56,165 nt of DNA from a virus. Position 1 is the first letter of the stretch, and the number at the start of each line of letters is the position of its first letter. This document shows positions 1 through 56,165 of the stretch, one piece after another. The position numbers and the translations under genes were made by a program. Under the pieces are notes generated by a model. That model was not told the origin of the DNA. It saw only the letters and a program-made list of their open reading frames with translations, and made no database searches. The stretch lies in IMG/VR virus record IMGVR_UViG_3300032116_010423, positions 1-56,165 of that record; one strand, 5' to 3'.

Positions 1-49
1 CGGTGATACGATAATCAACTAATTCCATCCATTCTTTTACTGTAAGCAT
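1..49 (-). CDS. N-terminus of a small phage protein, cut by window edge
   Basis: An ATG at 47-49 is preceded by AAGGAAC, a good ribosome binding site, and the frame stays open to the window edge. The visible start is MLTVKEWMELVDYRIT. I recall similar small conserved proteins in marine T4-like phages but cannot give a function. The 3' part is missing. Confidence 0.55.
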   Translation of the reverse strand, partial: MLTVKEWMELVDYRIT

Positions 50-103
50 TTTTGTTCCTTATTGTTTACTGATGTTTCATTATAAATGATGTTATCTCTT
101 TTG

Positions 104-397
104 TCAAACATCTGTTCGTTCATTCTTTTTTACTAATTCTTGTTCGCATTGTGCAATGGAGGCGTCAAGCATAGCAGTTGTGATTTCTTTGGGATTCATT
201 CCAAAATGTAGTTTAATCATGTCTACTCCCTGCCCGCGACTGATCATATCACGCAACATGGGATTCAATGCTAGACAACATTCTCGCACAATCAATTCGG
301 CGAACTTTTCTGGGTCAAACCCTATCAACTTCATTGCGGCTTTGTTAATTTCATCGTAGCCAGCGACTTTGGCTAGGGTCTTAATTCGTTCATTCAT
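104..397 (-). CDS. small phage protein, MNERI/FAELIVREC family, copy 1
   Basis: 97 residues. It shares with the next gene an N-terminal MNERI, a central FAELIVREC and a later IK-x-HFG block, so the two are tandem paralogues. The start overlaps the upstream stop as ATGA, which indicates translational coupling. Short proteins with this FAELIVREC core are common in T4-like marine phages. No function is known to me. Confidence 0.75.
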   Translation of the reverse strand: MNERIKTLAKVAGYDEINKAAMKLIGFDPEKFAELIVRECCLALNPMLRDMISRGQGVDMIKLHFGMNPKEITTAMLDASIAQCEQELVKKNERTDV

Positions 398-576
398 TCT
401 TCAACTCCAAAATGCTGTTTAATCTGTGCCCTAGCATCGTCATACCCATGTAGATATAAATTAGACATACATTCCCGAACAATCAACTCGGCGAACTTTG
501 TTGAGTTAAACCAAGCAGGTCCATACTGACGAGGCTCCCAACATTGGATTTCAAGTTCTTGAATTCGTTCGTTCAT
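394..576 (-). CDS. small phage protein, MNERI/FAELIVREC family, copy 2
   Basis: 60 residues, shorter paralogue of the 104-397 gene, with MNERI, KFAELIVREC and IKQHFGVEE blocks. It overlaps both neighbours by 4 nt (ATGA), so 573-977, this gene and 104-397 form one coupled operon. Function unknown. Confidence 0.75.
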   Translation of the reverse strand: MNERIQELEIQCWEPRQYGPAWFNSTKFAELIVRECMSNLYLHGYDDARAQIKQHFGVEE

Positions 577-977
577 TCTTCAATCGCCCTACGAAAAATA
601 ATTTCTTGCCGAGCAAATGCATCCTGTTCCCAGGGCATATCTAAATATTTTGTTTTGTTGCTATAACGCTTGCCGGCCCACGTATAACCATTTTTGACAC
701 TTTTTAGTATGCCCTTGGCCATTTGACGGACATGCACCATTTCATGTGCTAGTGTAAACCCAATTTCTTTAAGATTACGATGTGGCTTAACTACAACAAT
801 ATAAGAGTCTAACACGTCAACAGGAATAGTTGATCCCATATTAGCTGTTCCGTCATCTTCAATTTGGATTATAACAGCCTTACGACTTGAATCCAAACCA
901 AGTTGTGTAATCAAACTAGGAAGAATAGCTTCTACAAACTTTTTATTTCGTTTACTACCGCTGACTTTGAATTCCAT
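573..977 (-). CDS. SprT-like zinc metallopeptidase, copy 1
   Basis: 134 residues. An HEMVH (HExxH) zinc motif lies near residue 79, followed by RQMAKG and a PWEQDAFAR segment near the C-terminus. The 6682-7200 gene has the same order (HEMVHVKQYATGE then SPWEIEAFGRE), so they are paralogues. HExxH gives two zinc ligands and the catalytic Glu. Family resemblance suggests a SprT/WSS1-like or phage-specific peptidase, substrate unknown. It heads an operon driven by the promoter at 1006-1034. Confidence 0.7.
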   Translation of the reverse strand: MEFKVSGSKRNKKFVEAILPSLITQLGLDSSRKAVIIQIEDDGTANMGSTIPVDVLDSYIVVVKPHRNLKEIGFTLAHEMVHVRQMAKGILKSVKNGYTWAGKRYSNKTKYLDMPWEQDAFARQEIIFRRAIEE

Positions 978-1005
978 AGGATTCTTTCTGTGTTGCTATT
1001 TGTGT

Positions 1006-1034
1006 ATTATAGCACAAAAGAAAAGGGTCGTCAA
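1006..1034 (-). promoter_or_regulatory. sigma70 promoter whose -35 lies in a terminator loop
   Basis: TTGACG (1029-1034), 17-bp spacer, TATAAT (1006-1011), reading toward 573-977. The -35 box is the loop of the terminator at 1017-1047 that ends the upstream unit, so termination and re-initiation share the same bases. Confidence 0.75.
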
Positions 1035-1047
1035 GACCCTTTTCTTT
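1017..1047 (-). terminator. rho-independent terminator after the 1057-1251 gene
   Basis: GGGTC/GACCC core stem extended by AAAA/TTTT pairs, 5-nt loop, followed by a T-rich run on the minus strand. Confidence 0.75.
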
Positions 1048-1056
1048 ATACAGACA

Positions 1057-1251
1057 TTACGTAGTTTTATTTTCGTCTTTCTGCTGTATCATAACGCTGG
1101 GGGGATATGATTCAAATGTCCATATCTTTACTGGTTTCCAATATTTATGGATCATATTGTTTATAGCGATGGTTCCTGCTACAACAATAACAAATCCTAA
1201 CATTATTAAAATACTTCCTGCTAAAAATACAGCCGCTTGATTCATATCCAT
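1057..1251 (-). CDS. small single-span membrane protein
   Basis: 64 residues with one long hydrophobic segment (about residues 8-32) and a charged C-terminal tail. It sits 2 nt after the prohibitin-like lipoprotein stop side, in the same operon (2692 to 1057). Topology suggests an inner-membrane partner of that lipoprotein. No family recognised. Confidence 0.6.
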   Translation of the reverse strand: MDMNQAAVFLAGSILIMLGFVIVVAGTIAINNMIHKYWKPVKIWTFESYPPSVMIQQKDENKTT

Positions 1252-1253
1252 AA

Positions 1254-2048
1254 TTATTTGTTCATCATTAATGCATTAAAGTTACTGGGCACAACAATGG
1301 TCTGTACCTGTCCGTTCTTAATACCTTCACTGATGTTCAACATGGCCTGTGCCTGCATGAACTGAATACTTGCACCTGAGTTGTTGGCTAGTGCTGCCAT
1401 TCTACGGCTTTCGGCTTCAGCAGTCTTAACTTCAACTTCCTTCTGCTTCAATTCGTTCTTGCTTCGAACCAATGCGTTAGCACTTTCAACAACACTGTCT
1501 GCTGGCACAACGTTACGAATCAGCACTTGGCTAATCATAATACTGCCGTCCAACTTTTCGTCTGCTAGGTTTCGAACAATTTCTTCCTGGATGAACTTTT
1601 CCATTTCACCGCGGTTGTCTGCCATATCCAGTGCTTCGTACTTACGTGCGGCCTTGTAGATAGCATTACGAGCATTCTGAACAATGTAGTTGTACATCAC
1701 ATAGGTGTCGCCTTTGAACTCTGCGTGAAATGCTCTATTCTTTGTAGCGTACAGTTCAGACACTTGTTGTGGATTGATGTTGTAAACAACCACAGCATCC
1801 AAGTCTTTCATTGTTGAGTTGTCTTTGGCCACTGGAGTCATATTCTCTAGTGTAACATTAACATCCTTGATTGGAAATGTTAGCACATCACCAATCAACA
1901 CTTGATTGAACGAGCCGGGCAACAGCTCACCTGGCTGTACCTGTTTGTCAAATCCAACTCGTACACCAACTTCACCAGTTTCGATACGAGTACATCCAGT
2001 AGCAAGAACTGCGGCGGCAAGAACTGCAAGAGTAAAAATACGTTTCAT
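1254..2048 (-). CDS. SPFH/prohibitin-like lipoprotein
   Basis: 264 residues. A signal peptide ends in a lipobox (LATGC, Cys19), followed by a band-7/SPFH domain (about 22-190) opening TGEVGVRVGF and then an Ala/Glu/Lys-rich coiled coil (about 190-235). SPFH proteins assemble into membrane rings and often regulate proteases such as FtsH. Prohibitin-like genes are known in T4-like phages. Oddity: a lipobox would place the domain on the periplasmic side, whereas bacterial HflK/C are anchored by a TM helix. Small membrane proteins flank it on both sides. Confidence 0.85.
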   Translation of the reverse strand: MKRIFTLAVLAAAVLATGCTRIETGEVGVRVGFDKQVQPGELLPGSFNQVLIGDVLTFPIKDVNVTLENMTPVAKDNSTMKDLDAVVVYNINPQQVSELYATKNRAFHAEFKGDTYVMYNYIVQNARNAIYKAARKYEALDMADNRGEMEKFIQEEIVRNLADEKLDGSIMISQVLIRNVVPADSVVESANALVRSKNELKQKEVEVKTAEAESRRMAALANNSGASIQFMQAQAMLNISEGIKNGQVQTIVVPSNFNALMMNK

Positions 2049-2057
2049 TGTGTTTCC

Positions 2058-2234
2058 TTAGAATAAAATTACGATTACCATCATCACTAGAACAGCTAGT
2101 AATGCGACAATTGTACTGTATGCTACAGTTTTTGTCAAGGCCCATTTCTCTTTTCCTGACATTGATCTTACAGCAGTAATGCCAAAATAGAAAATAAAAG
2201 ATAAGATGATAAATGATAGAACAATTTTTGCCAT
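2058..2234 (-). CDS. small two-span membrane protein
   Basis: 58 residues: ATG at 2232-2234, stop TAA at 2058-2060. Two hydrophobic helices (about 4-20 and 36-58) flank a basic loop SMSGKEKWALTK. The start overlaps the upstream stop by one base (TAATG), supporting real coupled translation. Function unknown; possibly an accessory of the SPFH lipoprotein downstream. Confidence 0.7.
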   Translation of the reverse strand: MAKIVLSFIILSFIFYFGITAVRSMSGKEKWALTKTVAYSTIVALLAVLVMMVIVILF

Positions 2235-2692
2235 TAGTGATTTTCCTTTGTTAAATTTGCAACCAATAAAAATTTTTCAAATGCCTTGCGCACAGCATGA
2301 TTTGTCATTAATTTGTCTGCCTCTTCCTGCATGGCTTTGACCCCAGCTTCGGCAGCATCTCGAGCAGAACCATGTGAAAACATGAAACGAAATTCTTCCG
2401 GCACGTCAGAAATAAATTCTTTCCATTTGCGTTGAGTGTGTTCGTCTATCTCTCTGCTCATTGGGCGTAGTTCTGTAGCTTCCTGTATCTTACGACAGAT
2501 AGCATCTTCAGCAACACGCCCAGCGGCAATCATAGCCGCATAGTTTGGATCAATGTTAAAACGTCTACTGCCACCGCCTGGGTAAACGGACACTAAATGA
2601 TCACCTTTGGGAAACGCATCTAATAGTTCGTTGTCGTATTCTGATACAGCTTCGTACTTGCGTCCAATTTTTTTATAGAAAATAACTTTCAT
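2234..2692 (-). CDS. conserved-looking phage protein, unknown function
   Basis: 152 soluble residues with a YPGGGSRRFNID segment near 37-48 and a helical C-terminal half (RDAAEAGVKAMQEEADKL). No catalytic motif seen. Coupled by TAATG to the next gene. Confidence 0.65.
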   Translation of the reverse strand: MKVIFYKKIGRKYEAVSEYDNELLDAFPKGDHLVSVYPGGGSRRFNIDPNYAAMIAAGRVAEDAICRKIQEATELRPMSREIDEHTQRKWKEFISDVPEEFRFMFSHGSARDAAEAGVKAMQEEADKLMTNHAVRKAFEKFLLVANLTKENH

Positions 2693-2950
2693 TTAAGAGA
2701 CCCACCGTAAAATAAACATTGTAGCATCTTTAGAATCTTGAAACAACCACACTAAGCCCATTGTCTCAAAAGGTCCTTTGACATTTTTCTCAACCCAAGT
2801 GTCAAGAACTTGCCCTGTTTCTTGTGTCATTGGTTTGAGCACAATTTTAGTCCAACCTAATTCAATCAACATTTCGGATAAGATATGAAAGTCTATCTCG
2901 TCGGACATTCGCTTACCAGCCCGATTAATGATATCTTGTTCTATGTTCAT
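2693..2950 (-). CDS. small phage protein, unknown
   Basis: About 85 residues. I chose the ATG at 2948-2950 because it overlaps the upstream TGA as ATGA; a GTG two codons earlier is also possible. The C-terminus (ATMFILRWVS) resembles that of the next gene (LTHFILKWT), so the two may be distant paralogues. Function unknown. Confidence 0.65.
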   Translation of the reverse strand: MNIEQDIINRAGKRMSDEIDFHILSEMLIELGWTKIVLKPMTQETGQVLDTWVEKNVKGPFETMGLVWLFQDSKDATMFILRWVS

Positions 2951-3180
2951 GTCCACTTTAATATAAAATGCGTTAGAGTTTTGTCATCTGATATTTCAAC
3001 TGTCATACCCTGCGTTTGTGCTTTTGGATTATGTCTGCACCATTCTACAAGAGCATCAGCATGTTCTATCCAGTATGCTAAATCAGTTAAAACTATTATG
3101 TGTTTTTCTGTACCGGTAAGAGAAGAATCGGCCACTATGAACCGATTCTTCTTCCAGTCAGCAAAGATATCTTCGCTCAC
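2947..3180 (-). CDS. small phage protein, unknown
   Basis: About 77 residues from GTG at 3178-3180 (MSEDIFADWKKNRF). A TTG at 3190-3192 would overlap the upstream stop and add four residues. Central LTDLAYWIEHADALVEWC and C-terminal HFILKWT segments. Same operon as its neighbours; no function recognised. Confidence 0.6.
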   Translation of the reverse strand: MSEDIFADWKKNRFIVADSSLTGTEKHIIVLTDLAYWIEHADALVEWCRHNPKAQTQGMTVEISDDKTLTHFILKWT

Positions 3181-3181
3181 G

Positions 3182-4039
3182 TTAGACTTCAATTATGATG
3201 TTTGGATTCCAACCTGTGTCTTCGCTGTAACCATCGTTTTCATAACCACGTGGGTTACACACAATTCGTGTTTCGCCAATCATATAATCAAACGGATGAT
3301 GAGTATGTCCGTGTGTCCACAGTTTGACTTGTGGATGATCCAAAATGAACTCACTCAAATCACTGTGATATGCACCGTTCATCAAAAACTCACTTGCATA
3401 TGTAGGGTGTATGCTTTGCAAACTAGGACTATGATGTCCAACTACTACACAGCGTTTGTCTTTGTGTTCGCTAAGAATATGCTTAACATACTGAAGCGTT
3501 TCACGGTGACGAATAACTGTGTCAGCAGGTTTTAACGGAGTGAATCCTCTTTCATCGTTTTTAATGATGCGGAAATCGTTCATCATATCACGCACAGCAT
3601 GCAGAGTCAACGGATCATGCTTGTTCATGTCAGTCCACAAAGTTCCGCCGACAAACACAACATCGTCAATAACTTTAACATCACGCTCTAAGAAGTAGAC
3701 ATTAGGAAACTTAGCACACTCATCTCTGAGGTACTGAATACCTTTAACCCACTTGCCATGATAGAACTCATGATTACCTGCAATATAGATTACATGTGGA
3801 AACAAGTTGCTCATCCGCTTTAAGAAATCACGGAAGGTGGCTACTCGTTGTTGCTTGCGACCAAGGTCAGCAAACGCACCATGACTATAAGGATTGAAAT
3901 CAAAGTTTGGATGGTCGTGCAGATCCTCAGCAACCATAATGTCGCCTGAGAGAATCAGAACATCAGCATTGTCTGCGTTCTTAATATCGTAGCAATCAGA
4001 AAACTCTAAATGCAGATCTGATACAACTGTAATTTTCAT
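3182..4039 (-). CDS. calcineurin-like metallophosphoesterase
   Basis: 285 residues with the full five-block metallophosphatase signature: SDLHLEF (D8, H10), LSGDI (about 30-34), IAGNHEFYHG (about 96-105), VVVGHHSP (about 195-202) and THGHTHHPF (about 243-251). These bind a two-metal centre that cleaves phosphate esters. Substrate unknown; phage members may act on nucleotides or nucleic-acid ends. It starts 2 nt after the 4042-4866 gene, so it is probably co-transcribed from the 4899-4927 promoter. Confidence 0.9.
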   Translation of the reverse strand: MKITVVSDLHLEFSDCYDIKNADNADVLILSGDIMVAEDLHDHPNFDFNPYSHGAFADLGRKQQRVATFRDFLKRMSNLFPHVIYIAGNHEFYHGKWVKGIQYLRDECAKFPNVYFLERDVKVIDDVVFVGGTLWTDMNKHDPLTLHAVRDMMNDFRIIKNDERGFTPLKPADTVIRHRETLQYVKHILSEHKDKRCVVVGHHSPSLQSIHPTYASEFLMNGAYHSDLSEFILDHPQVKLWTHGHTHHPFDYMIGETRIVCNPRGYENDGYSEDTGWNPNIIIEV

Positions 4040-4041
4040 TG

Positions 4042-4866
4042 TTATACTTTATATAATTTAACGTGATTAAGCCTAGTCTCAGGAACTTCAAAAGTTCTAT
4101 TTTTTCCGTGTCCTTTAACTTTGGCTTTAAACTTCTTTCTTTCGTCAACTGCGTGTTCGTACTTGTTCATAAAGCTAACTAGGTTACCCATATAGTCAGC
4201 AACATAGTTATAGCTCTGCCATTGCTCTGAATAGAATCGGCTAAGAATCTTCATTACACCTTCAATGGAATCGCCTTCTTTGCCTATGTCTTGACTAGCA
4301 TGATATTCTGTACGCAACAGCTTCTTAAATTTATTTTCTTCAACTTCGCGCTTTACCAATTCTGGAACATAGGATAAGACACCTAGTTTTCCGCCGTCCA
4401 CTTCGTCCAAATTAACTGCATCAAATACATCTTTCTGGAAGCCAGTGAGTTGATTGCCAATAACACCTAGAGTATAGCGTCTAAAATGTTTAAGAGCAAT
4501 GTCTACATTTTCATAGTCATCTTCTGTTACTGTTAACGGAATATGGTCTGGTGGAATCCACTGCGAAGGTTCAGCGTAATGAAATTTTACCAGTTCTTTA
4601 TTTGCAAAACGAGTCTTGTTCTCAGGTTCGTTAAAACGTTCAGTAACTTTAACATAGCCACTGTTTCTAGCCTGAGCCGCAAATGCCACAGCTAGTACTT
4701 CCTGAGTTTTGAACATTTTTTTCTTTAGGGGCTGTACTCGAGTCTTAGGCCTAGTAAGAGCTTCGTCTTCTTCGTCAGCAAGCTCGTAAGCCATTTCCAT
4801 ATACTTGAATTGTTTTTTGCTCATTGCGCCCCAATCAAGATCGTTTGGGTCAGGAAGTTTGCTCAT
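4042..4866 (-). CDS. phage protein of unknown function
   Basis: 274 residues, charged at the N-terminus (DLDWGAMSKKQFKYMEMAYE, basic stretch near 48-53), then a mixed helical body ending RLNHVKLYKV. No motif recognised. It has its own consensus promoter just upstream and follows the HNH-like and DGQHR-like genes, with which it may form a functional set. Confidence 0.65.
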   Translation of the reverse strand: MSKLPDPNDLDWGAMSKKQFKYMEMAYELADEEDEALTRPKTRVQPLKKKMFKTQEVLAVAFAAQARNSGYVKVTERFNEPENKTRFANKELVKFHYAEPSQWIPPDHIPLTVTEDDYENVDIALKHFRRYTLGVIGNQLTGFQKDVFDAVNLDEVDGGKLGVLSYVPELVKREVEENKFKKLLRTEYHASQDIGKEGDSIEGVMKILSRFYSEQWQSYNYVADYMGNLVSFMNKYEHAVDERKKFKAKVKGHGKNRTFEVPETRLNHVKLYKV

Positions 4867-4898
4867 AGTATGCCTCTCAATGCCTAAGTAATGTGTAT

Positions 4899-4927
4899 AT
4901 TATATACTCAAATATGTTAGCTGTCAA
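4899..4927 (-). promoter_or_regulatory. consensus sigma70 promoter
   Basis: Perfect TTGACA (4922-4927), 17-bp spacer, perfect TATAAT (4899-4904). Expected start near 4892, leaving a leader of about 25 nt with a GAGAGG ribosome site before the ATG at 4866. Confidence 0.85.
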
Positions 4928-4928
4928 G

Positions 4929-5423
4929 TTATTTTTTGAAAAGATTGCCCACTGTTGGACTTACTGCTTCCCACATGTTTTTGGTAAAGTTTCTTTTCAT
5001 AAAATTTTGGATAGCACTAATGTACTGCAAATTATTTGGATGATTAATTTGTTCATCAGTCCAGCCCAATTGTTTAGCTTCGTCTCGACTAACAATATGA
5101 TCATGCTGAGGTTCGTGAAACAGTTTATCAATGCCATCTTCTTTAACTACTTTGTTTTCACCTTTACCAAAGTCAAACAATCTGTAAACACCAACTCCGT
5201 CCGTCCAACCGTCTAGAGTTTTAGCATACATCAGCTGAGCCTCTGCATCTGACCAACGATACTTGAGTCTAAGATCTTGAACTTTGACCCATTTAAGATC
5301 TTTGCGTTTTGCAAATTCAGAATAAATTCTGTCGCTGATGTATGTAGCTTCACACAACCCTTTGAAGGGATTCTGCTTGCGTTCCTCAATCAGAGCATTG
5401 ACTTTTGTATAGTCATTGCACAT
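4929..5423 (-). CDS. HNH-endonuclease-like protein
   Basis: 164 residues. The C-terminal half contains HDHIVSRDEAKQLGW followed by NHPNNLQYISAIQNFMKRN. This fits the DH...N...NLQ...N-x-x-K layout of HNH nucleases without zinc-ribbon cysteines. The N-terminal half (TYISDRIYSEFAKRKD, RWSDAEAQLMYAKTLDGW) is helical. It overlaps the DGQHR-like gene by one base (TAATG), so the two are made together. Assignment rests on motif reading only. Confidence 0.5.
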   Translation of the reverse strand: MCNDYTKVNALIEERKQNPFKGLCEATYISDRIYSEFAKRKDLKWVKVQDLRLKYRWSDAEAQLMYAKTLDGWTDGVGVYRLFDFGKGENKVVKEDGIDKLFHEPQHDHIVSRDEAKQLGWTDEQINHPNNLQYISAIQNFMKRNFTKNMWEAVSPTVGNLFKK

Positions 5424-6622
5424 TAAACAAGGTCCAATTCAAACTCAAACTTTTCTTCAGTCCACTGTGGCTCATTCCAGTTCCAGGTTACAGGGCCACC
5501 GTAGGCTTCGCAGAGCTGTCGAATACCTTCAGCAATCACCATAGGCTCAAAACGGATAGAATTGATTTCGTTATCTTCTTTGCACTTCTTTTTAATTTGA
5601 TCGTGCAGTTTGTTACCATGATTGTCTTTGGGCAACCAAGTTTTAATTGCCTGCTGAATAGCATAGTCCATTAGCATAGGATTAATAGTGTTATCCTGCG
5701 CTTTAAGAAACTCCATCAGCCCCCAGCTATTAGCAGTTTGAAATGTGCTGGTAGGGAACATCACAGCATTTAGCTCAATAGCACGAGTAGAAATGCTAGG
5801 GCCGTAGTCTTTCCAGTACTTGACCATGTTACCAATACCTGTTAGCACCTTGCTGTTAATGCTTACTTCTTTGTCACCCTTTTCAACTACAATAATATCG
5901 TTGCGTTGAAACACATCATTCATGTCCATGCATAGTTGGTCTTCAGGATCAACAGAGAACTTAGCCTGTACGCTTGCTTCGCCTCGTTGCACACGAATAC
6001 GAAACTTGTCAAAGTCAGAACATTGCAGACTATTAATATTGATAGCCGCATATTGTTGAACGTCCCAGTATTCGTCGTCACTTAGGATGTAGTTAAGAGG
6101 AACTTCTTCAATTCCAAAAAACATACATGCTAGTGTACGGTGTTGGGCATCATTAACAAAGATGCGTCCTTGCGAATCTTTTCGCCCCACACCTGGAAAT
6201 ACTAGTCCGGGTTCAAATTGAAACACTAGATCAACAAGAATGTGTTTCAGAAAAATATCTCTTTGTTTTTCTGCGTTCTTGTATAGTTCTTCAACTTTAG
6301 TTAGCCCGCCAAAGTAATTTAATGGTGGAGTATTATGAATACTGCTTGCATTCAGTAGACTGTTTAATTCGGGCAAGTCAATTCCACGCAACGGATTGTT
6401 TGATCCAAGATTTGATAGCACACGGAAGCACTCCACTAACATGTCTTCAAAGCTAGGAGTTTTACCTAGTCTACGAGTACTAATATAAACGGGGATGTGT
6501 TTGATACGCTCTTCTTTTTCTTTGAAAGAGAGCGAGTTCCATTGAACGCGATCTTTTTTGGGACCAAGTAGTTTGAAAAGATCTTGTCCAAAAAGATCAG
6601 TTACTTTTTTTGGGTAAGCCAT
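5423..6622 (-). CDS. DGQHR/ParB-like domain protein
   Basis: 399 residues. A FVNDAQHRTLACMFFGIEEVPL segment near 175 matches the DGQHR-type core (here NDAQHR) found in DndB-like and ParB/Srx-fold proteins. That core is followed by QQYAAININ, typical of the helix after it. Such domains occur in DNA-modification-linked proteins and some nucleases. First gene of a unit with 4929-5423. Role in the phage unknown: host DNA attack, self-protection or partitioning are all open. Confidence 0.6.
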   Translation of the reverse strand: MAYPKKVTDLFGQDLFKLLGPKKDRVQWNSLSFKEKEERIKHIPVYISTRRLGKTPSFEDMLVECFRVLSNLGSNNPLRGIDLPELNSLLNASSIHNTPPLNYFGGLTKVEELYKNAEKQRDIFLKHILVDLVFQFEPGLVFPGVGRKDSQGRIFVNDAQHRTLACMFFGIEEVPLNYILSDDEYWDVQQYAAININSLQCSDFDKFRIRVQRGEASVQAKFSVDPEDQLCMDMNDVFQRNDIIVVEKGDKEVSINSKVLTGIGNMVKYWKDYGPSISTRAIELNAVMFPTSTFQTANSWGLMEFLKAQDNTINPMLMDYAIQQAIKTWLPKDNHGNKLHDQIKKKCKEDNEINSIRFEPMVIAEGIRQLCEAYGGPVTWNWNEPQWTEEKFEFELDLV

Positions 6623-6656
6623 GTGTTGCCTTTAGTAGTTGCCTATAACAGTACAT

Positions 6657-6685
6657 ATTATAGTATCAATCTAAACGGCAGTCAA
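6657..6685 (-). promoter_or_regulatory. sigma70 promoter for the DGQHR-like/HNH-like pair
   Basis: TTGACT (6680-6685), 17-bp spacer, TATAAT (6657-6662), about 35 nt before the ATG at 6622. The -35 overlaps the end of the upstream metallopeptidase gene. Confidence 0.8.
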
Positions 6686-7200
6686 CCTTTAATATATTCT
6701 ATCTCTTCAGAAGTTATATCGTCGTCTACGTGACGTGTGTCAAAAATGATGTTTTTGGTATGACCTCTAGAATCGATCCATCTGGTATACAATCCGGGTT
6801 CACGTCCAAATGCTTCAATTTCCCACGGACTATCCCAATAGTCAAATTCGTCTGGGTAAAGTGTGCCTTGGAATTTGGTAAAACGGGCAGGACGGCTCAT
6901 GTATTTCATTTCACCTGTTGCATACTGTTTTACATGTACCATTTCATGGCATATGGTTCTAAGTTTTTTGCTTAATTTTAATGAGTTGTTAACTCTAATA
7001 AGGAACTCTTTTGGGCGGGATTCTTCATCAACATACTCGCAATCGCCATCATACTGATTGTCAAGATCTTTAATAAATTCTATACGGATCAACAAACCGT
7101 CTGCAAGGCGCTTGCTCATGAGCATTTCTGCGCAGAAGCGAGTCAAATCCTTAACGATTTTTTGGGTTTTTCGTGTACTTCCTTTGGTGTAGATCTGCAT
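6682..7200 (-). CDS. SprT-like zinc metallopeptidase, copy 2
   Basis: 172 residues. ICHEMVHVKQYATGEM (zinc motif HEMVH near residue 84) and a later DSPWEIEAFGREPGLY. Paralogue of 573-977 with a longer middle and a C-terminal acidic tail. A TAAATAC box lies about 35 nt upstream and a GGAG ribosome site precedes the start. Probably a small phage peptidase; target unknown. Confidence 0.7.
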   Translation of the reverse strand: MQIYTKGSTRKTQKIVKDLTRFCAEMLMSKRLADGLLIRIEFIKDLDNQYDGDCEYVDEESRPKEFLIRVNNSLKLSKKLRTICHEMVHVKQYATGEMKYMSRPARFTKFQGTLYPDEFDYWDSPWEIEAFGREPGLYTRWIDSRGHTKNIIFDTRHVDDDITSEEIEYIKG

Positions 7201-7295
7201 GGTACTTCTCCAAAACAGTAGAACTATTCACTACTGTATTTACACTTTACACGAAAAAAATTAACAGTCAAGTTTATCGGAGTTAAAACCCAATA

Positions 7296-7517
7296 TTATA
7301 TACGGAATGAAATACGTCCTTTGGATAGATCGTATGAGCTCATTTCTACTTTTACACGATCTCCTGCTACTAATCGGATTTTGTTTTGACGCATACGTCC
7401 GCTGGTGTAGCAGACAATCATGCTTTTGTTCACATCTAATAGTACGTTAAATGTTTGATTTGGTAAAACCTCTACTATTTCGCCCTCAACTTCTAGTAGA
7501 TCGTCATTCTTTGGCAT
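7296..7517 (-). CDS. infA: translation initiation factor IF-1
   Basis: 73 residues, the normal IF-1 length. It matches IF-1 across its length: VEGEIVEVLPNQTFNVLL at the start of the S1-like OB fold, SGRMRQNKIRLVAGDRVKVE in the middle and the signature YDLSKGRISFRI at the C-terminus. IF-1 binds the 30S A site and assists start selection. It overlaps the upstream AbrB-like gene by 14 nt, so both are translated from one mRNA. IF-1 genes are very rare in phages; this copy is intact and could shift initiation toward phage mRNAs. Confidence 0.93.
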   Translation of the reverse strand: MPKNDDLLEVEGEIVEVLPNQTFNVLLDVNKSMIVCYTSGRMRQNKIRLVAGDRVKVEMSSYDLSKGRISFRI

Positions 7518-7725
7518 CTGTTTCTTTTGCCTTTTCTATAATAATAGTGCCCTGATCACCCCATAAAACTTTTACTCGATCGCCAGGTGCTAGCCCTATA
7601 GCATTAGATACTTCTTCAGGAATTTTCATTAGACAGTTCTCAGGATCTGTGGGAATGTCCTCAAAAATATCCTCTGCTTTAAATACCCAGCGTTTAGCTT
7701 CTTTTTCTTCCATTTTTTTCTCCAT
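7504..7725 (-). CDS. AbrB/MazE-like small DNA-binding protein
   Basis: 73 residues with a SpoVT/AbrB-type swapped-hairpin pattern: LMKIPEEVSNAIGLAPGDRVKVLWGD, then GTIIIEKA. Such proteins are transition-state regulators or antitoxins. No toxin partner is adjacent; the next gene is IF-1, which overlaps it. It could autoregulate the IF-1 unit (inference). Confidence 0.65.
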   Translation of the reverse strand: MEKKMEEKEAKRWVFKAEDIFEDIPTDPENCLMKIPEEVSNAIGLAPGDRVKVLWGDQGTIIIEKAKETDAKE

Positions 7726-7740
7726 GATTAAGTACTTATA

Positions 7741-8283
7741 TTAAAACTCTAAATCAGCCGCAACAATAAAGCGATCTTCTTGACTCTGCAGAATTCCTGG
7801 ACGATGCCAAGTTTTTCCGGGCCAAATGATCCAATGCCCTATTCGAGCTTCAGCGAAGTGATGTCCAGGGTTTTCTGGCCCTTGCGGAGCGAACTCGGTT
7901 CCAGCAGTTGACATATCAACACCTGATGGTAATTGAAGATAGTATACTCCGCTTATAACTTTAGAATCTTGTCTAAGATGCTGATGCCAATAAGTATTTC
8001 TATCTTCTACGGTGTAGGACAGTGATGTCATATACCCCCAGCTTTTAATTGTTTTAATTGGAACGTCTCTTTTTAGATAAGCAAAACAACTCCAAATAAA
8101 ACTCATTTTTAGATTAGTCCATTCTTCTCCAGGTAATCCAAAAATATTTACATTTGTTTGATATCGAGGACTATTTGTCCAATATTGTCCGTCAGCTACC
8201 AACCGTCGGATGTTGGTGACATATTTTTCTCGTTGGTTTGGACCAATGAGATTATTCCAGTCGTAATATTCGTATTCAATCAT
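7741..8283 (-). CDS. 2OG-Fe(II) oxygenase
   Basis: 180 residues. TYWHQHLRQDSKVISGVYYLQLP (iron-binding His region, about 95-117) and GHWIIWPGKTWHRPG (distal His, about 149-163) fit the double-stranded beta-helix family of phage-type 2OG oxygenases with the HxHxxxxxSGVYYL signature. These hydroxylate protein, nucleic-acid or small-molecule targets; the substrate is unknown. The ATG lies 6 nt after a TATAGT box, so the mRNA should be leaderless. Confidence 0.8.
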   Translation of the reverse strand: MIEYEYYDWNNLIGPNQREKYVTNIRRLVADGQYWTNSPRYQTNVNIFGLPGEEWTNLKMSFIWSCFAYLKRDVPIKTIKSWGYMTSLSYTVEDRNTYWHQHLRQDSKVISGVYYLQLPSGVDMSTAGTEFAPQGPENPGHHFAEARIGHWIIWPGKTWHRPGILQSQEDRFIVAADLEF

Positions 8284-8289
8284 AAGATA

Positions 8290-8318
8290 ACTATAACATT
8301 ATTTAAACATTAAGTCAA
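8290..8318 (-). promoter_or_regulatory. sigma70 promoter giving a leaderless mRNA
   Basis: TTGACT (8313-8318), 17-bp spacer, TATAGT (8290-8295), then exactly 6 nt to the ATG at 8283. The expected +1 is the A of the ATG. No ribosome binding site is present. The -35 is built from the T-tract of the pqqA terminator. Confidence 0.75.
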
Positions 8319-8340
8319 AAAGAACCCCACCGAAGTGGGG
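8316..8340 (-). terminator. rho-independent terminator of pqqA
   Basis: CCCCAC/GTGGGG stem with a CGAA/TTCG tetraloop followed by TTCTTTTTG on the minus strand. Confidence 0.9.
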
Positions 8341-8364
8341 CAGCTTTCTAGAACATTTTTACTA

Positions 8365-8436
8365 TTAACGATTCATCACGTACATTGTGATTTCGAAACC
8401 AAAACGCATATCAGTTGCTGTTGGTGTTGTCCACAT
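8365..8436 (-). CDS. pqqA: PqqA, PQQ cofactor precursor peptide
   Basis: 23 residues, the usual PqqA length. It begins MWTTPTATDMRFGFE and ends ITMYVMNR. It keeps the MW..P...D.R.GFE-x-T-x-Y..NR pattern of PqqA, including Glu and Tyr in E-x-x-x-Y (E15, Y19), the two residues that are joined to make pyrroloquinoline quinone. A strong AAGGAGAA site precedes the ATG. It is monocistronic, with a promoter-like TATAAT and two inverted repeats upstream and a strong terminator downstream. No pqqB-E genes are in the window, so maturation would rely on host enzymes. Confidence 0.88.
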   Translation of the reverse strand: MWTTPTATDMRFGFEITMYVMNR

Positions 8437-8458
8437 AATAGTTCTCCTTGTTAATGAA

Positions 8459-8486
8459 ATAAGTACTGTCTTGCATTAGTACTTAT
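8459..8486. promoter_or_regulatory. inverted repeat in the pqqA leader
   Basis: ATAAGTACT and AGTACTTAT arms separated by 10 nt, between a TATAAT-like box (about 8491-8496) and the pqqA ribosome site. It could be an operator or a leader hairpin. A second inverted repeat (ATAGTGAA/TTCACTAT, 8519-8543) lies just after the ahpD stop. Confidence 0.55.
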
Positions 8487-8550
8487 AAACATTATACTGA
8501 CAAAACTACCTAAAGTACATAGTGAAAATCATTAATTCACTATCGTGAAA

Positions 8551-9057
8551 TTAGCTATTCAAAACCTTAGCAACTGAGTTCATCACACTAGCAATACGAC
8601 CAATGTCACGAAGCTGTTCAACAGTGTATCCTTCTGTCTTCAATGTCTCGTAATGTGCCTTAACACAGAAGTGACACTTGCCCACAATACTAGCAGCCAA
8701 ACTAAATGCTTCAAAGTTTGCTTTAGTTGTTCCGCCGTGACTTGCAATAGCGTTCATACGTAACTGAGCAGGCAATCCTTTGAGTGCAGGATCATCAGCC
8801 ATCTCAACGAATGGGTACCACACGTTGTTCTGTGCCATAATGCTTGCGGCTGTCATTGCTGACTCTGCATGTACAGGAGCATCTGCTAACAGGATGCTTA
8901 GTACCTTGCCGTTACCTGTTGCGGCTAGTGCAGCCACAGCACAACCCAAGGCTACATCTGCGTCTAGTGTACTGCGTACTAAAACAGCATCAAGATTTAA
9001 CTTGGTATCCTTTGCATAGTCTGGTAGTGCGCCTTTTATTGTTTCAATAAAACTCAT
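8551..9057 (-). CDS. ahpD: AhpD alkylhydroperoxidase
   Basis: 168 residues, close to mycobacterial AhpD. The catalytic KCHFCVKAH (C128, C131, H135) has the CxxC...H arrangement of AhpD. AhpD is a thioredoxin-like reductant of AhpC in the mycobacterial system and has weak peroxidase activity. The peroxiredoxin two genes upstream has the matching mycobacterial-type tail, so this looks like a phage ahpC-ahpD unit for peroxide removal in the infected cell. Confidence 0.88.
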   Translation of the reverse strand: MSFIETIKGALPDYAKDTKLNLDAVLVRSTLDADVALGCAVAALAATGNGKVLSILLADAPVHAESAMTAASIMAQNNVWYPFVEMADDPALKGLPAQLRMNAIASHGGTTKANFEAFSLAASIVGKCHFCVKAHYETLKTEGYTVEQLRDIGRIASVMNSVAKVLNS

Positions 9058-9467
9058 CGTGTTTGATCTCCTAAGATTTTATATCCACGTCCAGTAGGAT
9101 GGATTCCGTCTGCACTCATATGGCTTTTTGGTCTAGGCAATATCACATCACCGTATTCTTTGGCAATGCGTACAATAGCATCGTGCGGAATAGGTTTACG
9201 ATCTTGTCCAGGGTCAATCCAAAATACTCGATCGCCCTTAACAGCTTCTCGCATTTTACGAAGTTCTGCTTCTGTCTTGACGCCTTTGTGATCATTGGCT
9301 CCTAGACTAATAATAATAGTTTTAGCAGGTTGTGAGGAGGCTTTAGACAAATAATCTTTGTTCCATTGCCAACTGTTCCATCCACCTTTTGAATAACTTA
9401 CGCACTCTGGTCTAGCCATTGCTGTACCAACTGCAATGCTATCACCTACTATTAGGCAGTCTAACAT
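9054..9467 (-). CDS. SGNH/GDSL-type hydrolase
   Basis: 137 residues with the SGNH blocks in order: VGDSIAVG (Ser10), SLGANDHKG (Asn near 83) and DGIHPTGRGY near the C-terminus (Asp/His). It could be an esterase acting on lipid, acyl-sugar or cell-wall groups. Short for the family. It overlaps ahpD (ATGA) and ahpC (TAATG), so the three are one operon. Confidence 0.8.
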   Translation of the reverse strand: MLDCLIVGDSIAVGTAMARPECVSYSKGGWNSWQWNKDYLSKASSQPAKTIIISLGANDHKGVKTEAELRKMREAVKGDRVFWIDPGQDRKPIPHDAIVRIAKEYGDVILPRPKSHMSADGIHPTGRGYKILGDQTR

Positions 9468-10006
9468 TATAGAGTCTCTCCCCCGACTGTGCGATTACAA
9501 GCGCAAAGTTCGCCAGTTTGTAGCGCATCCAATACACGAAGTGTTTCTTCTGGGCTACGACCAACGTTTAAGTTGTTAACAGTAACGTGTTGGATTTCAT
9601 TGTTTGGATCAACGATGAATGTTGCACGAAGTGCGGCACCTGCTGGTGCGTAGAACACGCCCAACTGTTCAATCAAGCTCAACTCGCCACGCTGTGTATC
9701 AGCAAATTGTGTATGAGTAATTTTCTTTAGATCTGCGTGAGCATTTTGCCAGCTAACTTTGCAGAACTCATTGTCTGTGCTACCTGTGAGCAATACTGCA
9801 TCGCGATCAGCAAAGTCTTGTGCCAATTTGTCGTAGGCTACAATTTCTGTAGGGCAAACAAATGTAAAATCTTTTGGATAGTAAACGATTACTTTCCATT
9901 TTCCTGCAAAACTCTCGTCTGTAATTTCAAAGAACGCATCTTCTGGTTGTCCTGGCTTAACACCTGTGACTGCAAATTTTTCTAGTTTATCACCAACTGT
10001 TTTCAT
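9467..10006 (-). CDS. ahpC: AhpC-type peroxiredoxin
   Basis: 179 residues from the ATG at 10004-10006, chosen because AAGGAGAAG lies 3-6 nt before it; an upstream ATG adds 8 residues with no such site. Peroxidatic Cys51 in FTFVCPTE; C-terminal LCACN gives resolving cysteines C168 and C170, as in mycobacterial AhpC. It reduces peroxides and is recharged by AhpD. First gene of the ahpC-SGNH-ahpD operon behind a consensus promoter. Confidence 0.92.
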   Translation of the reverse strand: MKTVGDKLEKFAVTGVKPGQPEDAFFEITDESFAGKWKVIVYYPKDFTFVCPTEIVAYDKLAQDFADRDAVLLTGSTDNEFCKVSWQNAHADLKKITHTQFADTQRGELSLIEQLGVFYAPAGAALRATFIVDPNNEIQHVTVNNLNVGRSPEETLRVLDALQTGELCACNRTVGGETL

Positions 10007-10096
10007 ATACTTCTCCTTAGTGTGTGTCATGAAATAATAATTATCAGTTTAAAATTACCTCAGTGTAAATACTGAGTTTTCTACCTGAACAAGTTT

Positions 10097-10125
10097 ATTA
10101 TACATGTATTTACAATAGAAATCAA
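10097..10125 (-). promoter_or_regulatory. sigma70 promoter of the ahpC operon
   Basis: TTGATT (10120-10125), 17-bp spacer, TATAAT (10097-10102). The leader is about 85 nt. Confidence 0.75.
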
Positions 10126-10202
10126 CTACTATCCAGCAGTTTTTCATTGTATTTTTTAATAACGATCATTGAAGGAATCAATAAAGAAAAATAGCAGTCA
10201 TT

Positions 10203-10230
10203 AAAAAAGGCCCCTTCGGGCCTTTTTTTT
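10203..10230 (-). terminator. rho-independent terminator after 10243-10800
   Basis: GGCCC/GGGCC stem with a CTTC loop, flanked by A and T runs. It isolates the ahpC operon from the upstream membrane genes. Confidence 0.9.
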
Positions 10231-10242
10231 GAACTAATAAGT

Positions 10243-10800
10243 TTACAGTTCTGGTTCTGGATCTTGTACTGGCATCGGTTTGCCTGTAGCACTCATCATA
10301 GGTGTTGAAGTTGGAATAGTCCCCCAACTTGGTACAGCACTCATTGGAGTACCACCTAATGGCTGTGCGCCAAAACTTGGGGCTGCTGGCTTATTGAAAC
10401 TAGCAGTTGCTCCGCCAAAACTTGCACTAGCACTAAATCCGCTAGGTGCAGGTGTTGTTGGTGCTGGGCTTACTGTAGGTGCTTTATTAGCTGCATCTAA
10501 TGCTTTGGCTCTTAGATCTTTATCACCACCTGCTAACATAATACCACTTAGTGTACCTGTTAAGAATGTAGCAATTGGAATAATTAATTCAAAGAATTTT
10601 TGATCAATTGGACTAATTGCGTTTAAAGGCTGTGTTACAAATATTAATGAATACAGCACAACAAATACAATACCGAATAGTGTCAGTGATAGACAAATAC
10701 CGATAAAGAATTTTAAGCGAGCCATTAATTGCTCTTCAGTATAGATAAAGTGTTCTCCTGTATCTTCATCTTTTTTAGTGAATTTTTTTAGTAGTTCCAT
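10243..10800 (-). CDS. two-span membrane protein with Pro/Ala-rich tail
   Basis: 185 residues from the ATG at 10798-10800, preceded by AAGGAA and overlapping the upstream stop (TAATG). Two TM helices (about 31-53 and 68-88), then a low-complexity tail of Pro, Ala, Ser and Thr. The tail may reach virion or periplasm. Function unknown. Confidence 0.65.
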   Translation of the reverse strand: MELLKKFTKKDEDTGEHFIYTEEQLMARLKFFIGICLSLTLFGIVFVVLYSLIFVTQPLNAISPIDQKFFELIIPIATFLTGTLSGIMLAGGDKDLRAKALDAANKAPTVSPAPTTPAPSGFSASASFGGATASFNKPAAPSFGAQPLGGTPMSAVPSWGTIPTSTPMMSATGKPMPVQDPEPEL

Positions 10801-11084
10801 TATTTGCATTCCTTAATATCAATTTTTGAAGTAGCTGGTTTACTCATTGCTGGAGTATCCCCGTCCTTTGGTGGTCCTAGTCTAGGATCTCTACCGCCTT
10901 TGAATATATGCTCCGGGCATGTTCGTGTTACATCACATCTCGGTAGCTGACATTCTGCTTTCTCCCAATTGTCTGGGTTTTGGCATGGGTAACGGAATCT
11001 ATCACCATCGCTGAAATATGCTAATCCTAACGGTAACGCTAGAAGTAGTATTATCCATTTAAATAGTTTTAAGTCACTGTTCAT
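10800..11084 (-). CDS. signal-anchored Cys-rich phage protein
   Basis: 94 residues. A hydrophobic N-terminal segment (about 8-23) is followed by YFSDGDRFRYPCQNP, AECQLPRC and TRTCPEH. Cysteine spacing suggests disulphides in the periplasm. Similar YFSDGDR-YPCQ proteins are conserved in marine T4-like phages, function not established. A GGTAAATACAATG late-type box lies just upstream. Confidence 0.7.
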   Translation of the reverse strand: MNSDLKLFKWIILLLALPLGLAYFSDGDRFRYPCQNPDNWEKAECQLPRCDVTRTCPEHIFKGGRDPRLGPPKDGDTPAMSKPATSKIDIKECK

Positions 11085-11114
11085 TCCCTCTCCTTTGAAC
11101 TAAAAGTGTCATTG

Positions 11115-11120
11115 TATTTA
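11115..11120 (-). promoter_or_regulatory. late-type TAAATA promoter box
   Basis: TAAATA within GGTAAATACAATG, about 30 nt before the 11084 start, which has its own AAAGGAGAG site. It forms a divergent pair with the box at 11151-11156. Confidence 0.55.
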
Positions 11121-11150
11121 CCAAATTCTAATTTTTGGAGTGGCTACAGC

Positions 11151-11156
11151 TAAATA
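11151..11156 (+). promoter_or_regulatory. late-type TAAATA promoter box
   Basis: TAAATA within GCTAAATACAATAG, upstream of the AGGGGG ribosome site for the 11185 gene. Same TAAATACAAT core as its divergent partner. Confidence 0.55.
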
Positions 11157-11184
11157 CAATAGCAGAGCGTAGGGGGCTTTTTTT

Positions 11185-11463
11185 ATGGATTTTCTAACAT
11201 TAGTAGGAGATGTTGGATTTCCGATCGCAGGGGCACTAGCGGCCGGAATCTTTGTGTTTATCTCGCTGAAGTTTATTCTAGCGGGCGTTACTGGATCAGT
11301 AAAAACACTAAAAAACATTATTGCACAGCTTGATAATCGTGTACAAACTATGAACAACGATCTAGTAAAGATCGATGCTCTCATGAGCTATGCACTAAAA
11401 GTAAAACCTAACGTAGACCGAATTGCGGCTAACGAAGGTAAGAACGATGCAAGGAGAGACTAA
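11185..11463 (+). CDS. small membrane protein, YvrJ/BhlA-like, copy 1
   Basis: 92 residues. A glycine-rich hydrophobic helix (GFPIAGALAAGIFVFISLKFIL, about 11-32) is followed by an amphipathic segment DNRVQTMNNDLVKIDALMSY. Paralogue of the next gene, which repeats GFPI, DRVRMLDNDMIRM and the same order. Such proteins resemble holin-like or bacteriocin-holin families, but the role here is not proven. Confidence 0.65.
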   Translation: MDFLTLVGDVGFPIAGALAAGIFVFISLKFILAGVTGSVKTLKNIIAQLDNRVQTMNNDLVKIDALMSYALKVKPNVDRIAANEGKNDARRD

Positions 11464-11795
11464 TGTTAGATGATATTGCAAAAGCAATTAATGAGTATGG
11501 ATTTCCTATTATTGCCGCAATGGGCATGGGATATTTTATCTACTTTATATGGAAGTGGGTAACTGAGGAAATAGATCCTATCATAGGTGAAACAATGGGT
11601 ACGCTGATTAAGTTAGTAGATCGTGTACGAATGTTAGACAACGACATGATTCGCATGAACACAAAACTAGCAATGGTGCTAGAACACAAAACAATGCTTG
11701 ATCAACAACTTAATAACGATGATCGAGCAGAATTAGATTTTATTATTAACAAATATCAAAGCCAAAGTCAGAAATTTGACAGTACAGGTAAGTAA
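11463..11795 (+). CDS. small membrane protein, YvrJ/BhlA-like, copy 2
   Basis: 110 residues with the N-terminal helix YGFPIIAAMGMGYFIYFIWKW and the conserved LVDRVRMLDNDMIRMNTKLA segment. It overlaps copy 1 (TAATG) and ends one base from the convergent cyclase stop. The palindrome AAGTAAATTATTTACTT at 11788-11804 is the only terminator-like structure between them. Confidence 0.65.
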   Translation: MLDDIAKAINEYGFPIIAAMGMGYFIYFIWKWVTEEIDPIIGETMGTLIKLVDRVRMLDNDMIRMNTKLAMVLEHKTMLDQQLNNDDRAELDFIINKYQSQSQKFDSTGK

Positions 11796-11796
11796 A

Positions 11797-13842
11797 TTAT
11801 TTACTTGTCGCTATAAAAACGCCGTTCCAATCTTTAGGTAGAGTTTGAGTCTGCTGGAACTCACAACGCTCTATCCACATGTCGTAATACTTGTCCATTT
11901 TGCCGTCAAACTGACCTTTTAGTTGTTTACACATGCTAATAGCCGTACTAAACTTTTGTCCTCTGTATGCACCGTGCATTGATTCGTGTATTTTTTTAGC
12001 AACATGATACGTATCAGTGATATCATCTAATACTGTATAGATAGCAATTCCTACACTCTTACCTTTTACAGCAAGATCATCAATCTTAAGGAAGAAGAAG
12101 TCATCTCCACAGCGATCAACTGTTGCGCCGCCAACTAGCAACAAGCATCCATACTCTTTACATTTACTTTCAATACGGGCAGCAGTACTAACAGCATCAC
12201 CTAGTACATCGTAGCTGTGTCTTGCAGTTGATCCCATCTCTCCAATATATCCCAACCCTGTATTAATACCAGCACCCATGCCAACGGCAGGTCTTCCTTG
12301 AGGTATAATGATTTCTTCATTAAATTTCTCCACTGCTTTAAGCATCTTCAATCCTGTGCGTACTGCTGTAGCAGGATGGTTCAAATCTTCAATAGGTGCA
12401 TTATGTATATGCATACTAGCATCACCAATGTACTTAATAATCATACCGTCTGCATCTAGTACAGGTTGTGTAATGGCATCCATGTAGCCGTTCATTATTT
12501 TTGTAAGACCTGCAACGTCATCTCCAAAACTTTCACCTAAGGGTGTAAAGCCGCGTAAGTCTGAGAACAGTATACTGACTTCTTTCTTAACACCCTTCTT
12601 AATTAAGTCTGGATTTTCTTGTAACAGTCTAACTACTGTAGGGCTAGCATAGCCTGCAAATTGTTTCTTGATTGCTTGTTTCTGTAAGAACTCGCTTATA
12701 AACTTAATGCCATAAGCATGAAGCATAACCAGAACAAGCCCGACCACAATACCAGTTGAATCGAAGAGCCAACTAAACTGTGCATAAGCATAGGAGCCAG
12801 CGAATACACTAGTCCCAATAATAACAACACCTGAAATAATACCAACATAAGTCCACCTTGTTAAGAATAATAATAGTATACCTGCTAATACTAGTGTTAA
12901 GATTTCTACACCGTTGGCATAATCTGGTCTCTGTATAACTATACCGTTAATCATTGTAGCAATAACACTAGCCTGCACAGCATGTGGGAATACAGCACCC
13001 ATACTGGTTGGTACAGGATTACTGATACCAGCTGCGGTTGGACCAACAATAACAATAGCACCATCTAGGTTTTTAGGCAACTCAAGTAAACTAACATTTT
13101 TACTTTGTTGACTCCAATCAATCCATACCCGACCTAAGTTATCTGTAGTAACAGGACCAAACTTAGGTATACGCATTTTTTCAACACCGCCTTCAAAAAG
13201 TTTGATTTGAAAGGTTGAATCGCCAGCTGCTACTCGCAGTGTTTCCATAGCTATGCTAGGATAAAGTTTATCGCCAACTGCAACGATAAGAGGTAATCGA
13301 CGATTCACTCCGTCAACTTCAGGCATAGTTGATACAATACCAATTCCTGCTGCTGAATTTTCTAACTGCGGTACGTTAGCAATAAGGCCCGGGTATTGTA
13401 CAATTTGATCTAACCACTCTGGCCCTAGTACAGCACTGCCTGGGTTGCGTGGTATATTTTTAGTTTTATCAGCAGGCACTGATCCTAGTACTACAGGATA
13501 TTGTTTAAGAGCTGAGGCAAGAGTTGAGTCGCCACCAGTGCGATCAGGCTCAGCCATAAGCACATTGAGAACGACAAGGCCAGCACCACGATCATACAAA
13601 TCTTTAATAATTTTAGCATATTCTGCCCTGGGTAATGGCCATTGGCCGTATTTGTCTAAAGCAGCTTCGTCTATGTTAACTGTATAGATGTTATTTTCTG
13701 TAGGTGCTTTAGAAGTAATTAATGTATCAAAGTAGCGTAGTCTTACACTTTCAACGAATGTAGGATCTGCTATTCGTATGCCTACTACTAACGCTAGAGT
13801 TAATAGAGCAGTCCATGGACTTAAAAGTATTTTTTTAATCAT
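11797..13842 (-). CDS. CHASE2-domain adenylate cyclase
   Basis: 681 residues. N-terminal TM (about 9-24), periplasmic CHASE2 sensor (about 30-300), three TM helices (about 310-376), then a class III cyclase domain (about 420-605). Metal-binding D428 (FSDLRGF) and D474 (KYIGDA) and the adenine-type Lys470 are present. The usual transition-state Asn in GDAVN is Ser552 (GDAVSTAARIE), while Arg556 is kept. It would make cAMP in response to an outer signal. CHASE2 cyclases often sit near FecR proteins in bacteria, and a FecR gene lies 1.4 kb upstream here. Confidence 0.88.
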   Translation of the reverse strand: MIKKILLSPWTALLTLALVVGIRIADPTFVESVRLRYFDTLITSKAPTENNIYTVNIDEAALDKYGQWPLPRAEYAKIIKDLYDRGAGLVVLNVLMAEPDRTGGDSTLASALKQYPVVLGSVPADKTKNIPRNPGSAVLGPEWLDQIVQYPGLIANVPQLENSAAGIGIVSTMPEVDGVNRRLPLIVAVGDKLYPSIAMETLRVAAGDSTFQIKLFEGGVEKMRIPKFGPVTTDNLGRVWIDWSQQSKNVSLLELPKNLDGAIVIVGPTAAGISNPVPTSMGAVFPHAVQASVIATMINGIVIQRPDYANGVEILTLVLAGILLLFLTRWTYVGIISGVVIIGTSVFAGSYAYAQFSWLFDSTGIVVGLVLVMLHAYGIKFISEFLQKQAIKKQFAGYASPTVVRLLQENPDLIKKGVKKEVSILFSDLRGFTPLGESFGDDVAGLTKIMNGYMDAITQPVLDADGMIIKYIGDASMHIHNAPIEDLNHPATAVRTGLKMLKAVEKFNEEIIIPQGRPAVGMGAGINTGLGYIGEMGSTARHSYDVLGDAVSTAARIESKCKEYGCLLLVGGATVDRCGDDFFFLKIDDLAVKGKSVGIAIYTVLDDITDTYHVAKKIHESMHGAYRGQKFSTAISMCKQLKGQFDGKMDKYYDMWIERCEFQQTQTLPKDWNGVFIATSK

Positions 13843-14135
13843 TATATTGACGTACCTAGTTTAATTTTAGATTCTGTGCCTACTCCTAGTATGCAACTAG
13901 TTTCAGGAGTCATTTTAAGTAATGTCCAAGATCCTTCTTTTTCATTGATCCATAAACTGTAGGCACTATTATCACTAGAATGCTTTCCGCCCCAGGTTAA
14001 TATTTCTTTATAATTTTCCCCAAGGCTTTTTATGATCTTTTCAGTACTGTCACACAACAAGGGATAATCATATCTAAATTGTGCATTGACTGTGCTAGAC
14101 AAACAAACTAATAAAATTAATAATATTTTTCTCAT
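13842..14135 (-). CDS. small secreted protein
   Basis: 97 residues from the ATG at 14133-14135, which overlaps the upstream TGA (ATGA); a longer frame exists but has no support. Signal peptide MRKILLILLVCLSSTVNA, then a short domain with two cysteines (LLCDST, TSCILG). Its stop overlaps the cyclase start (TAATG), so it may be a periplasmic partner of the CHASE2 sensor (inference). Confidence 0.65.
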   Translation of the reverse strand: MRKILLILLVCLSSTVNAQFRYDYPLLCDSTEKIIKSLGENYKEILTWGGKHSSDNSAYSLWINEKEGSWTLLKMTPETSCILGVGTESKIKLGTSI

Positions 14136-14596
14136 GGTCTTTTTACCTCCACATCGTGTAGTGAGCCATCTTCTTGTGTCCAATTTGGCAACAGCTTATT
14201 AAAAATACGACCATATACTCCTGCCCTACCGCTAGACCCTTGTACATCATATTCTATCACTTGAATCTTATCGTCGTATGTTATTAAGAAATCTTTTATT
14301 ATAGCAGTGATAGCTGATATAACTTGTGCGGAGTTACCAGTTCCGGTCATGCTAGTTTTGCCGTCACCGTTAAAACTAATTTCCCAGTAACCACGGTAGT
14401 CAACTTCTTCATTTTCTTCTTCATCATCGTAGCCTACTACATCACGGTCTGCATCTACATGATCGTATTCTGAATTCTTTGCTTTGAATTCATACAGCAC
14501 ATTGCCCACAGTAAATTCAGCAGTGGCCTGACGCTCACTGCGATAAGTCCATTTCCACGGCACTGAAGTTGCCGCCATTAGTTCATTTATTTTCAT
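14132..14596 (-). CDS. virion-type protein with capsid-targeting-like N-terminus
   Basis: 154 residues starting MKINELMAATSVPWKW. The M-K-I-x-E-L start matches a set of proteins in this window and the T4 internal-protein targeting peptide (MKTYQEFIAEA). Acidic middle (DDEEENEEVDYRGYWEISF). ATGA-coupled to both neighbours. Function unknown; likely carried in the head. Confidence 0.65.
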   Translation of the reverse strand: MKINELMAATSVPWKWTYRSERQATAEFTVGNVLYEFKAKNSEYDHVDADRDVVGYDDEEENEEVDYRGYWEISFNGDGKTSMTGTGNSAQVISAITAIIKDFLITYDDKIQVIEYDVQGSSGRAGVYGRIFNKLLPNWTQEDGSLHDVEVKRP

Positions 14597-15147
14597 TTTC
14601 TTTTGTCCGATGTTGGACCTTTAGGCATGTAATCCTTACCATAACTAATACGACTGCCTGTGATAGTTTCTAGTGCAACGTGTAATGCTGTGCCGCTTAG
14701 ATGTTTACGTAACCACTTCTCTGCTAGATTATTAATAATCTTTTCATTAGCATAAACACGCCCGCTACCTTTTGTACGATCGTGTACATAAGCATGACAT
14801 GCTTCGTGAGCTGCAATCGCAACATCACGAGCAGCCTTGCTTTCTAAATTTGGAATATTAATACTGCCGCCAGGGCCAGATTCTTCGGTATCTTTAAACA
14901 TTGGTGTTTCGTTACTGGGGTAGACATAATACATGCCGGGCTCTAAGTCATCATCGTCGTCTGTTACTCGACTTCTACCTAATATATCTTGAATAGCTTC
15001 GTATGCAGTCCATAGCGTCGGTGCCGGCGCTCCACCAACTTTAGTAGTAGGCAACATTGGCTTATCTTCTGGATCAAAGTCACCGTACCGCTGACGCAAT
15101 TCATCGTCGCTAGCTTCTGCTTCTTGGATTATTTCAAGTATTTTCAT
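14593..15147 (-). CDS. capsid-tagged zinc metallopeptidase
   Basis: 184 residues. N-terminal MKILEIIQEAEASDDE closely resembles T4 capsid-targeting peptides. A zinc motif AAHEACHAYVHD (HEACH, about 131-135) marks a peptidase. It may be an enzyme packaged in the head and delivered with DNA, or a head-maturation peptidase. First gene of an operon through the cyclase. The ATG lies 6 nt after TAAATA and 16 nt after a terminator, so the mRNA must start at or next to the ATG. Confidence 0.75.
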   Translation of the reverse strand: MKILEIIQEAEASDDELRQRYGDFDPEDKPMLPTTKVGGAPAPTLWTAYEAIQDILGRSRVTDDDDDLEPGMYYVYPSNETPMFKDTEESGPGGSINIPNLESKAARDVAIAAHEACHAYVHDRTKGSGRVYANEKIINNLAEKWLRKHLSGTALHVALETITGSRISYGKDYMPKGPTSDKRK

Positions 15148-15153
15148 ATGAAG

Positions 15154-15159
15154 TATTTA
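15154..15159 (-). promoter_or_regulatory. late-type TAAATA promoter, leaderless
   Basis: TAAATA then CTTCAT then ATG: 6 nt from box to start. It is squeezed between the terminator at 15164-15188 and the ATG at 15147, with no ribosome site. Confidence 0.7.
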
Positions 15160-15163
15160 CCAT

Positions 15164-15188
15164 AAAAAACCCGCCTGGCGGGTTTTTT
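15164..15188 (-). terminator. terminator of the curli/FecR operon
   Basis: AAAAAACCCGCC/GGCGGGTTTTTT near-perfect stem; the T run follows on either strand. Confidence 0.9.
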
Positions 15189-15205
15189 ATTTCTAAACCT
15201 ACTAG

Positions 15206-16309
15206 TTAATTTTGTGTTACAATAAGAGTGCTGGTACTACCTTTATTCACGTTTTGAATAATAGTCTGCCCATCTTGAATTAAGGTAAATGTAATGTTCT
15301 TTGTTGTATCAAATGTTGCTGTGGTATTGTGTGTACCTGCCTTGTATAATGTAACCTTAGTTTGATCATCATTAAAATAATACAACAAGCCTAATGGTTT
15401 GTTTGCTGAGTATCCTGGTAATATTGGATTGTCTAATTCATTGCTCAACAAACTAGCATTTTGTCTATCAAGTTCATTTAATTCATTAAATGCTAATAGG
15501 TCTGCATTTAAATCATTTCTATCTAACTCATTTTTTTTATCTAAAGAATTTTCATCTAATGCACTAAACTTTAACAAATCGATATCTAGTTCGTTAAAAT
15601 CTAAAATAGATTTTTCTTTCTTAGCTAGGCCAGCCTGTTCTGTATCTGCAACTTCTTTAGGTTTGCTAATGATCAACATGTTGTTAATGTTTGCTTGGTC
15701 TAATTTTACAATTGTAGGTTCTGTAGGTACTGTGTAAGCACTGTTAACTAATGTAGCTTGATATGGTACATCTAATATCACAACACCTGCTAGATTTCTA
15801 ACTTCGATAGCACCAGTAACACAGCCTCCGTTTGGAGAACAACTAGGAAGTAGTACTACAAGACTGCGTCCTAATTCATCTACTGTCATAGAAAAATCAG
15901 TGCCTCGCACAGCAATAGTAGCGGTAGGTGTTTTGATAGCAACCTGTTGCGGATTATTTTTTGCTATTTGTCCGCTTGCATAACGAGCTGTGCCTAAGGC
16001 CATATTGATGGCTAATTTACCAGAACCTTTTTTTGGATCATAGACAAAATCATCTATGATCATTTTACTGTGTTCTGTAAGTTTAACTGTAGTTTTATCT
16101 TCAAAGGTTAATTCAGCTTTGGCTTTAGCTGTGGAGATGGTGTCATTCATCTCCACACCCGTGTTTAGACTAGAAGGAATACTTTTCTTATTCCTTACAA
16201 TTTCTGTAGGCCCAGTCTGTTCAGTAACTTTACCAACACCGGCAAAGCTATTAATCGGACTGAGTAACAATAACGTTATTATTAGAACCGTTGCTGGTAA
16301 TAACTGCAT
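15206..16309 (-). CDS. FecR-domain secreted protein
   Basis: 367 residues from the ATG at 16307-16309; a GTG at 16327 adds 6. Signal peptide (about 1-24, ending SFA), then a FecR domain (about 25-190) with LNTGVEMNDTISTAKAKAEL, MALGTARYASGQ and TPTATIAVRGTDF. The second half is rich in repeated LNELD/NELDR segments. The start lies inside the curlin gene by 58 nt. FecR domains sense or bind at the cell envelope; here it may work with curlin or the CHASE2 cyclase. Confidence 0.82.
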   Translation of the reverse strand: MQLLPATVLIITLLLLSPINSFAGVGKVTEQTGPTEIVRNKKSIPSSLNTGVEMNDTISTAKAKAELTFEDKTTVKLTEHSKMIIDDFVYDPKKGSGKLAINMALGTARYASGQIAKNNPQQVAIKTPTATIAVRGTDFSMTVDELGRSLVVLLPSCSPNGGCVTGAIEVRNLAGVVILDVPYQATLVNSAYTVPTEPTIVKLDQANINNMLIISKPKEVADTEQAGLAKKEKSILDFNELDIDLLKFSALDENSLDKKNELDRNDLNADLLAFNELNELDRQNASLLSNELDNPILPGYSANKPLGLLYYFNDDQTKVTLYKAGTHNTTATFDTTKNITFTLIQDGQTIIQNVNKGSTSTLIVTQN

Positions 16310-16922
16310 TTTTAGCGAATACTCCACTCTGTGTTAGTGTCACTGCATTGGCAAGTTGATTAGTGCCACTGCCTGAAACTGTTATTTCTCCATTATGTAA
16401 ACCTACACCTGATGCTGTATGTGTTACATTGTTGTAATCGCCATTAATATTAATTTTACTCTGCACAACGCCACCACTTAACGTCTGTATAGTATTGTTG
16501 CTATTACCTGTAATTTCAGATCTAATAATACTAGCATTACAACTTGAACTTAATGCAGTACCACAACCGATAGTTTGATTGTTGTTGCTACCATCTGCTG
16601 AAACTACTATGGTAGATCCTGTTCCATTAGATTCATTGTTAACAATCATACTAAGTGTATTGCTAGCACCAATTTGACTTATAGTTACATTATTGAGATC
16701 GCCACGAATTATAGCAGCATCATCAACGTTGCCGTTGCCACCAACATTACCGTTTACTGTGTTGCCTGCTCCTGTTTGTGTAATAGATACAGATGTATTA
16801 TCACCGATCTGATCAACATAAACATCGTTGGCCCACGCCCCCGATGACAGCATTCCAGCCATCATTAGAATTGTAAGTACTTTTCTCGACAACTTACCAC
16901 CGCCTGTGATTCTTTTTTTCAT
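16251..16922 (-). CDS. curlin-like amyloid subunit
   Basis: 223 residues from the ATG at 16920-16922, with GGAG 6 nt upstream. Signal peptide ending AWAND, then curlin-type repeats rich in Asn, Gln and Gly: DQIGDNTSVSITQTGAGNTV, ISQIGASNTLSMIVN, SNNNVIVTQSD. These Q-x-G-x-x-N repeats build the CsgA/CsgB beta-helix. Two cysteines (GCGTALSSSC) are unusual for curlins. Encoded with CsgF and CsgG, so probably their export substrate. Confidence 0.82.
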   Translation of the reverse strand: MKKRITGGGKLSRKVLTILMMAGMLSSGAWANDVYVDQIGDNTSVSITQTGAGNTVNGNVGGNGNVDDAAIIRGDLNNVTISQIGASNTLSMIVNNESNGTGSTIVVSADGSNNNQTIGCGTALSSSCNASIIRSEITGNSNNTIQTLSGGVVQSKININGDYNNVTHTASGVGLHNGEITVSGSGTNQLANAVTLTQSGVFAKNAVITSNGSNNNVIVTQSD

Positions 16923-17001
16923 TTTTCGCTCCAGATGCAAGTTATGTTTGTTAATGCATCTAATTTTAAGTTTAATAAAGACTTTCTCCTATGCTTAACT
17001 C

Positions 17002-18249
17002 TCATTTTGGTCTGTGTTCTGAAAGCACGTCAGCTCGCACATACCCCTTACGCTTCTCTGCGTCTACTACATAATGCCACCCCTCCGGACCTGGAGAAAT
17101 GATATTAAATTCTGTTCCCTTTTTCAATTGCCATGTTCGTTGACTTTTTTCATTTGGTTCTTTGTATACAAACGAATCTTCTTTAAGATATCTAGAACTC
17201 CACAATTGAGCGGGTGGCTTAACTACTGGAGCAGTATTTGTATTTGTTTCTACTTTTTCTACAACTACTAAATGTTCTGGTTGTATAGGAACTATCCTTG
17301 TTATTTTTTCTGCTTTGGGCTCGACTGTTTGGCTTGCTCCATTGCTTTCTTGCTTGACGGGCTCGATCGGTGCGGGTGGTAAGGGCTCTGGGGCTCCTTG
17401 GGGTGCTTGTGAGGTTTGTGGTTGAACCAGCTCATCTTTCTTTTCCTCCTTTACTACAGGCACTTCTTGTGTTACAGATTTTTTAAATCTCCACATTCCT
17501 TTCTTTTCGCCTTCAATGATCATGTCATATACTGCTTGTTCTATAGCAACACGAACAGCATATGTTGTAGGTTCATTTAGAGCCTGCCCGTTTTCTAATT
17601 CTAGTGCTTTGGTTCCAGCATCAACAAATCTTAATACGCCAACGTTATGTTGTGTGCTATAGATAGTTTTGCTCACAGCATTAGAAATTAATACTTCCCC
17701 ACTGTTTACACTTACTAGTCTAAGACTAATTACAATTTCATCTACACGATATTGTTGACTTCCGCCAATACCTAAGAATCGTGCGCCGTTGCCGCCACTG
17801 CGTATGTTGCTGTCGTAGCCAATGATACCACCTTCGATCATAATTCCTGCCACAGTCATTGGCTTTAATGGTCTAGCATCTTTACCTTCATAAACCTCGC
17901 GTTGATTACGTATCAACTGTCGCTCTTTAATAAGGTTATCTAATCCCACACGCTCTACAACTTTAAACCAATTTTTTGAGTCTTGAAGTGCTTTGATTAA
18001 AAATACTTCAGATCCTTGTGTCACTGCCTTTGAAAACACAGCTAACCTATCATTAGGTTTCATTTGTCCTGTCTTGTCTGTGAATCCGTAAACTGCAATG
18101 GTCATTGGAGGACCGTCTAACTGTGGTATTTTATTAGTAAGACTCTCTCTTGGTGTTAGAGCCACAGCATCTTCCCTAGCCGCATCCATGTGTATGGTGG
18201 CGCATCCTGAAAGAACAGTGACAAGTAACAATGATAATATTAATTTCAT
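17002..18249 (-). CDS. csgG: CsgG curli secretion lipoprotein fused to an SH3 domain
   Basis: 415 residues. Lipobox VLSGC (Cys16), CsgG domain (about 45-255) with MTIAVYGFTDKTGQMK, VVERVGLDNLIKERQLIR and GIMIEGGIIGYDSN, then a Pro/Gln/Val-rich linker (about 265-345) and a C-terminal bacterial SH3 domain (SSRYLKEDSFVYKEP through GWHYVVDAEKRKGYVRADVL). E. coli CsgG is about 277 residues, so the linker and SH3 are extra. CsgG forms the outer-membrane pore for curlin. Curli secretion genes have been reported in SAR11 myophages. Confidence 0.92.
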   Translation of the reverse strand: MKLILSLLLVTVLSGCATIHMDAAREDAVALTPRESLTNKIPQLDGPPMTIAVYGFTDKTGQMKPNDRLAVFSKAVTQGSEVFLIKALQDSKNWFKVVERVGLDNLIKERQLIRNQREVYEGKDARPLKPMTVAGIMIEGGIIGYDSNIRSGGNGARFLGIGGSQQYRVDEIVISLRLVSVNSGEVLISNAVSKTIYSTQHNVGVLRFVDAGTKALELENGQALNEPTTYAVRVAIEQAVYDMIIEGEKKGMWRFKKSVTQEVPVVKEEKKDELVQPQTSQAPQGAPEPLPPAPIEPVKQESNGASQTVEPKAEKITRIVPIQPEHLVVVEKVETNTNTAPVVKPPAQLWSSRYLKEDSFVYKEPNEKSQRTWQLKKGTEFNIISPGPEGWHYVVDAEKRKGYVRADVLSEHRPK

Positions 18250-18695
18250 TAAAATGCAAAGCTCGCTATAGGTACAGTAATTTCTGTTCGGCTACCGTTG
18301 GCCTCAATAATAGTTAGAGTTACTTCTGTGGCCGATTTAACCCAACTGATATTAGTTCCTTGAAAGTCCATAGTTCCGCTTGTTCCTGTACCTTCAGCAA
18401 ACATTTGATCTGCTAATTGTTTAGACAATTGTGCGTAGATACGTGCTTCTACGTTAACAAGGAATTTACTTAGATTTGTTTGTTTTGCAGCAGCTTCTGC
18501 CTTAGCTATAGCAGCCAGTTCTTCGCTCTTAATTTCTTTCTTTTTAGATTCTTCTAATTGATGGATTGACAAGACGTGCTGACTGAATCCATTGCCTGGT
18601 ATAAAGGCTGGACTTTGAAAATTATGTATTAGCTCTGTAGCGAATGCACTACCTGCAAACACTAGCATTGCCCCCAATGCTGTGATGTATTTCAT
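18249..18695 (-). CDS. csgF: CsgF curli assembly factor
   Basis: 148 residues. Signal peptide to about 19, then ELIHNFQSPAFIPGNGFSQ, the CsgF N-terminal segment that plugs CsgG, followed by a helical stretch and a beta C-terminus. First gene of the operon; overlaps csgG by one base. A TTAAATAG box and AGGAGAGGG ribosome site lie upstream. Confidence 0.88.
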   Translation of the reverse strand: MKYITALGAMLVFAGSAFATELIHNFQSPAFIPGNGFSQHVLSIHQLEESKKKEIKSEELAAIAKAEAAAKQTNLSKFLVNVEARIYAQLSKQLADQMFAEGTGTSGTMDFQGTNISWVKSATEVTLTIIEANGSRTEITVPIASFAF

Positions 18696-18810
18696 GACCC
18701 TCTCCTCGGTTACCCCTTATACTATTTAACGAGAGGTGAGGAAATATTCTATGCTTAGTTAATAATAATTAATTAACTTAGGTCAATAATAGGCTGAAAG
18801 AAATTTATTT

Positions 18811-20472
18811 TTACGACTTAGCTGCCATATAACCTGGAGTTGGAGTTTGTTGATCGTCATTCCAGTTAAATCCTGCACCCATTGTTACAGTCTTTCCTAA
18901 TTTCTTAACTAGGTCATTACCGTCTTTAATAATACTATAATCTAAAGTATCTGTTCTTAAAAACATAATTGTTGTTATGCCGTCTGCTAGGTGATAGCTT
19001 TCGTATGCTATTTTAGTATAGGCTCTATTCATTTTCATCCAATCTACAGTGCCGTCTTGCTCAACAGCTGAAGCAATTAATTTATCAGCATTTTTAATAG
19101 AATCAAAGTTTAACACTAGTGATTTGATAGTAGTATGAAATAGTTCAAATGTTTTATCAAAATTACTGTATGGCTCGAGTACTTCTTCGTTCAGTGCCTG
19201 AAACCCTTTTGGATTCCAATTGTACTTATTGCCTAATTTTGCTTTGCCGTTTGTAATGTTGTATTGATCGCCATTAAATTTGTTAACTGCAACTTTTACC
19301 CTAGCGCCTTTTTTGTCAGTAGTAAAAATAGATGCGTTCTTAGGAGCAGTTGCTACAATATTAGCAATACCTTTCCTCCAAAGATCCCATCCCGCAGTTG
19401 CTTTTGCAATACTCTTACTGTTTAATCTACCGCCTGTAGATGCACTGGCCTTAATTTCTACTTCAACATCGCCTACTTTTAAGTCACCTTTTTTAGCTTT
19501 CTCAGCTGGGTTTCCCATCATTGATAAGGCCATTTCTCCTGGGCCAATTGCCCCAGATGTTTTACCTGGCGAATAACTAAAAATATTCTGTTCTACAAAT
19601 ATATCAAACAATTTTTTATATTTAGGATTTACATAGTTTTTAATATTTCCGCGATCGGTACCGATAACTGATAACATGTTAATTACATCGCCTTTTACGC
19701 AGGCTGCTAAGAACTGTTTAATCTCAATTGGTGATGCGTTGGCCTCTTCTTGAATATCTACAATTTTTCCAAACAAGGCTTGTTTTAATGTTTTTGTAAA
19801 TTCAGCTGCGTTTACTGCTTTTTTCTTTGCCTGTGTTTTTTCTTTAGAAGACATTTTTTCTAAATTTTCTTCTTGATAACCTTGTACTTTGTTTCCTAAA
19901 GCTACAAGGTAAACACTTACTTCTTTAACAAAACTTTCAGCTTCTTGTTGTTTTTGTACAGCATCGTCTTTTGCTAACTGGAGTTCTTCCACTTGTTTAG
20001 TTAAAGCGTCTAATTGTTGTCTAAACGGTTTAATAAAATTTTTCTTTATTTTCTCATCAATATCTGAAGCTTCAACCGCCTTTATTTGTTGCTTTAGTGT
20101 ATCGATAGTAGAAATAATTGCGCTGCTAGCACCTTCTGCTTCTAAAATACTCTCTGTAGACATTCTAGCAGGTGCAGGTGCAGGTTGTGCAGGTGCAGGT
20201 TGTGCAGGTGCAGGTTGTGCAGGTGCAGGTTGTGCAGGTGCAGGTTGTGCAGGTTGTGCAGTTTGTATCTTAGCTTTGGCTAAAAATGCACTTATTGATG
20301 ATGACAAATTTTTTAATTTTGTCGCAACAGATGCTTTTACATTTTCTTTTTCTGGAGGAAGATTTCCAAGAAAAACGCCAATTGTATCTAGATCGTGTAT
20401 AGCTTTTTGTGCTTCAAGATCAGATTCAACTGCTTCATGTACAATAGTTTTTCCAAAGTCGTAAAATCGCAT
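18811..20472 (-). CDS. capsid-tagged protein with PD-(D/E)xK nuclease-like domain
   Basis: 553 residues. N-terminal MRFYDFGKTIVHEAVESD resembles capsid-targeting peptides; an AQPAP repeat linker (about 73-103) follows, then STESILEAE, coiled coil (about 125-185) and a C-terminal domain. The latter has GKTSGAIGPGEMALSMMG, then GDLKVGDVEVEIKAS, which fits the E...GD-x(n)-E-x-K core of PD-(D/E)xK nucleases. A packaged nuclease delivered with phage DNA is one reading; head structure is another. Behind a perfect TATAAATA late box. Confidence 0.65.
   Translation of the reverse strand: MRFYDFGKTIVHEAVESDLEAQKAIHDLDTIGVFLGNLPPEKENVKASVATKLKNLSSSISAFLAKAKIQTAQPAQPAPAQPAPAQPAPAQPAPAQPAPAPARMSTESILEAEGASSAIISTIDTLKQQIKAVEASDIDEKIKKNFIKPFRQQLDALTKQVEELQLAKDDAVQKQQEAESFVKEVSVYLVALGNKVQGYQEENLEKMSSKEKTQAKKKAVNAAEFTKTLKQALFGKIVDIQEEANASPIEIKQFLAACVKGDVINMLSVIGTDRGNIKNYVNPKYKKLFDIFVEQNIFSYSPGKTSGAIGPGEMALSMMGNPAEKAKKGDLKVGDVEVEIKASASTGGRLNSKSIAKATAGWDLWRKGIANIVATAPKNASIFTTDKKGARVKVAVNKFNGDQYNITNGKAKLGNKYNWNPKGFQALNEEVLEPYSNFDKTFELFHTTIKSLVLNFDSIKNADKLIASAVEQDGTVDWMKMNRAYTKIAYESYHLADGITTIMFLRTDTLDYSIIKDGNDLVKKLGKTVTMGAGFNWNDDQQTPTPGYMAAKS
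20167..20260 (-). repeat. 15-bp tandem repeat encoding AQPAP
   Basis: About five copies of a GCAGGTGCAGGTTGT-type unit in frame, making the Pro/Ala linker of the 18811-20472 protein. It is likely to vary in copy number. Confidence 0.85.
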
Positions 20473-20489
20473 AATAAATCCTTATTGTA

Positions 20490-20497
20490 TATTTATA
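20490..20497 (-). promoter_or_regulatory. perfect T4-type late promoter TATAAATA
   Basis: TATAAATA 17 nt before the ATG at 20472, with an AAGGAT ribosome site between. It overlaps the last codons of the bilin reductase gene. Confidence 0.8.
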
Positions 20498-21188
20498 CGA
20501 TGTTAGGGAACAGCATGTCTGTGCAAAACTTATCAACGTCTGCTTCATTTAAACCTAAACTTTTCATTACGTTAGGAGTATGGGGATTCTGTCGCTGATT
20601 GTGACAGTACCAATTCTGTGCTTTGATGGTTTCATCAACACCGCATGTATTTTGGAATCCGCTGATTTCATCAAAATATGCATGAAGATTGTTAAGTGCT
20701 ATGTTTATAATTGCAACTGCTTCTTCTTCGGTGTTTACGTTGCCGGCAGCTAACATTTTGTCTGTAAAGATATTCTTAGCCCACTGAGGCAACTCTCTTT
20801 GTTTTTTTGGAATAAAATTTTCTACACTATCTTTGTAGCCTAATATCATAGGATGATCTGCACCACCGCTTGACGGACTAAAATCGTGGAATGCTCCAGT
20901 CATCTTATTTTTGCCGGCAATAACATCAAAGCCGTATATAGGTCCACCGTTGGTTAGTTCTGGAAACACGCATACATGCATCATCCATAGACCTTTAGTG
21001 ACTCTAGCATCAACTACATCTATGTGAGCTCTGCGTACATACTGATTAGACCATACCCTATTAATCCATCCTGAATCGGGTTGATTAAAGTGTTCCATTC
21101 CATCTTCGTGTACTTCATTAGCCTGTTGGTCAAAAACTGCTATGATGTCGTCTTTACACTTGATCAGATGATTCCAAATAATGCTCAA
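20493..21188 (-). CDS. pcyX: ferredoxin-dependent bilin reductase, PcyX-like
   Basis: 231 residues from a TTG at 21186-21188, inside the heme oxygenase end; a later Met31 is the next start. Signature blocks: VRRAHIDVVD (H55), GPIYGFDVIAGKNKMTGAF (D88), HDFSP and the C-terminal YCHNQRQNPHT. The His and Asp match the catalytic pair of PcyA-type enzymes that reduce biliverdin with ferredoxin electrons. Closest in style to PcyX, described from oceanic phages, which makes phycoerythrobilin. No ferredoxin gene is in the window. Confidence 0.88.
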   Translation of the reverse strand: MSIIWNHLIKCKDDIIAVFDQQANEVHEDGMEHFNQPDSGWINRVWSNQYVRRAHIDVVDARVTKGLWMMHVCVFPELTNGGPIYGFDVIAGKNKMTGAFHDFSPSSGGADHPMILGYKDSVENFIPKKQRELPQWAKNIFTDKMLAAGNVNTEEEAVAIINIALNNLHAYFDEISGFQNTCGVDETIKAQNWYCHNQRQNPHTPNVMKSLGLNEADVDKFCTDMLFPNIV

Positions 21189-21726
21189 TGTCTAACTCCA
21201 TTAGTTCTTGAAATAATTTAGTGCTTGACTCAAATACATACTTTGCTTCTTCGGCCATGCTGTCTTTTGTCTTAGCTCTAATTAGTTCTTTGAGCTTATC
21301 TTTGTCTGTATTGAACTGATACATTCGACCTTGACCAGGAACCATCTTTGCAATCATTTGGCCGCCGCTTAAATCTCCCATGTGTAGTACATAGATATGT
21401 GCCATAAGTGCGTCAGCATCAATCATTATGTTTCGCATGTGATTGATGTATTCTATAGTACTAGGTACTATAACTGGCTGAACATCTTTTGTCCAAAGTT
21501 CTGCAAAATCTTCTTCAATTTTCAGTTTACGTCTGATATCTGGTAAATCACTGAGTAGGCCTTGTGCGCCTGCAAGTGCTTCTAATAGATCATATTTTTT
21601 ATGTTGATTCCACAAGTATGTGGCATATAGTTCGGGATTAATTTTACCGCTTACGATAACTTTTACAAATGCTTGGCGTTCAGCATTTGTATGTTGTTCT
21701 TTTGTAAGTTCTTTTAAATTGCTCAT
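21154..21726 (-). CDS. ho1: heme oxygenase
   Basis: 190 residues. LKELTKEQHTNAERQ carries the proximal heme ligand (His12), and HMGDLSGGQMIAK (GDLSGG at 117-122) is the distal helix. It opens heme to biliverdin, CO and Fe2+, giving substrate to the overlapping bilin reductase (35-nt overlap). ATGA-coupled to clpS upstream. Made without any phycobilisome context, so the bilin probably serves signalling, iron release or antioxidant use. Confidence 0.92.
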   Translation of the reverse strand: MSNLKELTKEQHTNAERQAFVKVIVSGKINPELYATYLWNQHKKYDLLEALAGAQGLLSDLPDIRRKLKIEEDFAELWTKDVQPVIVPSTIEYINHMRNIMIDADALMAHIYVLHMGDLSGGQMIAKMVPGQGRMYQFNTDKDKLKELIRAKTKDSMAEEAKYVFESSTKLFQELMELDIEHYLESSDQV

Positions 21727-22028
21727 TCTTTTTCTAACCTAATCTGCAAGGGAAATCCCTTGTCTCTTGAAGCTACAGTAGTTTCTACACTTTTTTGTTC
21801 TGCAATTTCGTATGAGTATATACCAACTACTGCACTACCTTCGCTGTGAATTTGAAGTGTAAGTGCTTCTGCACTAGTTTGGCTATGTTTAAAAGTTTTC
21901 ACTAAAACTTCTATTACCCATTCAATTGGGGTAACATCATCGTTAATAAAAATAACTTTGTATTTGGCCGGCTCTTGAGTGATCTGTTTAATTTTTTCGT
22001 CAATTTGGATATCTGCTAAAGTACTCAT
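21723..22028 (-). CDS. clpS: ClpS protease adaptor
   Basis: 101 residues. The ClpS core is clear: YKVIFINDDVTPIEWVIEVL (with the NDD that binds N-degrons), HSEGSAVVGIYSYEIAEQK. ClpS hands proteins with destabilising N-termini to ClpA(P). A phage copy could redirect host proteolysis. It starts an operon with heme oxygenase and bilin reductase, preceded by CCTAGGAGACATAA as ribosome site. Confidence 0.9.
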   Translation of the reverse strand: MSTLADIQIDEKIKQITQEPAKYKVIFINDDVTPIEWVIEVLVKTFKHSQTSAEALTLQIHSEGSAVVGIYSYEIAEQKSVETTVASRDKGFPLQIRLEKE

Positions 22029-22044
22029 TTATGTCTCCTAGGTT

Positions 22045-22071
22045 AAAATAGGGGGAGGGTTAACTCCCCCT
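22045..22071 (-). terminator. rho-independent terminator of hsp20
   Basis: AGGGGGAG/CTCCCCCT stem, TTAACC loop, then ATTTT on the minus strand. It separates hsp20 from clpS. Confidence 0.85.
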
Positions 22072-22077
22072 AGACTG

Positions 22078-22542
22078 TTACTCGCTGTCTATAGTTAGTG
22101 CTTCAACTTTAGAAGGTGCTTGAATAGCAATCTTCTTAGGTTGTAGTGCTTCTGGAACTTCACGCTTCAAACTAATGTTGAGCATGCCTAGTTCTAGTGT
22201 AGCACCTTCTACTTCAACATGGTCAGCAAGAGTAAATTCTCTACGGAAATTGCGAGCACCAATTCCTTTGTGTAGATAATTTACTGTGTCATCTCCCTTC
22301 GGAGAGGTCCCCTCAATGCGTAGGATATTTTTGTCCTTGGTAATTTCCAAGTCATCCATACTGAACCCAGCGACTGCGATACTAATTGTATAGTCGTCTT
22401 CGCTTAGTTGTGCAATGTTGTATGGAGGATATCCCTGCGATGCTGAGTTAGCAAATTGTCTTTCTAACTCATTGAACATTCTATCGAATCCGATAGTAGC
22501 TCTGTGAAATGAGGGTAAGTCTAGAGTTGTAAGTCTTGTCAT
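22078..22542 (-). CDS. Hsp20 small heat-shock protein
   Basis: 154 residues with an alpha-crystallin domain: YPPYNIAQLSEDDYTISIAV, GFSMDDLEITKDKNILRIEG and the C-terminal LNISLKREVPE. IbpA-like ATP-independent chaperone; common in marine T4-like phages. The 5' region has a hairpin TTGAGC...GCTCAA (about 22571-22596) and a strong AAGGAGAAA site. Its neighbour clpS suggests a protein-quality block. Confidence 0.92.
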   Translation of the reverse strand: MTRLTTLDLPSFHRATIGFDRMFNELERQFANSASQGYPPYNIAQLSEDDYTISIAVAGFSMDDLEITKDKNILRIEGTSPKGDDTVNYLHKGIGARNFRREFTLADHVEVEGATLELGMLNISLKREVPEALQPKKIAIQAPSKVEALTIDSE

Positions 22543-22600
22543 AATTTTCTCCTTATAATAAGCAAGATTTAATATTGAGCCCGATTATCGGCGCTCAAGT

Positions 22601-23767
22601 TTATTTACCATTGCTTGCATAAACAGCATTAAATTGCTGAGTTACACGAACAAAGGTTGTGCATTTGCTAAGTTGCTTTAGCGTCTTAGCGCCTGCATAC
22701 GTACAGGTACTACGCAAACCGCCTAGTATGTCCTGTACAGTATTTAGTACCTTACCTTTATAAGGTACTAAAACTTCTCGCCCTTCGGCGCTACGGTATT
22801 CTTTTAAACCACCAAAATGTTTTAGGTTGGCTGCTTCAGAACTCATACCATAAAATTCTACAAATTTCTTTTCTTCTATTTTGCAGCCAGTCCATGTCCA
22901 CTCTGACTGCCCGTCTTCTAGGATACGCTGTCGGGCCTGTAACTCGTTAGTTTCGTAGAGTCTTGTAATGACTTCTCCGCCGCCTTCATCGTGTCCAGCC
23001 AGCATCCCTCCGAGCATAACAAAATCCGCTCCTGCGGCAAATGCCTTGGCGACATCTCCTGGACAGGTACAACCCCCGTCTGCAATAATATGTCCCCCCA
23101 AACCATGAGCAGCATCAGCACACTCCATAACAGCACTAAGCTGAGGATAGCCAACGCCAGTTTGAATACGAGTTGTGCAAACGCTCCCAGGACCAATGCC
23201 CACTTTAATAATATCTGCTCCACTTAAAATTAACTCCTCAGTCATTTCGCCTGTCACTACATTGCCAGCAATGATTACGATTTCTGGATATGCTTCACGA
23301 AGCTTTCTAATAAAAGTTGCAAACCGCTCGGAATAGCCGTTAGCAACATCCACACAAACGTATTTAATGTTTGTTAGTGTTTCGCTGTACACATTAGCAA
23401 ACTTATCGTAGTCAGCTTGTGTAATTCCCATTGAGTATGCTACTCGATGAGTTCTATAATATTCATCTGCATTAAAGAAGTCAATTAATTCTTCTGCACT
23501 ATATGTCTTAACTAGACATGTAAACATGCCTTCATGTGCAAGAATGTCTGCCATAGCAAACGTACCAACTCCGTCCATATTAGCAGCCATGATTGGAACA
23601 CCAGTGTATTGATATTCTTCCCAATTTTCGTGCTCAAAAGCAGGACTGTAATTTCTAAATTTAAACTTACGGAATAAGTCTACTTCCTGCCGAGAGCCTA
23701 ATGTACTACGCTTAGGACGAATTAACACATCTTTGTAGTCTAACTTTATATCTTGTTCAATTCTCAT
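22601..23767 (-). CDS. guaC: GMP reductase
   Basis: 388 residues, IMPDH/GMPR barrel without CBS domains. Start [18 protein letters not shown] and catalytic [11 protein letters not shown] (Cys197), then [33 protein letters not shown]-dependent GMP to IMP. It fits nucleotide scavenging along with NrdAB. GMPR is preferred to IMPDH from the N-terminal motif and the Cys-loop, but a few residues would decide. ATGA-coupled to the oxygenase upstream. Confidence 0.88.
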
Positions 23768-24342
23768 TGTTTTTCGCCGTAGTTAAATGATATACTGATT
23801 CTATCTGAGTTTGATTTATTACTCTGTACGCTGTGTTTGAGCCAACCTGGAAATATATACAGAGCACCTGATTTAGAGGCATAGGTAGCCCTAGTACTTG
23901 TGTAATAGGTTCCTTTTTCTACTTGAGTAGGAATATGGTATTCGCCGTTGTCTGATCGTTCAAACTGAATATTACCTTGTCCCTCTTGAGCATCAACATA
24001 GTAAACTCCACTTAATACGCTATTAGTATGATTGTGGAGATGATTGTAGGCATTTGGTGGATTAATATTAATCCATATATTATATAATTCTAATTGCGGC
24101 AGACCAACTTGTCTTGCACATCCTGAAATTTCTAATCCAATAGCTTCTACTAGCGCATCAACATCAGCGTTATCACCTGATTTAATATCGCTACTTTGAT
24201 AACCCCCAAAGTTGCTAATAACTCTACCTGGATCAGTTTTTTGTCTTTCATACGCAAACCGTTTTAATTCAGCGTTGTTACCAAAGTGTGTCATAGACGA
24301 CCATATGACACTAGGAAACCACAATTCTGTGTGCATTGCCAT
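23764..24342 (-). CDS. 2OG-Fe(II) oxygenase, second copy
   Basis: 192 residues. [20 protein letters not shown] (iron-binding region) and [15 protein letters not shown] (distal His) match the same oxygenase family as 7741-8283. Lies between bS21 and GMP reductase. Target unknown; ribosomal or translation proteins are possible given the neighbour (inference). Confidence 0.82.
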
Positions 24343-24345
24343 ATG

Positions 24346-24585
24346 TTACTTTCTTGGCTTTATATTAAAAGGATCTTGTGATAGTTTTTTAAGCCAGCGC
24401 GATCTTGCCGCCGCTTTTGCTTTTTTTCTAGCTGTAGTTGGTTTTTCGTAGAACTCTTTATCTCTAAGATCTTGCAAGAGACCGCTGTCTTCTACTTTCC
24501 TTTTGAACCTTCGTAGAGCTCCGTTAACATCATCATTACGAACTTCAACTCGAAGTCCTTTAAGTTCTGATTTTTGATACCTCAA
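24346..24585 (-). CDS. rpsU: ribosomal protein bS21
   Basis: 79 residues. GALRRFKRKVEDSGLLQDLRDKEFYEKPTTARKKAKAAARSRW-type core is diagnostic: ALRRFKRK near 23-30 and EFYEKPTTARKKAKAA near 44-59. bS21 joins the 30S near the anti-Shine-Dalgarno and is loosely bound, so a phage copy can replace the host one. Phage bS21 has been reported, including from pelagiphages. Three nt before the oxygenase start. Confidence 0.93.
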   Translation of the reverse strand: MRYQKSELKGLRVEVRNDDVNGALRRFKRKVEDSGLLQDLRDKEFYEKPTTARKKAKAAARSRWLKKLSQDPFNIKPRK

Positions 24586-24586
24586 A

Positions 24587-24964
24587 CTAATCTCCTAATT
24601 TACCAGATAAAAAGTCTAGATTAAAAATTCTATTCTTACTGATTATATTATATAAGTTATCGCTACCATTTGTCAACCAATAGGTTTTATCTTTGGCTAT
24701 AAAGTAAGCTACTAGATCTCTAATCTTTGTATCGCAATTGTCAATGTCTAATATGACACAGTCTGCTTTGTAAAAACAATCAAATAACCATTCAGGTTCG
24801 TGATCGTCTTCTTTTTCGTAAAGGTAAACTATAACGGGTTTATCAAAACTTTCTATTAGGTCTTGGAACTGAGATTTGATTACTGCACTAGGGTATACTA
24901 GCAAAAAACTATATTCCTGGCTGTAGTATTTGTCTGGTGGTGTAACTAAAGTAATATCACTCAT
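24587..24964 (-). CDS. phage protein of unknown function
   Basis: 125 residues, alpha/beta pattern with a DCVILDIDNCDTKIRDLVAY segment and an N-terminal TLVTPPDKYYSQEYSFLLVYP. Resembles small conserved proteins of marine T4-like phages. One nt from the bS21 start side; same operon. Confidence 0.65.
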   Translation of the reverse strand: MSDITLVTPPDKYYSQEYSFLLVYPSAVIKSQFQDLIESFDKPVIVYLYEKEDDHEPEWLFDCFYKADCVILDIDNCDTKIRDLVAYFIAKDKTYWLTNGSDNLYNIISKNRIFNLDFLSGKLGD

Positions 24965-26375
24965 CTTTGGATCTTATGCTTTTCCAGATTGCTGTTTGTT
25001 TTTTTTGTTCTTCATTCTGTATGTATCCCACAGTAGGATTTTGCTCAACATCGTTTGATTCAACTGTTTCCAAAGTCACTTGCTGATCTTTATCCTTCAT
25101 CATATAGGTTTTTTTAGCTTGTGCTCTACCTACATAATCTTCCCAGGGAAGTTTGTTTATCTTGCCATCGAGATAAAGTTGTTTAAAAAATTTAAGACTT
25201 AGATTTGGATTATCTTCTTTCCAATCATGCTTGGCTTGATTCCATTCTTCTAAATTATCTAAAGCATCTAACTGCTCTTTAGTTAGGCGAAATTCTTCCG
25301 ATGATTCTATAAGTTTTTTTTTAGACAGATCTTCAGGCTGATCTACATTGGTAGCTTCAACCTTAGGTTGAGGATCTTCTTTAGTTTCTTCTTGTTCTAT
25401 CTTAGTTATTGTTTCTACTTTTGGTTCAGATTCTTGCTTGTCAAAATCAATAAATTCTAGTTCTTCTTTTTCAATCTCTGCTATTAATCGATTGCCTTCT
25501 TCTATGTCAGGCTGAGAAACTATAGGTTCTGTAACAGTAGGAAGCTCTTCATCTTCTTTTAGTATCGGCCCTCTGATACCGTCTGAGAAATCATATTCAT
25601 CTCTTAACTTATCTTTATTTTCTCTATACCACTGCCAAGTCATCTGTGCGCCTAATAACATTAATATTGCCAGTGGGTCAAACACAAATACAATTATTAT
25701 AATAACCCATGTTACTGCACGTTCTAGCAAATTAGCATCAGGATTATCTCCGTACAGTAGGGCCGCTATGTATTTGATTGGGCCTACTTCTGCTTCAACT
25801 TTGCGTACCTCGGCAGCAATAGGCGCTCTTTCTTCGCTAAGGGCGGCAATAGTTTTCTGTTCGGCCGCAATCTCAGATTGAAGGCGGACACGTTCTTTTT
25901 GTTGTGCTCTTCGGATTGCAACAGCTTTGTCGGCACCTTTTTCATCATTGCTTCGACCCATAACTTGGTCCACAGCTTCATCCATCTGTCTAAGCGCCTT
26001 CCGGTTCGCATCTATATTGTCCTTTGCCGTTTTGATTTTTTCATCGTAAATAGCTATCTTGCTTTGGACATCGCCACTTACAATATTTTGATCCAAATGT
26101 GCTTTGCTTAAGAAACCAAATATTCCCATGCTAGTAATGACCATGAGTACTATTACTGCGGCACTCATGTACACTTTCATTCCTAAAGGTATCTTAGTCC
26201 AATATGCTTTGAGCCAACTTGCGGCAACTAACTTAGATATTTCTAATGTAGTGCCCATAACAACAATGGGCCAAAATGCCGCGGCAAATACTGCGGTAAG
26301 ACCTATAACGCTGTAGTATATGGCCACTGCTGATAGAGTTAGGCCGGATAGTGCAAGTAAGATAGCAAATATCAT
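24957..26375 (-). CDS. large membrane protein with coiled coil
   Basis: 472 residues. TM helices at about 2-25, 28-45 and 67-90, a long periplasmic or cytoplasmic coiled coil (about 95-200), another TM (about 218-245), then an acidic Glu/Lys-rich tail (about 270-460). Proteins of this layout are conserved in cyanophages and related phages with no assigned role. ATG 6 nt after a TAAATA box with no ribosome site. Confidence 0.7.
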   Translation of the reverse strand: MIFAILLALSGLTLSAVAIYYSVIGLTAVFAAAFWPIVVMGTTLEISKLVAASWLKAYWTKIPLGMKVYMSAAVIVLMVITSMGIFGFLSKAHLDQNIVSGDVQSKIAIYDEKIKTAKDNIDANRKALRQMDEAVDQVMGRSNDEKGADKAVAIRRAQQKERVRLQSEIAAEQKTIAALSEERAPIAAEVRKVEAEVGPIKYIAALLYGDNPDANLLERAVTWVIIIIVFVFDPLAILMLLGAQMTWQWYRENKDKLRDEYDFSDGIRGPILKEDEELPTVTEPIVSQPDIEEGNRLIAEIEKEELEFIDFDKQESEPKVETITKIEQEETKEDPQPKVEATNVDQPEDLSKKKLIESSEEFRLTKEQLDALDNLEEWNQAKHDWKEDNPNLSLKFFKQLYLDGKINKLPWEDYVGRAQAKKTYMMKDKDQQVTLETVESNDVEQNPTVGYIQNEEQKKQTAIWKSIRSKDE

Positions 26376-26381
26376 AAGTAG

Positions 26382-26387
26382 TATTTA
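26382..26387 (-). promoter_or_regulatory. late-type TAAATA promoter, leaderless
   Basis: GATAAATA then CTACTT then ATG at 26375: again exactly 6 nt. Confidence 0.65.
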
Positions 26388-26391
26388 TCGC

Positions 26392-26814
26392 TTATCCATG
26401 CACGAATTTCCAAGTCTTACCTTGTAGGCAGGCCTCTTCTCTAAAACTTTTTGGATTGCCTTTGTACCAGATAGTAGAATGTAATACTGTACATGTGTTT
26501 GGTTTTATAATGGATACTCGAACTTCACCTCTTGCCGAACTAGTCTTGCTAAACCATTTGCAAGATTCGCCCACAGAAATTTCATCAAGTGCGAAATATA
26601 CGCAACGTTCATGTTCTGCTCGATCTTCTGTTGGGACAGAATAAGCTGTGTACTTGCCCCAGTTATAAAGAATGTTAATAGAGCTTCCTGGATTTGAATA
26701 AGTCCGAGCTGTACTAACATCTCCGTAATACGGAGTTGATGAACAGGCTGTTAAACTAATTAAACTCAGGATGCCAAGAACCATCCGGATGTTGGCAAAG
26801 GATGCCTTGAACAT
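26392..26814 (-). CDS. lipoprotein of unknown function
   Basis: 140 residues with lipobox LTACSS near residue 23 and four or more cysteines after it (ERCVYF, GESCKW, NTCTV, EACLQ). A shorter start at Met11 (26784) would give a tighter signal peptide. Overlaps the next upstream lipoprotein by 59 nt. Last of three adjacent lipoprotein genes. Confidence 0.65.
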   Translation of the reverse strand: MFKASFANIRMVLGILSLISLTACSSTPYYGDVSTARTYSNPGSSINILYNWGKYTAYSVPTEDRAEHERCVYFALDEISVGESCKWFSKTSSARGEVRVSIIKPNTCTVLHSTIWYKGNPKSFREEACLQGKTWKFVHG

Positions 26815-27064
26815 TTTTATCTCGTCCTTTAATGTTAACTACAGTTTGGTAAGGGCGGCATTGTTTTGCAACACCTGCTTGTTTACGCCAATGCCCTGGC
26901 TTGTCAGAACATTCGACCTGTGTCTGGCTTTCTACTCGCTCACCATTCTTTGTTTGAATGTTCTGAGTAGTATAACAGTACTGAGGTCCTTGATCAGCAA
27001 CTTTGGTTGCTGAGGAGCAGCCAGATAGTATTACAATTGCTCCTAGTAGGACTAGAGTTTTCAT
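26756..27064 (-). CDS. small Cys-containing lipoprotein
   Basis: 102 residues. Signal peptide and lipobox ILSGCSS (Cys16), then four cysteines (QYCYTT, VECSD, KQCRP, ILCQHPDGSW). Envelope protein, role unknown. Its end overlaps the next lipoprotein. Confidence 0.7.
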   Translation of the reverse strand: MKTLVLLGAIVILSGCSSATKVADQGPQYCYTTQNIQTKNGERVESQTQVECSDKPGHWRKQAGVAKQCRPYQTVVNIKGRDKNVQGILCQHPDGSWHPEFN

Positions 27065-27540
27065 TACTGCTTCCTAGCACTAGCTTCAGCTATGAGTTGA
27101 TCGAATACGTTCTTTTTCATTTCAAGTCGAACAAATGTATAGTGACGACCGTTCATTGTAAAATGACCTTTTTCGCTTTTTACATGCCTGCGAATTGCTG
27201 TGTCAGTAACCTTGTAAGAAATCATAGTACGAGTAGTCTTTACATCGTCTTTGATATCAATCACAGTTTCTGAATTAACAGAACCATTGATACGTTTGGC
27301 AAAGTTATTCATAGCGATTGCATCCATTTGTTCTTCAGATGCTTGAGAGTATTTTGACTCGCCTGCACCGCAAGCATAAACATAATCCTCTTTCCACCAG
27401 AACCAACCCTTAACACCTTCTTGCACACATTCCTGATACCAGGTTGGTTGTGCGTAAGTCTTGCGTTCTGGAACGTCCTTCATTGAAGAACAAGCAGAAA
27501 GAACTGCAATAATTGGTAAAACTAAAAATGCCTTTTTCAT
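27064..27540 (-). CDS. LPP20-like lipoprotein
   Basis: 158 residues. Lipobox LSACSS (Cys17), then PTWYQECVQEG, YACGAGESKYSQASEEQMDAIAMNNFAKRI, which fits the LPP20/DUF400 lipoprotein fold. Heads the three-lipoprotein operon under the 27573-27601 promoter. Could alter the outer membrane of infected cells (inference). Confidence 0.72.
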   Translation of the reverse strand: MKKAFLVLPIIAVLSACSSMKDVPERKTYAQPTWYQECVQEGVKGWFWWKEDYVYACGAGESKYSQASEEQMDAIAMNNFAKRINGSVNSETVIDIKDDVKTTRTMISYKVTDTAIRRHVKSEKGHFTMNGRHYTFVRLEMKKNVFDQLIAEASARKQ

Positions 27541-27572
27541 GTGTGCCTCTGTGGGTTGTTAATACAGTCTAT

Positions 27573-27601
27573 AGTATAACAGGACCCGTAGGTCCTGTCA
27601 A
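27573..27601 (-). promoter_or_regulatory. sigma70 promoter with a palindrome as spacer
   Basis: TTGACA (27596-27601), 17-bp spacer, TATACT (27573-27578). The spacer is an inverted repeat (ACAGGACC/GGTCCTGT) that overlaps the -35. It could be an operator or a terminator-promoter overlap after the 27619 gene. Confidence 0.7.
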
Positions 27602-27618
27602 GATTGAATTTTACCAAA

Positions 27619-27924
27619 TTACTTAAAGAATATTAAAGCCATCATCATAGCTTGGACAATAAATCCAATACCAATAGTGACTAAATTTAACATGTCTTTC
27701 TGTACTGCGGCTTTAATAAACATCAGTACCAATCCAGTCCAAACTAACAGTACTAGATCCACAGGTGGTAAACTGTCTGTTAATCCACTCATCACAGCCA
27801 GTAAACTAGGAATAGTTGAAGCATGTAATATTACAATACCTAGCCACCCAAAAGTTTCTGCTGATACTTTAGAGATTGAAGCAGAGATTGTTTCTTTAAA
27901 TTGTTCAATATTAAAATTTTGCAT
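27619..27924 (-). CDS. membrane protein, holin candidate
   Basis: 101 residues from the ATG at 27922-27924 (MQNFNIEQFKETISASISK). Three hydrophobic segments (about 26-47, 54-72, 77-99). Similar proteins are conserved in marine T4-like phages. It overlaps the SleB-type endolysin by 14 nt, which makes a holin or lysis regulator likely but unproven. Confidence 0.65.
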   Translation of the reverse strand: MQNFNIEQFKETISASISKVSAETFGWLGIVILHASTIPSLLAVMSGLTDSLPPVDLVLLVWTGLVLMFIKAAVQKDMLNLVTIGIGFIVQAMMMALIFFK

Positions 27925-28483
27925 ATATTCTTTCAATCGTTCTAGGTTTTTCGTTATAAAAGATGTGAGTTCCAATTTTTCCAATTTTTTCTAACTTCCA
28001 TTGTGGGTTAACATAATCTGCATGATAATACAGGGCTGTTTTTAATACGTCAAGTTTAAAATTTTCCAATAATACTTTTTTGGCTACAGCATAGCTTTCT
28101 TTGTAAGCTTCTGAGTTTATTGGTCTGTTACGATGTGTTGAATCACAATACCATGAGAACTGGCATATGGTTCTTATTGTTGTAGTCTTTTGATAAACTA
28201 CACCGCAAACGTCTTTTGGAAACGCTGGGTGCGCAACACGGTTTAGGGTAACTTGTGCTACGGCTACCTTTCCTTCAAAAGGCTCATAACCTGCTTCTCG
28301 ATAAATGTTAAGTGCTAAACATTCGAGTTCTTTTTCTCTAGTCTTAATTGTTACAACATCTGGGAAACTTACTCCCGCTGACATTTTGAGAGCTTGAAAC
28401 TTATTGCTTGTGATGTGTTGCAGAATAACTACTGCAAACAACAAACCTACTGCAAGGGCTAATGCCCTGATTGTCTTTTCCAT
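27911..28483 (-). CDS. SleB-type cell-wall hydrolase with N-terminal anchor
   Basis: 190 residues from the ATG at 28481-28483, chosen for its AAAGGAGGACTT ribosome site. One N-terminal TM (about 5-22) that may act as signal-arrest-release or signal anchor, then a Hydrolase_2 domain with ECLALNIYREAGYEPFEGKVAVAQVTLNRV and CQFSWYCD. Probable endolysin cutting peptidoglycan. Confidence 0.85.
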   Translation of the reverse strand: MEKTIRALALAVGLLFAVVILQHITSNKFQALKMSAGVSFPDVVTIKTREKELECLALNIYREAGYEPFEGKVAVAQVTLNRVAHPAFPKDVCGVVYQKTTTIRTICQFSWYCDSTHRNRPINSEAYKESYAVAKKVLLENFKLDVLKTALYYHADYVNPQWKLEKIGKIGTHIFYNEKPRTIERIYAKF

Positions 28484-28566
28484 AAGTCCTCCTTTGACTT
28501 GGTGTGATACAAAATTCATATCACATTACATAAAGGGAGTTAACTTCACGAGGCTCTGAAAGAACC

Positions 28567-28696
28567 CTACTTTCGTGTAGTTGTCTCCATTGGACGCACA
28601 ATCTCATAACTTGTGTGCCTTTGGCGACCCTTGGCGTCCCGAAAATACGGGTTTCTCATTGGCCAAGACCCGCGGAACCATTTCAGCTTGTGACAT
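28567..28696 (-). other. structured RNA or small gene needing a +1 frameshift
   Basis: Frame A opens at ATG 28696 (MSQAEMVPRVLANEKPVF), frame B continues RDAKGRQRHTSYEIVRPM to a TAG at 28567. Skipping one T in a TTTT run near 28644 joins them into 42 residues. The same bases form nested stems (GGACG/CGTCC, CACAA/TTGTG, CCCG/CGGG, CTAC/GTAG). GC is higher than the surroundings. A promoter lies upstream (28748-28776). I cannot tell RNA from frameshifted gene; the rest of the 28484-28811 gap shows nothing else. Confidence 0.4.
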
Positions 28697-28747
28697 ACTT
28701 TGGTTCTACTATCTCAGTTTCTGTGCGAAACGTTTAATATATATCCT

Positions 28748-28776
28748 ATTGTACGACATTCCATAAAGAAATGCAA
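28748..28776 (-). promoter_or_regulatory. sigma70-like promoter
   Basis: TTGCAT (28771-28776), 17-bp spacer, TACAAT (28748-28753). Expected start near 28741, before a small GTTTC/GAAAC hairpin. Confidence 0.6.
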
Positions 28777-28811
28777 GGTTTTTGACATCTTTTGACAAAA
28801 TTACTTGTTAA

Positions 28812-30749
28812 TCAAACAATTTGGGTTATGTTAGCCTGTCCAAATCGGAGGCGGCGTCTCCAAAATACTCTCTCAACAAATTGAGCATCGCTCATAGTAG
28901 ATTCGTTAAAGTCAAACTTTAGCGTAGTAGGTACTTTGTGTAACTCACTGGAGTGATCGTTTAAATATTGCCAAACATTGTGTTGGTATTGTTGAGTTCG
29001 TGGATAAGAATTGCGTTCTTTGAGTGGCACGGTAAGATGTCGTTGTAGATCCATAAGGTCCTGATGCAACTCTTGCCCAAGTTCAAATTCTTTTACAAAT
29101 TCATCTAACAAGTCATACCATTTGGCAACAACCTCAGGTTGAAGTGTTAGTATCATGCGAGTATGAAATATAATACTGTTGCCATAAAGTTTGATTCCAG
29201 GTATTCCGCTGTCAAGTGTGCAACGCCCGTGTTTGAACCAATCACATAGTACATCAATCTGTTGTTGTTTCAGTATACGATACCATTCATGCTGTTGTGC
29301 CTGTTTAAATAATTTGGTATACATTTCCTCATAGGAAACATTTTTGTAACGATTTAAGAATCTAGTAACTAAGTTGCTGTAACCGCCCACGTGCCAAGTA
29401 AACAAATTCCAGTTGAATATACTAGCTTCAATGATGTCATCAAAAGACATATGGGCAGTACTAATTACAACATCTATGCTCTCAGCTGTAACCCCAGTAT
29501 TTTCATGAGCCGACGGACTAAAATAATCATAAATTTTTGTAGTCTTGATGTCGTAGACTTCTTTTTGGACTCGATTTAATTCTGCATTTTCTAGTACTTG
29601 GCAGTAGTAGATATCGATATCGTTGTGCATACCTAGGTCTAACAGTTTCCAAAGATTGTTTTGCCAAGACTCAAGTGTTTCTCGCGGCAACCCCATGATC
29701 AATTCGGTACCAATGGGTACACCTTTTGCTCGTCCAATTTCTAGTATTTCAGCAATGTTGTTGCTTTTAAGATTTTTGCGTTTGATAGCATCAAGAGTAT
29801 TATCGTCAAAAGTTTGTAAGCTAATCTTAAGACCTGTTGTAGGTCGTAGAGTTTTTTTGACCAGCAGTTCTACAATGTCAATTACTTCTTGATTTTGATT
29901 TTTAGCAAACGATTGAGAGATACCAGTTGGAGCACCATACTGACGCTGTAGTTCAATAAATCGCTCTACAATTGATCGATCTCGCTCAGGAAAAATACCA
30001 AAATTAGCATCAGCAACGTGTACAAAATCTATGCGGTTACGACTCATCCATTCAAGTTCAGCATATACACGCTCTATAGTAAACTTTTTAATTTTGCTTA
30101 GTGTTAAACTACCCCAGTCACAAAATGTACACTGATACGGACAACCACGATTGGTTTCCAGTGTAGCTGACCAGTTAACCTTGGGATTATCTATTAACAG
30201 TTGATCAAAGGTGCCTGTTAGATAAGGACTGGATAAAATTGATAAATCATCAACTCGTGCTGCCTGACCAGTATCTAGTACGCTACCATTTTGATTTATT
30301 AGCACACCTGGCACATGATCAAAGTTCTCAATGTTACGCAGGATTTCAGTAAAAGTAATTTCACCTTCGTTTTTAATAATAGCATCAATCCAAGGATACT
30401 TAGAAAATATTGCAGGGTCTGACACAGCCGGCTCTGGTCCTCCAAAAATAATTAAACAATTAGGATTGCGTAATTTAAGAGCCTCAGCTAAGTGTAAATT
30501 ATATTGTAGATTCCAAACGTAGGTACTAAAGCCAACTACTGAATCGTTTTTTAATTGTTCAACTACTTGCTCTATTGGGTCACGTCGCCAGATTAATTGA
30601 TTTAATTCAAACTGCGAATCAATGTCTGGTTGAGATTGAGCGTGTGCCCAAAGACATCCAACTGTGTATGGTAAATGAAACGAATTGAGTTCTTCTGGAC
30701 CTACTTGGAAATTTACTTGTACAAAACTAACTTTATGTTTTTCATTCAT
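28812..30749 (-). CDS. B12-binding-type radical SAM protein
   Basis: 645 residues. N-terminal cobalamin-binding-like Rossmann region (about 5-140, VVGFSTYVWNLQYNLHLAEAL, IIFGGPEPAV), then radical SAM domain with GCPYQCTFCDWG (C203, C207, C210) that binds the 4Fe-4S cluster, and a long C-terminal helical part. Class B enzymes do methylations and other radical chemistry; the substrate is unknown. It is not PqqE-like (no SPASM seen). ATG 6 nt after TAAATA. Confidence 0.88.
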   Translation of the reverse strand: MNEKHKVSFVQVNFQVGPEELNSFHLPYTVGCLWAHAQSQPDIDSQFELNQLIWRRDPIEQVVEQLKNDSVVGFSTYVWNLQYNLHLAEALKLRNPNCLIIFGGPEPAVSDPAIFSKYPWIDAIIKNEGEITFTEILRNIENFDHVPGVLINQNGSVLDTGQAARVDDLSILSSPYLTGTFDQLLIDNPKVNWSATLETNRGCPYQCTFCDWGSLTLSKIKKFTIERVYAELEWMSRNRIDFVHVADANFGIFPERDRSIVERFIELQRQYGAPTGISQSFAKNQNQEVIDIVELLVKKTLRPTTGLKISLQTFDDNTLDAIKRKNLKSNNIAEILEIGRAKGVPIGTELIMGLPRETLESWQNNLWKLLDLGMHNDIDIYYCQVLENAELNRVQKEVYDIKTTKIYDYFSPSAHENTGVTAESIDVVISTAHMSFDDIIEASIFNWNLFTWHVGGYSNLVTRFLNRYKNVSYEEMYTKLFKQAQQHEWYRILKQQQIDVLCDWFKHGRCTLDSGIPGIKLYGNSIIFHTRMILTLQPEVVAKWYDLLDEFVKEFELGQELHQDLMDLQRHLTVPLKERNSYPRTQQYQHNVWQYLNDHSSELHKVPTTLKFDFNESTMSDAQFVERVFWRRRLRFGQANITQIV

Positions 30750-30755
30750 AGAGAG

Positions 30756-30761
30756 TATTTA
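30756..30761 (-). promoter_or_regulatory. late-type TAAATA promoter, leaderless
   Basis: GGTAAATA then CTCTCT then ATG at 30749; 6 nt spacing. The TAA is also the stop codon of the upstream gene. Confidence 0.6.
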
Positions 30762-31148
30762 CCTACGCATACTAGAGATGTCCACTGCTTCTTGATCACT
30801 GAAGACAGGAACCGCATTACTCTTGTGCATAGTGGCAATACCTTTTACCATAGTGCCAGTATACACTTTGGCTGGCTTAAGAGTAGCAGTGCCCAATCCG
30901 CTGTTCAAACTTTTGATATGTGCAGTTGTATTGCGACCTTCTGGAATTTTTAAACTGTATGTCGAGCTTAGGCTAGACGCCTTTGGTAAAGGCTTGCTGG
31001 GAGATTGGATTTCCCATTTCTTTTGAAAAGCCTTCCAACTTTCTTCTTGCTCACGTGCTTTTCTAGCATGTTCTGCCGAAGCGAATTTCTTCTTACCTTT
31101 TTTCTTACCGGTGGTACTGAGCCACGGGCCTTCCAAATGCATAGACAT
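30759..31148 (-). CDS. conserved phage protein (MHLEGPWLSTTGKKK family)
   Basis: 129 residues from ATG at 31146-31148 with AAGGG before it. N-terminal MSMHLEGPWLSTTGKKKGKK, a charged helix, then GRNTTAHIKSLNSG and ATLKPAKVYTGTMVKGIATM. This family is widespread in marine T4-like and other phages, with no assigned function I know of. Confidence 0.75.
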   Translation of the reverse strand: MSMHLEGPWLSTTGKKKGKKKFASAEHARKAREQEESWKAFQKKWEIQSPSKPLPKASSLSSTYSLKIPEGRNTTAHIKSLNSGLGTATLKPAKVYTGTMVKGIATMHKSNAVPVFSDQEAVDISSMRR

Positions 31149-31230
31149 AATAACCCTTGCAAAGTTGAATACAAATATAACTATAACAGATATCAAAAAA
31201 TAAATCAAATAAAATGGTAACACTCAAATA

Positions 31231-31253
31231 AAAAGCACCCAAAGGTGCTTTCT
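31231..31253 (-). terminator. terminator of the OMP gene
   Basis: AAAGCACC/GGTGCTTT stem with T run on the minus strand. Confidence 0.8.
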
Positions 31254-31271
31254 ATCTGTGATTGTCTAAGT

Positions 31272-31721
31272 TTAGAACTTGTAACGAACACCGGCAGTAA
31301 CACGATTACCGTCGAATGTATTAACACGGTCTTGACCATATTGACGTGCAAGATCGAGACCAACACTAACTTGTTTAGTAACTGGCAAACTTGCGCCAAT
31401 ACCAACAGTCATTGCATAACCGTCAGACCCAGTCTGGTTGTCCAAATATGCGACACCAACTTTAGGAGTTACAGTTACAACACCTAGGTTAGCAACATCG
31501 TAGCCAGTAACAATGCTGTAACGATTTTGATCGTTAGTACCAGAAGTGAAACGATCAAACCCGGCTGTGACACCAACCTTGCCAAAAGATTGACCAACAG
31601 TCAAACCATAACCATCACGGTCAGTACCTGCATAATCACGAGTACCTGTTACACCTACTTCTAAAGCAGATACCGACATTGCGGTTACTGCTAAGATTGT
31701 TGCTATTGCAATTTTCTTCAT
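31272..31721 (-). CDS. outer-membrane beta-barrel protein
   Basis: 149 residues from ATG at 31719-31721 with AAAGGAATT. Signal peptide to about residue 20 (SVSALE), then alternating beta strands (VGVTGTRDYAGTDRDGYGLT, VSVGLDLARQYGQD) ending in RVTAGVRYKF; the C-terminal Phe is the BAM signal. Likely a small 6-8 strand porin-like barrel inserted in the host outer membrane. It is its own unit with promoter and terminator. Confidence 0.8.
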   Translation of the reverse strand: MKKIAIATILAVTAMSVSALEVGVTGTRDYAGTDRDGYGLTVGQSFGKVGVTAGFDRFTSGTNDQNRYSIVTGYDVANLGVVTVTPKVGVAYLDNQTGSDGYAMTVGIGASLPVTKQVSVGLDLARQYGQDRVNTFDGNRVTAGVRYKF

Positions 31722-31762
31722 TTTTAATTCCTTTAAATGTATGACTAATCTAGTCATGTGCA

Positions 31763-31791
31763 ATTATATAGTATCTTTACTTAGAAGTCAA
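31763..31791 (-). promoter_or_regulatory. sigma70 promoter of the OMP gene
   Basis: TTGACT (31786-31791), 17-bp spacer, TATAAT (31763-31768). The leader starts with an ATGACTA/TAGTCAT inverted repeat (31741-31757). Confidence 0.85.
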
Positions 31792-31926
31792 GCACAAAAA
31801 AGGCATAAATATATTTGAGACTTCTTAAAGCAATTCTTTCGCTGTTAAGCCTTATATGCCAATATTATATTGGGAGTAAGTTGATCTAAGTAGTTTCCAA
31901 ATAAAATCATTTATAAGGAAACTATT

Positions 31927-32391
31927 ATGAGAAAAACTATTCTCGCAGGCGCCATCGGTGTCTTATTACTAACTGGCTGTGCATCTGACAACTATCAACA
32001 ATACGCCCGAACTCAAGAAAACATTGCTCTTGCAAGGGCAGAAGCAGAAATTGCTCGATACAAAGCATTAGAAGCTATTGCCAATTCAGGTGATACTACA
32101 GCTCGAGTAGCCGCGGTAATTGCACTACAACAAGGTTCTCCACAAAACAACAGTCCTAGAGTTGAACAACCCACTAGCACCGGTGACACGGCTTTACGTT
32201 GGGCTAGTGTAATTGTGCCCAGCCTTACTCAAATTTACGGTATTGGAAAAAGCACTGATCTTGCCATAGTCAACAGTAACAATAATAAAGACATTTCTAT
32301 TAACACTAACCAAACTATGTTAGGGTTTGGTAAACTTATTGTTGATCCAATTGTTGGCACAGGCGACGACGTCCTTCTGTACCCACAATAA
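31927..32391 (+). CDS. lipoprotein of unknown function
   Basis: 154 residues. Lipobox LLLTGCAS (Cys18), then an Ala/Glu-rich helix (AEAEIARYKALEAIA) and a Ser/Asn-rich second half with SIVPSLTQIYGIG-like strands. Divergent from the OMP gene, a phage envelope-modifying pair (inference). Preceded by ATAAGGAAA. Confidence 0.75.
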   Translation: MRKTILAGAIGVLLLTGCASDNYQQYARTQENIALARAEAEIARYKALEAIANSGDTTARVAAVIALQQGSPQNNSPRVEQPTSTGDTALRWASVIVPSLTQIYGIGKSTDLAIVNSNNNKDISINTNQTMLGFGKLIVDPIVGTGDDVLLYPQ

Positions 32392-32394
32392 AGA

Positions 32395-32414
32395 AAAGCA
32401 CCCGAGGGTGCTTT
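32395..32414. terminator. bidirectional terminator
   Basis: AAAGCACCC/GGGTGCTTT stem with a 2-nt turn; ends both the plus-strand lipoprotein gene and the minus-strand tmRNA. Confidence 0.85.
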
Positions 32415-32415
32415 C

Positions 32416-32776
32416 TGGTAATTTCTGTTACGAGGTATTTCCTACCCTAAGCAGTGTTTAGGCTGCTAATGCGTATTCGCTTGAATTTGCGTTTACTTGA
32501 TTTGCTTGATTTACGGTCATCGCCTACCGTGTTGCCGTCTCCATTATCTCACCCTGTCGAAACCATGTCAGGCCCATCATAAGAATACTATTTTTCAATT
32601 TTGTGATAAACACGAACATTATTATTGTACATATAAACAACCCAGCATACGCTTACAATTATCGTTATAGTAGCAAAAATTAATCCTTTAATCATTTTAA
32701 TTTCCTTATGGTGGACCTGGCGGGAGTCGAACCCGCGTCCAGAATGCCTTCACTTTGAAGGGATTACAACAATTCC
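32416..32776 (-). ncRNA. ssrA: circularly permuted two-piece tmRNA
   Basis: Order on the minus strand: acceptor piece, intervening segment, coding piece. The acceptor piece (about 32776-32709) holds a CCTTC/GAAGG hairpin, T-arm GGACGCGGGTTCGACTCCCG and 3' CCAGGTCCACCA. The coding piece starts at 32575 with GGGCCTG, which pairs with CAGGTCC (7 bp, one GU), then GGTTTCGACAGGG. AGATAATG and CATTCT can form helix P2. The tag frame ends at 32458 and reads ANQVNANSSEYALAA (or a shorter ANSSEYALAA). Permuted order is typical of alphaproteobacteria. It frees stalled ribosomes and tags proteins for Clp proteases. Confidence 0.92.
32588..32695 (-). CDS. 35-residue membrane peptide inside the tmRNA intervening segment
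   Basis: ATG at 32693-32695, stop TAG at 32588. It has AAGGAAA 7 nt upstream and encodes one TM helix (GLIFATITIIVSVCWVVYMY) plus a short basic/polar tail. It lies fully between the CCA end (32709) and the coding-piece 5' end (32575), so it would be removed on maturation. Random ORFs this short occur; the ribosome site and helix argue for it being real. Confidence 0.5.
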   Translation of the reverse strand: MIKGLIFATITIIVSVCWVVYMYNNNVRVYHKIEK

Positions 32777-32980
32777 TTAAGCAGGCTGAATATTGCTAGC
32801 CTGTTGTCCTTTCATACCCATTGTGACTTCAAATCTTACGCTCTGACCTTCTTGTAGACTTTTGAAGCCACCTGAATTAATCTGAGAGAAATGAGCAAAA
32901 AGGTCTGCTCCGCCGCTATCCGGTGTAATGAATCCAAAACCTTTGGCGTCGTTAAACCATTTTACTTTTCCTGTTACCAT
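32777..32980 (-). CDS. cspA: cold-shock protein CspA
   Basis: 67 residues. [20 protein letters not shown] and DLFAHFSQI carry RNP1 (KGFGFI) and RNP2-type motifs. Binds single-stranded RNA or DNA as an RNA chaperone. Its stop abuts the acceptor piece of the tmRNA, so mRNA and tmRNA precursor may be one transcript. A leader hairpin ACCTCA/TGAGGT (33005-33023) lies upstream. Confidence 0.95.
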
Positions 32981-33046
32981 TGTTACTTTTTCCTAATTTA
33001 AAATACCTCATTTACGTTGAGGTGTTAACGGGTTGAATACAACCAT

Positions 33047-33115
33047 TTACATAAGAAAGTGTATAGCTAAAAGAATAGTAACAAGAATTACTACAATTAC
33101 GTCACACACTTTCAT
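33047..33115 (-). CDS. 22-residue hydrophobic peptide
   Basis: MKVCDVIVVILVTILLAIHF-LM: a single TM helix from ATG at 33113-33115, 3 nt after the stop of the next small gene. No strong ribosome site. Kept because it sits in a run of tightly packed microgenes. Confidence 0.4.
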   Translation of the reverse strand: MKVCDVIVVILVTILLAIHFLM

Positions 33116-33118
33116 TAA

Positions 33119-33223
33119 TTATTTCTTACGTGTTGAAGCCCGTTTAGCCATAGCTTTAACTGTCTTTGGCTTTGGTGGCTTTTTGCCTTTTAAGATTTGA
33201 CTAACTCGTCTAGGGCTTGGCAT
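33119..33223 (-). CDS. 34-residue basic peptide
   Basis: MPSPRRVSQILKGKKPPKPK followed by a Lys/Arg-rich end (MAKRASTRKK). Highly basic, so probably binds nucleic acid. Packed between two other microgenes. Confidence 0.5.
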   Translation of the reverse strand: MPSPRRVSQILKGKKPPKPKTVKAMAKRASTRKK

Positions 33224-33226
33224 ATC

Positions 33227-33301
33227 TTACTTGCGCTTTTTAATAATTCTACGTGCAGTAGCTTTGATACTGCGTGGATGATGAGCTCTAAATTTAGCCA
33301 T
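33227..33301 (-). CDS. 24-residue basic peptide
   Basis: MAKFRAHHPRSIKATARRII then KKRK. The ATG overlaps the upstream stop by one base (TAATG) and AAAAGGAGC lies at good distance, supporting translation. Resembles small ribosomal-type or nucleoid-type basic peptides; function unknown. Confidence 0.55.
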   Translation of the reverse strand: MAKFRAHHPRSIKATARRIIKKRK

Positions 33302-33372
33302 TATTTGCTCCTTTTAAGGGCACGTTTTGCCGCACGAACTGCACGGACTTTTTGAGAGTATTGTCTTGCCAT
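33301..33372 (-). CDS. 23-residue basic peptide
   Basis: MARQYSQKVRAVRAAKRALK then RSK; an amphipathic basic helix. AAAGGAATTAAA precedes the ATG. First of the microgene run 33372-33047. Confidence 0.55.
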   Translation of the reverse strand: MARQYSQKVRAVRAAKRALKRSK

Positions 33373-33421
33373 TTTAATTCCTTTATTAAAAGTTGCTTAC
33401 ATATCTATATTTATAACAGAT

Positions 33422-33721
33422 CTAAGCAAAGATGTCAACCTCTGATTTGCTTGTTTCTTTGGTTTTTTCTGGGCGAATTGGTTCTAACCAAGTATCGGGT
33501 ATGTAGGCCTGCGGAGATACACCAAGCAATGTAGATAAGTCTTCTGCTTCTATCCACCAATAATGATCTGTTACTGCACACTTACAGGGCATAGTTCTAA
33601 ATTCAAACAGTTCACCTTGCTCAAACTTTCCAATATATTCTTTTACCTTAACAACACGCCCTATGTTTTCAGGCCGTATAGAATATATAATACGAGCTAG
33701 ATCACCTTGCTTACATTTCAT
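33422..33721 (-). CDS. phage protein, SH3-like beta barrel pattern
   Basis: 99 residues: GDLARIIYSIRPENIGRVVKVKEYIG at the N-terminus is KOW-like, then WWIEAEDL and PDTWLEPIRPE. Resembles conserved hypothetical phage proteins. Overlaps the next gene by 11 nt. Confidence 0.65.
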   Translation of the reverse strand: MKCKQGDLARIIYSIRPENIGRVVKVKEYIGKFEQGELFEFRTMPCKCAVTDHYWWIEAEDLSTLLGVSPQAYIPDTWLEPIRPEKTKETSKSEVDIFA

Positions 33722-33941
33722 CTTTTGCCTTGTTCATTTCGTATTTCATTACCAGAGCAGTAACATCTTCTACTTTGCACAACCAACCATTTGCGTTTAC
33801 AATAAACACATCCCCTGGTTTGTATAAGTGACTGCTCTTAGGCGTGCCGTCACGGCTTACACCCATAACTTCACCTTCCCATTCACCTTCGACTCTAAAG
33901 TTGTCGCCTACTTGATTTATGTTATATTCAACCCAAAGCAT
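33711..33941 (-). CDS. small phage protein, unknown
   Basis: 76 residues, beta-rich, with EGEWEGEVMGVSRDGTPKSS and YKPGDVFIVNANGWLCKVED. Function unknown. Overlaps both neighbours. Confidence 0.6.
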   Translation of the reverse strand: MLWVEYNINQVGDNFRVEGEWEGEVMGVSRDGTPKSSHLYKPGDVFIVNANGWLCKVEDVTALVMKYEMNKAKDEM

Positions 33942-34710
33942 TTATTCCGTCCAATATGTTATTAATGTTCCAGTACAGTGACTTTTCTATGTTAATGTTT
34001 AATCCGCTGTGCATCTTATAATATATAGCAAGTTTGTTCTGATACTCTAATTTATTCTTATCGTATCTATCTTTGTTATAAAAATGAACTCCGGGTATCA
34101 AGGATCCACCCCATGCTCTATAATTTATTACAGCAGCATGACCAAATTGTGTTTCAATGTCGTTTAGTGATTTAAAAGTCTTAGTCCATTCGATATTTTC
34201 AGAACACTGTTCTGTTTTAAATCGTATAACTTGTAGCGTAGGTTTATGGTGAAATAATCTTAAGGGTGCTATCCTAGCATTGCCCACAACTACTTCCCAA
34301 GTATTGTAGTATCTGTTCCATGCTTGTGTTAACGGAAACTCTATAGTTCCGTTATTTCTTAAATGGTCACTTAACCAAAATATCTTTGCAACTGCATCAA
34401 TAAACGGATAAGAGGATTGTGCCTCTGTCCAATCACTTTCTGAATATACATTTGAAAAACGTTGTTCCCAATCGTGTAACCTTGCAAGCTCAAACTCGTC
34501 ACAGCTTCTAACATTAATAGATTGACTTATTTGTTCTACTACTGTAGATCTATCTGCTTCTACTAGTCCTAAAATTTCATTTTGATTTAATGACTGAAAA
34601 AAGATATCAGCCATCCTAATCTTATCAACATCATGCCCGTGTCTAAGATAGGGTAACGGTTTTACTGAATTGATAAGTTTAATATCTTCAGTACGATATA
34701 AAAAAGACAT
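33928..34710 (-). CDS. phage protein of unknown function
   Basis: 260 residues. FPLTQAWNRYYNTWEVVVGNARIAPLRLF near 124-152 has a faint ParB/Srx-like look (G-x-x-R before a helix), but I do not claim it. TAATG-coupled to the aldolase. Confidence 0.6.
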   Translation of the reverse strand: MSFLYRTEDIKLINSVKPLPYLRHGHDVDKIRMADIFFQSLNQNEILGLVEADRSTVVEQISQSINVRSCDEFELARLHDWEQRFSNVYSESDWTEAQSSYPFIDAVAKIFWLSDHLRNNGTIEFPLTQAWNRYYNTWEVVVGNARIAPLRLFHHKPTLQVIRFKTEQCSENIEWTKTFKSLNDIETQFGHAAVINYRAWGGSLIPGVHFYNKDRYDKNKLEYQNKLAIYYKMHSGLNINIEKSLYWNINNILDGINALG

Positions 34711-35363
34711 TAGACTCCGCTGGCTAATACAATTTTACAAATGTGTTCTAAACGCTCAATATGTTCGTAAGCACGCCATGGAGTACTGTCAATAGCAACT
34801 ACACCATGTCCTTTAATACCTACAATGTCGTAAGCAATATTTCCATCTTTGTCTAATTTTAAATTGCGATGACAAGCGTCACCTAGTTCCTGACTGATAG
34901 GAGGCACATCACCAACATTAGGTGCTACCTTTGTATATCTGCTAAGTTCTGGAAAGTCATCTACAATAGTGCTTAAATCAATTCCGGCATGCATGGCAGC
35001 AACACAATAAGTAGGATGAACGTGTACAACAACTCTAACATCGTTTTTATGCTGTCCTAGTTCTTTTTGCAGTCCAAAATGTAAAGGCATCTCGCCGCTA
35101 GGTTCAAGATTGCCGCTTAGGTCAGTTTGCTCAATAACTTCCCAATTATAATTAAAAACAGCAGAACCTACTCCACTGTTAATTGTGCGCCAGATTTTAA
35201 TTTTTTTAAACATTTCTGGCTGCATGTTTTGTTTGCGTACACCACTAGGTGTGACATAAAAATGATCACGATCGTGATGACGAATAGAAATGTTACCATC
35301 TCTACTGGTAATCCAATTACGCTTGTAAGCGTCTACTAAAATATCGCAACAAGTTTCTAACAT
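34710..35363 (-). CDS. class II aldolase/adducin family
   Basis: 217 residues. SRDGNISIRHHDRDHFYVTPSG at the N-terminus, EPSGEMPLH, VVVHVHPTYCVAAM (His pair for the metal) and GIKGHGVVAIDSTPWRAYEHIE. This is the fold of fuculose- and ribulose-phosphate aldolases/epimerases, which cleave or isomerise sugar phosphates. In the phage it could feed sugar phosphates to nucleotide synthesis or modify surface sugars. Confidence 0.85.
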   Translation of the reverse strand: MLETCCDILVDAYKRNWITSRDGNISIRHHDRDHFYVTPSGVRKQNMQPEMFKKIKIWRTINSGVGSAVFNYNWEVIEQTDLSGNLEPSGEMPLHFGLQKELGQHKNDVRVVVHVHPTYCVAAMHAGIDLSTIVDDFPELSRYTKVAPNVGDVPPISQELGDACHRNLKLDKDGNIAYDIVGIKGHGVVAIDSTPWRAYEHIERLEHICKIVLASGV

Positions 35364-35372
35364 GTTTTTCCT

Positions 35373-35522
35373 TTACCAATGTCTTACAACACCTGCTATA
35401 ATAAATGCGTTAGTGATAAGATAGGCAAGTACGATTAAAGTTCGTATGACAGCAATTCTGTCTGCTTCTTTATCGCTCTTGCCTGTTTTCTCACCTAGAG
35501 CTTTTGCCCAAAGACGCCACAT
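35373..35522 (-). CDS. 49-residue membrane protein
   Basis: MWRLWAKALGEKTGKSDKEA, then a TM helix (LIVLAYLITNAFIIAGVV) and HW at the end. Similar MWR-W-K small membrane proteins are known from marine T4-like phages. ATG at 35520-35522. Confidence 0.65.
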   Translation of the reverse strand: MWRLWAKALGEKTGKSDKEADRIAVIRTLIVLAYLITNAFIIAGVVRHW

Positions 35523-35523
35523 A

Positions 35524-35715
35524 TTACATTGCGTTTTTCTTCTCTTGTATTTCCATACGTCGAGACTTAGTTAGTTTACCTAATTCGCCAAGTGCTTTAC
35601 GAGCCCGTGCTGCCGCAGCTTTTACATTTTTATTTTCAAAAGCTTCTGCTTCTTTAATGTATACGTTAAATGCTAATACAATTTCGTCATGAATTGTGTT
35701 TGTTACTTCTGTCAT
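35524..35715 (-). CDS. small basic helical protein, histone H1-like
   Basis: 63 residues: AFENKNVKAAAARARKALGE then LGKLTKSRRMEIQEKK. Lys/Ala/Arg-rich helix, conserved in marine T4-like phages and sometimes called histone-like. AAGGAGAA precedes the ATG. Probably nucleic-acid binding. Confidence 0.7.
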   Translation of the reverse strand: MTEVTNTIHDEIVLAFNVYIKEAEAFENKNVKAAAARARKALGELGKLTKSRRMEIQEKKNAM

Positions 35716-35727
35716 GGCCTTTTCTCC

Positions 35728-36015
35728 TTATATATGAATGCCTGTTGTTTGTGCTGTGTATTGTTTTGCAATATCGTCTTGAGTTTTTGCAACACAGCTT
35801 ACTGAACCTTTGCGAAGTGTGAACTTTGCATCAGGTGATACTGAGAACATAAATGGTGCTAGTCCCAGTCCTTGTTGTCCCATGATAAGAACCATTGGTT
35901 TTAGTACTGTGAAAGTTTTGTCACCTTCGGCCTCTAGTCTACCAAGAATTTCTTCTCCTGAGCTTAATTTAAAACTTACAATGTCGCCTGTTCTGTAGGG
36001 TATTTCTATTAACAT
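35728..36015 (-). CDS. phage protein, Sm-like beta pattern
   Basis: 95 residues. DIVSFKLSSGEEILGRLEAE is like the Sm1 start; then TVLKPMVLIM. Conserved-looking small phage protein. RNA binding is only a guess. Confidence 0.6.
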   Translation of the reverse strand: MLIEIPYRTGDIVSFKLSSGEEILGRLEAEGDKTFTVLKPMVLIMGQQGLGLAPFMFSVSPDAKFTLRKGSVSCVAKTQDDIAKQYTAQTTGIHI

Positions 36016-36017
36016 GT

Positions 36018-36242
36018 TTATCCTTTAAGTACCTGTTTTAATTCTGTAAATCCGCCTATTAATTTTTCGTCTAAAAAAATCTGTGGAACTGTTCTAGCTG
36101 TTGGAACAGCTTCAAGCAAATCTTCTTTTGTGAAGCCATACCCAATTTTTTTCTCTTCAAACTCAATGCCTTTCATCTTGAGCAAGTTTTTAGCTTGATC
36201 ACAAAATGGACAATGGTCTTTACTCCATACTATCGCTTTCAT
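36018..36242 (-). CDS. grx: glutaredoxin
   Basis: 74 residues. WSKDHCPFCDQAKNLL (CPFC active site), TVPQIFLDE (cis-Pro) and IGGFTELKQ. Electron donor for the ribonucleotide reductase encoded just upstream (36418-39851), as in T4. Confidence 0.92.
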   Translation of the reverse strand: MKAIVWSKDHCPFCDQAKNLLKMKGIEFEEKKIGYGFTKEDLLEAVPTARTVPQIFLDEKLIGGFTELKQVLKG

Positions 36243-36243
36243 A

Positions 36244-36408
36244 TTACGCTCTTTCTATTTCTACTAATGTACCTGCACCTGCAAGCTCTTCTACTACTGA
36301 TTCAAGACTATGCAATATATCGTTGCTGATAATCTCTGTTATGTTCTCACTGTCTTTTAATAGTTTACTAACTTTAATTACTAATACTTCTTCTTGTAGC
36401 TTTGCCAT
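36244..36408 (-). CDS. 54-residue phage protein
   Basis: MAKLQEEVLVIKVSKLLKDS at the start and ESVVEELAGAGTLVEIERA at the end. Sits between glutaredoxin and nrdB, with AAGGAGACA upstream. A similar small protein is common at this place in marine T4-like phages; function unknown. Confidence 0.65.
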   Translation of the reverse strand: MAKLQEEVLVIKVSKLLKDSENITEIISNDILHSLESVVEELAGAGTLVEIERA

Positions 36409-36417
36409 AGTGTCTCC

Positions 36418-37518
36418 TTATATCGCGGGTAGCTCATCATAGTTAATAGAATCGCCCATTATCCCAATAACATAATTAGTTGATTCACTTTCTTGTAGTG
36501 CTGTCTGTTTCTTACTAGTATCACTGTGTTTGTTAAACCACGGGATAGGAGTAGATCTAGGAGCAGGATTCCAATACTTGATCCCAACATTCTTTAGTGC
36601 ATCAGTTGCAGTGAAGTCTACAAAGTCTTTAAGGATATTTGCATTAAGACCAATCACAGGCCCTAACTTAAACAAGTAATCTGCCCATTCTTTTTCTTCT
36701 CTAATAACATCTTTATATATCTGTATCACTTCTGATTCACAATCTTTAGCGGCTTGGGCAAAGCGACTGTCTTCTTTAACTACTTGATTAATCAAGTAAG
36801 CAGTCCAACCTTTGTGTAATAACTCGTCTTGTAAAATCAAACTAATAATATTACCATTACCAATAAAGATCTTATTCTCTACCATTGCTAGACTTGTAGC
36901 AAAGCTAACCATAAAGCGAAACGCCTCTAAACCATAGCTTGCATGTAGGGCTAGATAGATTGCTTTAACATGTTCGTACTCATCAACTGCTTCGCCTAAT
37001 TCTTTGCGACAGTTAATAATATGGAGCCTATCATAATATAGACCAATACTTGATGCCATTTCTACAATTTCTTTAGTGTCATGGATTGTGTTGAACACAT
37101 CCTTGGGCACGTTGTAGATGTTGCGAATAATATGACTATAGCTCTTGCTATGAATATTAGTTTCAAAGAAACCCCAGTTGTACATTAATGCTTCTACTTC
37201 TGGAAGACTGCATACAGGCGTAAATACCTGTGTTGGGCCTCTACCCTGCAAGCTATCCAAAGCAGTTTGACGAAGTAGGTTACTAGTAAAAATATGCTTG
37301 ACAGCATCGCTGGCTTCCTTAAAATCATTAGAGTCTTTACTTAAACTGATCTCTTCAGGTTGCCAAAAGAATCCTCGTGCTGTCGCATCGTAGTCGGCAA
37401 TTTTTTTATACTTTACTTCTTCAAACCGTTGAATAGTTACTGGGCCTGCAGGATCAAGAAACATTTTACGACCAAGGTAATCTGTTTTTGTATTTAGGTT
37501 ATACTGTGCTTTACTCAT
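36418..37518 (-). CDS. nrdB: ribonucleotide reductase class I, beta subunit
   Basis: 366 residues of the ferritin-like R2 family. Iron-ligand region near LPEVEALMYNWGFFETNIHS and VDEYEHVKAIYLALHASYG, with QDELLHKGW later. Makes the tyrosyl or metal radical used by NrdA. ATGA overlap with nrdA. Confidence 0.93.
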   Translation of the reverse strand: MSKAQYNLNTKTDYLGRKMFLDPAGPVTIQRFEEVKYKKIADYDATARGFFWQPEEISLSKDSNDFKEASDAVKHIFTSNLLRQTALDSLQGRGPTQVFTPVCSLPEVEALMYNWGFFETNIHSKSYSHIIRNIYNVPKDVFNTIHDTKEIVEMASSIGLYYDRLHIINCRKELGEAVDEYEHVKAIYLALHASYGLEAFRFMVSFATSLAMVENKIFIGNGNIISLILQDELLHKGWTAYLINQVVKEDSRFAQAAKDCESEVIQIYKDVIREEKEWADYLFKLGPVIGLNANILKDFVDFTATDALKNVGIKYWNPAPRSTPIPWFNKHSDTSKKQTALQESESTNYVIGIMGDSINYDELPAI

Positions 37519-39851
37519 AATTTACATGCCTCGCAATCATCGTCATTCATTAGTTCCATTTCAAATTTAGTTTCTTCTATGTGGAAACCATTTATCTTTT
37601 CTTCTACTTGTTTTGATCCCGCTTTGTTAATTAAACTATAGTAGAATGTTTTGATTCCCCACATCTGTGCCTGCATTAAGTTTTTAGCAATTAATGTAGT
37701 TGGCACCTTTCGGTCTTGAAAATGTGCAGGATTATAAAAAGTATTTGTTGAAATACTTTGGTCCACATATGCTTGTAGCACAGCCGCTGTTTTCAAATAA
37801 TTAATGCAGTCTTTTTGTTCCCACATCATTTGATACTTGTTTTTTAACTTAGCATACTCTGGAACAACTTGTGTAAATGATCCTGCTTTTGATTCTTTGG
37901 TACTAATCAAACTCATTGGCATTTCGATACCATTAGTACTGTTAATAACAACACTAGAACTTTCTACAGGTGCAATAGCCATTTGTGTTGCATTACGCAC
38001 ACCATGCTCTTTCATTTGAACACGTAGGCTTTCCCAGTCAAGCTCAGGAGCAAAATCAGCTAATTCGTTAACACCGTTAGCACGTAGTTCCCATGGAAAC
38101 TTACCTTGTCCATAACGTGTTTTGTCGCTGTGAGCACATGGTCCACGTTCCTTAGCCAACTCCACAGTAGCTTCTGTAAGATAGTATGACTGATGTTCCA
38201 TCCATGTCTTAACTTCTTGCAGTGCATCTTTGTCTCCGTACTTAAGACTGCGCTTGGCGTGCCAGTAAGCTAGATTAGTAACTCCAATACCTAATGGACG
38301 GATTTCGTCATTGCTTAGTTTACTTTGAATACTTAGAAAGTCTTGGTAATCCAGAATGTTGTTAAGACTGCGATGTAAAATCCGGCAAGCACGGCGCATA
38401 TCTTCTGGGTTACGGAATGCTCCCCAGTTGATACTGCCCAACGTACATAAAGCAATACGACCATCAGCGTCATCGAGACGCTTAAAAGATTTAGTAGGTA
38501 ATAAAATTTCACAACATAAATTTGACTGATAGATAGTGTGGTATTCAGGATCGAACGGGCCTTGATTCATCACGTTATCGATAAAGACTAGATAGATTCG
38601 TCCTGTATCAGTTCTCTCCTTTAAAATACCACTTTTGAATACTTCCTCGGCACTCATAGTCTTCTTACGAAGGCCTTTTTGTTTTTCGTATTTAACATAT
38701 AATTCTTCAAACAACTTTGTATTAGAGTAAAACGCTTCGTACAAATCAGGTACTTCATTGGGATCAAAAAATGTTATGTTTTCTTTGTTCTTGAATCGTC
38801 TCCAGAAGAAACTACTAAGCACAACCCCATAATCCATATGACGGACTCGGGTTTCCTCTGTTCCTTGGTTGTTCTTAAGTACAATAAGATCATCAAACTG
38901 ATGATGCCAAATAGGATAAAATACAGTAGCACTTGCATTGCGGATACCTCCTTGTGAACATGATCGCAAATCTCCAAACCACTTCTTTAAGAAAGGTATC
39001 ATGCCAGTGTGCATGATTTCGCCACCGCGAATAGGACTGCCTAGCGGACGCAACCTACCAATCTCTAAACCAATACCAGCACGTTTGCTGGCATACTTGG
39101 CCATCATCTCCCCACTAGCAAATATGCTATCCAAATCATCGTCACTGCGGATAAGAACACAACTACTAAACTGTTTAGTAGGAGTCCCAAGCCCTGCCAA
39201 CACAGGAGTAGCAAGAGTAAACAAACCATCTGAAGCACAGTTGTAGTACTCTTTGATGTAACGCATACGGGCCGTGTTAGGTTCTTCTTTATGAAATACA
39301 GTCGCGGCCGCAACCATATAACGAACTTGTGGTGTTTCATAGATTTCCTTTGTCGCACGATTGCGTACCAAATACTTTTCAATTAACTGTTCAATGGCAG
39401 CATAACTGTATTGTTCATCTTTGTCATGATCTAGCATATCATTCATTTTATTCCAATCTTCTTCAGTGTACCACTCAAGAAGTTCTGGAGTATATAGACC
39501 AGTAGCTACATTAGTCTTTACAATCTCATAAAGGTGGGGAGGCGTGTAATCACCATACACATCTTTTCTCAACATGCTAAGTCGTTGCTTACCTGCAACG
39601 TGTTGATAGTTAGTGTGTCCTAAATCTGGATTTGATTCAACGTCAATAAGATCTACAATGGCTCTTAGAGTTACTTCGTCAATCTCTCTAGTTGTCATGC
39701 CGTCGTAAAAATGTGGCTGAGCTTTGATCTCTATCATACTCTGACTTACATCAGCTATGCCCGAACAAACCTTAGCTACTTGTGCCTGCCACTTTTCTAC
39801 AGCTAGTGGCTCCCTGTTACCCGATCTTTTTATTACCGTAATTTTTGTCAT
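37515..39851 (-). CDS. nrdA: ribonucleotide reductase class I, alpha subunit
   Basis: 778 residues. N-terminal ATP-cone (ITVIKRSGNREPLAVEKWQA), FSSCVLIRSDDDLDSIF, NLCCEILLPT and IAPVESSSVVINSTNGIEMP, C-terminal redox CEACKL. Complete length and intact; no intron or intein seen. It reduces NDPs for phage DNA; glutaredoxin and NrdB are downstream in the same operon. Confidence 0.95.
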   Translation of the reverse strand: MTKITVIKRSGNREPLAVEKWQAQVAKVCSGIADVSQSMIEIKAQPHFYDGMTTREIDEVTLRAIVDLIDVESNPDLGHTNYQHVAGKQRLSMLRKDVYGDYTPPHLYEIVKTNVATGLYTPELLEWYTEEDWNKMNDMLDHDKDEQYSYAAIEQLIEKYLVRNRATKEIYETPQVRYMVAAATVFHKEEPNTARMRYIKEYYNCASDGLFTLATPVLAGLGTPTKQFSSCVLIRSDDDLDSIFASGEMMAKYASKRAGIGLEIGRLRPLGSPIRGGEIMHTGMIPFLKKWFGDLRSCSQGGIRNASATVFYPIWHHQFDDLIVLKNNQGTEETRVRHMDYGVVLSSFFWRRFKNKENITFFDPNEVPDLYEAFYSNTKLFEELYVKYEKQKGLRKKTMSAEEVFKSGILKERTDTGRIYLVFIDNVMNQGPFDPEYHTIYQSNLCCEILLPTKSFKRLDDADGRIALCTLGSINWGAFRNPEDMRRACRILHRSLNNILDYQDFLSIQSKLSNDEIRPLGIGVTNLAYWHAKRSLKYGDKDALQEVKTWMEHQSYYLTEATVELAKERGPCAHSDKTRYGQGKFPWELRANGVNELADFAPELDWESLRVQMKEHGVRNATQMAIAPVESSSVVINSTNGIEMPMSLISTKESKAGSFTQVVPEYAKLKNKYQMMWEQKDCINYLKTAAVLQAYVDQSISTNTFYNPAHFQDRKVPTTLIAKNLMQAQMWGIKTFYYSLINKAGSKQVEEKINGFHIEETKFEMELMNDDDCEACKL

Positions 39852-39885
39852 TTATTTTGCTCGTTGAATTATTTGTATTCGATAT

Positions 39886-40311
39886 TTAGTGAAGCGGATG
39901 CATCACATATATTCTTTGTGATACCAGATAGTCTGGTAAGGAATTTTGCTTAACTGGGTTATCCTCATCGTAACCAATTACATAATCGTTAACGCAGAGT
40001 AGGTAGTGTGTTTGAGATTTAGAATGATCCATAGCAATATGTATCTCAAACATTTTATCTTTAAAACGTTCAGTTAATTGTAATGAATAGCACATTCCTA
40101 GTACACGAGAAAACTCACAATATTGATTTTCATAAAGAAGTTCCCAAGGTCCTAACCAGCTAGATTTATCCCAAGGATCTGTTAATATGCTTACATAGGG
40201 TGCTAATTTATAAAATACAATAACATCCTTTAGCGGAGATAGCGACAGTTCTAATTGGTCTCTAAAATTTCGCCAGGTGGCAAGGCGCTCTTCATAAATT
40301 TGATCAAACAT
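39886..40311 (-). CDS. phage protein near tail fibre, unknown
   Basis: 141 residues. ERLATWRNFRDQLELS and DPWDKSSWLGPWELLYENQYCE segments. Resembles conserved hypothetical proteins of marine T4-like phages. TAATG-coupled to the tail fibre gene, perhaps a chaperone for it. Confidence 0.6.
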   Translation of the reverse strand: MFDQIYEERLATWRNFRDQLELSLSPLKDVIVFYKLAPYVSILTDPWDKSSWLGPWELLYENQYCEFSRVLGMCYSLQLTERFKDKMFEIHIAMDHSKSQTHYLLCVNDYVIGYDEDNPVKQNSLPDYLVSQRIYVMHPLH

Positions 40312-42044
40312 TAAGATAGGTCAGTTTGTTTCGTTTCGACTCTAAACTTAAATTGTGTTCTGTCATCGCTGATCATTAAACTATTGCTTCTAATTACTAA
40401 TGTATCAAAATTACCGTCAGTGTTAATATCTCTTAGTATAGCATCTAAATAGATACTGTCAAGATATGTTGAGTCGCCAACGTAGTGGTAGTCATCCGAA
40501 ACCTCTACTCGAGGAGTTCCGGCGCTGACATCAGTCCTACCATTTAACATTATAGTTAATTTTCCAGTCCTCATTGCATTGTATGTTTCACTTACCATTG
40601 AATAAGATATTTCAAATGCTTGATTAATTGCTTGGGGTAGGCGAAACAATGTAAGCTGTTGTCCACTTAAAATTGTGAGCTGATGCTCAAAACCCCAACT
40701 GTAGTTTGTTGGTCCTTGTACTTCGGCTATGTATGGTACATTGCCTAAGATGTTTGGAGTCACTAAAGGATTAATTGTCTGTGTGTAAGATAATACTCGT
40801 GTACGTGTAAAAAAGTCATTAACGGATGTATTGCCTAGTCTTGAATATTTAATGATACTGTATACTGGCTGATCGTCTGACCCACCGTCATTACCGCAGG
40901 TTATGAACTTGTTATTTCGACTTACGTTGTAAGTACCTTCATTAATTAAAATTGCCTGACGTTCTATGTTGGTAAACACACAGTCAGACCAAATATTGTT
41001 TGTAGGACCTGTAGCTGTACCATTAGCAACTGAGCCGTCAATGGTCATATCTTTACCAAATACAGCACCAAATCCACTTTCAGAAAAATTACAAATACTA
41101 AACACATTATCGTTAATGTCCCAGTTTGAAACAATATCATATGCCCAATTTTTAATTGAGCAATTTATAAATTTATTTCGAACAGTTTCAACACCGCCAT
41201 TCTTACTGTTTAAGGTTAACCCAATATTTGAAGTTATGTTAGTTGAGTTAACACCGTTCTCAAGAGAGTCAGTGCCAAGAGGCAAAATAGTTCCTAGAGA
41301 CCATGTACCAACTATTTCAACATCTTCAAATATGCTGTCTCTACAACTTTGTAAAACTAAACCTTTGCTAGTACCTACTGCTTTTAATGTTAGACCATAC
41401 AAGGTAATGTTTCTTGCTTGGTTATTAAATGTGCTAGTTGAGTCAGCAGCAGGTGTACCTGCTGTACTAGAATCGTTTACTGTTTGGAAAACTGCTTTAT
41501 TATTTCCTATTTGTCTAATTACGGTTTTGCCAGATCCAGCGCCTCGTATCGTAGCGTGTGGCGGGATATAAATCGTGTTACTGATAGTGTATACTCCAGG
41601 CTCCATTTCAAGGACTACTCTGTTACTTGTAGTAACTTCTAGTCCACCGTTTAGAAACAACTGATCAATAGCTCTTTGTAGAGCTACAGTACAATCAACT
41701 GCTTCAATTCCTTGTACACCAAATGCTTTAACGCTGACTTCGTCATCTAGTCTTTCTTGCAGTGTTCTTCTAACAGGATTTGAAGCATCTACACCAGTAA
41801 CAACTACGCCGCTGTTTTCTTTGTAGATATAACTATCTGCTAGGGTAAAAAGATCATCGTGTTCGGTAATGATCTTAGTATTACCTACTGTAGGAGCACC
41901 TTCCGCTACACTACCGTTGCCTATGTATAGTGCTTGTGTGTCAATTGCCCAGCCTAATTCGCCGCTGGCCAGCTGTGGGAGTCCGGAACCTTGATTCTCC
42001 TGCCCTCTTCTAATTTGTATCTTGCTTATTTGTACGACAGCCAC
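40311..42044 (-). CDS. tail fibre/tailspike with beta-helix
   Basis: 577 residues, GTG start with AGGAGAAT. N-terminal ISKIQIRRGQENQGSGLPQL and ASGELGWAIDTQALYIGNGS are the head-binding repeats common in marine T4-like fibres. Then AFGVQGIEAVDCTVALQRAI opens a pectate-lyase-like right-handed beta-helix (about 108-420), rich in N-N-x-I and FxxC-type turns. C-terminal domain of beta strands. Host receptor binding or polysaccharide cutting. Confidence 0.82.
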   Translation of the reverse strand: MAVVQISKIQIRRGQENQGSGLPQLASGELGWAIDTQALYIGNGSVAEGAPTVGNTKIITEHDDLFTLADSYIYKENSGVVVTGVDASNPVRRTLQERLDDEVSVKAFGVQGIEAVDCTVALQRAIDQLFLNGGLEVTTSNRVVLEMEPGVYTISNTIYIPPHATIRGAGSGKTVIRQIGNNKAVFQTVNDSSTAGTPAADSTSTFNNQARNITLYGLTLKAVGTSKGLVLQSCRDSIFEDVEIVGTWSLGTILPLGTDSLENGVNSTNITSNIGLTLNSKNGGVETVRNKFINCSIKNWAYDIVSNWDINDNVFSICNFSESGFGAVFGKDMTIDGSVANGTATGPTNNIWSDCVFTNIERQAILINEGTYNVSRNNKFITCGNDGGSDDQPVYSIIKYSRLGNTSVNDFFTRTRVLSYTQTINPLVTPNILGNVPYIAEVQGPTNYSWGFEHQLTILSGQQLTLFRLPQAINQAFEISYSMVSETYNAMRTGKLTIMLNGRTDVSAGTPRVEVSDDYHYVGDSTYLDSIYLDAILRDINTDGNFDTLVIRSNSLMISDDRTQFKFRVETKQTDLS

Positions 42045-42071
42045 TAGATTCTCCTACACAGTTATTTTATA

Positions 42072-42079
42072 TATTTATG
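42072..42079 (-). promoter_or_regulatory. late-type promoter CATAAATA
   Basis: CATAAATA 27 nt before the GTG of the tail fibre gene, overlapping the 3' end of the exonuclease gene. Confidence 0.65.
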
Positions 42080-42755
42080 CGTAGGACTCGTAATACTTGT
42101 AGACTCTATCGTACCATTCTTTGCGCCATTCTTCGTATTCAGCAGGCCATATGTCAAACTGCTGATATTCACAATCTCTAGTACAAATAAACACATGCCC
42201 TTCACAAATATTTGTACCGTGCATTTCATTATGTGCTTCTGCATAAGCTACGAGCTGTAGAAAATAATCTTCAATCCACTCAACTTTCTTAGGTTTATTG
42301 CTTTGTTTAAAATCCATAATAGATGGATTGCCTTTGTAAACTCCTACTAGATCAGTAGTTCCAGCGTACATTTGTGGCACATATAAGTTTACTTCGCTGC
42401 CCCATATTTCGTCAACGTTTGAAAGAGCATGTTGTTTAATCTGTTCTGCCATCTTATGTGCTTGTTGTGCGTAGGGATTTGAACCCGGACTAGGCCATAC
42501 GGCAGTGTCTATGTAATCTTCAAGATATTTGTGCATGCGGGTTCCAACACCTGCTGCTTCTGTGGTAATTTCAGTAGCTTTTTGTTCGCCTATTCTTTTC
42601 CGCCAGGCGTGTAGATGTGTTTTATCTTTGGTAGCATCTAGTATTGTAGTTACTGAGGCTACAGCAAATCCGTCGGGCGTCAAATATTTTCTTTTTCCCT
42701 CTACTGACGTTCTTTCTATTTTTTCATACTTGTAACGCTCAACAATTAAAGTCAT
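42075..42755 (-). CDS. PD-(D/E)xK exonuclease
   Basis: 226 residues. VASVTTILDATKDK, AAGVGTRMHKYLEDY, YAGTTDLVGVYKGNPSIMDFKQSNKPK (D...DFK core) and FLQLVAYAEAHNEM match the phage/MGME1-like exonuclease family used in recombination and DNA repair. Confidence 0.85.
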   Translation of the reverse strand: MTLIVERYKYEKIERTSVEGKRKYLTPDGFAVASVTTILDATKDKTHLHAWRKRIGEQKATEITTEAAGVGTRMHKYLEDYIDTAVWPSPGSNPYAQQAHKMAEQIKQHALSNVDEIWGSEVNLYVPQMYAGTTDLVGVYKGNPSIMDFKQSNKPKKVEWIEDYFLQLVAYAEAHNEMHGTNICEGHVFICTRDCEYQQFDIWPAEYEEWRKEWYDRVYKYYESYA

Positions 42756-42778
42756 TATAATTATACTCCTAGTTAACT

Positions 42779-42807
42779 ATACTACACTAGAAATAACTTT
42801 TTGTCAA
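42779..42807 (-). promoter_or_regulatory. sigma70-like promoter of the exonuclease gene
   Basis: TTGACA (42802-42807), 17-bp spacer, TAGTAT (42779-42784), then AGGAGTAT ribosome site. Confidence 0.65.
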
Positions 42808-42811
42808 GCAA

Positions 42812-43432
42812 TTAAAATGCTTTTTCAAGAGATTCTGATTTAGACCAGCCTATCAAAAAGTTAGCCTTCCAATGGTTTTGTTCAAAGCCTTTTAGATCTT
42901 TCCATTGATCACGTTTGTTCCAAACACGTTGCGCCGCATCTTTCCAGTCCATGTGTCTAATTGTGTATTCTATACATATGAGTTGATTTTTAAACATTTC
43001 ATAATTAACATTGTCGTGTTCTATGTGTAATACTTCAAACACTTCTCCACTAGGTGCTGTTGCATTTAGATCAAAGTCATAGCCCCATTTCTGTTTTGCT
43101 TGCAGTAGCATACGTGCTTGTGGAATTTCTTTAGAAATTTTAGTTAGTTGTTCAAATGCATATTCTGCATAAGAGCACCGATGTAGTATTAGTGAATGAT
43201 CTAAAAATAAATTATCATCTTCTAATTCAAACCAAGGTTCTTGCCAACACACATGATTTAATATAGGATGATTGATAGGATATTGCATAGCGGAATAAAA
43301 TTTGCGCTCTGCTTGATTTAACTCAAACCCGTCTTTGTCAAAATACTGAAAATCTTCTTTGTCTAGATTTTCAACTGCTCTAAGACACAACGGATTTGAA
43401 ATTAACAAATAGTCCTGTCTGGCTAGTCGCAT
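42812..43432 (-). CDS. phage protein of unknown function
   Basis: 206 residues, Trp- and acidic-rich (CWQEPWFELEDDNLFLDHSL, RHMDWKDAAQRVWNKRDQW). Conserved-looking, no motif recognised. Follows the core-protein reading frame by 1 nt. Confidence 0.6.
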   Translation of the reverse strand: MRLARQDYLLISNPLCLRAVENLDKEDFQYFDKDGFELNQAERKFYSAMQYPINHPILNHVCWQEPWFELEDDNLFLDHSLILHRCSYAEYAFEQLTKISKEIPQARMLLQAKQKWGYDFDLNATAPSGEVFEVLHIEHDNVNYEMFKNQLICIEYTIRHMDWKDAAQRVWNKRDQWKDLKGFEQNHWKANFLIGWSKSESLEKAF

Positions 43433-43433
43433 G

Positions 43434-43820
43434 TTACAATTTGTCGTCTAAGTTAGTTGCTCGTTTAGCCATAGCGCCTACAGATGCTCCAGCATTTGAT
43501 CTGTCACCTTGAGGTACATCTGATGGTGCTTTTTTAGTCTTAGGTTCTATTCCTCGTTCACTGAAGTTTGCTATTAGAGCTTTTATTCTAGGATCTGTGT
43601 CATAGGCTGCTTTGAAAGTATCGTAATGAAACTCTTCAGAATCTACATTCTGCATTAATTTATTAAGATCAAGATTCATCGCACCTGATTTAATTTCATT
43701 TGGTCTGGGCTTATTAAAATGCAAATAGGCAGTAGTACCTTTACGGTCTGCACTGCCTATTACTGTTCTTAAAACTTGTATTAGTTTTGTTGAGTCAATT
43801 GATGTTTCAGCTTCAGTTAC
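43434..43820 (-). CDS. core-gene extension reached by -1 frameshift
   Basis: 128-residue frame that begins right after an A9 run: VTEAETSIDSTKLIQVLRTV, then GTTAYLHFNKPRPNEIKSGA and MNLDLNKLMQNVDSEEFHYD. No ATG/GTG exists upstream in this frame; the only starts are TTG at 43724 and ATG at 43679, both inside the conserved-looking part. The slippery A-AAA-AAG (43820-43826) directly before the upstream TAA would join it to 43817-44650. An ATT start near 43840, or a lost base in A9, are alternatives. Confidence 0.65.
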   Translation of the reverse strand, partial: VTEAETSIDSTKLIQVLRTVIGSADRKGTTAYLHFNKPRPNEIKSGAMNLDLNKLMQNVDSEEFHYDTFKAAYDTDPRIKALIANFSERGIEPKTKKAPSDVPQGDRSNAGASVGAMAKRATNLDDKL

Positions 43821-44650
43821 TTTTTTTTTGAACTTAGTAATGTGCCTAATCTGCGGGAAAACTGTATTGATTCGCGCTTTGCACGACCAGCTTCTTCAGC
43901 ACCACCTGCTGCTGGAGCGGCTGTTGCAAATTCATCTTCATCATCTAGAGTTGGTTCCATGTCATCGCCTATATCTCCGCCCATGTCTGGCAATGGCTCT
44001 TCATCGCCTACGTCTGCGCCCATTGTGTCTGTCGGCTCAGCTTCACCTGTTAGTTGTCCAACACCTTGTGTTAGTGCAACACGAGTAGTTTCCATTGCAG
44101 CATACAATGATTCTAGTGCAGGCTTAACTGAGTTAACAAATGCGTCTGCCTGTTCTTGGCCCATTTCATCACGCACTGCGTCAGCTAGGTCAAGCATAGA
44201 TTCTGTCTGCATTTCTGCTGTGTCTTCCATCCAACCAGTAAGACGATCAACCATATCTTTAGCTGCCATTACTAGCTCTGCATGATCTTCTGCGCCTTCA
44301 ACTATTCTAGAATCTTCGTCTACAATTTTAGCAATTTTCTTTTTCTTTTCTTCTTTTTTACGCTTTTCATCAGCAGTCTTTTTAGGATCAGCTACATCTT
44401 CGCGCTCTAAAATAGCAGCATTTAAAACGTCTAGGAATAGTTTTGATTTTTGGTAGCTTTCGTTCTTAAGTACAGAACCAAAACTTTCATTTGTTTCTAC
44501 TTGCGAAATCTTTGTGCGCAGTCTGTTTCGAGCATCCTGTAGTTGCTCAAGCGTAAAAGCACCGATATCGATTCTAGTGCCGAATCTTTTAGCTAAACTT
44601 TCGTTTAGGCTTTTAGCTGTCATTGGTTTAGATATTTCTCTAATATTCAT
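43817..44650 (-). CDS. virion core/scaffold-like protein
   Basis: 277 residues, N-terminal MNIREISKPMTAKSLNES of the capsid-targeting type. Helical, with a Lys/Glu block (about 98-112), MVDRLTGWMEDTAEMQTESM, then an acidic Asp/Gly/Met-rich region (about 207-250) and a basic C-terminus (SSKKK). Core/scaffold-like composition. It ends at an A9 run and a TAA; -1 slippage gives a 405-residue fusion. AGGAAGAG site. Confidence 0.7.
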   Translation of the reverse strand: MNIREISKPMTAKSLNESLAKRFGTRIDIGAFTLEQLQDARNRLRTKISQVETNESFGSVLKNESYQKSKLFLDVLNAAILEREDVADPKKTADEKRKKEEKKKKIAKIVDEDSRIVEGAEDHAELVMAAKDMVDRLTGWMEDTAEMQTESMLDLADAVRDEMGQEQADAFVNSVKPALESLYAAMETTRVALTQGVGQLTGEAEPTDTMGADVGDEEPLPDMGGDIGDDMEPTLDDEDEFATAAPAAGGAEEAGRAKRESIQFSRRLGTLLSSKKK

Positions 44651-44695
44651 ATTAACTCTTCCTAGTTTGAATAGCGTACACTTTATTTAGTCTTT

Positions 44696-45121
44696 TCATC
44701 CTAAGATGATTCGATCTAGCTGTTGTTTAGCTTCTGCAGTTCTGGATCTTGCTATGTCGTAACGCATTTCAAGTATGTCTTTCCTGTTATAATCTTTGGT
44801 AGTTTTAATGTTGTGCTTGTAAAATACACAATCATTATACCATTTTTGTATGTCTTGATCAAGGCTCATTATTCGTGTTTTATGATCAGTCCCAGAAGCC
44901 ATTGATTTTGCTAGGGCTATTGCTGAAGTTTTGCAAAAAGTTTCAGCAATCTGCGCATTGTACTCGCAATCAAAAATCCTAAAAAAACCTCGTTTGTTTT
45001 CTCTAACAACATATTTTCCTATGCGGATACTGTTTCCTTTTTGATATGGAAACTTAGCAGGATCAATCTTTACATCCAACAGTTCTTCTAGGTCTTGTAT
45101 TAGTTTAATTTTGTTAATCAT
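44696..45121 (-). CDS. phage protein of unknown function
   Basis: 141 residues. NSIRIGKYVVRENKRGFFRI and C-terminal helix MRYDIARSRTAEAKQQLDRI. In the virion block; overlaps the upstream small gene by 8 nt. Confidence 0.6.
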   Translation of the reverse strand: MINKIKLIQDLEELLDVKIDPAKFPYQKGNSIRIGKYVVRENKRGFFRIFDCEYNAQIAETFCKTSAIALAKSMASGTDHKTRIMSLDQDIQKWYNDCVFYKHNIKTTKDYNRKDILEMRYDIARSRTAEAKQQLDRIILG

Positions 45122-45314
45122 TTTTAATCACCATAACAGAACCGTCGCTCCTTACTTTACTTATAAGACTTTTGCGCACTAGGTTTTCTATTATGAAACG
45201 ATCACGTTCGTTGAATTCGTGTAGATAGGTTGCAGCTTGGATGCTGTTGTATACACGAGCTTCGTCGTTGCTCATATGTATTGTAAACGAACTGATCAGT
45301 TGGTTGATTTTCAT
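45114..45314 (-). CDS. small virion-block protein with targeting-like start
   Basis: 66 residues starting MKINQLISSFTIHMSNDEAR. Winged-helix-like remainder (VRKSLISKVRSDGSVMVI). ATGA-coupled upstream. Function unknown. Confidence 0.6.
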   Translation of the reverse strand: MKINQLISSFTIHMSNDEARVYNSIQAATYLHEFNERDRFIIENLVRKSLISKVRSDGSVMVIKND

Positions 45315-45568
45315 ATTTCGTCGTCAAGCTCTACTTTATCGCCCGGTTTAATTGTTGTGTTTGGTTTAGACATAGTTGCTTGCCCGGGCTTCTGCTGTGC
45401 ATTTGTACTTAATTTAACTTTTCCAGTAGCAGGATCTTTAGCTAGAGCTTGCGGATTTTTCTTTAGATCAATCACAGTTTTAGTACCGTCGCCATTATCA
45501 ATTTCTGCACTTTGATTAGGCATCACTTTAGTAACTTTTGAGGGCTGCATTACTTCTGAAATTTTCAT
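45311..45568 (-). CDS. small virion-block protein with targeting-like start
   Basis: 85 residues starting MKISEVMQPSKVTKV. The rest is polar and low in hydrophobics (GDGTKTVIDLKKNPQALAKD). Likely packaged or core-associated. Overlaps neighbours by 4 and 1 nt. Confidence 0.6.
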   Translation of the reverse strand: MKISEVMQPSKVTKVMPNQSAEIDNGDGTKTVIDLKKNPQALAKDPATGKVKLSTNAQQKPGQATMSKPNTTIKPGDKVELDDEI

Positions 45569-45867
45569 TATATTTTCCTTGCTCTGTTTGTTGAATGTCT
45601 TGGTTTATTTAACTTCTTAAGTCTAAGAGATGCAGAATTTGATCGTTTTGTAAGTTTAGATTTAACCTTCATCGATCCGCCCTTTTTCTGTTTTGTTTGT
45701 TTTAGGGTAACACTCTTTTGTATGTCTATGGGCTTGTTGCATGCTGCTGGAGAACTCATAACTCTGCCCTTGCGAGGACCATATGTGCAGCGATACTTAC
45801 GAACAGTTTTATTTCCCTTGCGGCCCCAAGTGTTTCCACCAGCTTCAAATAGTTCTCTAATAAACAT
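45568..45867 (-). CDS. basic internal head protein, copy 1
   Basis: 99 residues. Targeting-like MFIRELFEAGG, then TWGRKGNKTVRKYRC, PRKGRV, and a Lys/Arg-rich tail with KSKLTKRSNSASLRLKKLNK. Paralogue of the next gene (same VRKYRC, GRxxxxxxxC and SNSAS/VNSAS order). Very basic, so probably a DNA-binding protein packed in the capsid like T4 internal proteins. Confidence 0.72.
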   Translation of the reverse strand: MFIRELFEAGGNTWGRKGNKTVRKYRCTYGPRKGRVMSSPAACNKPIDIQKSVTLKQTKQKKGGSMKVKSKLTKRSNSASLRLKKLNKPRHSTNRARKI

Positions 45868-45868
45868 A

Positions 45869-46156
45869 TCAGTGTTTCCTAGTTGATTTATTAAGCTGTT
45901 GAACTCTCTTGCTAGCTGAATTTACTCGCTTAGTTCTATTTGACTTTCTTGACAATCTAGCACCCATACGTGCTTTTGTAACTTTTAATCTTTTGCTTTT
46001 CTTAAGATCCGGTGGTGCAAAACATTGACTCATGTTGGCTACAATACGCCCGTGCCGACGACCGCCCATGCATCTATATTTGCGAACGACCTTTTTTCCG
46101 CTACGTGCCCAGACTTGTTTCTCGTCAAGGCTTATGGTAAGTTCTCTTAATAACAT
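45869..46156 (-). CDS. basic internal head protein, copy 2
   Basis: 95 residues. Targeting-like MLLRELTISLDEK, then VWARSGKKVVRKYRC, GGRRHGRIVANMSQCF, and a basic tail KSNRTKRVNSASKRVQQLNK. Its ATG is 5 nt after TAAATA, with no ribosome site. Confidence 0.72.
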   Translation of the reverse strand: MLLRELTISLDEKQVWARSGKKVVRKYRCMGGRRHGRIVANMSQCFAPPDLKKSKRLKVTKARMGARLSRKSNRTKRVNSASKRVQQLNKSTRKH

Positions 46157-46161
46157 GCAGT

Positions 46162-46167
46162 TATTTA
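46162..46167 (-). promoter_or_regulatory. late-type TAAATA promoter, leaderless
   Basis: GATAAATA then ACTGC then ATG at 46156. Just upstream a TCGGGA/TCCCGA hairpin (46168-46183) ends the previous gene. Confidence 0.6.
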
Positions 46168-46192
46168 TCGGGATAGGTCCCGACTAAAGATT

Positions 46193-46513
46193 TCAGATTC
46201 CGAAGAATTTAAAAACAGTTTGAATAGTGAGATTGCCGGTCCATCCAAGACCTGCGATGAATGCTAGAGATACCAAGCCGTATTTTAACAACTTGTCTTT
46301 GGCTTTTTCCATCTCTGCTATTTTAGCGGATAACTGTTTGTGTTGTTGGCAGCTGTCTTCATGCATACTGTGAAGCTGTGCTTTGAGCTCATCGCCTGTT
46401 CTGTCTAGACAATCGTGAATGTCCCTAACATCGATCTTGAGATCATCTATTTTTTCGTCTAAGTTTATTACCTTAGTTTCTACTATACCAAGTCGTTCTA
46501 CTGTTGTAGCCAT
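46193..46513 (-). CDS. coiled-coil protein with C-terminal TM
   Basis: 106 residues: heptad-rich helix (about 5-70, EKIDDLKIDVRDIHDCLDRT), then a TM (about 77-98). Tail-anchored; could be a holin/spanin-like or virion-associated membrane protein. Confidence 0.6.
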   Translation of the reverse strand: MATTVERLGIVETKVINLDEKIDDLKIDVRDIHDCLDRTGDELKAQLHSMHEDSCQQHKQLSAKIAEMEKAKDKLLKYGLVSLAFIAGLGWTGNLTIQTVFKFFGI

Positions 46514-46596
46514 TTTAGGCGTTCTCCGTGTATATTAAGTCAAGGTCCTTTCGGACATGTGTTTAAGTTGAAATCGCCTGTTGTGTGCCTTGTGTA

Positions 46597-46983
46597 TTAT
46601 TTATCTAGTTGTTCAAAAATAATGTTTGTGTGATTAGGGTCTTGCGTTCTAAATACGTTGGAGTCAAACTTTGCATCTTCTGTAAGGTCTGCAATAAATG
46701 GTACTAAATCAAAATCGTTAAGCATCATGTCTACTGATAAACTAGCTTCAGCTTCTACATAAAACTCCGCAGTCCACACAGTTTTTTTGCCCTTAAAACT
46801 AGATCCAAATATCTTTGCATCTTCTTTAGAAACTTTTATATAAAAGTCAGTAGCGTTGGTGCGTAACCCTATGGTATTATAAAGGGTCATAAAGTTTGCT
46901 TGTTGTCTAGTAAGCTGGGGATCATCACCTTTTCTAGCTCGTGTTTCTGTTATATCAACAAGTGTCTTGATTTTAAATTTCAT
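46597..46983 (-). CDS. phage protein of unknown function
   Basis: 128 residues: MKFKIKTLVDITETRARKGD, then RQQANFMTLYNTIGLRTNAT and VWTAEFYVEAEA. Conserved-looking. ATG 4 nt after a TAAATA that itself follows a terminator, so probably leaderless. Confidence 0.65.
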   Translation of the reverse strand: MKFKIKTLVDITETRARKGDDPQLTRQQANFMTLYNTIGLRTNATDFYIKVSKEDAKIFGSSFKGKKTVWTAEFYVEAEASLSVDMMLNDFDLVPFIADLTEDAKFDSNVFRTQDPNHTNIIFEQLDK

Positions 46984-46987
46984 CTAG

Positions 46988-46993
46988 TATTTA
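46988..46993 (-). promoter_or_regulatory. late-type TAAATA promoter, leaderless
   Basis: GTTAAATA then CTAG then ATG at 46983; only 8 nt separate the terminator T-tract (47002) from the box. Confidence 0.65.
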
Positions 46994-47001
46994 ACAGCCG
47001 T

Positions 47002-47028
47002 AAAAAAGCCCACTGTAAAAGTGGGCTT
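47002..47028 (-). terminator. rho-independent terminator of 47051-47410
   Basis: AAGCCCAC/GTGGGCTT stem, 7-nt loop, six T residues. Confidence 0.88.
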
Positions 47029-47050
47029 AGTCTTCCCATCCCGGGGAATA

Positions 47051-47410
47051 TTACATTGCGTACAATGAACTTGGCTCTGTTACAGTTAGTGTACCACCTG
47101 CTGTGAATGTCCAAACACCGCTTGATGTTAGGGAACCAGCACCAATGATACGACCAGCACGGATTGCTAGTGCATCAACATCCAATGCATGACGATCACC
47201 AAATGCAAGGATAGCAAGGCCATCACTCTTAACTTGGAATACTGCTGAAGTTGTACCAATTTCGTCGGTTACTGGTGTTGCTGAAGTTGCTGTTAGAGCA
47301 ACTGCGCCATCGGAACCGCTCAATACATATTTGTATACGGTTTGTTGGAATGTACGTTGTACTGTACCTAATGCTACTGCTGTTGGGTTAACTCTTGTTA
47401 CTGAAGGCAT
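47051..47410 (-). CDS. small virion structural protein
   Basis: 119 residues, Ala/Thr/Val/Gly-rich, no Cys: RVNPTAVALGTVQRTFQQTV, VYKYVLSGSDGAVALTATSA. Composition and isolated unit (strong terminator; leader with CTTCTCG/CGAGAAG hairpin and AAAGGAGAAA site) suggest a highly expressed decoration or coat protein. Confidence 0.65.
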   Translation of the reverse strand: MPSVTRVNPTAVALGTVQRTFQQTVYKYVLSGSDGAVALTATSATPVTDEIGTTSAVFQVKSDGLAILAFGDRHALDVDALAIRAGRIIGAGSLTSSGVWTFTAGGTLTVTEPSSLYAM

Positions 47411-47496
47411 TTTATTTCTCCTTTATCAAAAATGCACATCTTCTCGCTCCGAGAAGTTGTTATAATTATTTAGCACTTTGATTAAAAAGAGGCGAA

Positions 47497-47829
47497 TTAG
47501 CTCTTGTTTTTGGCTCTTTTATGCAGTAACTTGAGCTGTTGAATGTAGGCTGTACCAGAATTTACTATGTCTTCTACCATTTCAATGATAGGCATGTATC
47601 CTTCTACGAATGTACTAGGTACACTTTTACCTTCTTCTGCAAGCTCAACAAACTTTGTAGCTTTCATAGCGTTTTCTAATCCAACTAGGTAACCATAAAG
47701 AGCAACACGGCGTTGTTTAGAGAGACGCTCAACACGCCTACCTCGTATTCTGTCTAGGGCGTCTTCGTCAAGGTGTTGTTCAACAAGTCCTTCTTCGTAC
47801 AGACCCTTAATGAAATTCATGTCTTTCAT
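47497..47829 (-). CDS. virion-block protein, unknown
   Basis: 110 residues, helical, charged: LDEDALDRIRGRRVERLSKQ, then EGYMPIIEMVEDIVNSGTAY. One nt after its neighbour's stop side. Confidence 0.6.
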   Translation of the reverse strand: MKDMNFIKGLYEEGLVEQHLDEDALDRIRGRRVERLSKQRRVALYGYLVGLENAMKATKFVELAEEGKSVPSTFVEGYMPIIEMVEDIVNSGTAYIQQLKLLHKRAKNKS

Positions 47830-47830
47830 A

Positions 47831-48217
47831 TTATAGATATTTCTTTACAAACAATGCTGGAATTTCGTGATAGTCTTTGATGTCAAGAAAATCAGTTAAA
47901 CCATTTGATGTTTGAATATCCTTAGTAAACTGCATTCTTACCTGCGGTTTTACTTTGTCAGTGGTTGCTAGCATACGTAATATTTGAGCTTGGTCTGCTG
48001 TAACTTTAAAAGTTTTGCCGTCGTCGGTAGTAACAGTGTTTAGAGGCTTAGGATTTTCTTGACTATCTAATACTTTTCCTAGTTGATTAAACATTGTTTC
48101 ATTTTTAAAGCCGGGTGCATCTGCACCATCATCTTCTGGTCTAGCATCAAAGTCATCTAGTACTTCTGCTGTGATTTGATTTAGGTGATTTTCAAATTCT
48201 TTTAGATAACTATTCAT
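47831..48217 (-). CDS. virion-block protein, unknown
   Basis: 128 residues. Acidic N-terminal (EVLDDFDARPEDDGADAPGF), then VTTDDGKTFKVTADQAQILR. TAATG-coupled to the DUF-like capsid-tagged gene upstream. Confidence 0.6.
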   Translation of the reverse strand: MNSYLKEFENHLNQITAEVLDDFDARPEDDGADAPGFKNETMFNQLGKVLDSQENPKPLNTVTTDDGKTFKVTADQAQILRMLATTDKVKPQVRMQFTKDIQTSNGLTDFLDIKDYHEIPALFVKKYL

Positions 48218-49476
48218 TAATCTCTCTCCACTGCTCTGTTAGCTTTTGTAAAAAATTCCCTTGGAACAAGTTTGATATCGCCTTCAGGATGAGCTAGAAC
48301 GTAACCTTCACCGCCGGCTTGTCCGTTAATACTTGCTTCTATGTCAGCACCGTGTTGATCTAGCTGTCCAATGATATCATCTTTAACACGCATAATTCCA
48401 TCAACTACTTGCCATAGAGCATTAAAGCCTGATACATTCTTGTTGATCCACTCAATCACTTTACGTTTCTTTGCTTCGCTAACTTTGCTAGATGCAAGCC
48501 AGCCTGCAAAGTCTTGTGCTAGATTGTTAATGCCTGTATCTACTTTTGAGTTTAGGTATGTGTAAAAGATTGTTGGTAAGTCGGTAAGCTGTCCTGCTTT
48601 GAGTTGTTCTGCATTTAACAGAGTATCCATAGCTTTAGCGTTTTTATTGATTAATTGTCTTAGCTGTTTTAAACTAGAGTCGTCAACTTCTGGAGGACGT
48701 TGTGCTGTTACAGAAGGTACTACTAATACTTCAGGACCGTTAACTATACTGTCAATCTCGCCCGGCTTTAATGCACGTTCATTACCAATCTCATCAACGA
48801 ATCTATGTACTACAATTCCTGTAGTACTTGCGCCAATGCGCTTGCCTATATCAGAATTCTTATCTACAGCATATTGTACAACGTTAGGTTTGAATACATA
48901 GCGGCCGTCTTGTTCTGGAGGTGTTGTAAAATACAACAGGTCTCCTTTAAAGTAGCCTCTAAAGTTTTCGTCTGTAGCTCTTTCAAACTTATCAAATATA
49001 TTTTTCATGTTACCTGCAAACTTTACGTATCCAGGATTTTCTCTGTTCTTGCCGCCTGAACGATTCAAGAACATGTCTTCTAATTCTTCTGCACTCTTTG
49101 ATTTTCCGTCGTAACCTTTAGCAGTGAAACCACTCTTGTCCGTAAGGATAAAATTACCTTCTTCATCACGTCCAAAAATAACTGCCGGACTACCATCCCA
49201 CTTAATGGTAACATTCTTATGACCTCCGGTCTCTAATTTCTTTAGACTTTCTAATGCGCGAACTGCGCCTGCACTACCTTCCCAAAATATTAAATCTTCT
49301 GCGTGTTGTATGCGAGCACCTTCATCTAATTGCAACGACTCGTTGGTCTTTTCACCTACAAGTTTTCCATGCAAGGGATGATCAGTACGCCCCGCTTTGG
49401 CTTTTGGCATTTTATCTTTGCCTTTGGCCTGACCCTTAGAGCCAGTAGCATATTCTTTAAATTCGTAGAATCTCAT
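48217..49476 (-). CDS. capsid-tagged protein with ligase/NTase-like core
   Basis: 419 residues. Start MRFYEFKEYATGSKG, targeting-like. Core: IQHAEDLIFWEGSAGAVRAL then NVTIKWDGSPAVIFGRDEEG, where K-W-D-G-S-P-A recalls the KxDG motif of nucleotidyltransferase/ligase folds. GDLLYFTTPP and YVLAHPEGDIKLVPREF follow. Conserved in marine T4-like phages, function unproven. Adjacent NTase gene is TAATG-coupled, so they may act together. Confidence 0.7.
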   Translation of the reverse strand: MRFYEFKEYATGSKGQAKGKDKMPKAKAGRTDHPLHGKLVGEKTNESLQLDEGARIQHAEDLIFWEGSAGAVRALESLKKLETGGHKNVTIKWDGSPAVIFGRDEEGNFILTDKSGFTAKGYDGKSKSAEELEDMFLNRSGGKNRENPGYVKFAGNMKNIFDKFERATDENFRGYFKGDLLYFTTPPEQDGRYVFKPNVVQYAVDKNSDIGKRIGASTTGIVVHRFVDEIGNERALKPGEIDSIVNGPEVLVVPSVTAQRPPEVDDSSLKQLRQLINKNAKAMDTLLNAEQLKAGQLTDLPTIFYTYLNSKVDTGINNLAQDFAGWLASSKVSEAKKRKVIEWINKNVSGFNALWQVVDGIMRVKDDIIGQLDQHGADIEASINGQAGGEGYVLAHPEGDIKLVPREFFTKANRAVERD

Positions 49477-50261
49477 TAGCGCATCCTAATGCCGTTGCCT
49501 AGCATAACAGTACTGTTTAGATTGATGCCAGCTAATTGTTTTAGCCGTGCAATGTCTGTACTTTCAGGCAATGTTAAATTATCTCTAGCAAATGTTTCTT
49601 TTGCATCTGCTACTAATTGTTCGTAGTTAGGCAAGCTCTTAGCCTTGCCAATAATAGTTTCAACACTGTCAAGGTCTTCGACATGTGCTGTGGGACCTAA
49701 CAGCTTAACAGCAATCTCAGCAGGGACTTTAGAAATAAGTTCATTAGTGTCTCTGTCAAGTAGTCCTACATTAGCACTCCATTTGAATCCGTTTGCTTTT
49801 GCAATACTTGCCATCAGTATCTGTTTATGTACACCCTTGTAAGGACTCTGCTCATCACTGGATCCACGTAGACTCCAGGTCATCCATTGTGGGTCACCAA
49901 ACATTAGATCTGTTTGTACAAATCCGCTTGCTTCATTGCCACTAATAGGTGTTAGGAAGTGTACAGAGATACCGCTTTTCTTGATGTATACTTTAGGATC
50001 TTTACCGTTGGCCTTACACCAAGCTGCTAATTTTTGTACTAGTTCTTCTTTGGTTACTTCTTCTTGATTAACTGCAATGTCTAGGTCTCCAGAAGTTTCT
50101 TTGCGACCAGTGCTACCTAATTTAAAATCCTTGTGTGGAATGCCTGTAATTTTTTCAAGCCAAGCTAGAGTAGGATCAACATCGGCTCTGTTGATGCGCT
50201 GTGTTAAAGGTTCCTTAGTCTGTGGATCCTTAAAGATGTTACCGCCTTCATTCAATCTCAT
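49476..50261 (-). CDS. nucleotidyltransferase-fold protein
   Basis: 261 residues from ATG at 50259-50261 (MRLNEGGNIFKDPQTKEPLT); a longer frame adds 23 unsupported residues. FKLGSTGRKETSGDLDIAV is the GS...DxD motif of Pol-beta-type NTases, followed by a third strand (QTDLMFGDPQWM). Found beside the KxDG protein in related phages. Target unknown; tRNA or protein modification possible. Confidence 0.72.
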   Translation of the reverse strand: MRLNEGGNIFKDPQTKEPLTQRINRADVDPTLAWLEKITGIPHKDFKLGSTGRKETSGDLDIAVNQEEVTKEELVQKLAAWCKANGKDPKVYIKKSGISVHFLTPISGNEASGFVQTDLMFGDPQWMTWSLRGSSDEQSPYKGVHKQILMASIAKANGFKWSANVGLLDRDTNELISKVPAEIAVKLLGPTAHVEDLDSVETIIGKAKSLPNYEQLVADAKETFARDNLTLPESTDIARLKQLAGINLNSTVMLGNGIRMR

Positions 50262-50511
50262 TTTGTTTACTCTCAATAACTTTTTGAATGCCACGCTTAA
50301 ATTTACGAGGGTCGCCGCTCTTAATTGCATTAATGAATCGACGTTCTAGTTCTCCAGCAGTTTCAGCTTCGTAGGTGTTTGATATGCGATTAAGTAAGTT
50401 AATAGCACTTTCTATGATATTGCTGCCTGATGTTTCTATTAGAAGATCGTTATCCTTGGTACGACCAAGATTATTAAGTTCTTCTAATATGCTTCTAGTT
50501 CGCTTTCTCAT
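50248..50511 (-). CDS. small helical virion-block protein
   Basis: 87 residues, basic N-terminus MRKRTRSILEELNNLGR and GELERRFINAIKSGDPRKFK. A CACTAAATAATACACTGGAG leader with GTTACACT/AGTGTAAC inverted repeat (50514-50543) precedes it. Function unknown. Confidence 0.62.
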   Translation of the reverse strand: MRKRTRSILEELNNLGRTKDNDLLIETSGSNIIESAINLLNRISNTYEAETAGELERRFINAIKSGDPRKFKRGIQKVIESKQNEIE

Positions 50512-50575
50512 TTGTTACACTCCAGTGTATTATTTAGTGTAACATGCACAGAAAGAATATGTACATATGACAGAC

Positions 50576-50845
50576 TCAAACTCCTGTAATAACATTTTCG
50601 GACCCTGTTGCAATTATGTGTCCACAGGATGCAGCATCACCTTGACGTGCAACTGGTCGATCTTCTGCTATAACTGTAGGCTCGTATCCTACTATCACAG
50701 CACCGTTATGCGGGCCTCCGGGTATGTGCGGAGTAATTACATCACCCAGAGTTACTACAGGTGTATCGTTAACAATAACAGTTAACCGTCCAGAAATAAT
50801 AGTTGATCCAGCGACATCTTTGCCTCGTCTTGCGGTCTTTGGCAT
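50576..50845 (-). CDS. PAAR-repeat spike tip
   Basis: 89 residues. ARRGKDVAG start, TVIVNDTPVVTLGDVITPHI, then VARQGDAASCGHIIATGSEN: PAAR repeats with metal-binding His/Cys. Caps the tail spike that pierces the host envelope, as T4 gp5.4. TAATG-coupled to the next virion gene. Confidence 0.9.
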   Translation of the reverse strand: MPKTARRGKDVAGSTIISGRLTVIVNDTPVVTLGDVITPHIPGGPHNGAVIVGYEPTVIAEDRPVARQGDAASCGHIIATGSENVITGV

Positions 50846-51702
50846 TAAAATATTCCGTCTTCGCCTGTTTGTACTGTAGCCTCAGGCGGAGTTCCGCCTG
50901 CTTTTTGTATAGCATTAGCTGACACTGCAACGCTAAAGTCGTCCAGCACATTTTTAAGAATTAGCGCACCTGCTACCGCATCAATAGAGTTTCTTAAAAG
51001 AGATGTTATGTACTGCAACGCAATGGTTTTCATAGTTATTGCGGCACTCATTATATTTAAGGGTAATGAATAGCTAGGAAAAGCACCAGCTACTTCTGTT
51101 AAAATTGGCAAACCTACTCCTCCGCTAAAGGTTATGCCGCCAAGGCCTGGCCCACCTGGAGGTAACAAAGACAATTGTGGAGTAAATTTTAAAAAATCTG
51201 AAAAGAATCCCGCGGTGCGCATAGCTTGCGCTCCACTAACAATAGCAGACAGCGCACCAGTTTCTACAATAGCGCCGCCTAGATCAGATAATATTGTTGC
51301 TCCAGGATTGGCTGGTGTTGGGACTGGTTCTTTATTTTCTATTAGAGCATTTCTTACAATATTGTAATGATAAGGATCGAGTGCATCTTTAATTTTTATT
51401 CCGCCTTCGGGGTCCGTTATAGTTTGTAGTGCAACAGCAAGTTCAATTGTTACAAGTGCTTCTTGCGCCATCTGTATTGCAAGGTCACCAAACTCTGCAG
51501 AATGATTAGGAATATTAAGAAAAAATCCGCCGGTATGATTTGCAGGGCCTGTGGAACCTATGCCATTGTTTAGTTCTGGAACTTGCAGACCAACATATAT
51601 TGGAGCTGGAGGGACTAACGGTATATTACCAGTTAAAAAATTGAAACCTAACTTATTAGCAACACCTGATAATCCGGAAACGGCACCTTCAAAAATAGAC
51701 AT
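50845..51702 (-). CDS. baseplate-associated virion protein
   Basis: 285 residues, Gly/Pro/Ala-rich. SGLSGVANKLGFNFLTGNIP and VGLQVPELNNGIGSTGPANH. Encoded with the PAAR tip, so likely baseplate/hub. An AATAAATAG box (51722-51727) and AGGAGAAA precede it. No closer identity. Confidence 0.68.
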   Translation of the reverse strand: MSIFEGAVSGLSGVANKLGFNFLTGNIPLVPPAPIYVGLQVPELNNGIGSTGPANHTGGFFLNIPNHSAEFGDLAIQMAQEALVTIELAVALQTITDPEGGIKIKDALDPYHYNIVRNALIENKEPVPTPANPGATILSDLGGAIVETGALSAIVSGAQAMRTAGFFSDFLKFTPQLSLLPPGGPGLGGITFSGGVGLPILTEVAGAFPSYSLPLNIMSAAITMKTIALQYITSLLRNSIDAVAGALILKNVLDDFSVAVSANAIQKAGGTPPEATVQTGEDGIF

Positions 51703-51724
51703 AGTAATTTCTCCTGTACACTAT

Positions 51725-52489
51725 TTATTCAGGAGTTTTCCGTACTTTGTTGTTGTATTCTACTGCTTGTTTGAGTACACTTAAATCTACATTATCGCGT
51801 TCAGCTGAATGAATAATTGCAGATGTATCTTTAGGGAAACAATGTCCGCCCCAACCACGTTCATCTGTGATCGCTGTGTGACTTCCACCAATCCTTGGGT
51901 CAACTCCCACCAGCTGTGCTACTAGATTATAGTCTATATCTTTTGCTTTACAAAAATCAAATATTTGATTAAAGAAACTAACCTTTGTAGCAAGGAATGC
52001 ATTTCTAAAATATTTTCCTGCTATTAAAAGTTTTGGATCCATACGGCCCACACTAAGATTTAGAATTGCTTTGGAATATACATCATGCCAAAACTCGACT
52101 CCACTGCCGCCCATAAAAAGTACGTTCTCGCTCCACATGTCTTTTTCAGCATGATCGGATCTTAAAAACTCTGGACAAAATGTTAAGTTATGCTCAGGAA
52201 ATGATTCTGTTAGCATTTCCCAACCTTCTATCGAAATAGTGCTGCGAATGATAATTGGTGTAGATTTGTTTGTTTGACTTATTACATCATAAACATTGGC
52301 CATTTCACATGCACCATTGTGTCTTGCAGGAGTAGACACGCAACAAATTACTCCGTCTGTGTCGTCTGCAAAGTCCTGTACAGTCTTTCCTAACACCAAT
52401 GGGTCAGCTAGTCTGAGTTCGTGTTTGTGGCCTAATATAGCTTTGTGTGCTTGGCCAAGCACACCGTAACCTGCGATTGTGATTTTCAT
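51725..52489 (-). CDS. nucleotide-sugar dehydrogenase, short form
   Basis: 254 residues against about 430 in UDP-glucose dehydrogenases. N-terminal Rossmann start MKITIAGYGVLGQAH, CCVSTPA, FCPEFLRS and catalytic GGHCFPKD (Cys) are present, but the C-terminal UDP-binding domain is absent. This shortened type occurs in marine phages. It may make a UDP-glucuronate-like sugar or may have another substrate. Confidence 0.82.
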   Translation of the reverse strand: MKITIAGYGVLGQAHKAILGHKHELRLADPLVLGKTVQDFADDTDGVICCVSTPARHNGACEMANVYDVISQTNKSTPIIIRSTISIEGWEMLTESFPEHNLTFCPEFLRSDHAEKDMWSENVLFMGGSGVEFWHDVYSKAILNLSVGRMDPKLLIAGKYFRNAFLATKVSFFNQIFDFCKAKDIDYNLVAQLVGVDPRIGGSHTAITDERGWGGHCFPKDTSAIIHSAERDNVDLSVLKQAVEYNNKVRKTPE

Positions 52490-52543
52490 ACGCTTATTTT
52501 ACTACCTTTTTGTATAATGTCAACAGAATTATCTGCCAAATAA

Positions 52544-52867
52544 TTATACTGAGAAACTACTTCCGCAACCGCAAGATGTTTGTGCATTAGGATTTTGTAT
52601 ACTGAATGAAGCACCCATTATATCTTCTTTGTAGTCTATGACAGCACCAGACAGGTACTGCATGCTCATTGCATCAACTAGCACTTTGAATTCTCCTACT
52701 GGAATTTCAAAGTCGTCTTCGTTTTTTTCTTCGTCAAATGTAAATCCGTATTGGAAGCCCGAACAGCCCCCGCCTTGAACAAACGTTCTCAAAGATAGTT
52801 TATCGTTGTTTTCTTCTAATAGAAGATCTGTTATTTTGTGTTGTGCTGATTCTGTTATTGTTATCAT
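52544..52867 (-). CDS. iscA: A-type Fe-S carrier (IscA/ErpA), copy 1
   Basis: 107 residues. [11 protein letters not shown] and SCGCGSSF give the three conserved cysteines. Carries or delivers Fe-S clusters. ATGA overlap with copy 2. Confidence 0.9.
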
Positions 52868-53190
52868 ACTCTAAAACTTTCTCCACATCCGCAACGATCT
52901 CGTTCGTTGGGGTTAATAAAATCAAAGCCTTCATTTAGGCCGTTGCGAACCCAATCCATAGTTAGTCCGTTTAGGTAAGCTAGACTTTTAGCATCTACCA
53001 AAACAACAAATCCATCATGAGCAAAATTAGTTACTCCAACTTCAGCTTCGTAGTTGTCCACGTATTCTAACACATAAGCAAGTCCACTGCAACCTGTGGT
53101 CTTAACGCCTATACGAATGCCTACACCTTTACCTCGGCGTTCTAAGGTTTGCTTAATACGCTTACTTGCTGTTTCGGTTACGGTAATCAT
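52864..53190 (-). CDS. iscA: A-type Fe-S carrier (IscA), copy 2
   Basis: 108 residues. [11 protein letters not shown] and DRCGCGESF. Overlaps iscU by 29 nt, so translated with it. Two A-type carriers plus a scaffold make a mini-Isc set. Confidence 0.9.
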
Positions 53191-53548
53191 TTACGGCCGC
53201 CTTAATAGCATCTTCTGCTAGAATTGAACAATGGATCTTTACTGGGGGTAATGCTAGTTCTGTGGCGATTTCGGAGTTTTTGATTGCTCCTGCTTCGTCG
53301 AGGGTTTTACCTTTGAGCCATTCTGTAACGAGGCTCGAACTTGCGATAGCCGATCCGCAGCCATACGTTTTAAATTTTGCATCTGTAATAATACCTGTAT
53401 CATGATCCACCTTTATCTGTAGTTTCATAACATCACCGCAAGCAGGTGCGCCAACCATGCCTGTACCAATGTCAGCATCGTTCTTATCAAAGCTACCTAC
53501 GTTGCGAGGATTTTCGTAATGATCAATAACTTTGTTACTGTAAGCCAT
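53162..53548 (-). CDS. iscU: IscU Fe-S scaffold
   Basis: 128 residues from ATG at 53546-53548, chosen for AAGGAGAAACAC; a longer frame has no support. C37 (APACGD), C64 (YGCGSAIASSS), C107 (IHCS) are the three ligands and LPPVK (99-103) is the HscA-binding motif. Builds 2Fe-2S clusters. No IscS or ferredoxin in the window, so it would use host partners. Confidence 0.92.
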   Translation of the reverse strand: MAYSNKVIDHYENPRNVGSFDKNDADIGTGMVGAPACGDVMKLQIKVDHDTGIITDAKFKTYGCGSAIASSSLVTEWLKGKTLDEAGAIKNSEIATELALPPVKIHCSILAEDAIKAAVNDYRNRNSK

Positions 53549-53567
53549 GTGTTTCTCCTTGAGCATA

Positions 53568-53575
53568 TATTTATG
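53568..53575 (-). promoter_or_regulatory. late-type promoter CATAAATA
   Basis: CATAAATA 19 nt before the iscU ATG with AAGGAG in between. Confidence 0.65.
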
Positions 53576-53681
53576 CCCTAATATTTTACTCAAAATATTT
53601 CTAATATATATTATGGTTTCTACTGAGCATGCTAAATAATTATGTTGCAAAGCAACACTACACACTTACAGAGGAAAGAAA

Positions 53682-53858
53682 ATGAAAACCTTATCAAAAA
53701 CTATGTTAGCCCTAGTGGAACGGCTAGCAGAAATGTTTCCCGATTCCACGTATCAAGATCGCTTAGATACATATCTAAGCACCAAAGGCATTACCGATGC
53801 CGCACAATTGGAAATTTACATTCAACAATTTACTTCTCAAAAGGAAAAATATCTATGA
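53682..53858 (+). CDS. 58-residue phage protein
   Basis: MKTLSKTMLALVERLAEMFP and DRLDTYLSTKGITDAAQLEI, ending KYL. GAGGAAAGAAA ribosome site. A GCTAAATAAT box lies about 50 nt upstream. Overlaps the next gene (ATGA). Confidence 0.65.
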   Translation: MKTLSKTMLALVERLAEMFPDSTYQDRLDTYLSTKGITDAAQLEIYIQQFTSQKEKYL

Positions 53859-53977
53859 AAAAATTACTCAACTTTCTATATGAAGTTGGTATCAGTATTG
53901 GGCAAGCCCGTGCTGCCGCTGCTTTAGCTAGACAAGGACTTCACCAAGAAGCTAGAGATCTAATGTTAGCCAAATAA
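53855..53977 (+). CDS. 40-residue phage protein
   Basis: MKKLLNFLYEVGISIGQARA, then AAALARQGLHQEARDLMLAK. ATGA overlap decides this start over longer frames. Membrane-associated amphipathic helix likely; function unknown. Confidence 0.65.
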   Translation: MKKLLNFLYEVGISIGQARAAAALARQGLHQEARDLMLAK

Positions 53978-53980
53978 ATA
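53975..53980 (+). promoter_or_regulatory. late-type TAAATA promoter, leaderless
   Basis: AATAAATA then CTGC then ATG at 53985; the TAA is the stop of the upstream gene. Confidence 0.55.
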
Positions 53981-53984
53981 CTGC

Positions 53985-54560
53985 ATGAACCTAGTATATA
54001 TTCACGGTGCTAATGCAACTAGCGAAAGTTTTAATTATATTAGAAAGAAGCTAGGACCAGGCATAAACATTGATTATGACAGTCGTAATGGATTTGAAAA
54101 TAATCTAAAAGATATGTTGCTCAAATTGTCAACTACCGAAAACATGGCATTTGTAGCGCATAGTTTGGGTGGTATATATGCACTGCATATTGCCAATGCT
54201 ATGCCTGATCAAGTACTGGGTGCTGTTACGTTGAGTACTCCGTATGGAGGAGCAGCCGTAGCAGACTATGCCCAATATTTTTTGCCGTTCAGTAGACTCA
54301 TGCGTGATATAGGACCTAGTTCATGGGTAATGAAACAAGCCAATTCTATTAAGATTCAACATCCTTGGACCAACATTGTTACTGTGAAAGGCCAAAGTCC
54401 TTTCTTACTAGAACGCAATGATGGTGTTGTTACTATTGCTAGTCAACGACATCACGATGACATGGAATTGATTGAGGCGGAGTGCAATCATTACGAAGTG
54501 GTTCTCAATAATCAAGTGCTAGAGATTATCAAAGAACGAGTAAAAAAGTTCAAAAAATAG
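53985..54560 (+). CDS. alpha/beta hydrolase
   Basis: 191 residues. LVYIHGANATSES (oxyanion HG), FVAHSLGGIYALHIA (nucleophile Ser in HSLGG), NDGVVTIAS (Asp) and ECNHYEVV (His) give a full catalytic set. Lipase/PGAP1-like, perhaps acting on membrane lipid. Confidence 0.85.
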   Translation: MNLVYIHGANATSESFNYIRKKLGPGINIDYDSRNGFENNLKDMLLKLSTTENMAFVAHSLGGIYALHIANAMPDQVLGAVTLSTPYGGAAVADYAQYFLPFSRLMRDIGPSSWVMKQANSIKIQHPWTNIVTVKGQSPFLLERNDGVVTIASQRHHDDMELIEAECNHYEVVLNNQVLEIIKERVKKFKK

Positions 54561-54645
54561 TTGCTTTTTTATTGAAAGGCATATATAATAGCATATAGGA
54601 AAAACATACCTATATGTAAGACATACACACACAAGGAGAAATGAA

Positions 54646-54945
54646 ATGTCAGATTTAACTAAACAAGCGGAACAGATGGCAGAGCAGTTTAAGGCAGCGA
54701 TGCCCAAAGTAACATTCAACAAGAACGGTTACGAAATTAGAACACAAGTTCTTGATATGGCAAAACAAATGGCAGAGTTTGAATATTCTGCAAAGTTTGC
54801 ACAAGTAGAAATGACTGCAAAGCGTGATCCAAAGACCAACGAAGTTATTAGTACAGTTGCGTTTCCTGAGATCCCAGGAACTGAAAAAGTATTAGAAGCC
54901 GCACAAAAGTTTTACAACTTTGTGAACCAAGGCGTGCATAAGTAA
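54646..54945 (+). CDS. conserved small phage protein
   Basis: 99 residues. LTKQAEQMAEQFKAAMPKVT, NGYEIRTQVLDMAKQMAEFE and GTEKVLEAAQKFYNFVN. Strong ACAAGGAGAAA site. Family recurrent in marine T4-like phages; function unknown. Confidence 0.72.
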   Translation: MSDLTKQAEQMAEQFKAAMPKVTFNKNGYEIRTQVLDMAKQMAEFEYSAKFAQVEMTAKRDPKTNEVISTVAFPEIPGTEKVLEAAQKFYNFVNQGVHK

Positions 54946-55000
54946 AAATATAAAATATACTAAGGGCGTAGCCCAATATAATAAAATATTATAGAAAAGA

Positions 55001-55032
55001 AACCCCGGTTAGTAGAAATACTTTCCGGGGTT
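55001..55032. terminator. bidirectional terminator
   Basis: AACCCCGG/CCGGGGTT stem between convergent genes. Confidence 0.85.
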
Positions 55033-55038
55033 AATCTT

Positions 55039-55185
55039 TTAATGTTGACTGTATGGATTTTGTTTTGAATCAGAGCCGTCGTCTTCAGGATTAACTACAT
55101 ACTGCTCTGGTTGAGGTTGTTGATTTTTGTTCTCTTGTTTTTCAAAAGTTCTTTTGATGTAATCTGCTAGAGTTTTATCTTGCAT
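55039..55185 (-). CDS. 48-residue hydrophilic protein
   Basis: From ATG at 55183-55185 (MQDKTLADYIKRTFEKQENK) with AGAGGGT upstream. Gln/Pro/Asp-rich end. Longer frame rejected because it overlaps the Cys-rich gene in another frame. Confidence 0.6.
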   Translation of the reverse strand: MQDKTLADYIKRTFEKQENKNQQPQPEQYVVNPEDDGSDSKQNPYSQH

Positions 55186-55186
55186 T

Positions 55187-55345
55187 TTAATTGTACCCTC
55201 TTTCAATTTGTTCCTGTTCTGCTTGACAATGTACGCAAGCACATTCTGGGCAGTGATCGCAGGCTTCGTCTGAGCATCCATGTCCGCAATGTGCAGGATG
55301 TCTACAGTGGTTGCACAAAAATTCATTCTGTTCTGTCTTTGTCAT
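55187..55345 (-). CDS. 52-residue Cys/His-rich protein
   Basis: MTKTEQNEFLCNHCRHPAHC then GHGCSDEACDHCPECACVHC; 9 cysteines and 6 histidines in about 30 residues. Zinc- or Fe-S-binding is likely. Starts inside the upstream gene by 23 nt. Confidence 0.65.
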   Translation of the reverse strand: MTKTEQNEFLCNHCRHPAHCGHGCSDEACDHCPECACVHCQAEQEQIERGYN

Positions 55346-55745
55346 CTATCGCTCCTCCTGTTACCCACGCTGTACAGCTACGTGTGCCAGCGCATTTAAA
55401 ATGTAAGAAATTACAGTAGCCTAGATCTGCTTTGTGTATAGTAGCCATAGTATCAGCACTGGGCTCATCGCCCTTAGCACCATCTTCAATACACTTCCAC
55501 ATCTTGTCTGATACATCAAATGCAGCACAGTTACCACACAGCATTGTCTTGGCAGTTTTCTCTGTGATGTTCCAACGCCGGGCAGCTTGTTTCCAATAAC
55601 TTTCAGGCTCGTCTGGATTAGCAGGACCATAGTGATACTCATCTATAGCTTTCTGACGATTCTTTAGATTAACATCTATGTCATAAGTCGCTATAGGACA
55701 GCCCTTGTTGGCTGCTTCTACTATGTTTATGTATTTTCTATACAT
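55323..55745 (-). CDS. conserved Cys-rich phage protein
   Basis: 140 residues. LKNRQKAIDEYHYGPANPDE, then CGNCAAFDVS, LGYCNFLHFKCAG and SCTAWVTGG. This pattern recurs in marine T4-like phages next to tail genes and recalls HiPIP-like Fe-S proteins. Metal type unknown. Confidence 0.72.
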   Translation of the reverse strand: MYRKYINIVEAANKGCPIATYDIDVNLKNRQKAIDEYHYGPANPDEPESYWKQAARRWNITEKTAKTMLCGNCAAFDVSDKMWKCIEDGAKGDEPSADTMATIHKADLGYCNFLHFKCAGTRSCTAWVTGGAIDDKDRTE

Positions 55746-55746
55746 T

Positions 55747-56163
55747 TCAATTCCCTACCAATAATAAATCAAAGGCTGCGGTGTATCTGCCGTTGTTGGT
55801 TCTACCTGATACTCGCACATCAATATCCGACTTTTCTGGGATGGGTGGCGGGAATGCAAAGTCATAAGTGTATTGACCACCGGTGCCGCCCACTTCAAAG
55901 GTGTGCTGTGTTCTAAAACTTTCTTCGCCAAAATATCTCACAAACATATTGCCTGTGGCATCAGACCCGCTTTGTGCTGAAGCAGTGCCTTTGTAAAGAT
56001 AGCCAGTATATCCAGCAGGTACAGTGTACACAGCCATTAGTGTCTGTCCTTTGGTAGCAGTGATACGAGCCACTGTGGTTGAATTTCGTTGTATGTCAAT
56101 GTTGCCTACATTTGTAGTGCCGTCTGCTACGAACGCTCTAAACACTCGCTTGAACACCACAGT
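55747..56163 (-). CDS. tail-type virion protein, 5' end outside window
   Basis: The frame is open to the window edge; the visible part (VVFKRVFRAFVADGTTNVGN to LLLVGN) is about 138 residues, beta-rich, with QRNSTTVARITATKGQTLMA and VPAGYTGYLYKG. Resembles conserved marine phage virion proteins. Confidence 0.65.
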   Translation of the reverse strand, partial: TVVFKRVFRAFVADGTTNVGNIDIQRNSTTVARITATKGQTLMAVYTVPAGYTGYLYKGTASAQSGSDATGNMFVRYFGEESFRTQHTFEVGGTGGQYTYDFAFPPPIPEKSDIDVRVSGRTNNGRYTAAFDLLLVGN

Positions 56164-56165
56164 AC

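Follow-up and report, generated by a model that had tools for sequence, protein, structure and literature searches.

A phage-borne gene for the PQQ precursor peptide PqqA and a host-type palindrome upstream of some viral pqqA genes

What might a phage gain from encoding PqqA, the precursor peptide of PQQ, without the enzymes that act on it? The question is raised by a 56,165-base IMG/VR virus record (IMGVR_UViG_3300032116_010423), analysed whole and here called the window, which is classed as linear and may thus be a fragment. The original prediction placed a 23-residue ORF with the PqqA pattern at positions 8365-8436; the coordinates are correct and the strand, which had not been given, is the minus strand (Table 1). 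The encoded peptide, MWTTPTATDMRFGFEITMYVMNR, carries Glu15 and Tyr19 in E-x-x-x-Y spacing. The assignment was borne out by curated models in a profile search of the kind that the original prediction had called for: the peptide matches Pfam PF08042 (E 9.3e-10; 38.7 bits, cut-off 21.1; profile positions 1-19 of 19) and NCBIfam TIGR02107 (E 1.3e-9; 37.7 bits, cut-off 20), that is, over the full length and above both cut-offs. A six-frame search of the record for the PqqA family returned this ORF as the single match, and the family search found nothing in any of 14 control genomes. A scan against PHROGs assigned the peptide to no family. As the original prediction had it, no further pqq gene accompanies the ORF: tblastn with Acinetobacter PqqB, PqqC, PqqD and PqqE gave no significant match in the window (best E 0.16), so the full set of genes for PQQ biosynthesis is not present there. 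The setting is viral: ribonucleotide reductase is encoded, as are a virion structural family and further families of phages; the gene is carried, as an auxiliary metabolic gene would be, in a viral genome rather than in contaminating host DNA. Over 419 bases around pqqA the window shares 100% identity with two longer virus contigs (111,581 and 98,040 bases). Together, these results confirmed that the ORF is a genuine, full PqqA gene in a viral record.

Table 1. Position of pqqA, its flanking elements and other genes in the window.
Feature	Position	Strand	Remarks
pqqA, 23-codon ORF plus stop	8436-8365	minus	encodes MWTTPTATDMRFGFEITMYVMNR; Glu15 and Tyr19 are the PQQ-forming residues
Ribosome binding site AAGGAG	8449-8444	minus	7 bases before ATG, read from the sequence
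5' leader hairpin	8486-8478 / 8467-8459	minus	9-bp arms ATAAGTACT / AGTACTTAT, 10-base loop
TATAAT, possible -10 box	8496-8491	minus	23 bases past the end of the 15-base operator core
Operator-like element TTAATGATTTTCACTATG	8535-8518	minus	imperfect version of the host palindrome CTAATGA-N3-TCATTAG; 15-base core TAATGATTTTCACTA at 8534-8520
Intrinsic terminator GCCCCAC-TTCG-GTGGGGT, then T-run	8341-8324	minus	z -2.88
CMD/AhpD-like gene	8551-9057		just upstream of pqqA
AhpC/TSA-like gene	9467-10030		just upstream of pqqA; GDSL-like gene between it and the CMD/AhpD-like gene
CHASE2 and adenylate/guanylate cyclase protein	11797-13842		about 900 bases 69% identical in Melnitz DNA
FecR protein	15206-16327
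CsgG curli pore protein	17002-18249
Ferredoxin-dependent bilin reductase family protein	20493-21188		58.1 bits, cut-off 31
IMP dehydrogenase / GMP reductase-type protein	22601-23767
Radical SAM protein with B12-binding domain	28812-30749		645 residues
tmRNA gene, betaproteobacterial / permuted type	32367-32801	minus	tag ANSSEYALAA; Rfam match

The gene appears equipped as a unit of its own. A strong ribosome site, a leader with an inverted repeat and a strong terminator had been predicted, and all three are present: AAGGAG ahead of the start codon; the two hairpin arms, though the folding energy of the 100-base leader is not exceptional (z -1.13); and a UUCG-loop stem followed by a T-run. Among the 371 viral loci having sufficient upstream DNA, 366 showed a ribosome-site-like 4-mer at -18 to -5, against 100 after base shuffling. 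Perfect stems of at least 7 bp were found in 82 of 273 distinct viral leaders and in 16 of 273 single shuffles that preserved base composition only. The hairpin itself was analysed in a selection of nine related leaders out of 32 (31 plus that of the window), several of the 32 having different or only short stems. In the nine, 98.5% of cells were paired, compared with 15-40% in slid controls; two of eight hairpin pairs had changed on both sides (in two sequences, perhaps through one event); and three of five measures lay above all 500 shuffles, the remaining two being reached by 107 and 343 of the 500. Leader and terminator-like structures are conserved among the window's relatives, and the hairpin can reasonably be read as a transcript-stabilising 5' element.

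Conservation in related phages, on which the original prediction also depended, was seen at two levels. When the peptide was compared by tblastn with 50,697 phage records, 12 matched. Two of these, contigs named 'Acinetobacter phage MD-2021a' (L009 and L010), have pqqBCDE following pqqA in a bacterial row and look like host chromosome; they were excluded from the count. The ten counted as phage are P19250A, Venkman, MEP301, MEP401, MEP402, four Melnitz isolates and ctXG6705, a podovirus record from a spring; nine have hosts in the Methylophilales/Methylophilaceae. They include Kyanoviridae, Zobellviridae and unassigned Caudoviricetes, and the neighbours of pqqA differ among them. NCBI taxonomy lists further Methylophilales phages, for example MEP431-434, and we do not claim pqqA for every methylophage. 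None of the ten records names pqqA: five have no annotation under the match and five have a 'hypothetical protein', which in the two records examined (one Melnitz isolate and ctXG6705) is an ORF on the strand opposite pqqA. A length of 23 codons is below usual gene-calling limits, and this, together with the lack of a PHROGs family, may explain why the gene went unnamed.

Pattern scans of IMG/VR yielded at least 375 distinct loci, 374 of them with a PqqA-like ORF after exclusion of one that is not PqqA-like (L493). These counts are lower bounds. One of the scans used a pattern for a single peptide, and which viruses entered the set depends on the search patterns chosen; alphaproteobacterial-type PqqA, for which one pattern was tried, was found in one virus contig. 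Outside the search motif, 4000 sampled pairs from 228 distinct 23-codon sequences gave pN 0.159 and pS 0.566 (pN/pS 0.28), so the viral peptide is under purifying selection. A scan free of the Glu and Tyr codons, made for one PqqA subtype (at least 120 rows), produced 35 new loci, all 35 with both residues; since the earlier patterns required both, any locus missing either would necessarily have been among the 35. Host contamination was considered as a source of the viral genes and rejected for 120 loci listed, none of which had pqqB-E on the DNA covered; cultured phages carrying the gene speak against it too. Thus, viral pqqA is widespread, poorly annotated and commoner than published reports suggest.

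On the host side, pqqA was found in all 60 genomes of a family set defined through Methylophilaceae bacterium 11 (L186): 279 copies, with a median of 5, a range of 1-12 and more than one copy in 58 genomes. PqqE scored above cut-off once in 57 of these genomes, twice in two and not at all in one. According to the consulted parts of PMC4109929, Methylophilaceae multiply pqqA (3-12 copies) and as a rule not the other pqq genes, and their core genome includes XoxF and PQQ biosynthesis; our count of five pqqA in Methylophilaceae bacterium 11 agrees with that source. Availability of PqqA was rate-determining in Methylovorus MP688, as PMC11317620, in the portion consulted, cites from Ge 2015. One host-family copy lying behind the palindrome described below (L531, G068:C124:3900-7900) reads ...RFGSEVTMY..., with Phe14 changed to Ser.

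Is the window, then, from a phage of such a host? Three viral peptides are identical to host-locus peptides among the matches listed. The window's exact peptide is common to several virus contigs and was absent, among the matches listed, from 129 host peptides, a sample that includes Burkholderiaceae and others. In a comparison of 7.6 kb of the window, DNA of the OM43 phage Melnitz matched at 12% coverage and 69% identity. The tmRNA gene was considered as a guide to the host and set aside: its Rfam match is betaproteobacterial, but the matches in phage DNA are short and belong to phages that infect other hosts. Nor is the host settled by the NrdA and DUF6267-type proteins. Overall, we regard the host as likely a methylotroph and probably a member of the Methylophilaceae. 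The window also encodes a bilin reductase family protein, its host being presumably non-photosynthetic, as well as the CHASE2-cyclase, CsgG and FecR proteins listed in Table 1.

A conserved block upstream of pqqA was detected when leaders related to that of the window were aligned. The 18-base element defined from it, with up to four mismatches and within 220 bases upstream of pqqA, was found in 145 of 360 viral loci and in five of 360 with the reversed motif, the only control to which this count is compared, because the element was derived from the viral alignment itself. At the same tolerance it occurred in six of 126 host upstream regions and in two of seven cultured or named phage loci. 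The host genomes provided a more independent test. The exact palindrome CTAATGA-N3-TCATTAG has 19 sites across the 60 host-family genomes (in 15 of them), against one for the reversed pattern; 18 of the 19 lie upstream of pqqA, sixteen in fetched loci and two (G069:C35 and G065:C139) by coordinates, the single exception being G085:C13 (L527). The window's 15-base core is of this host type, with one mismatch in 12 to TAATGA-N3-TCATTA. After de-duplication and length filtering of the at least 374 viral loci, a set containing near-identical contigs, 209 regions remained; with up to one mismatch in 12 the shorter palindrome was present in 25 of them (1 reversed, 0.2 shuffled), and with up to two in 58 (9 reversed). 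The corresponding figures for 121 host regions were 20 and 40, with no reversed match at either level. A clear element is therefore confined to a minority of viral pqqA loci. An element of the TTAATGATTTTCACTATG type occurs once in the window, and the 111-kb and 98-kb relatives have one additional copy each (3 mismatches). The single occurrence in the window and the palindromic form upstream of host-family pqqA took weight from the idea that the block is a phage promoter; as 18 of 19 exact host palindromes precede pqqA, some viruses seem to retain a host pqqA control site.

The commonest position of this site differs between hosts and viruses. In hosts, TATAAT-like hexamers (up to one mismatch) most often follow the palindrome by 45 bases (12 in 40 sites); the viral peak is at 23 bases (29 in 93 sites, counted before de-duplication, with five at 45). 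Of the 82 such hexamers in the de-duplicated viral regions, 45 lie at the three matching positions. The window has the distance of 23 and so departs from the host distance by 22 bases. A sigma-70 consensus scan listed no promoter before the window's pqqA, since it also requires a -35 hexamer, which is absent there; the missing hexamer is compatible with an activator-dependent promoter. A shift of 22 bases is close to two turns of the helix, and CRP-type activators usually act from positions not far from centres of about -42 and -64. On these grounds one host activator might serve the host and viral pqqA sites alike. The palindrome core also resembles the Fur box, which we take as a lead.

Taking as starting points the peptide, its conservation, its viral context, the upstream element and the absence of other pqq genes, all of them read from sequence, we consider it likely that the phage feeds a consumed precursor to host PqqD and PqqE and so keeps methanol dehydrogenase supplied with PQQ while infection proceeds. 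On this view, a tailed phage whose host is a methylotroph, probably a Methylophilaceae-like one, would have captured a self-contained pqqA and would transcribe the peptide from a promoter retaining a version of the control site found at host pqqA genes. Glu15 would be crosslinked to Tyr19 by host PqqD and PqqE, and the remaining host PQQ enzymes would complete the cofactor. PqqA is consumed, one peptide per PQQ. Since the peptide is spent at one per cofactor while the enzymes are re-used, one small gene would suffice for PQQ supply: host transcription may decay with the host enzymes kept, and making PqqA only could sustain the cofactor. By keeping or raising PQQ while host genes shut down, phage pqqA would maintain or increase methanol dehydrogenase activity and the energy yield, with a presumed effect on phage yield. 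Raised precursor supply had been put forward in the original prediction; it has gained support of an indirect kind, from the multiple host pqqA copies, the reported rate-determining role of PqqA and the host-type upstream element, and none beyond that.

The gene content of the viruses agrees with supply of the peptide only, pqqA being carried without PqqE and only very rarely together with a PQQ alcohol dehydrogenase. No PqqE scored above cut-off in 50 long viral records; weak radical-SAM matches in five of the 50 stayed below it, and the tblastn match of the window with PqqE was insignificant, so a virus-encoded PqqE was rejected. Nor does the window's radical SAM protein qualify, since it has a B12-binding domain. 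No methanol dehydrogenase was found in the window, and the one 'dehydrogenase' considered as a PQQ enzyme is an IMP dehydrogenase-type protein instead. In other pqqA-bearing virus records, many of which are fragments, a PQQ alcohol dehydrogenase was found in one of 99 (1 of 50 and 0 of 49). This 72-kb record (L533, G009:C1:30000-40000) encodes a 624-residue PQQ alcohol dehydrogenase of methanol type followed by a 946-residue formate dehydrogenase-type protein, the latter found in one of 50 pqqA-bearing records, window included; FecR and curlin-repeat genes adjoin both dehydrogenases. Such a virus would appear to put resources into the energy side of methanol oxidation.

Other readings of the gene must be weighed against precursor supply. 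The original prediction had also suggested that PqqE could be titrated. Phage PqqA would then be a decoy that titrates or stalls host PqqE/PqqD, lowering PQQ and slowing competing host metabolism, and the encoding of PqqA without enzymes is what one expects of a titrating ligand. A decoy should occasionally lose Glu or Tyr, yet the reactive residues and their flanking pattern are conserved and the scan free of both codons, in the one subtype covered, found no contig missing either; moreover, the PQQ alcohol dehydrogenase on one relative's record points to raised use of PQQ. Nothing came to light in favour of titration, which is less likely than supply and, in our estimate, quite improbable. 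Alternatively, a host mini-gene of 69 coding bases might simply be picked up often and be selectively neutral. With a median of five pqqA copies per host-family genome capture would be easy, and the three viral peptides identical to host ones among the matches listed fit such a history; a neutral passenger, however, would not be expected to show a pN/pS of 0.28 outside the search motif where pS is 0.57, to retain a ribosome site in 366 of 371 loci, or to keep leader and terminator-like structures in relatives. We consider this account unlikely.

The peptide could also be a real PqqA that serves something other than methanol oxidation, such as a different PQQ enzyme, the handling of lanthanides, or an antioxidant role of PQQ alongside the AhpC/AhpD-like genes. 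The CMD/AhpD-like and AhpC/TSA-like genes near the window's pqqA, possibly a peroxide defence pair, speak for such a use, as does the suggestion, in the portion of PMC11317620 consulted, of a possible part in an alternative lanthanide uptake system. Against it, the named phage hosts are Methylophilales/Methylophilaceae, whose core genome, according to the consulted parts of PMC4109929, holds XoxF and PQQ biosynthesis, and we strongly doubt that methanol oxidation is bypassed. Finally, the operator rather than the peptide might matter, extra copies of the control site soaking up the host regulator. The site is indeed conserved in the window's relatives and present once in the window, but purifying selection acts on the peptide and a clear site is missing from many viral pqqA genes, which makes a regulator sponge very improbable. 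Precursor supply thus remains the reading that we favour.

The original prediction knew of no described phage PqqA, which was mistaken. Both PqqA and methanol dehydrogenase had been described from phages of Lake Baikal methylotrophs by Coutinho et al. 2020 (PMC7678222, in the parts consulted). Their VP_266, a T4-like phage of freshwater Methylophilaceae, has PqqA like the window and was interpreted as aiding methanol oxidation, a likeness that rests on description rather than sequence; VP_266 and VP_139 encode methanol dehydrogenase, whereas the window and 98 of the 99 other records do not. VP_139 also has radical SAM proteins that the authors tied to PQQ synthesis. Neither a control element nor the frequency of pqqA was seen in the consulted parts of that paper. 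PMC13188868 (2026) describes viral pqqA, pqqE and pqqD in reservoir sediment metagenomes, interpreted, in the parts consulted, as inorganic-phosphate-solubilising, with no link to methylotrophs seen there. The OM43/LD28 phages P19250A, Venkman, MEP301, MEP401, MEP402 and Melnitz have the same gene as the window, unnamed as pqqA in their records, and a term search of the Melnitz, MEP301 and Venkman papers did not find phage pqqA. Chromosomal pqqA of the Methylophilaceae (PMC4109929, in part) belongs to the same peptide family, is present in several copies per genome and has the same palindrome upstream of some copies; unlike the viral gene it is chromosomal, and has its -10-like hexamer most often 45 rather than 23 bases past the palindrome. 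PMC9851590, in the portion consulted, mentions pqqA promoters and names no binding site or regulator. A literature search of the titles and abstract openings listed, with the palindrome itself, subscription papers and preprints outside its scope, returned nothing on the palindromic element or the frequency of viral pqqA. Phage PqqA itself is thus already known; the regulatory and quantitative side is new as far as we have seen.

A wider reading, to which we give slightly less than even chances, is that several lineages of methylotroph phages captured a regulated cassette, made up of the PqqA peptide and a host pqqA activator site moved by about two helix turns, from a centre near -64, commonest in hosts, to one near -42. 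In that case the precursor peptide of a cofactor would give viruses a general lever on methanol oxidation in aquatic systems, controlled by the regulator that the host itself uses for PQQ supply and firing when the cell depends on PQQ. The pqqA palindrome is in itself a starting point for finding the Methylophilaceae regulator of PQQ supply, and the idea can be tested in cultured systems, for example Melnitz and Venkman on OM43. If the proposal is true, viruses would steer methanol oxidation through one consumed peptide and no enzyme.
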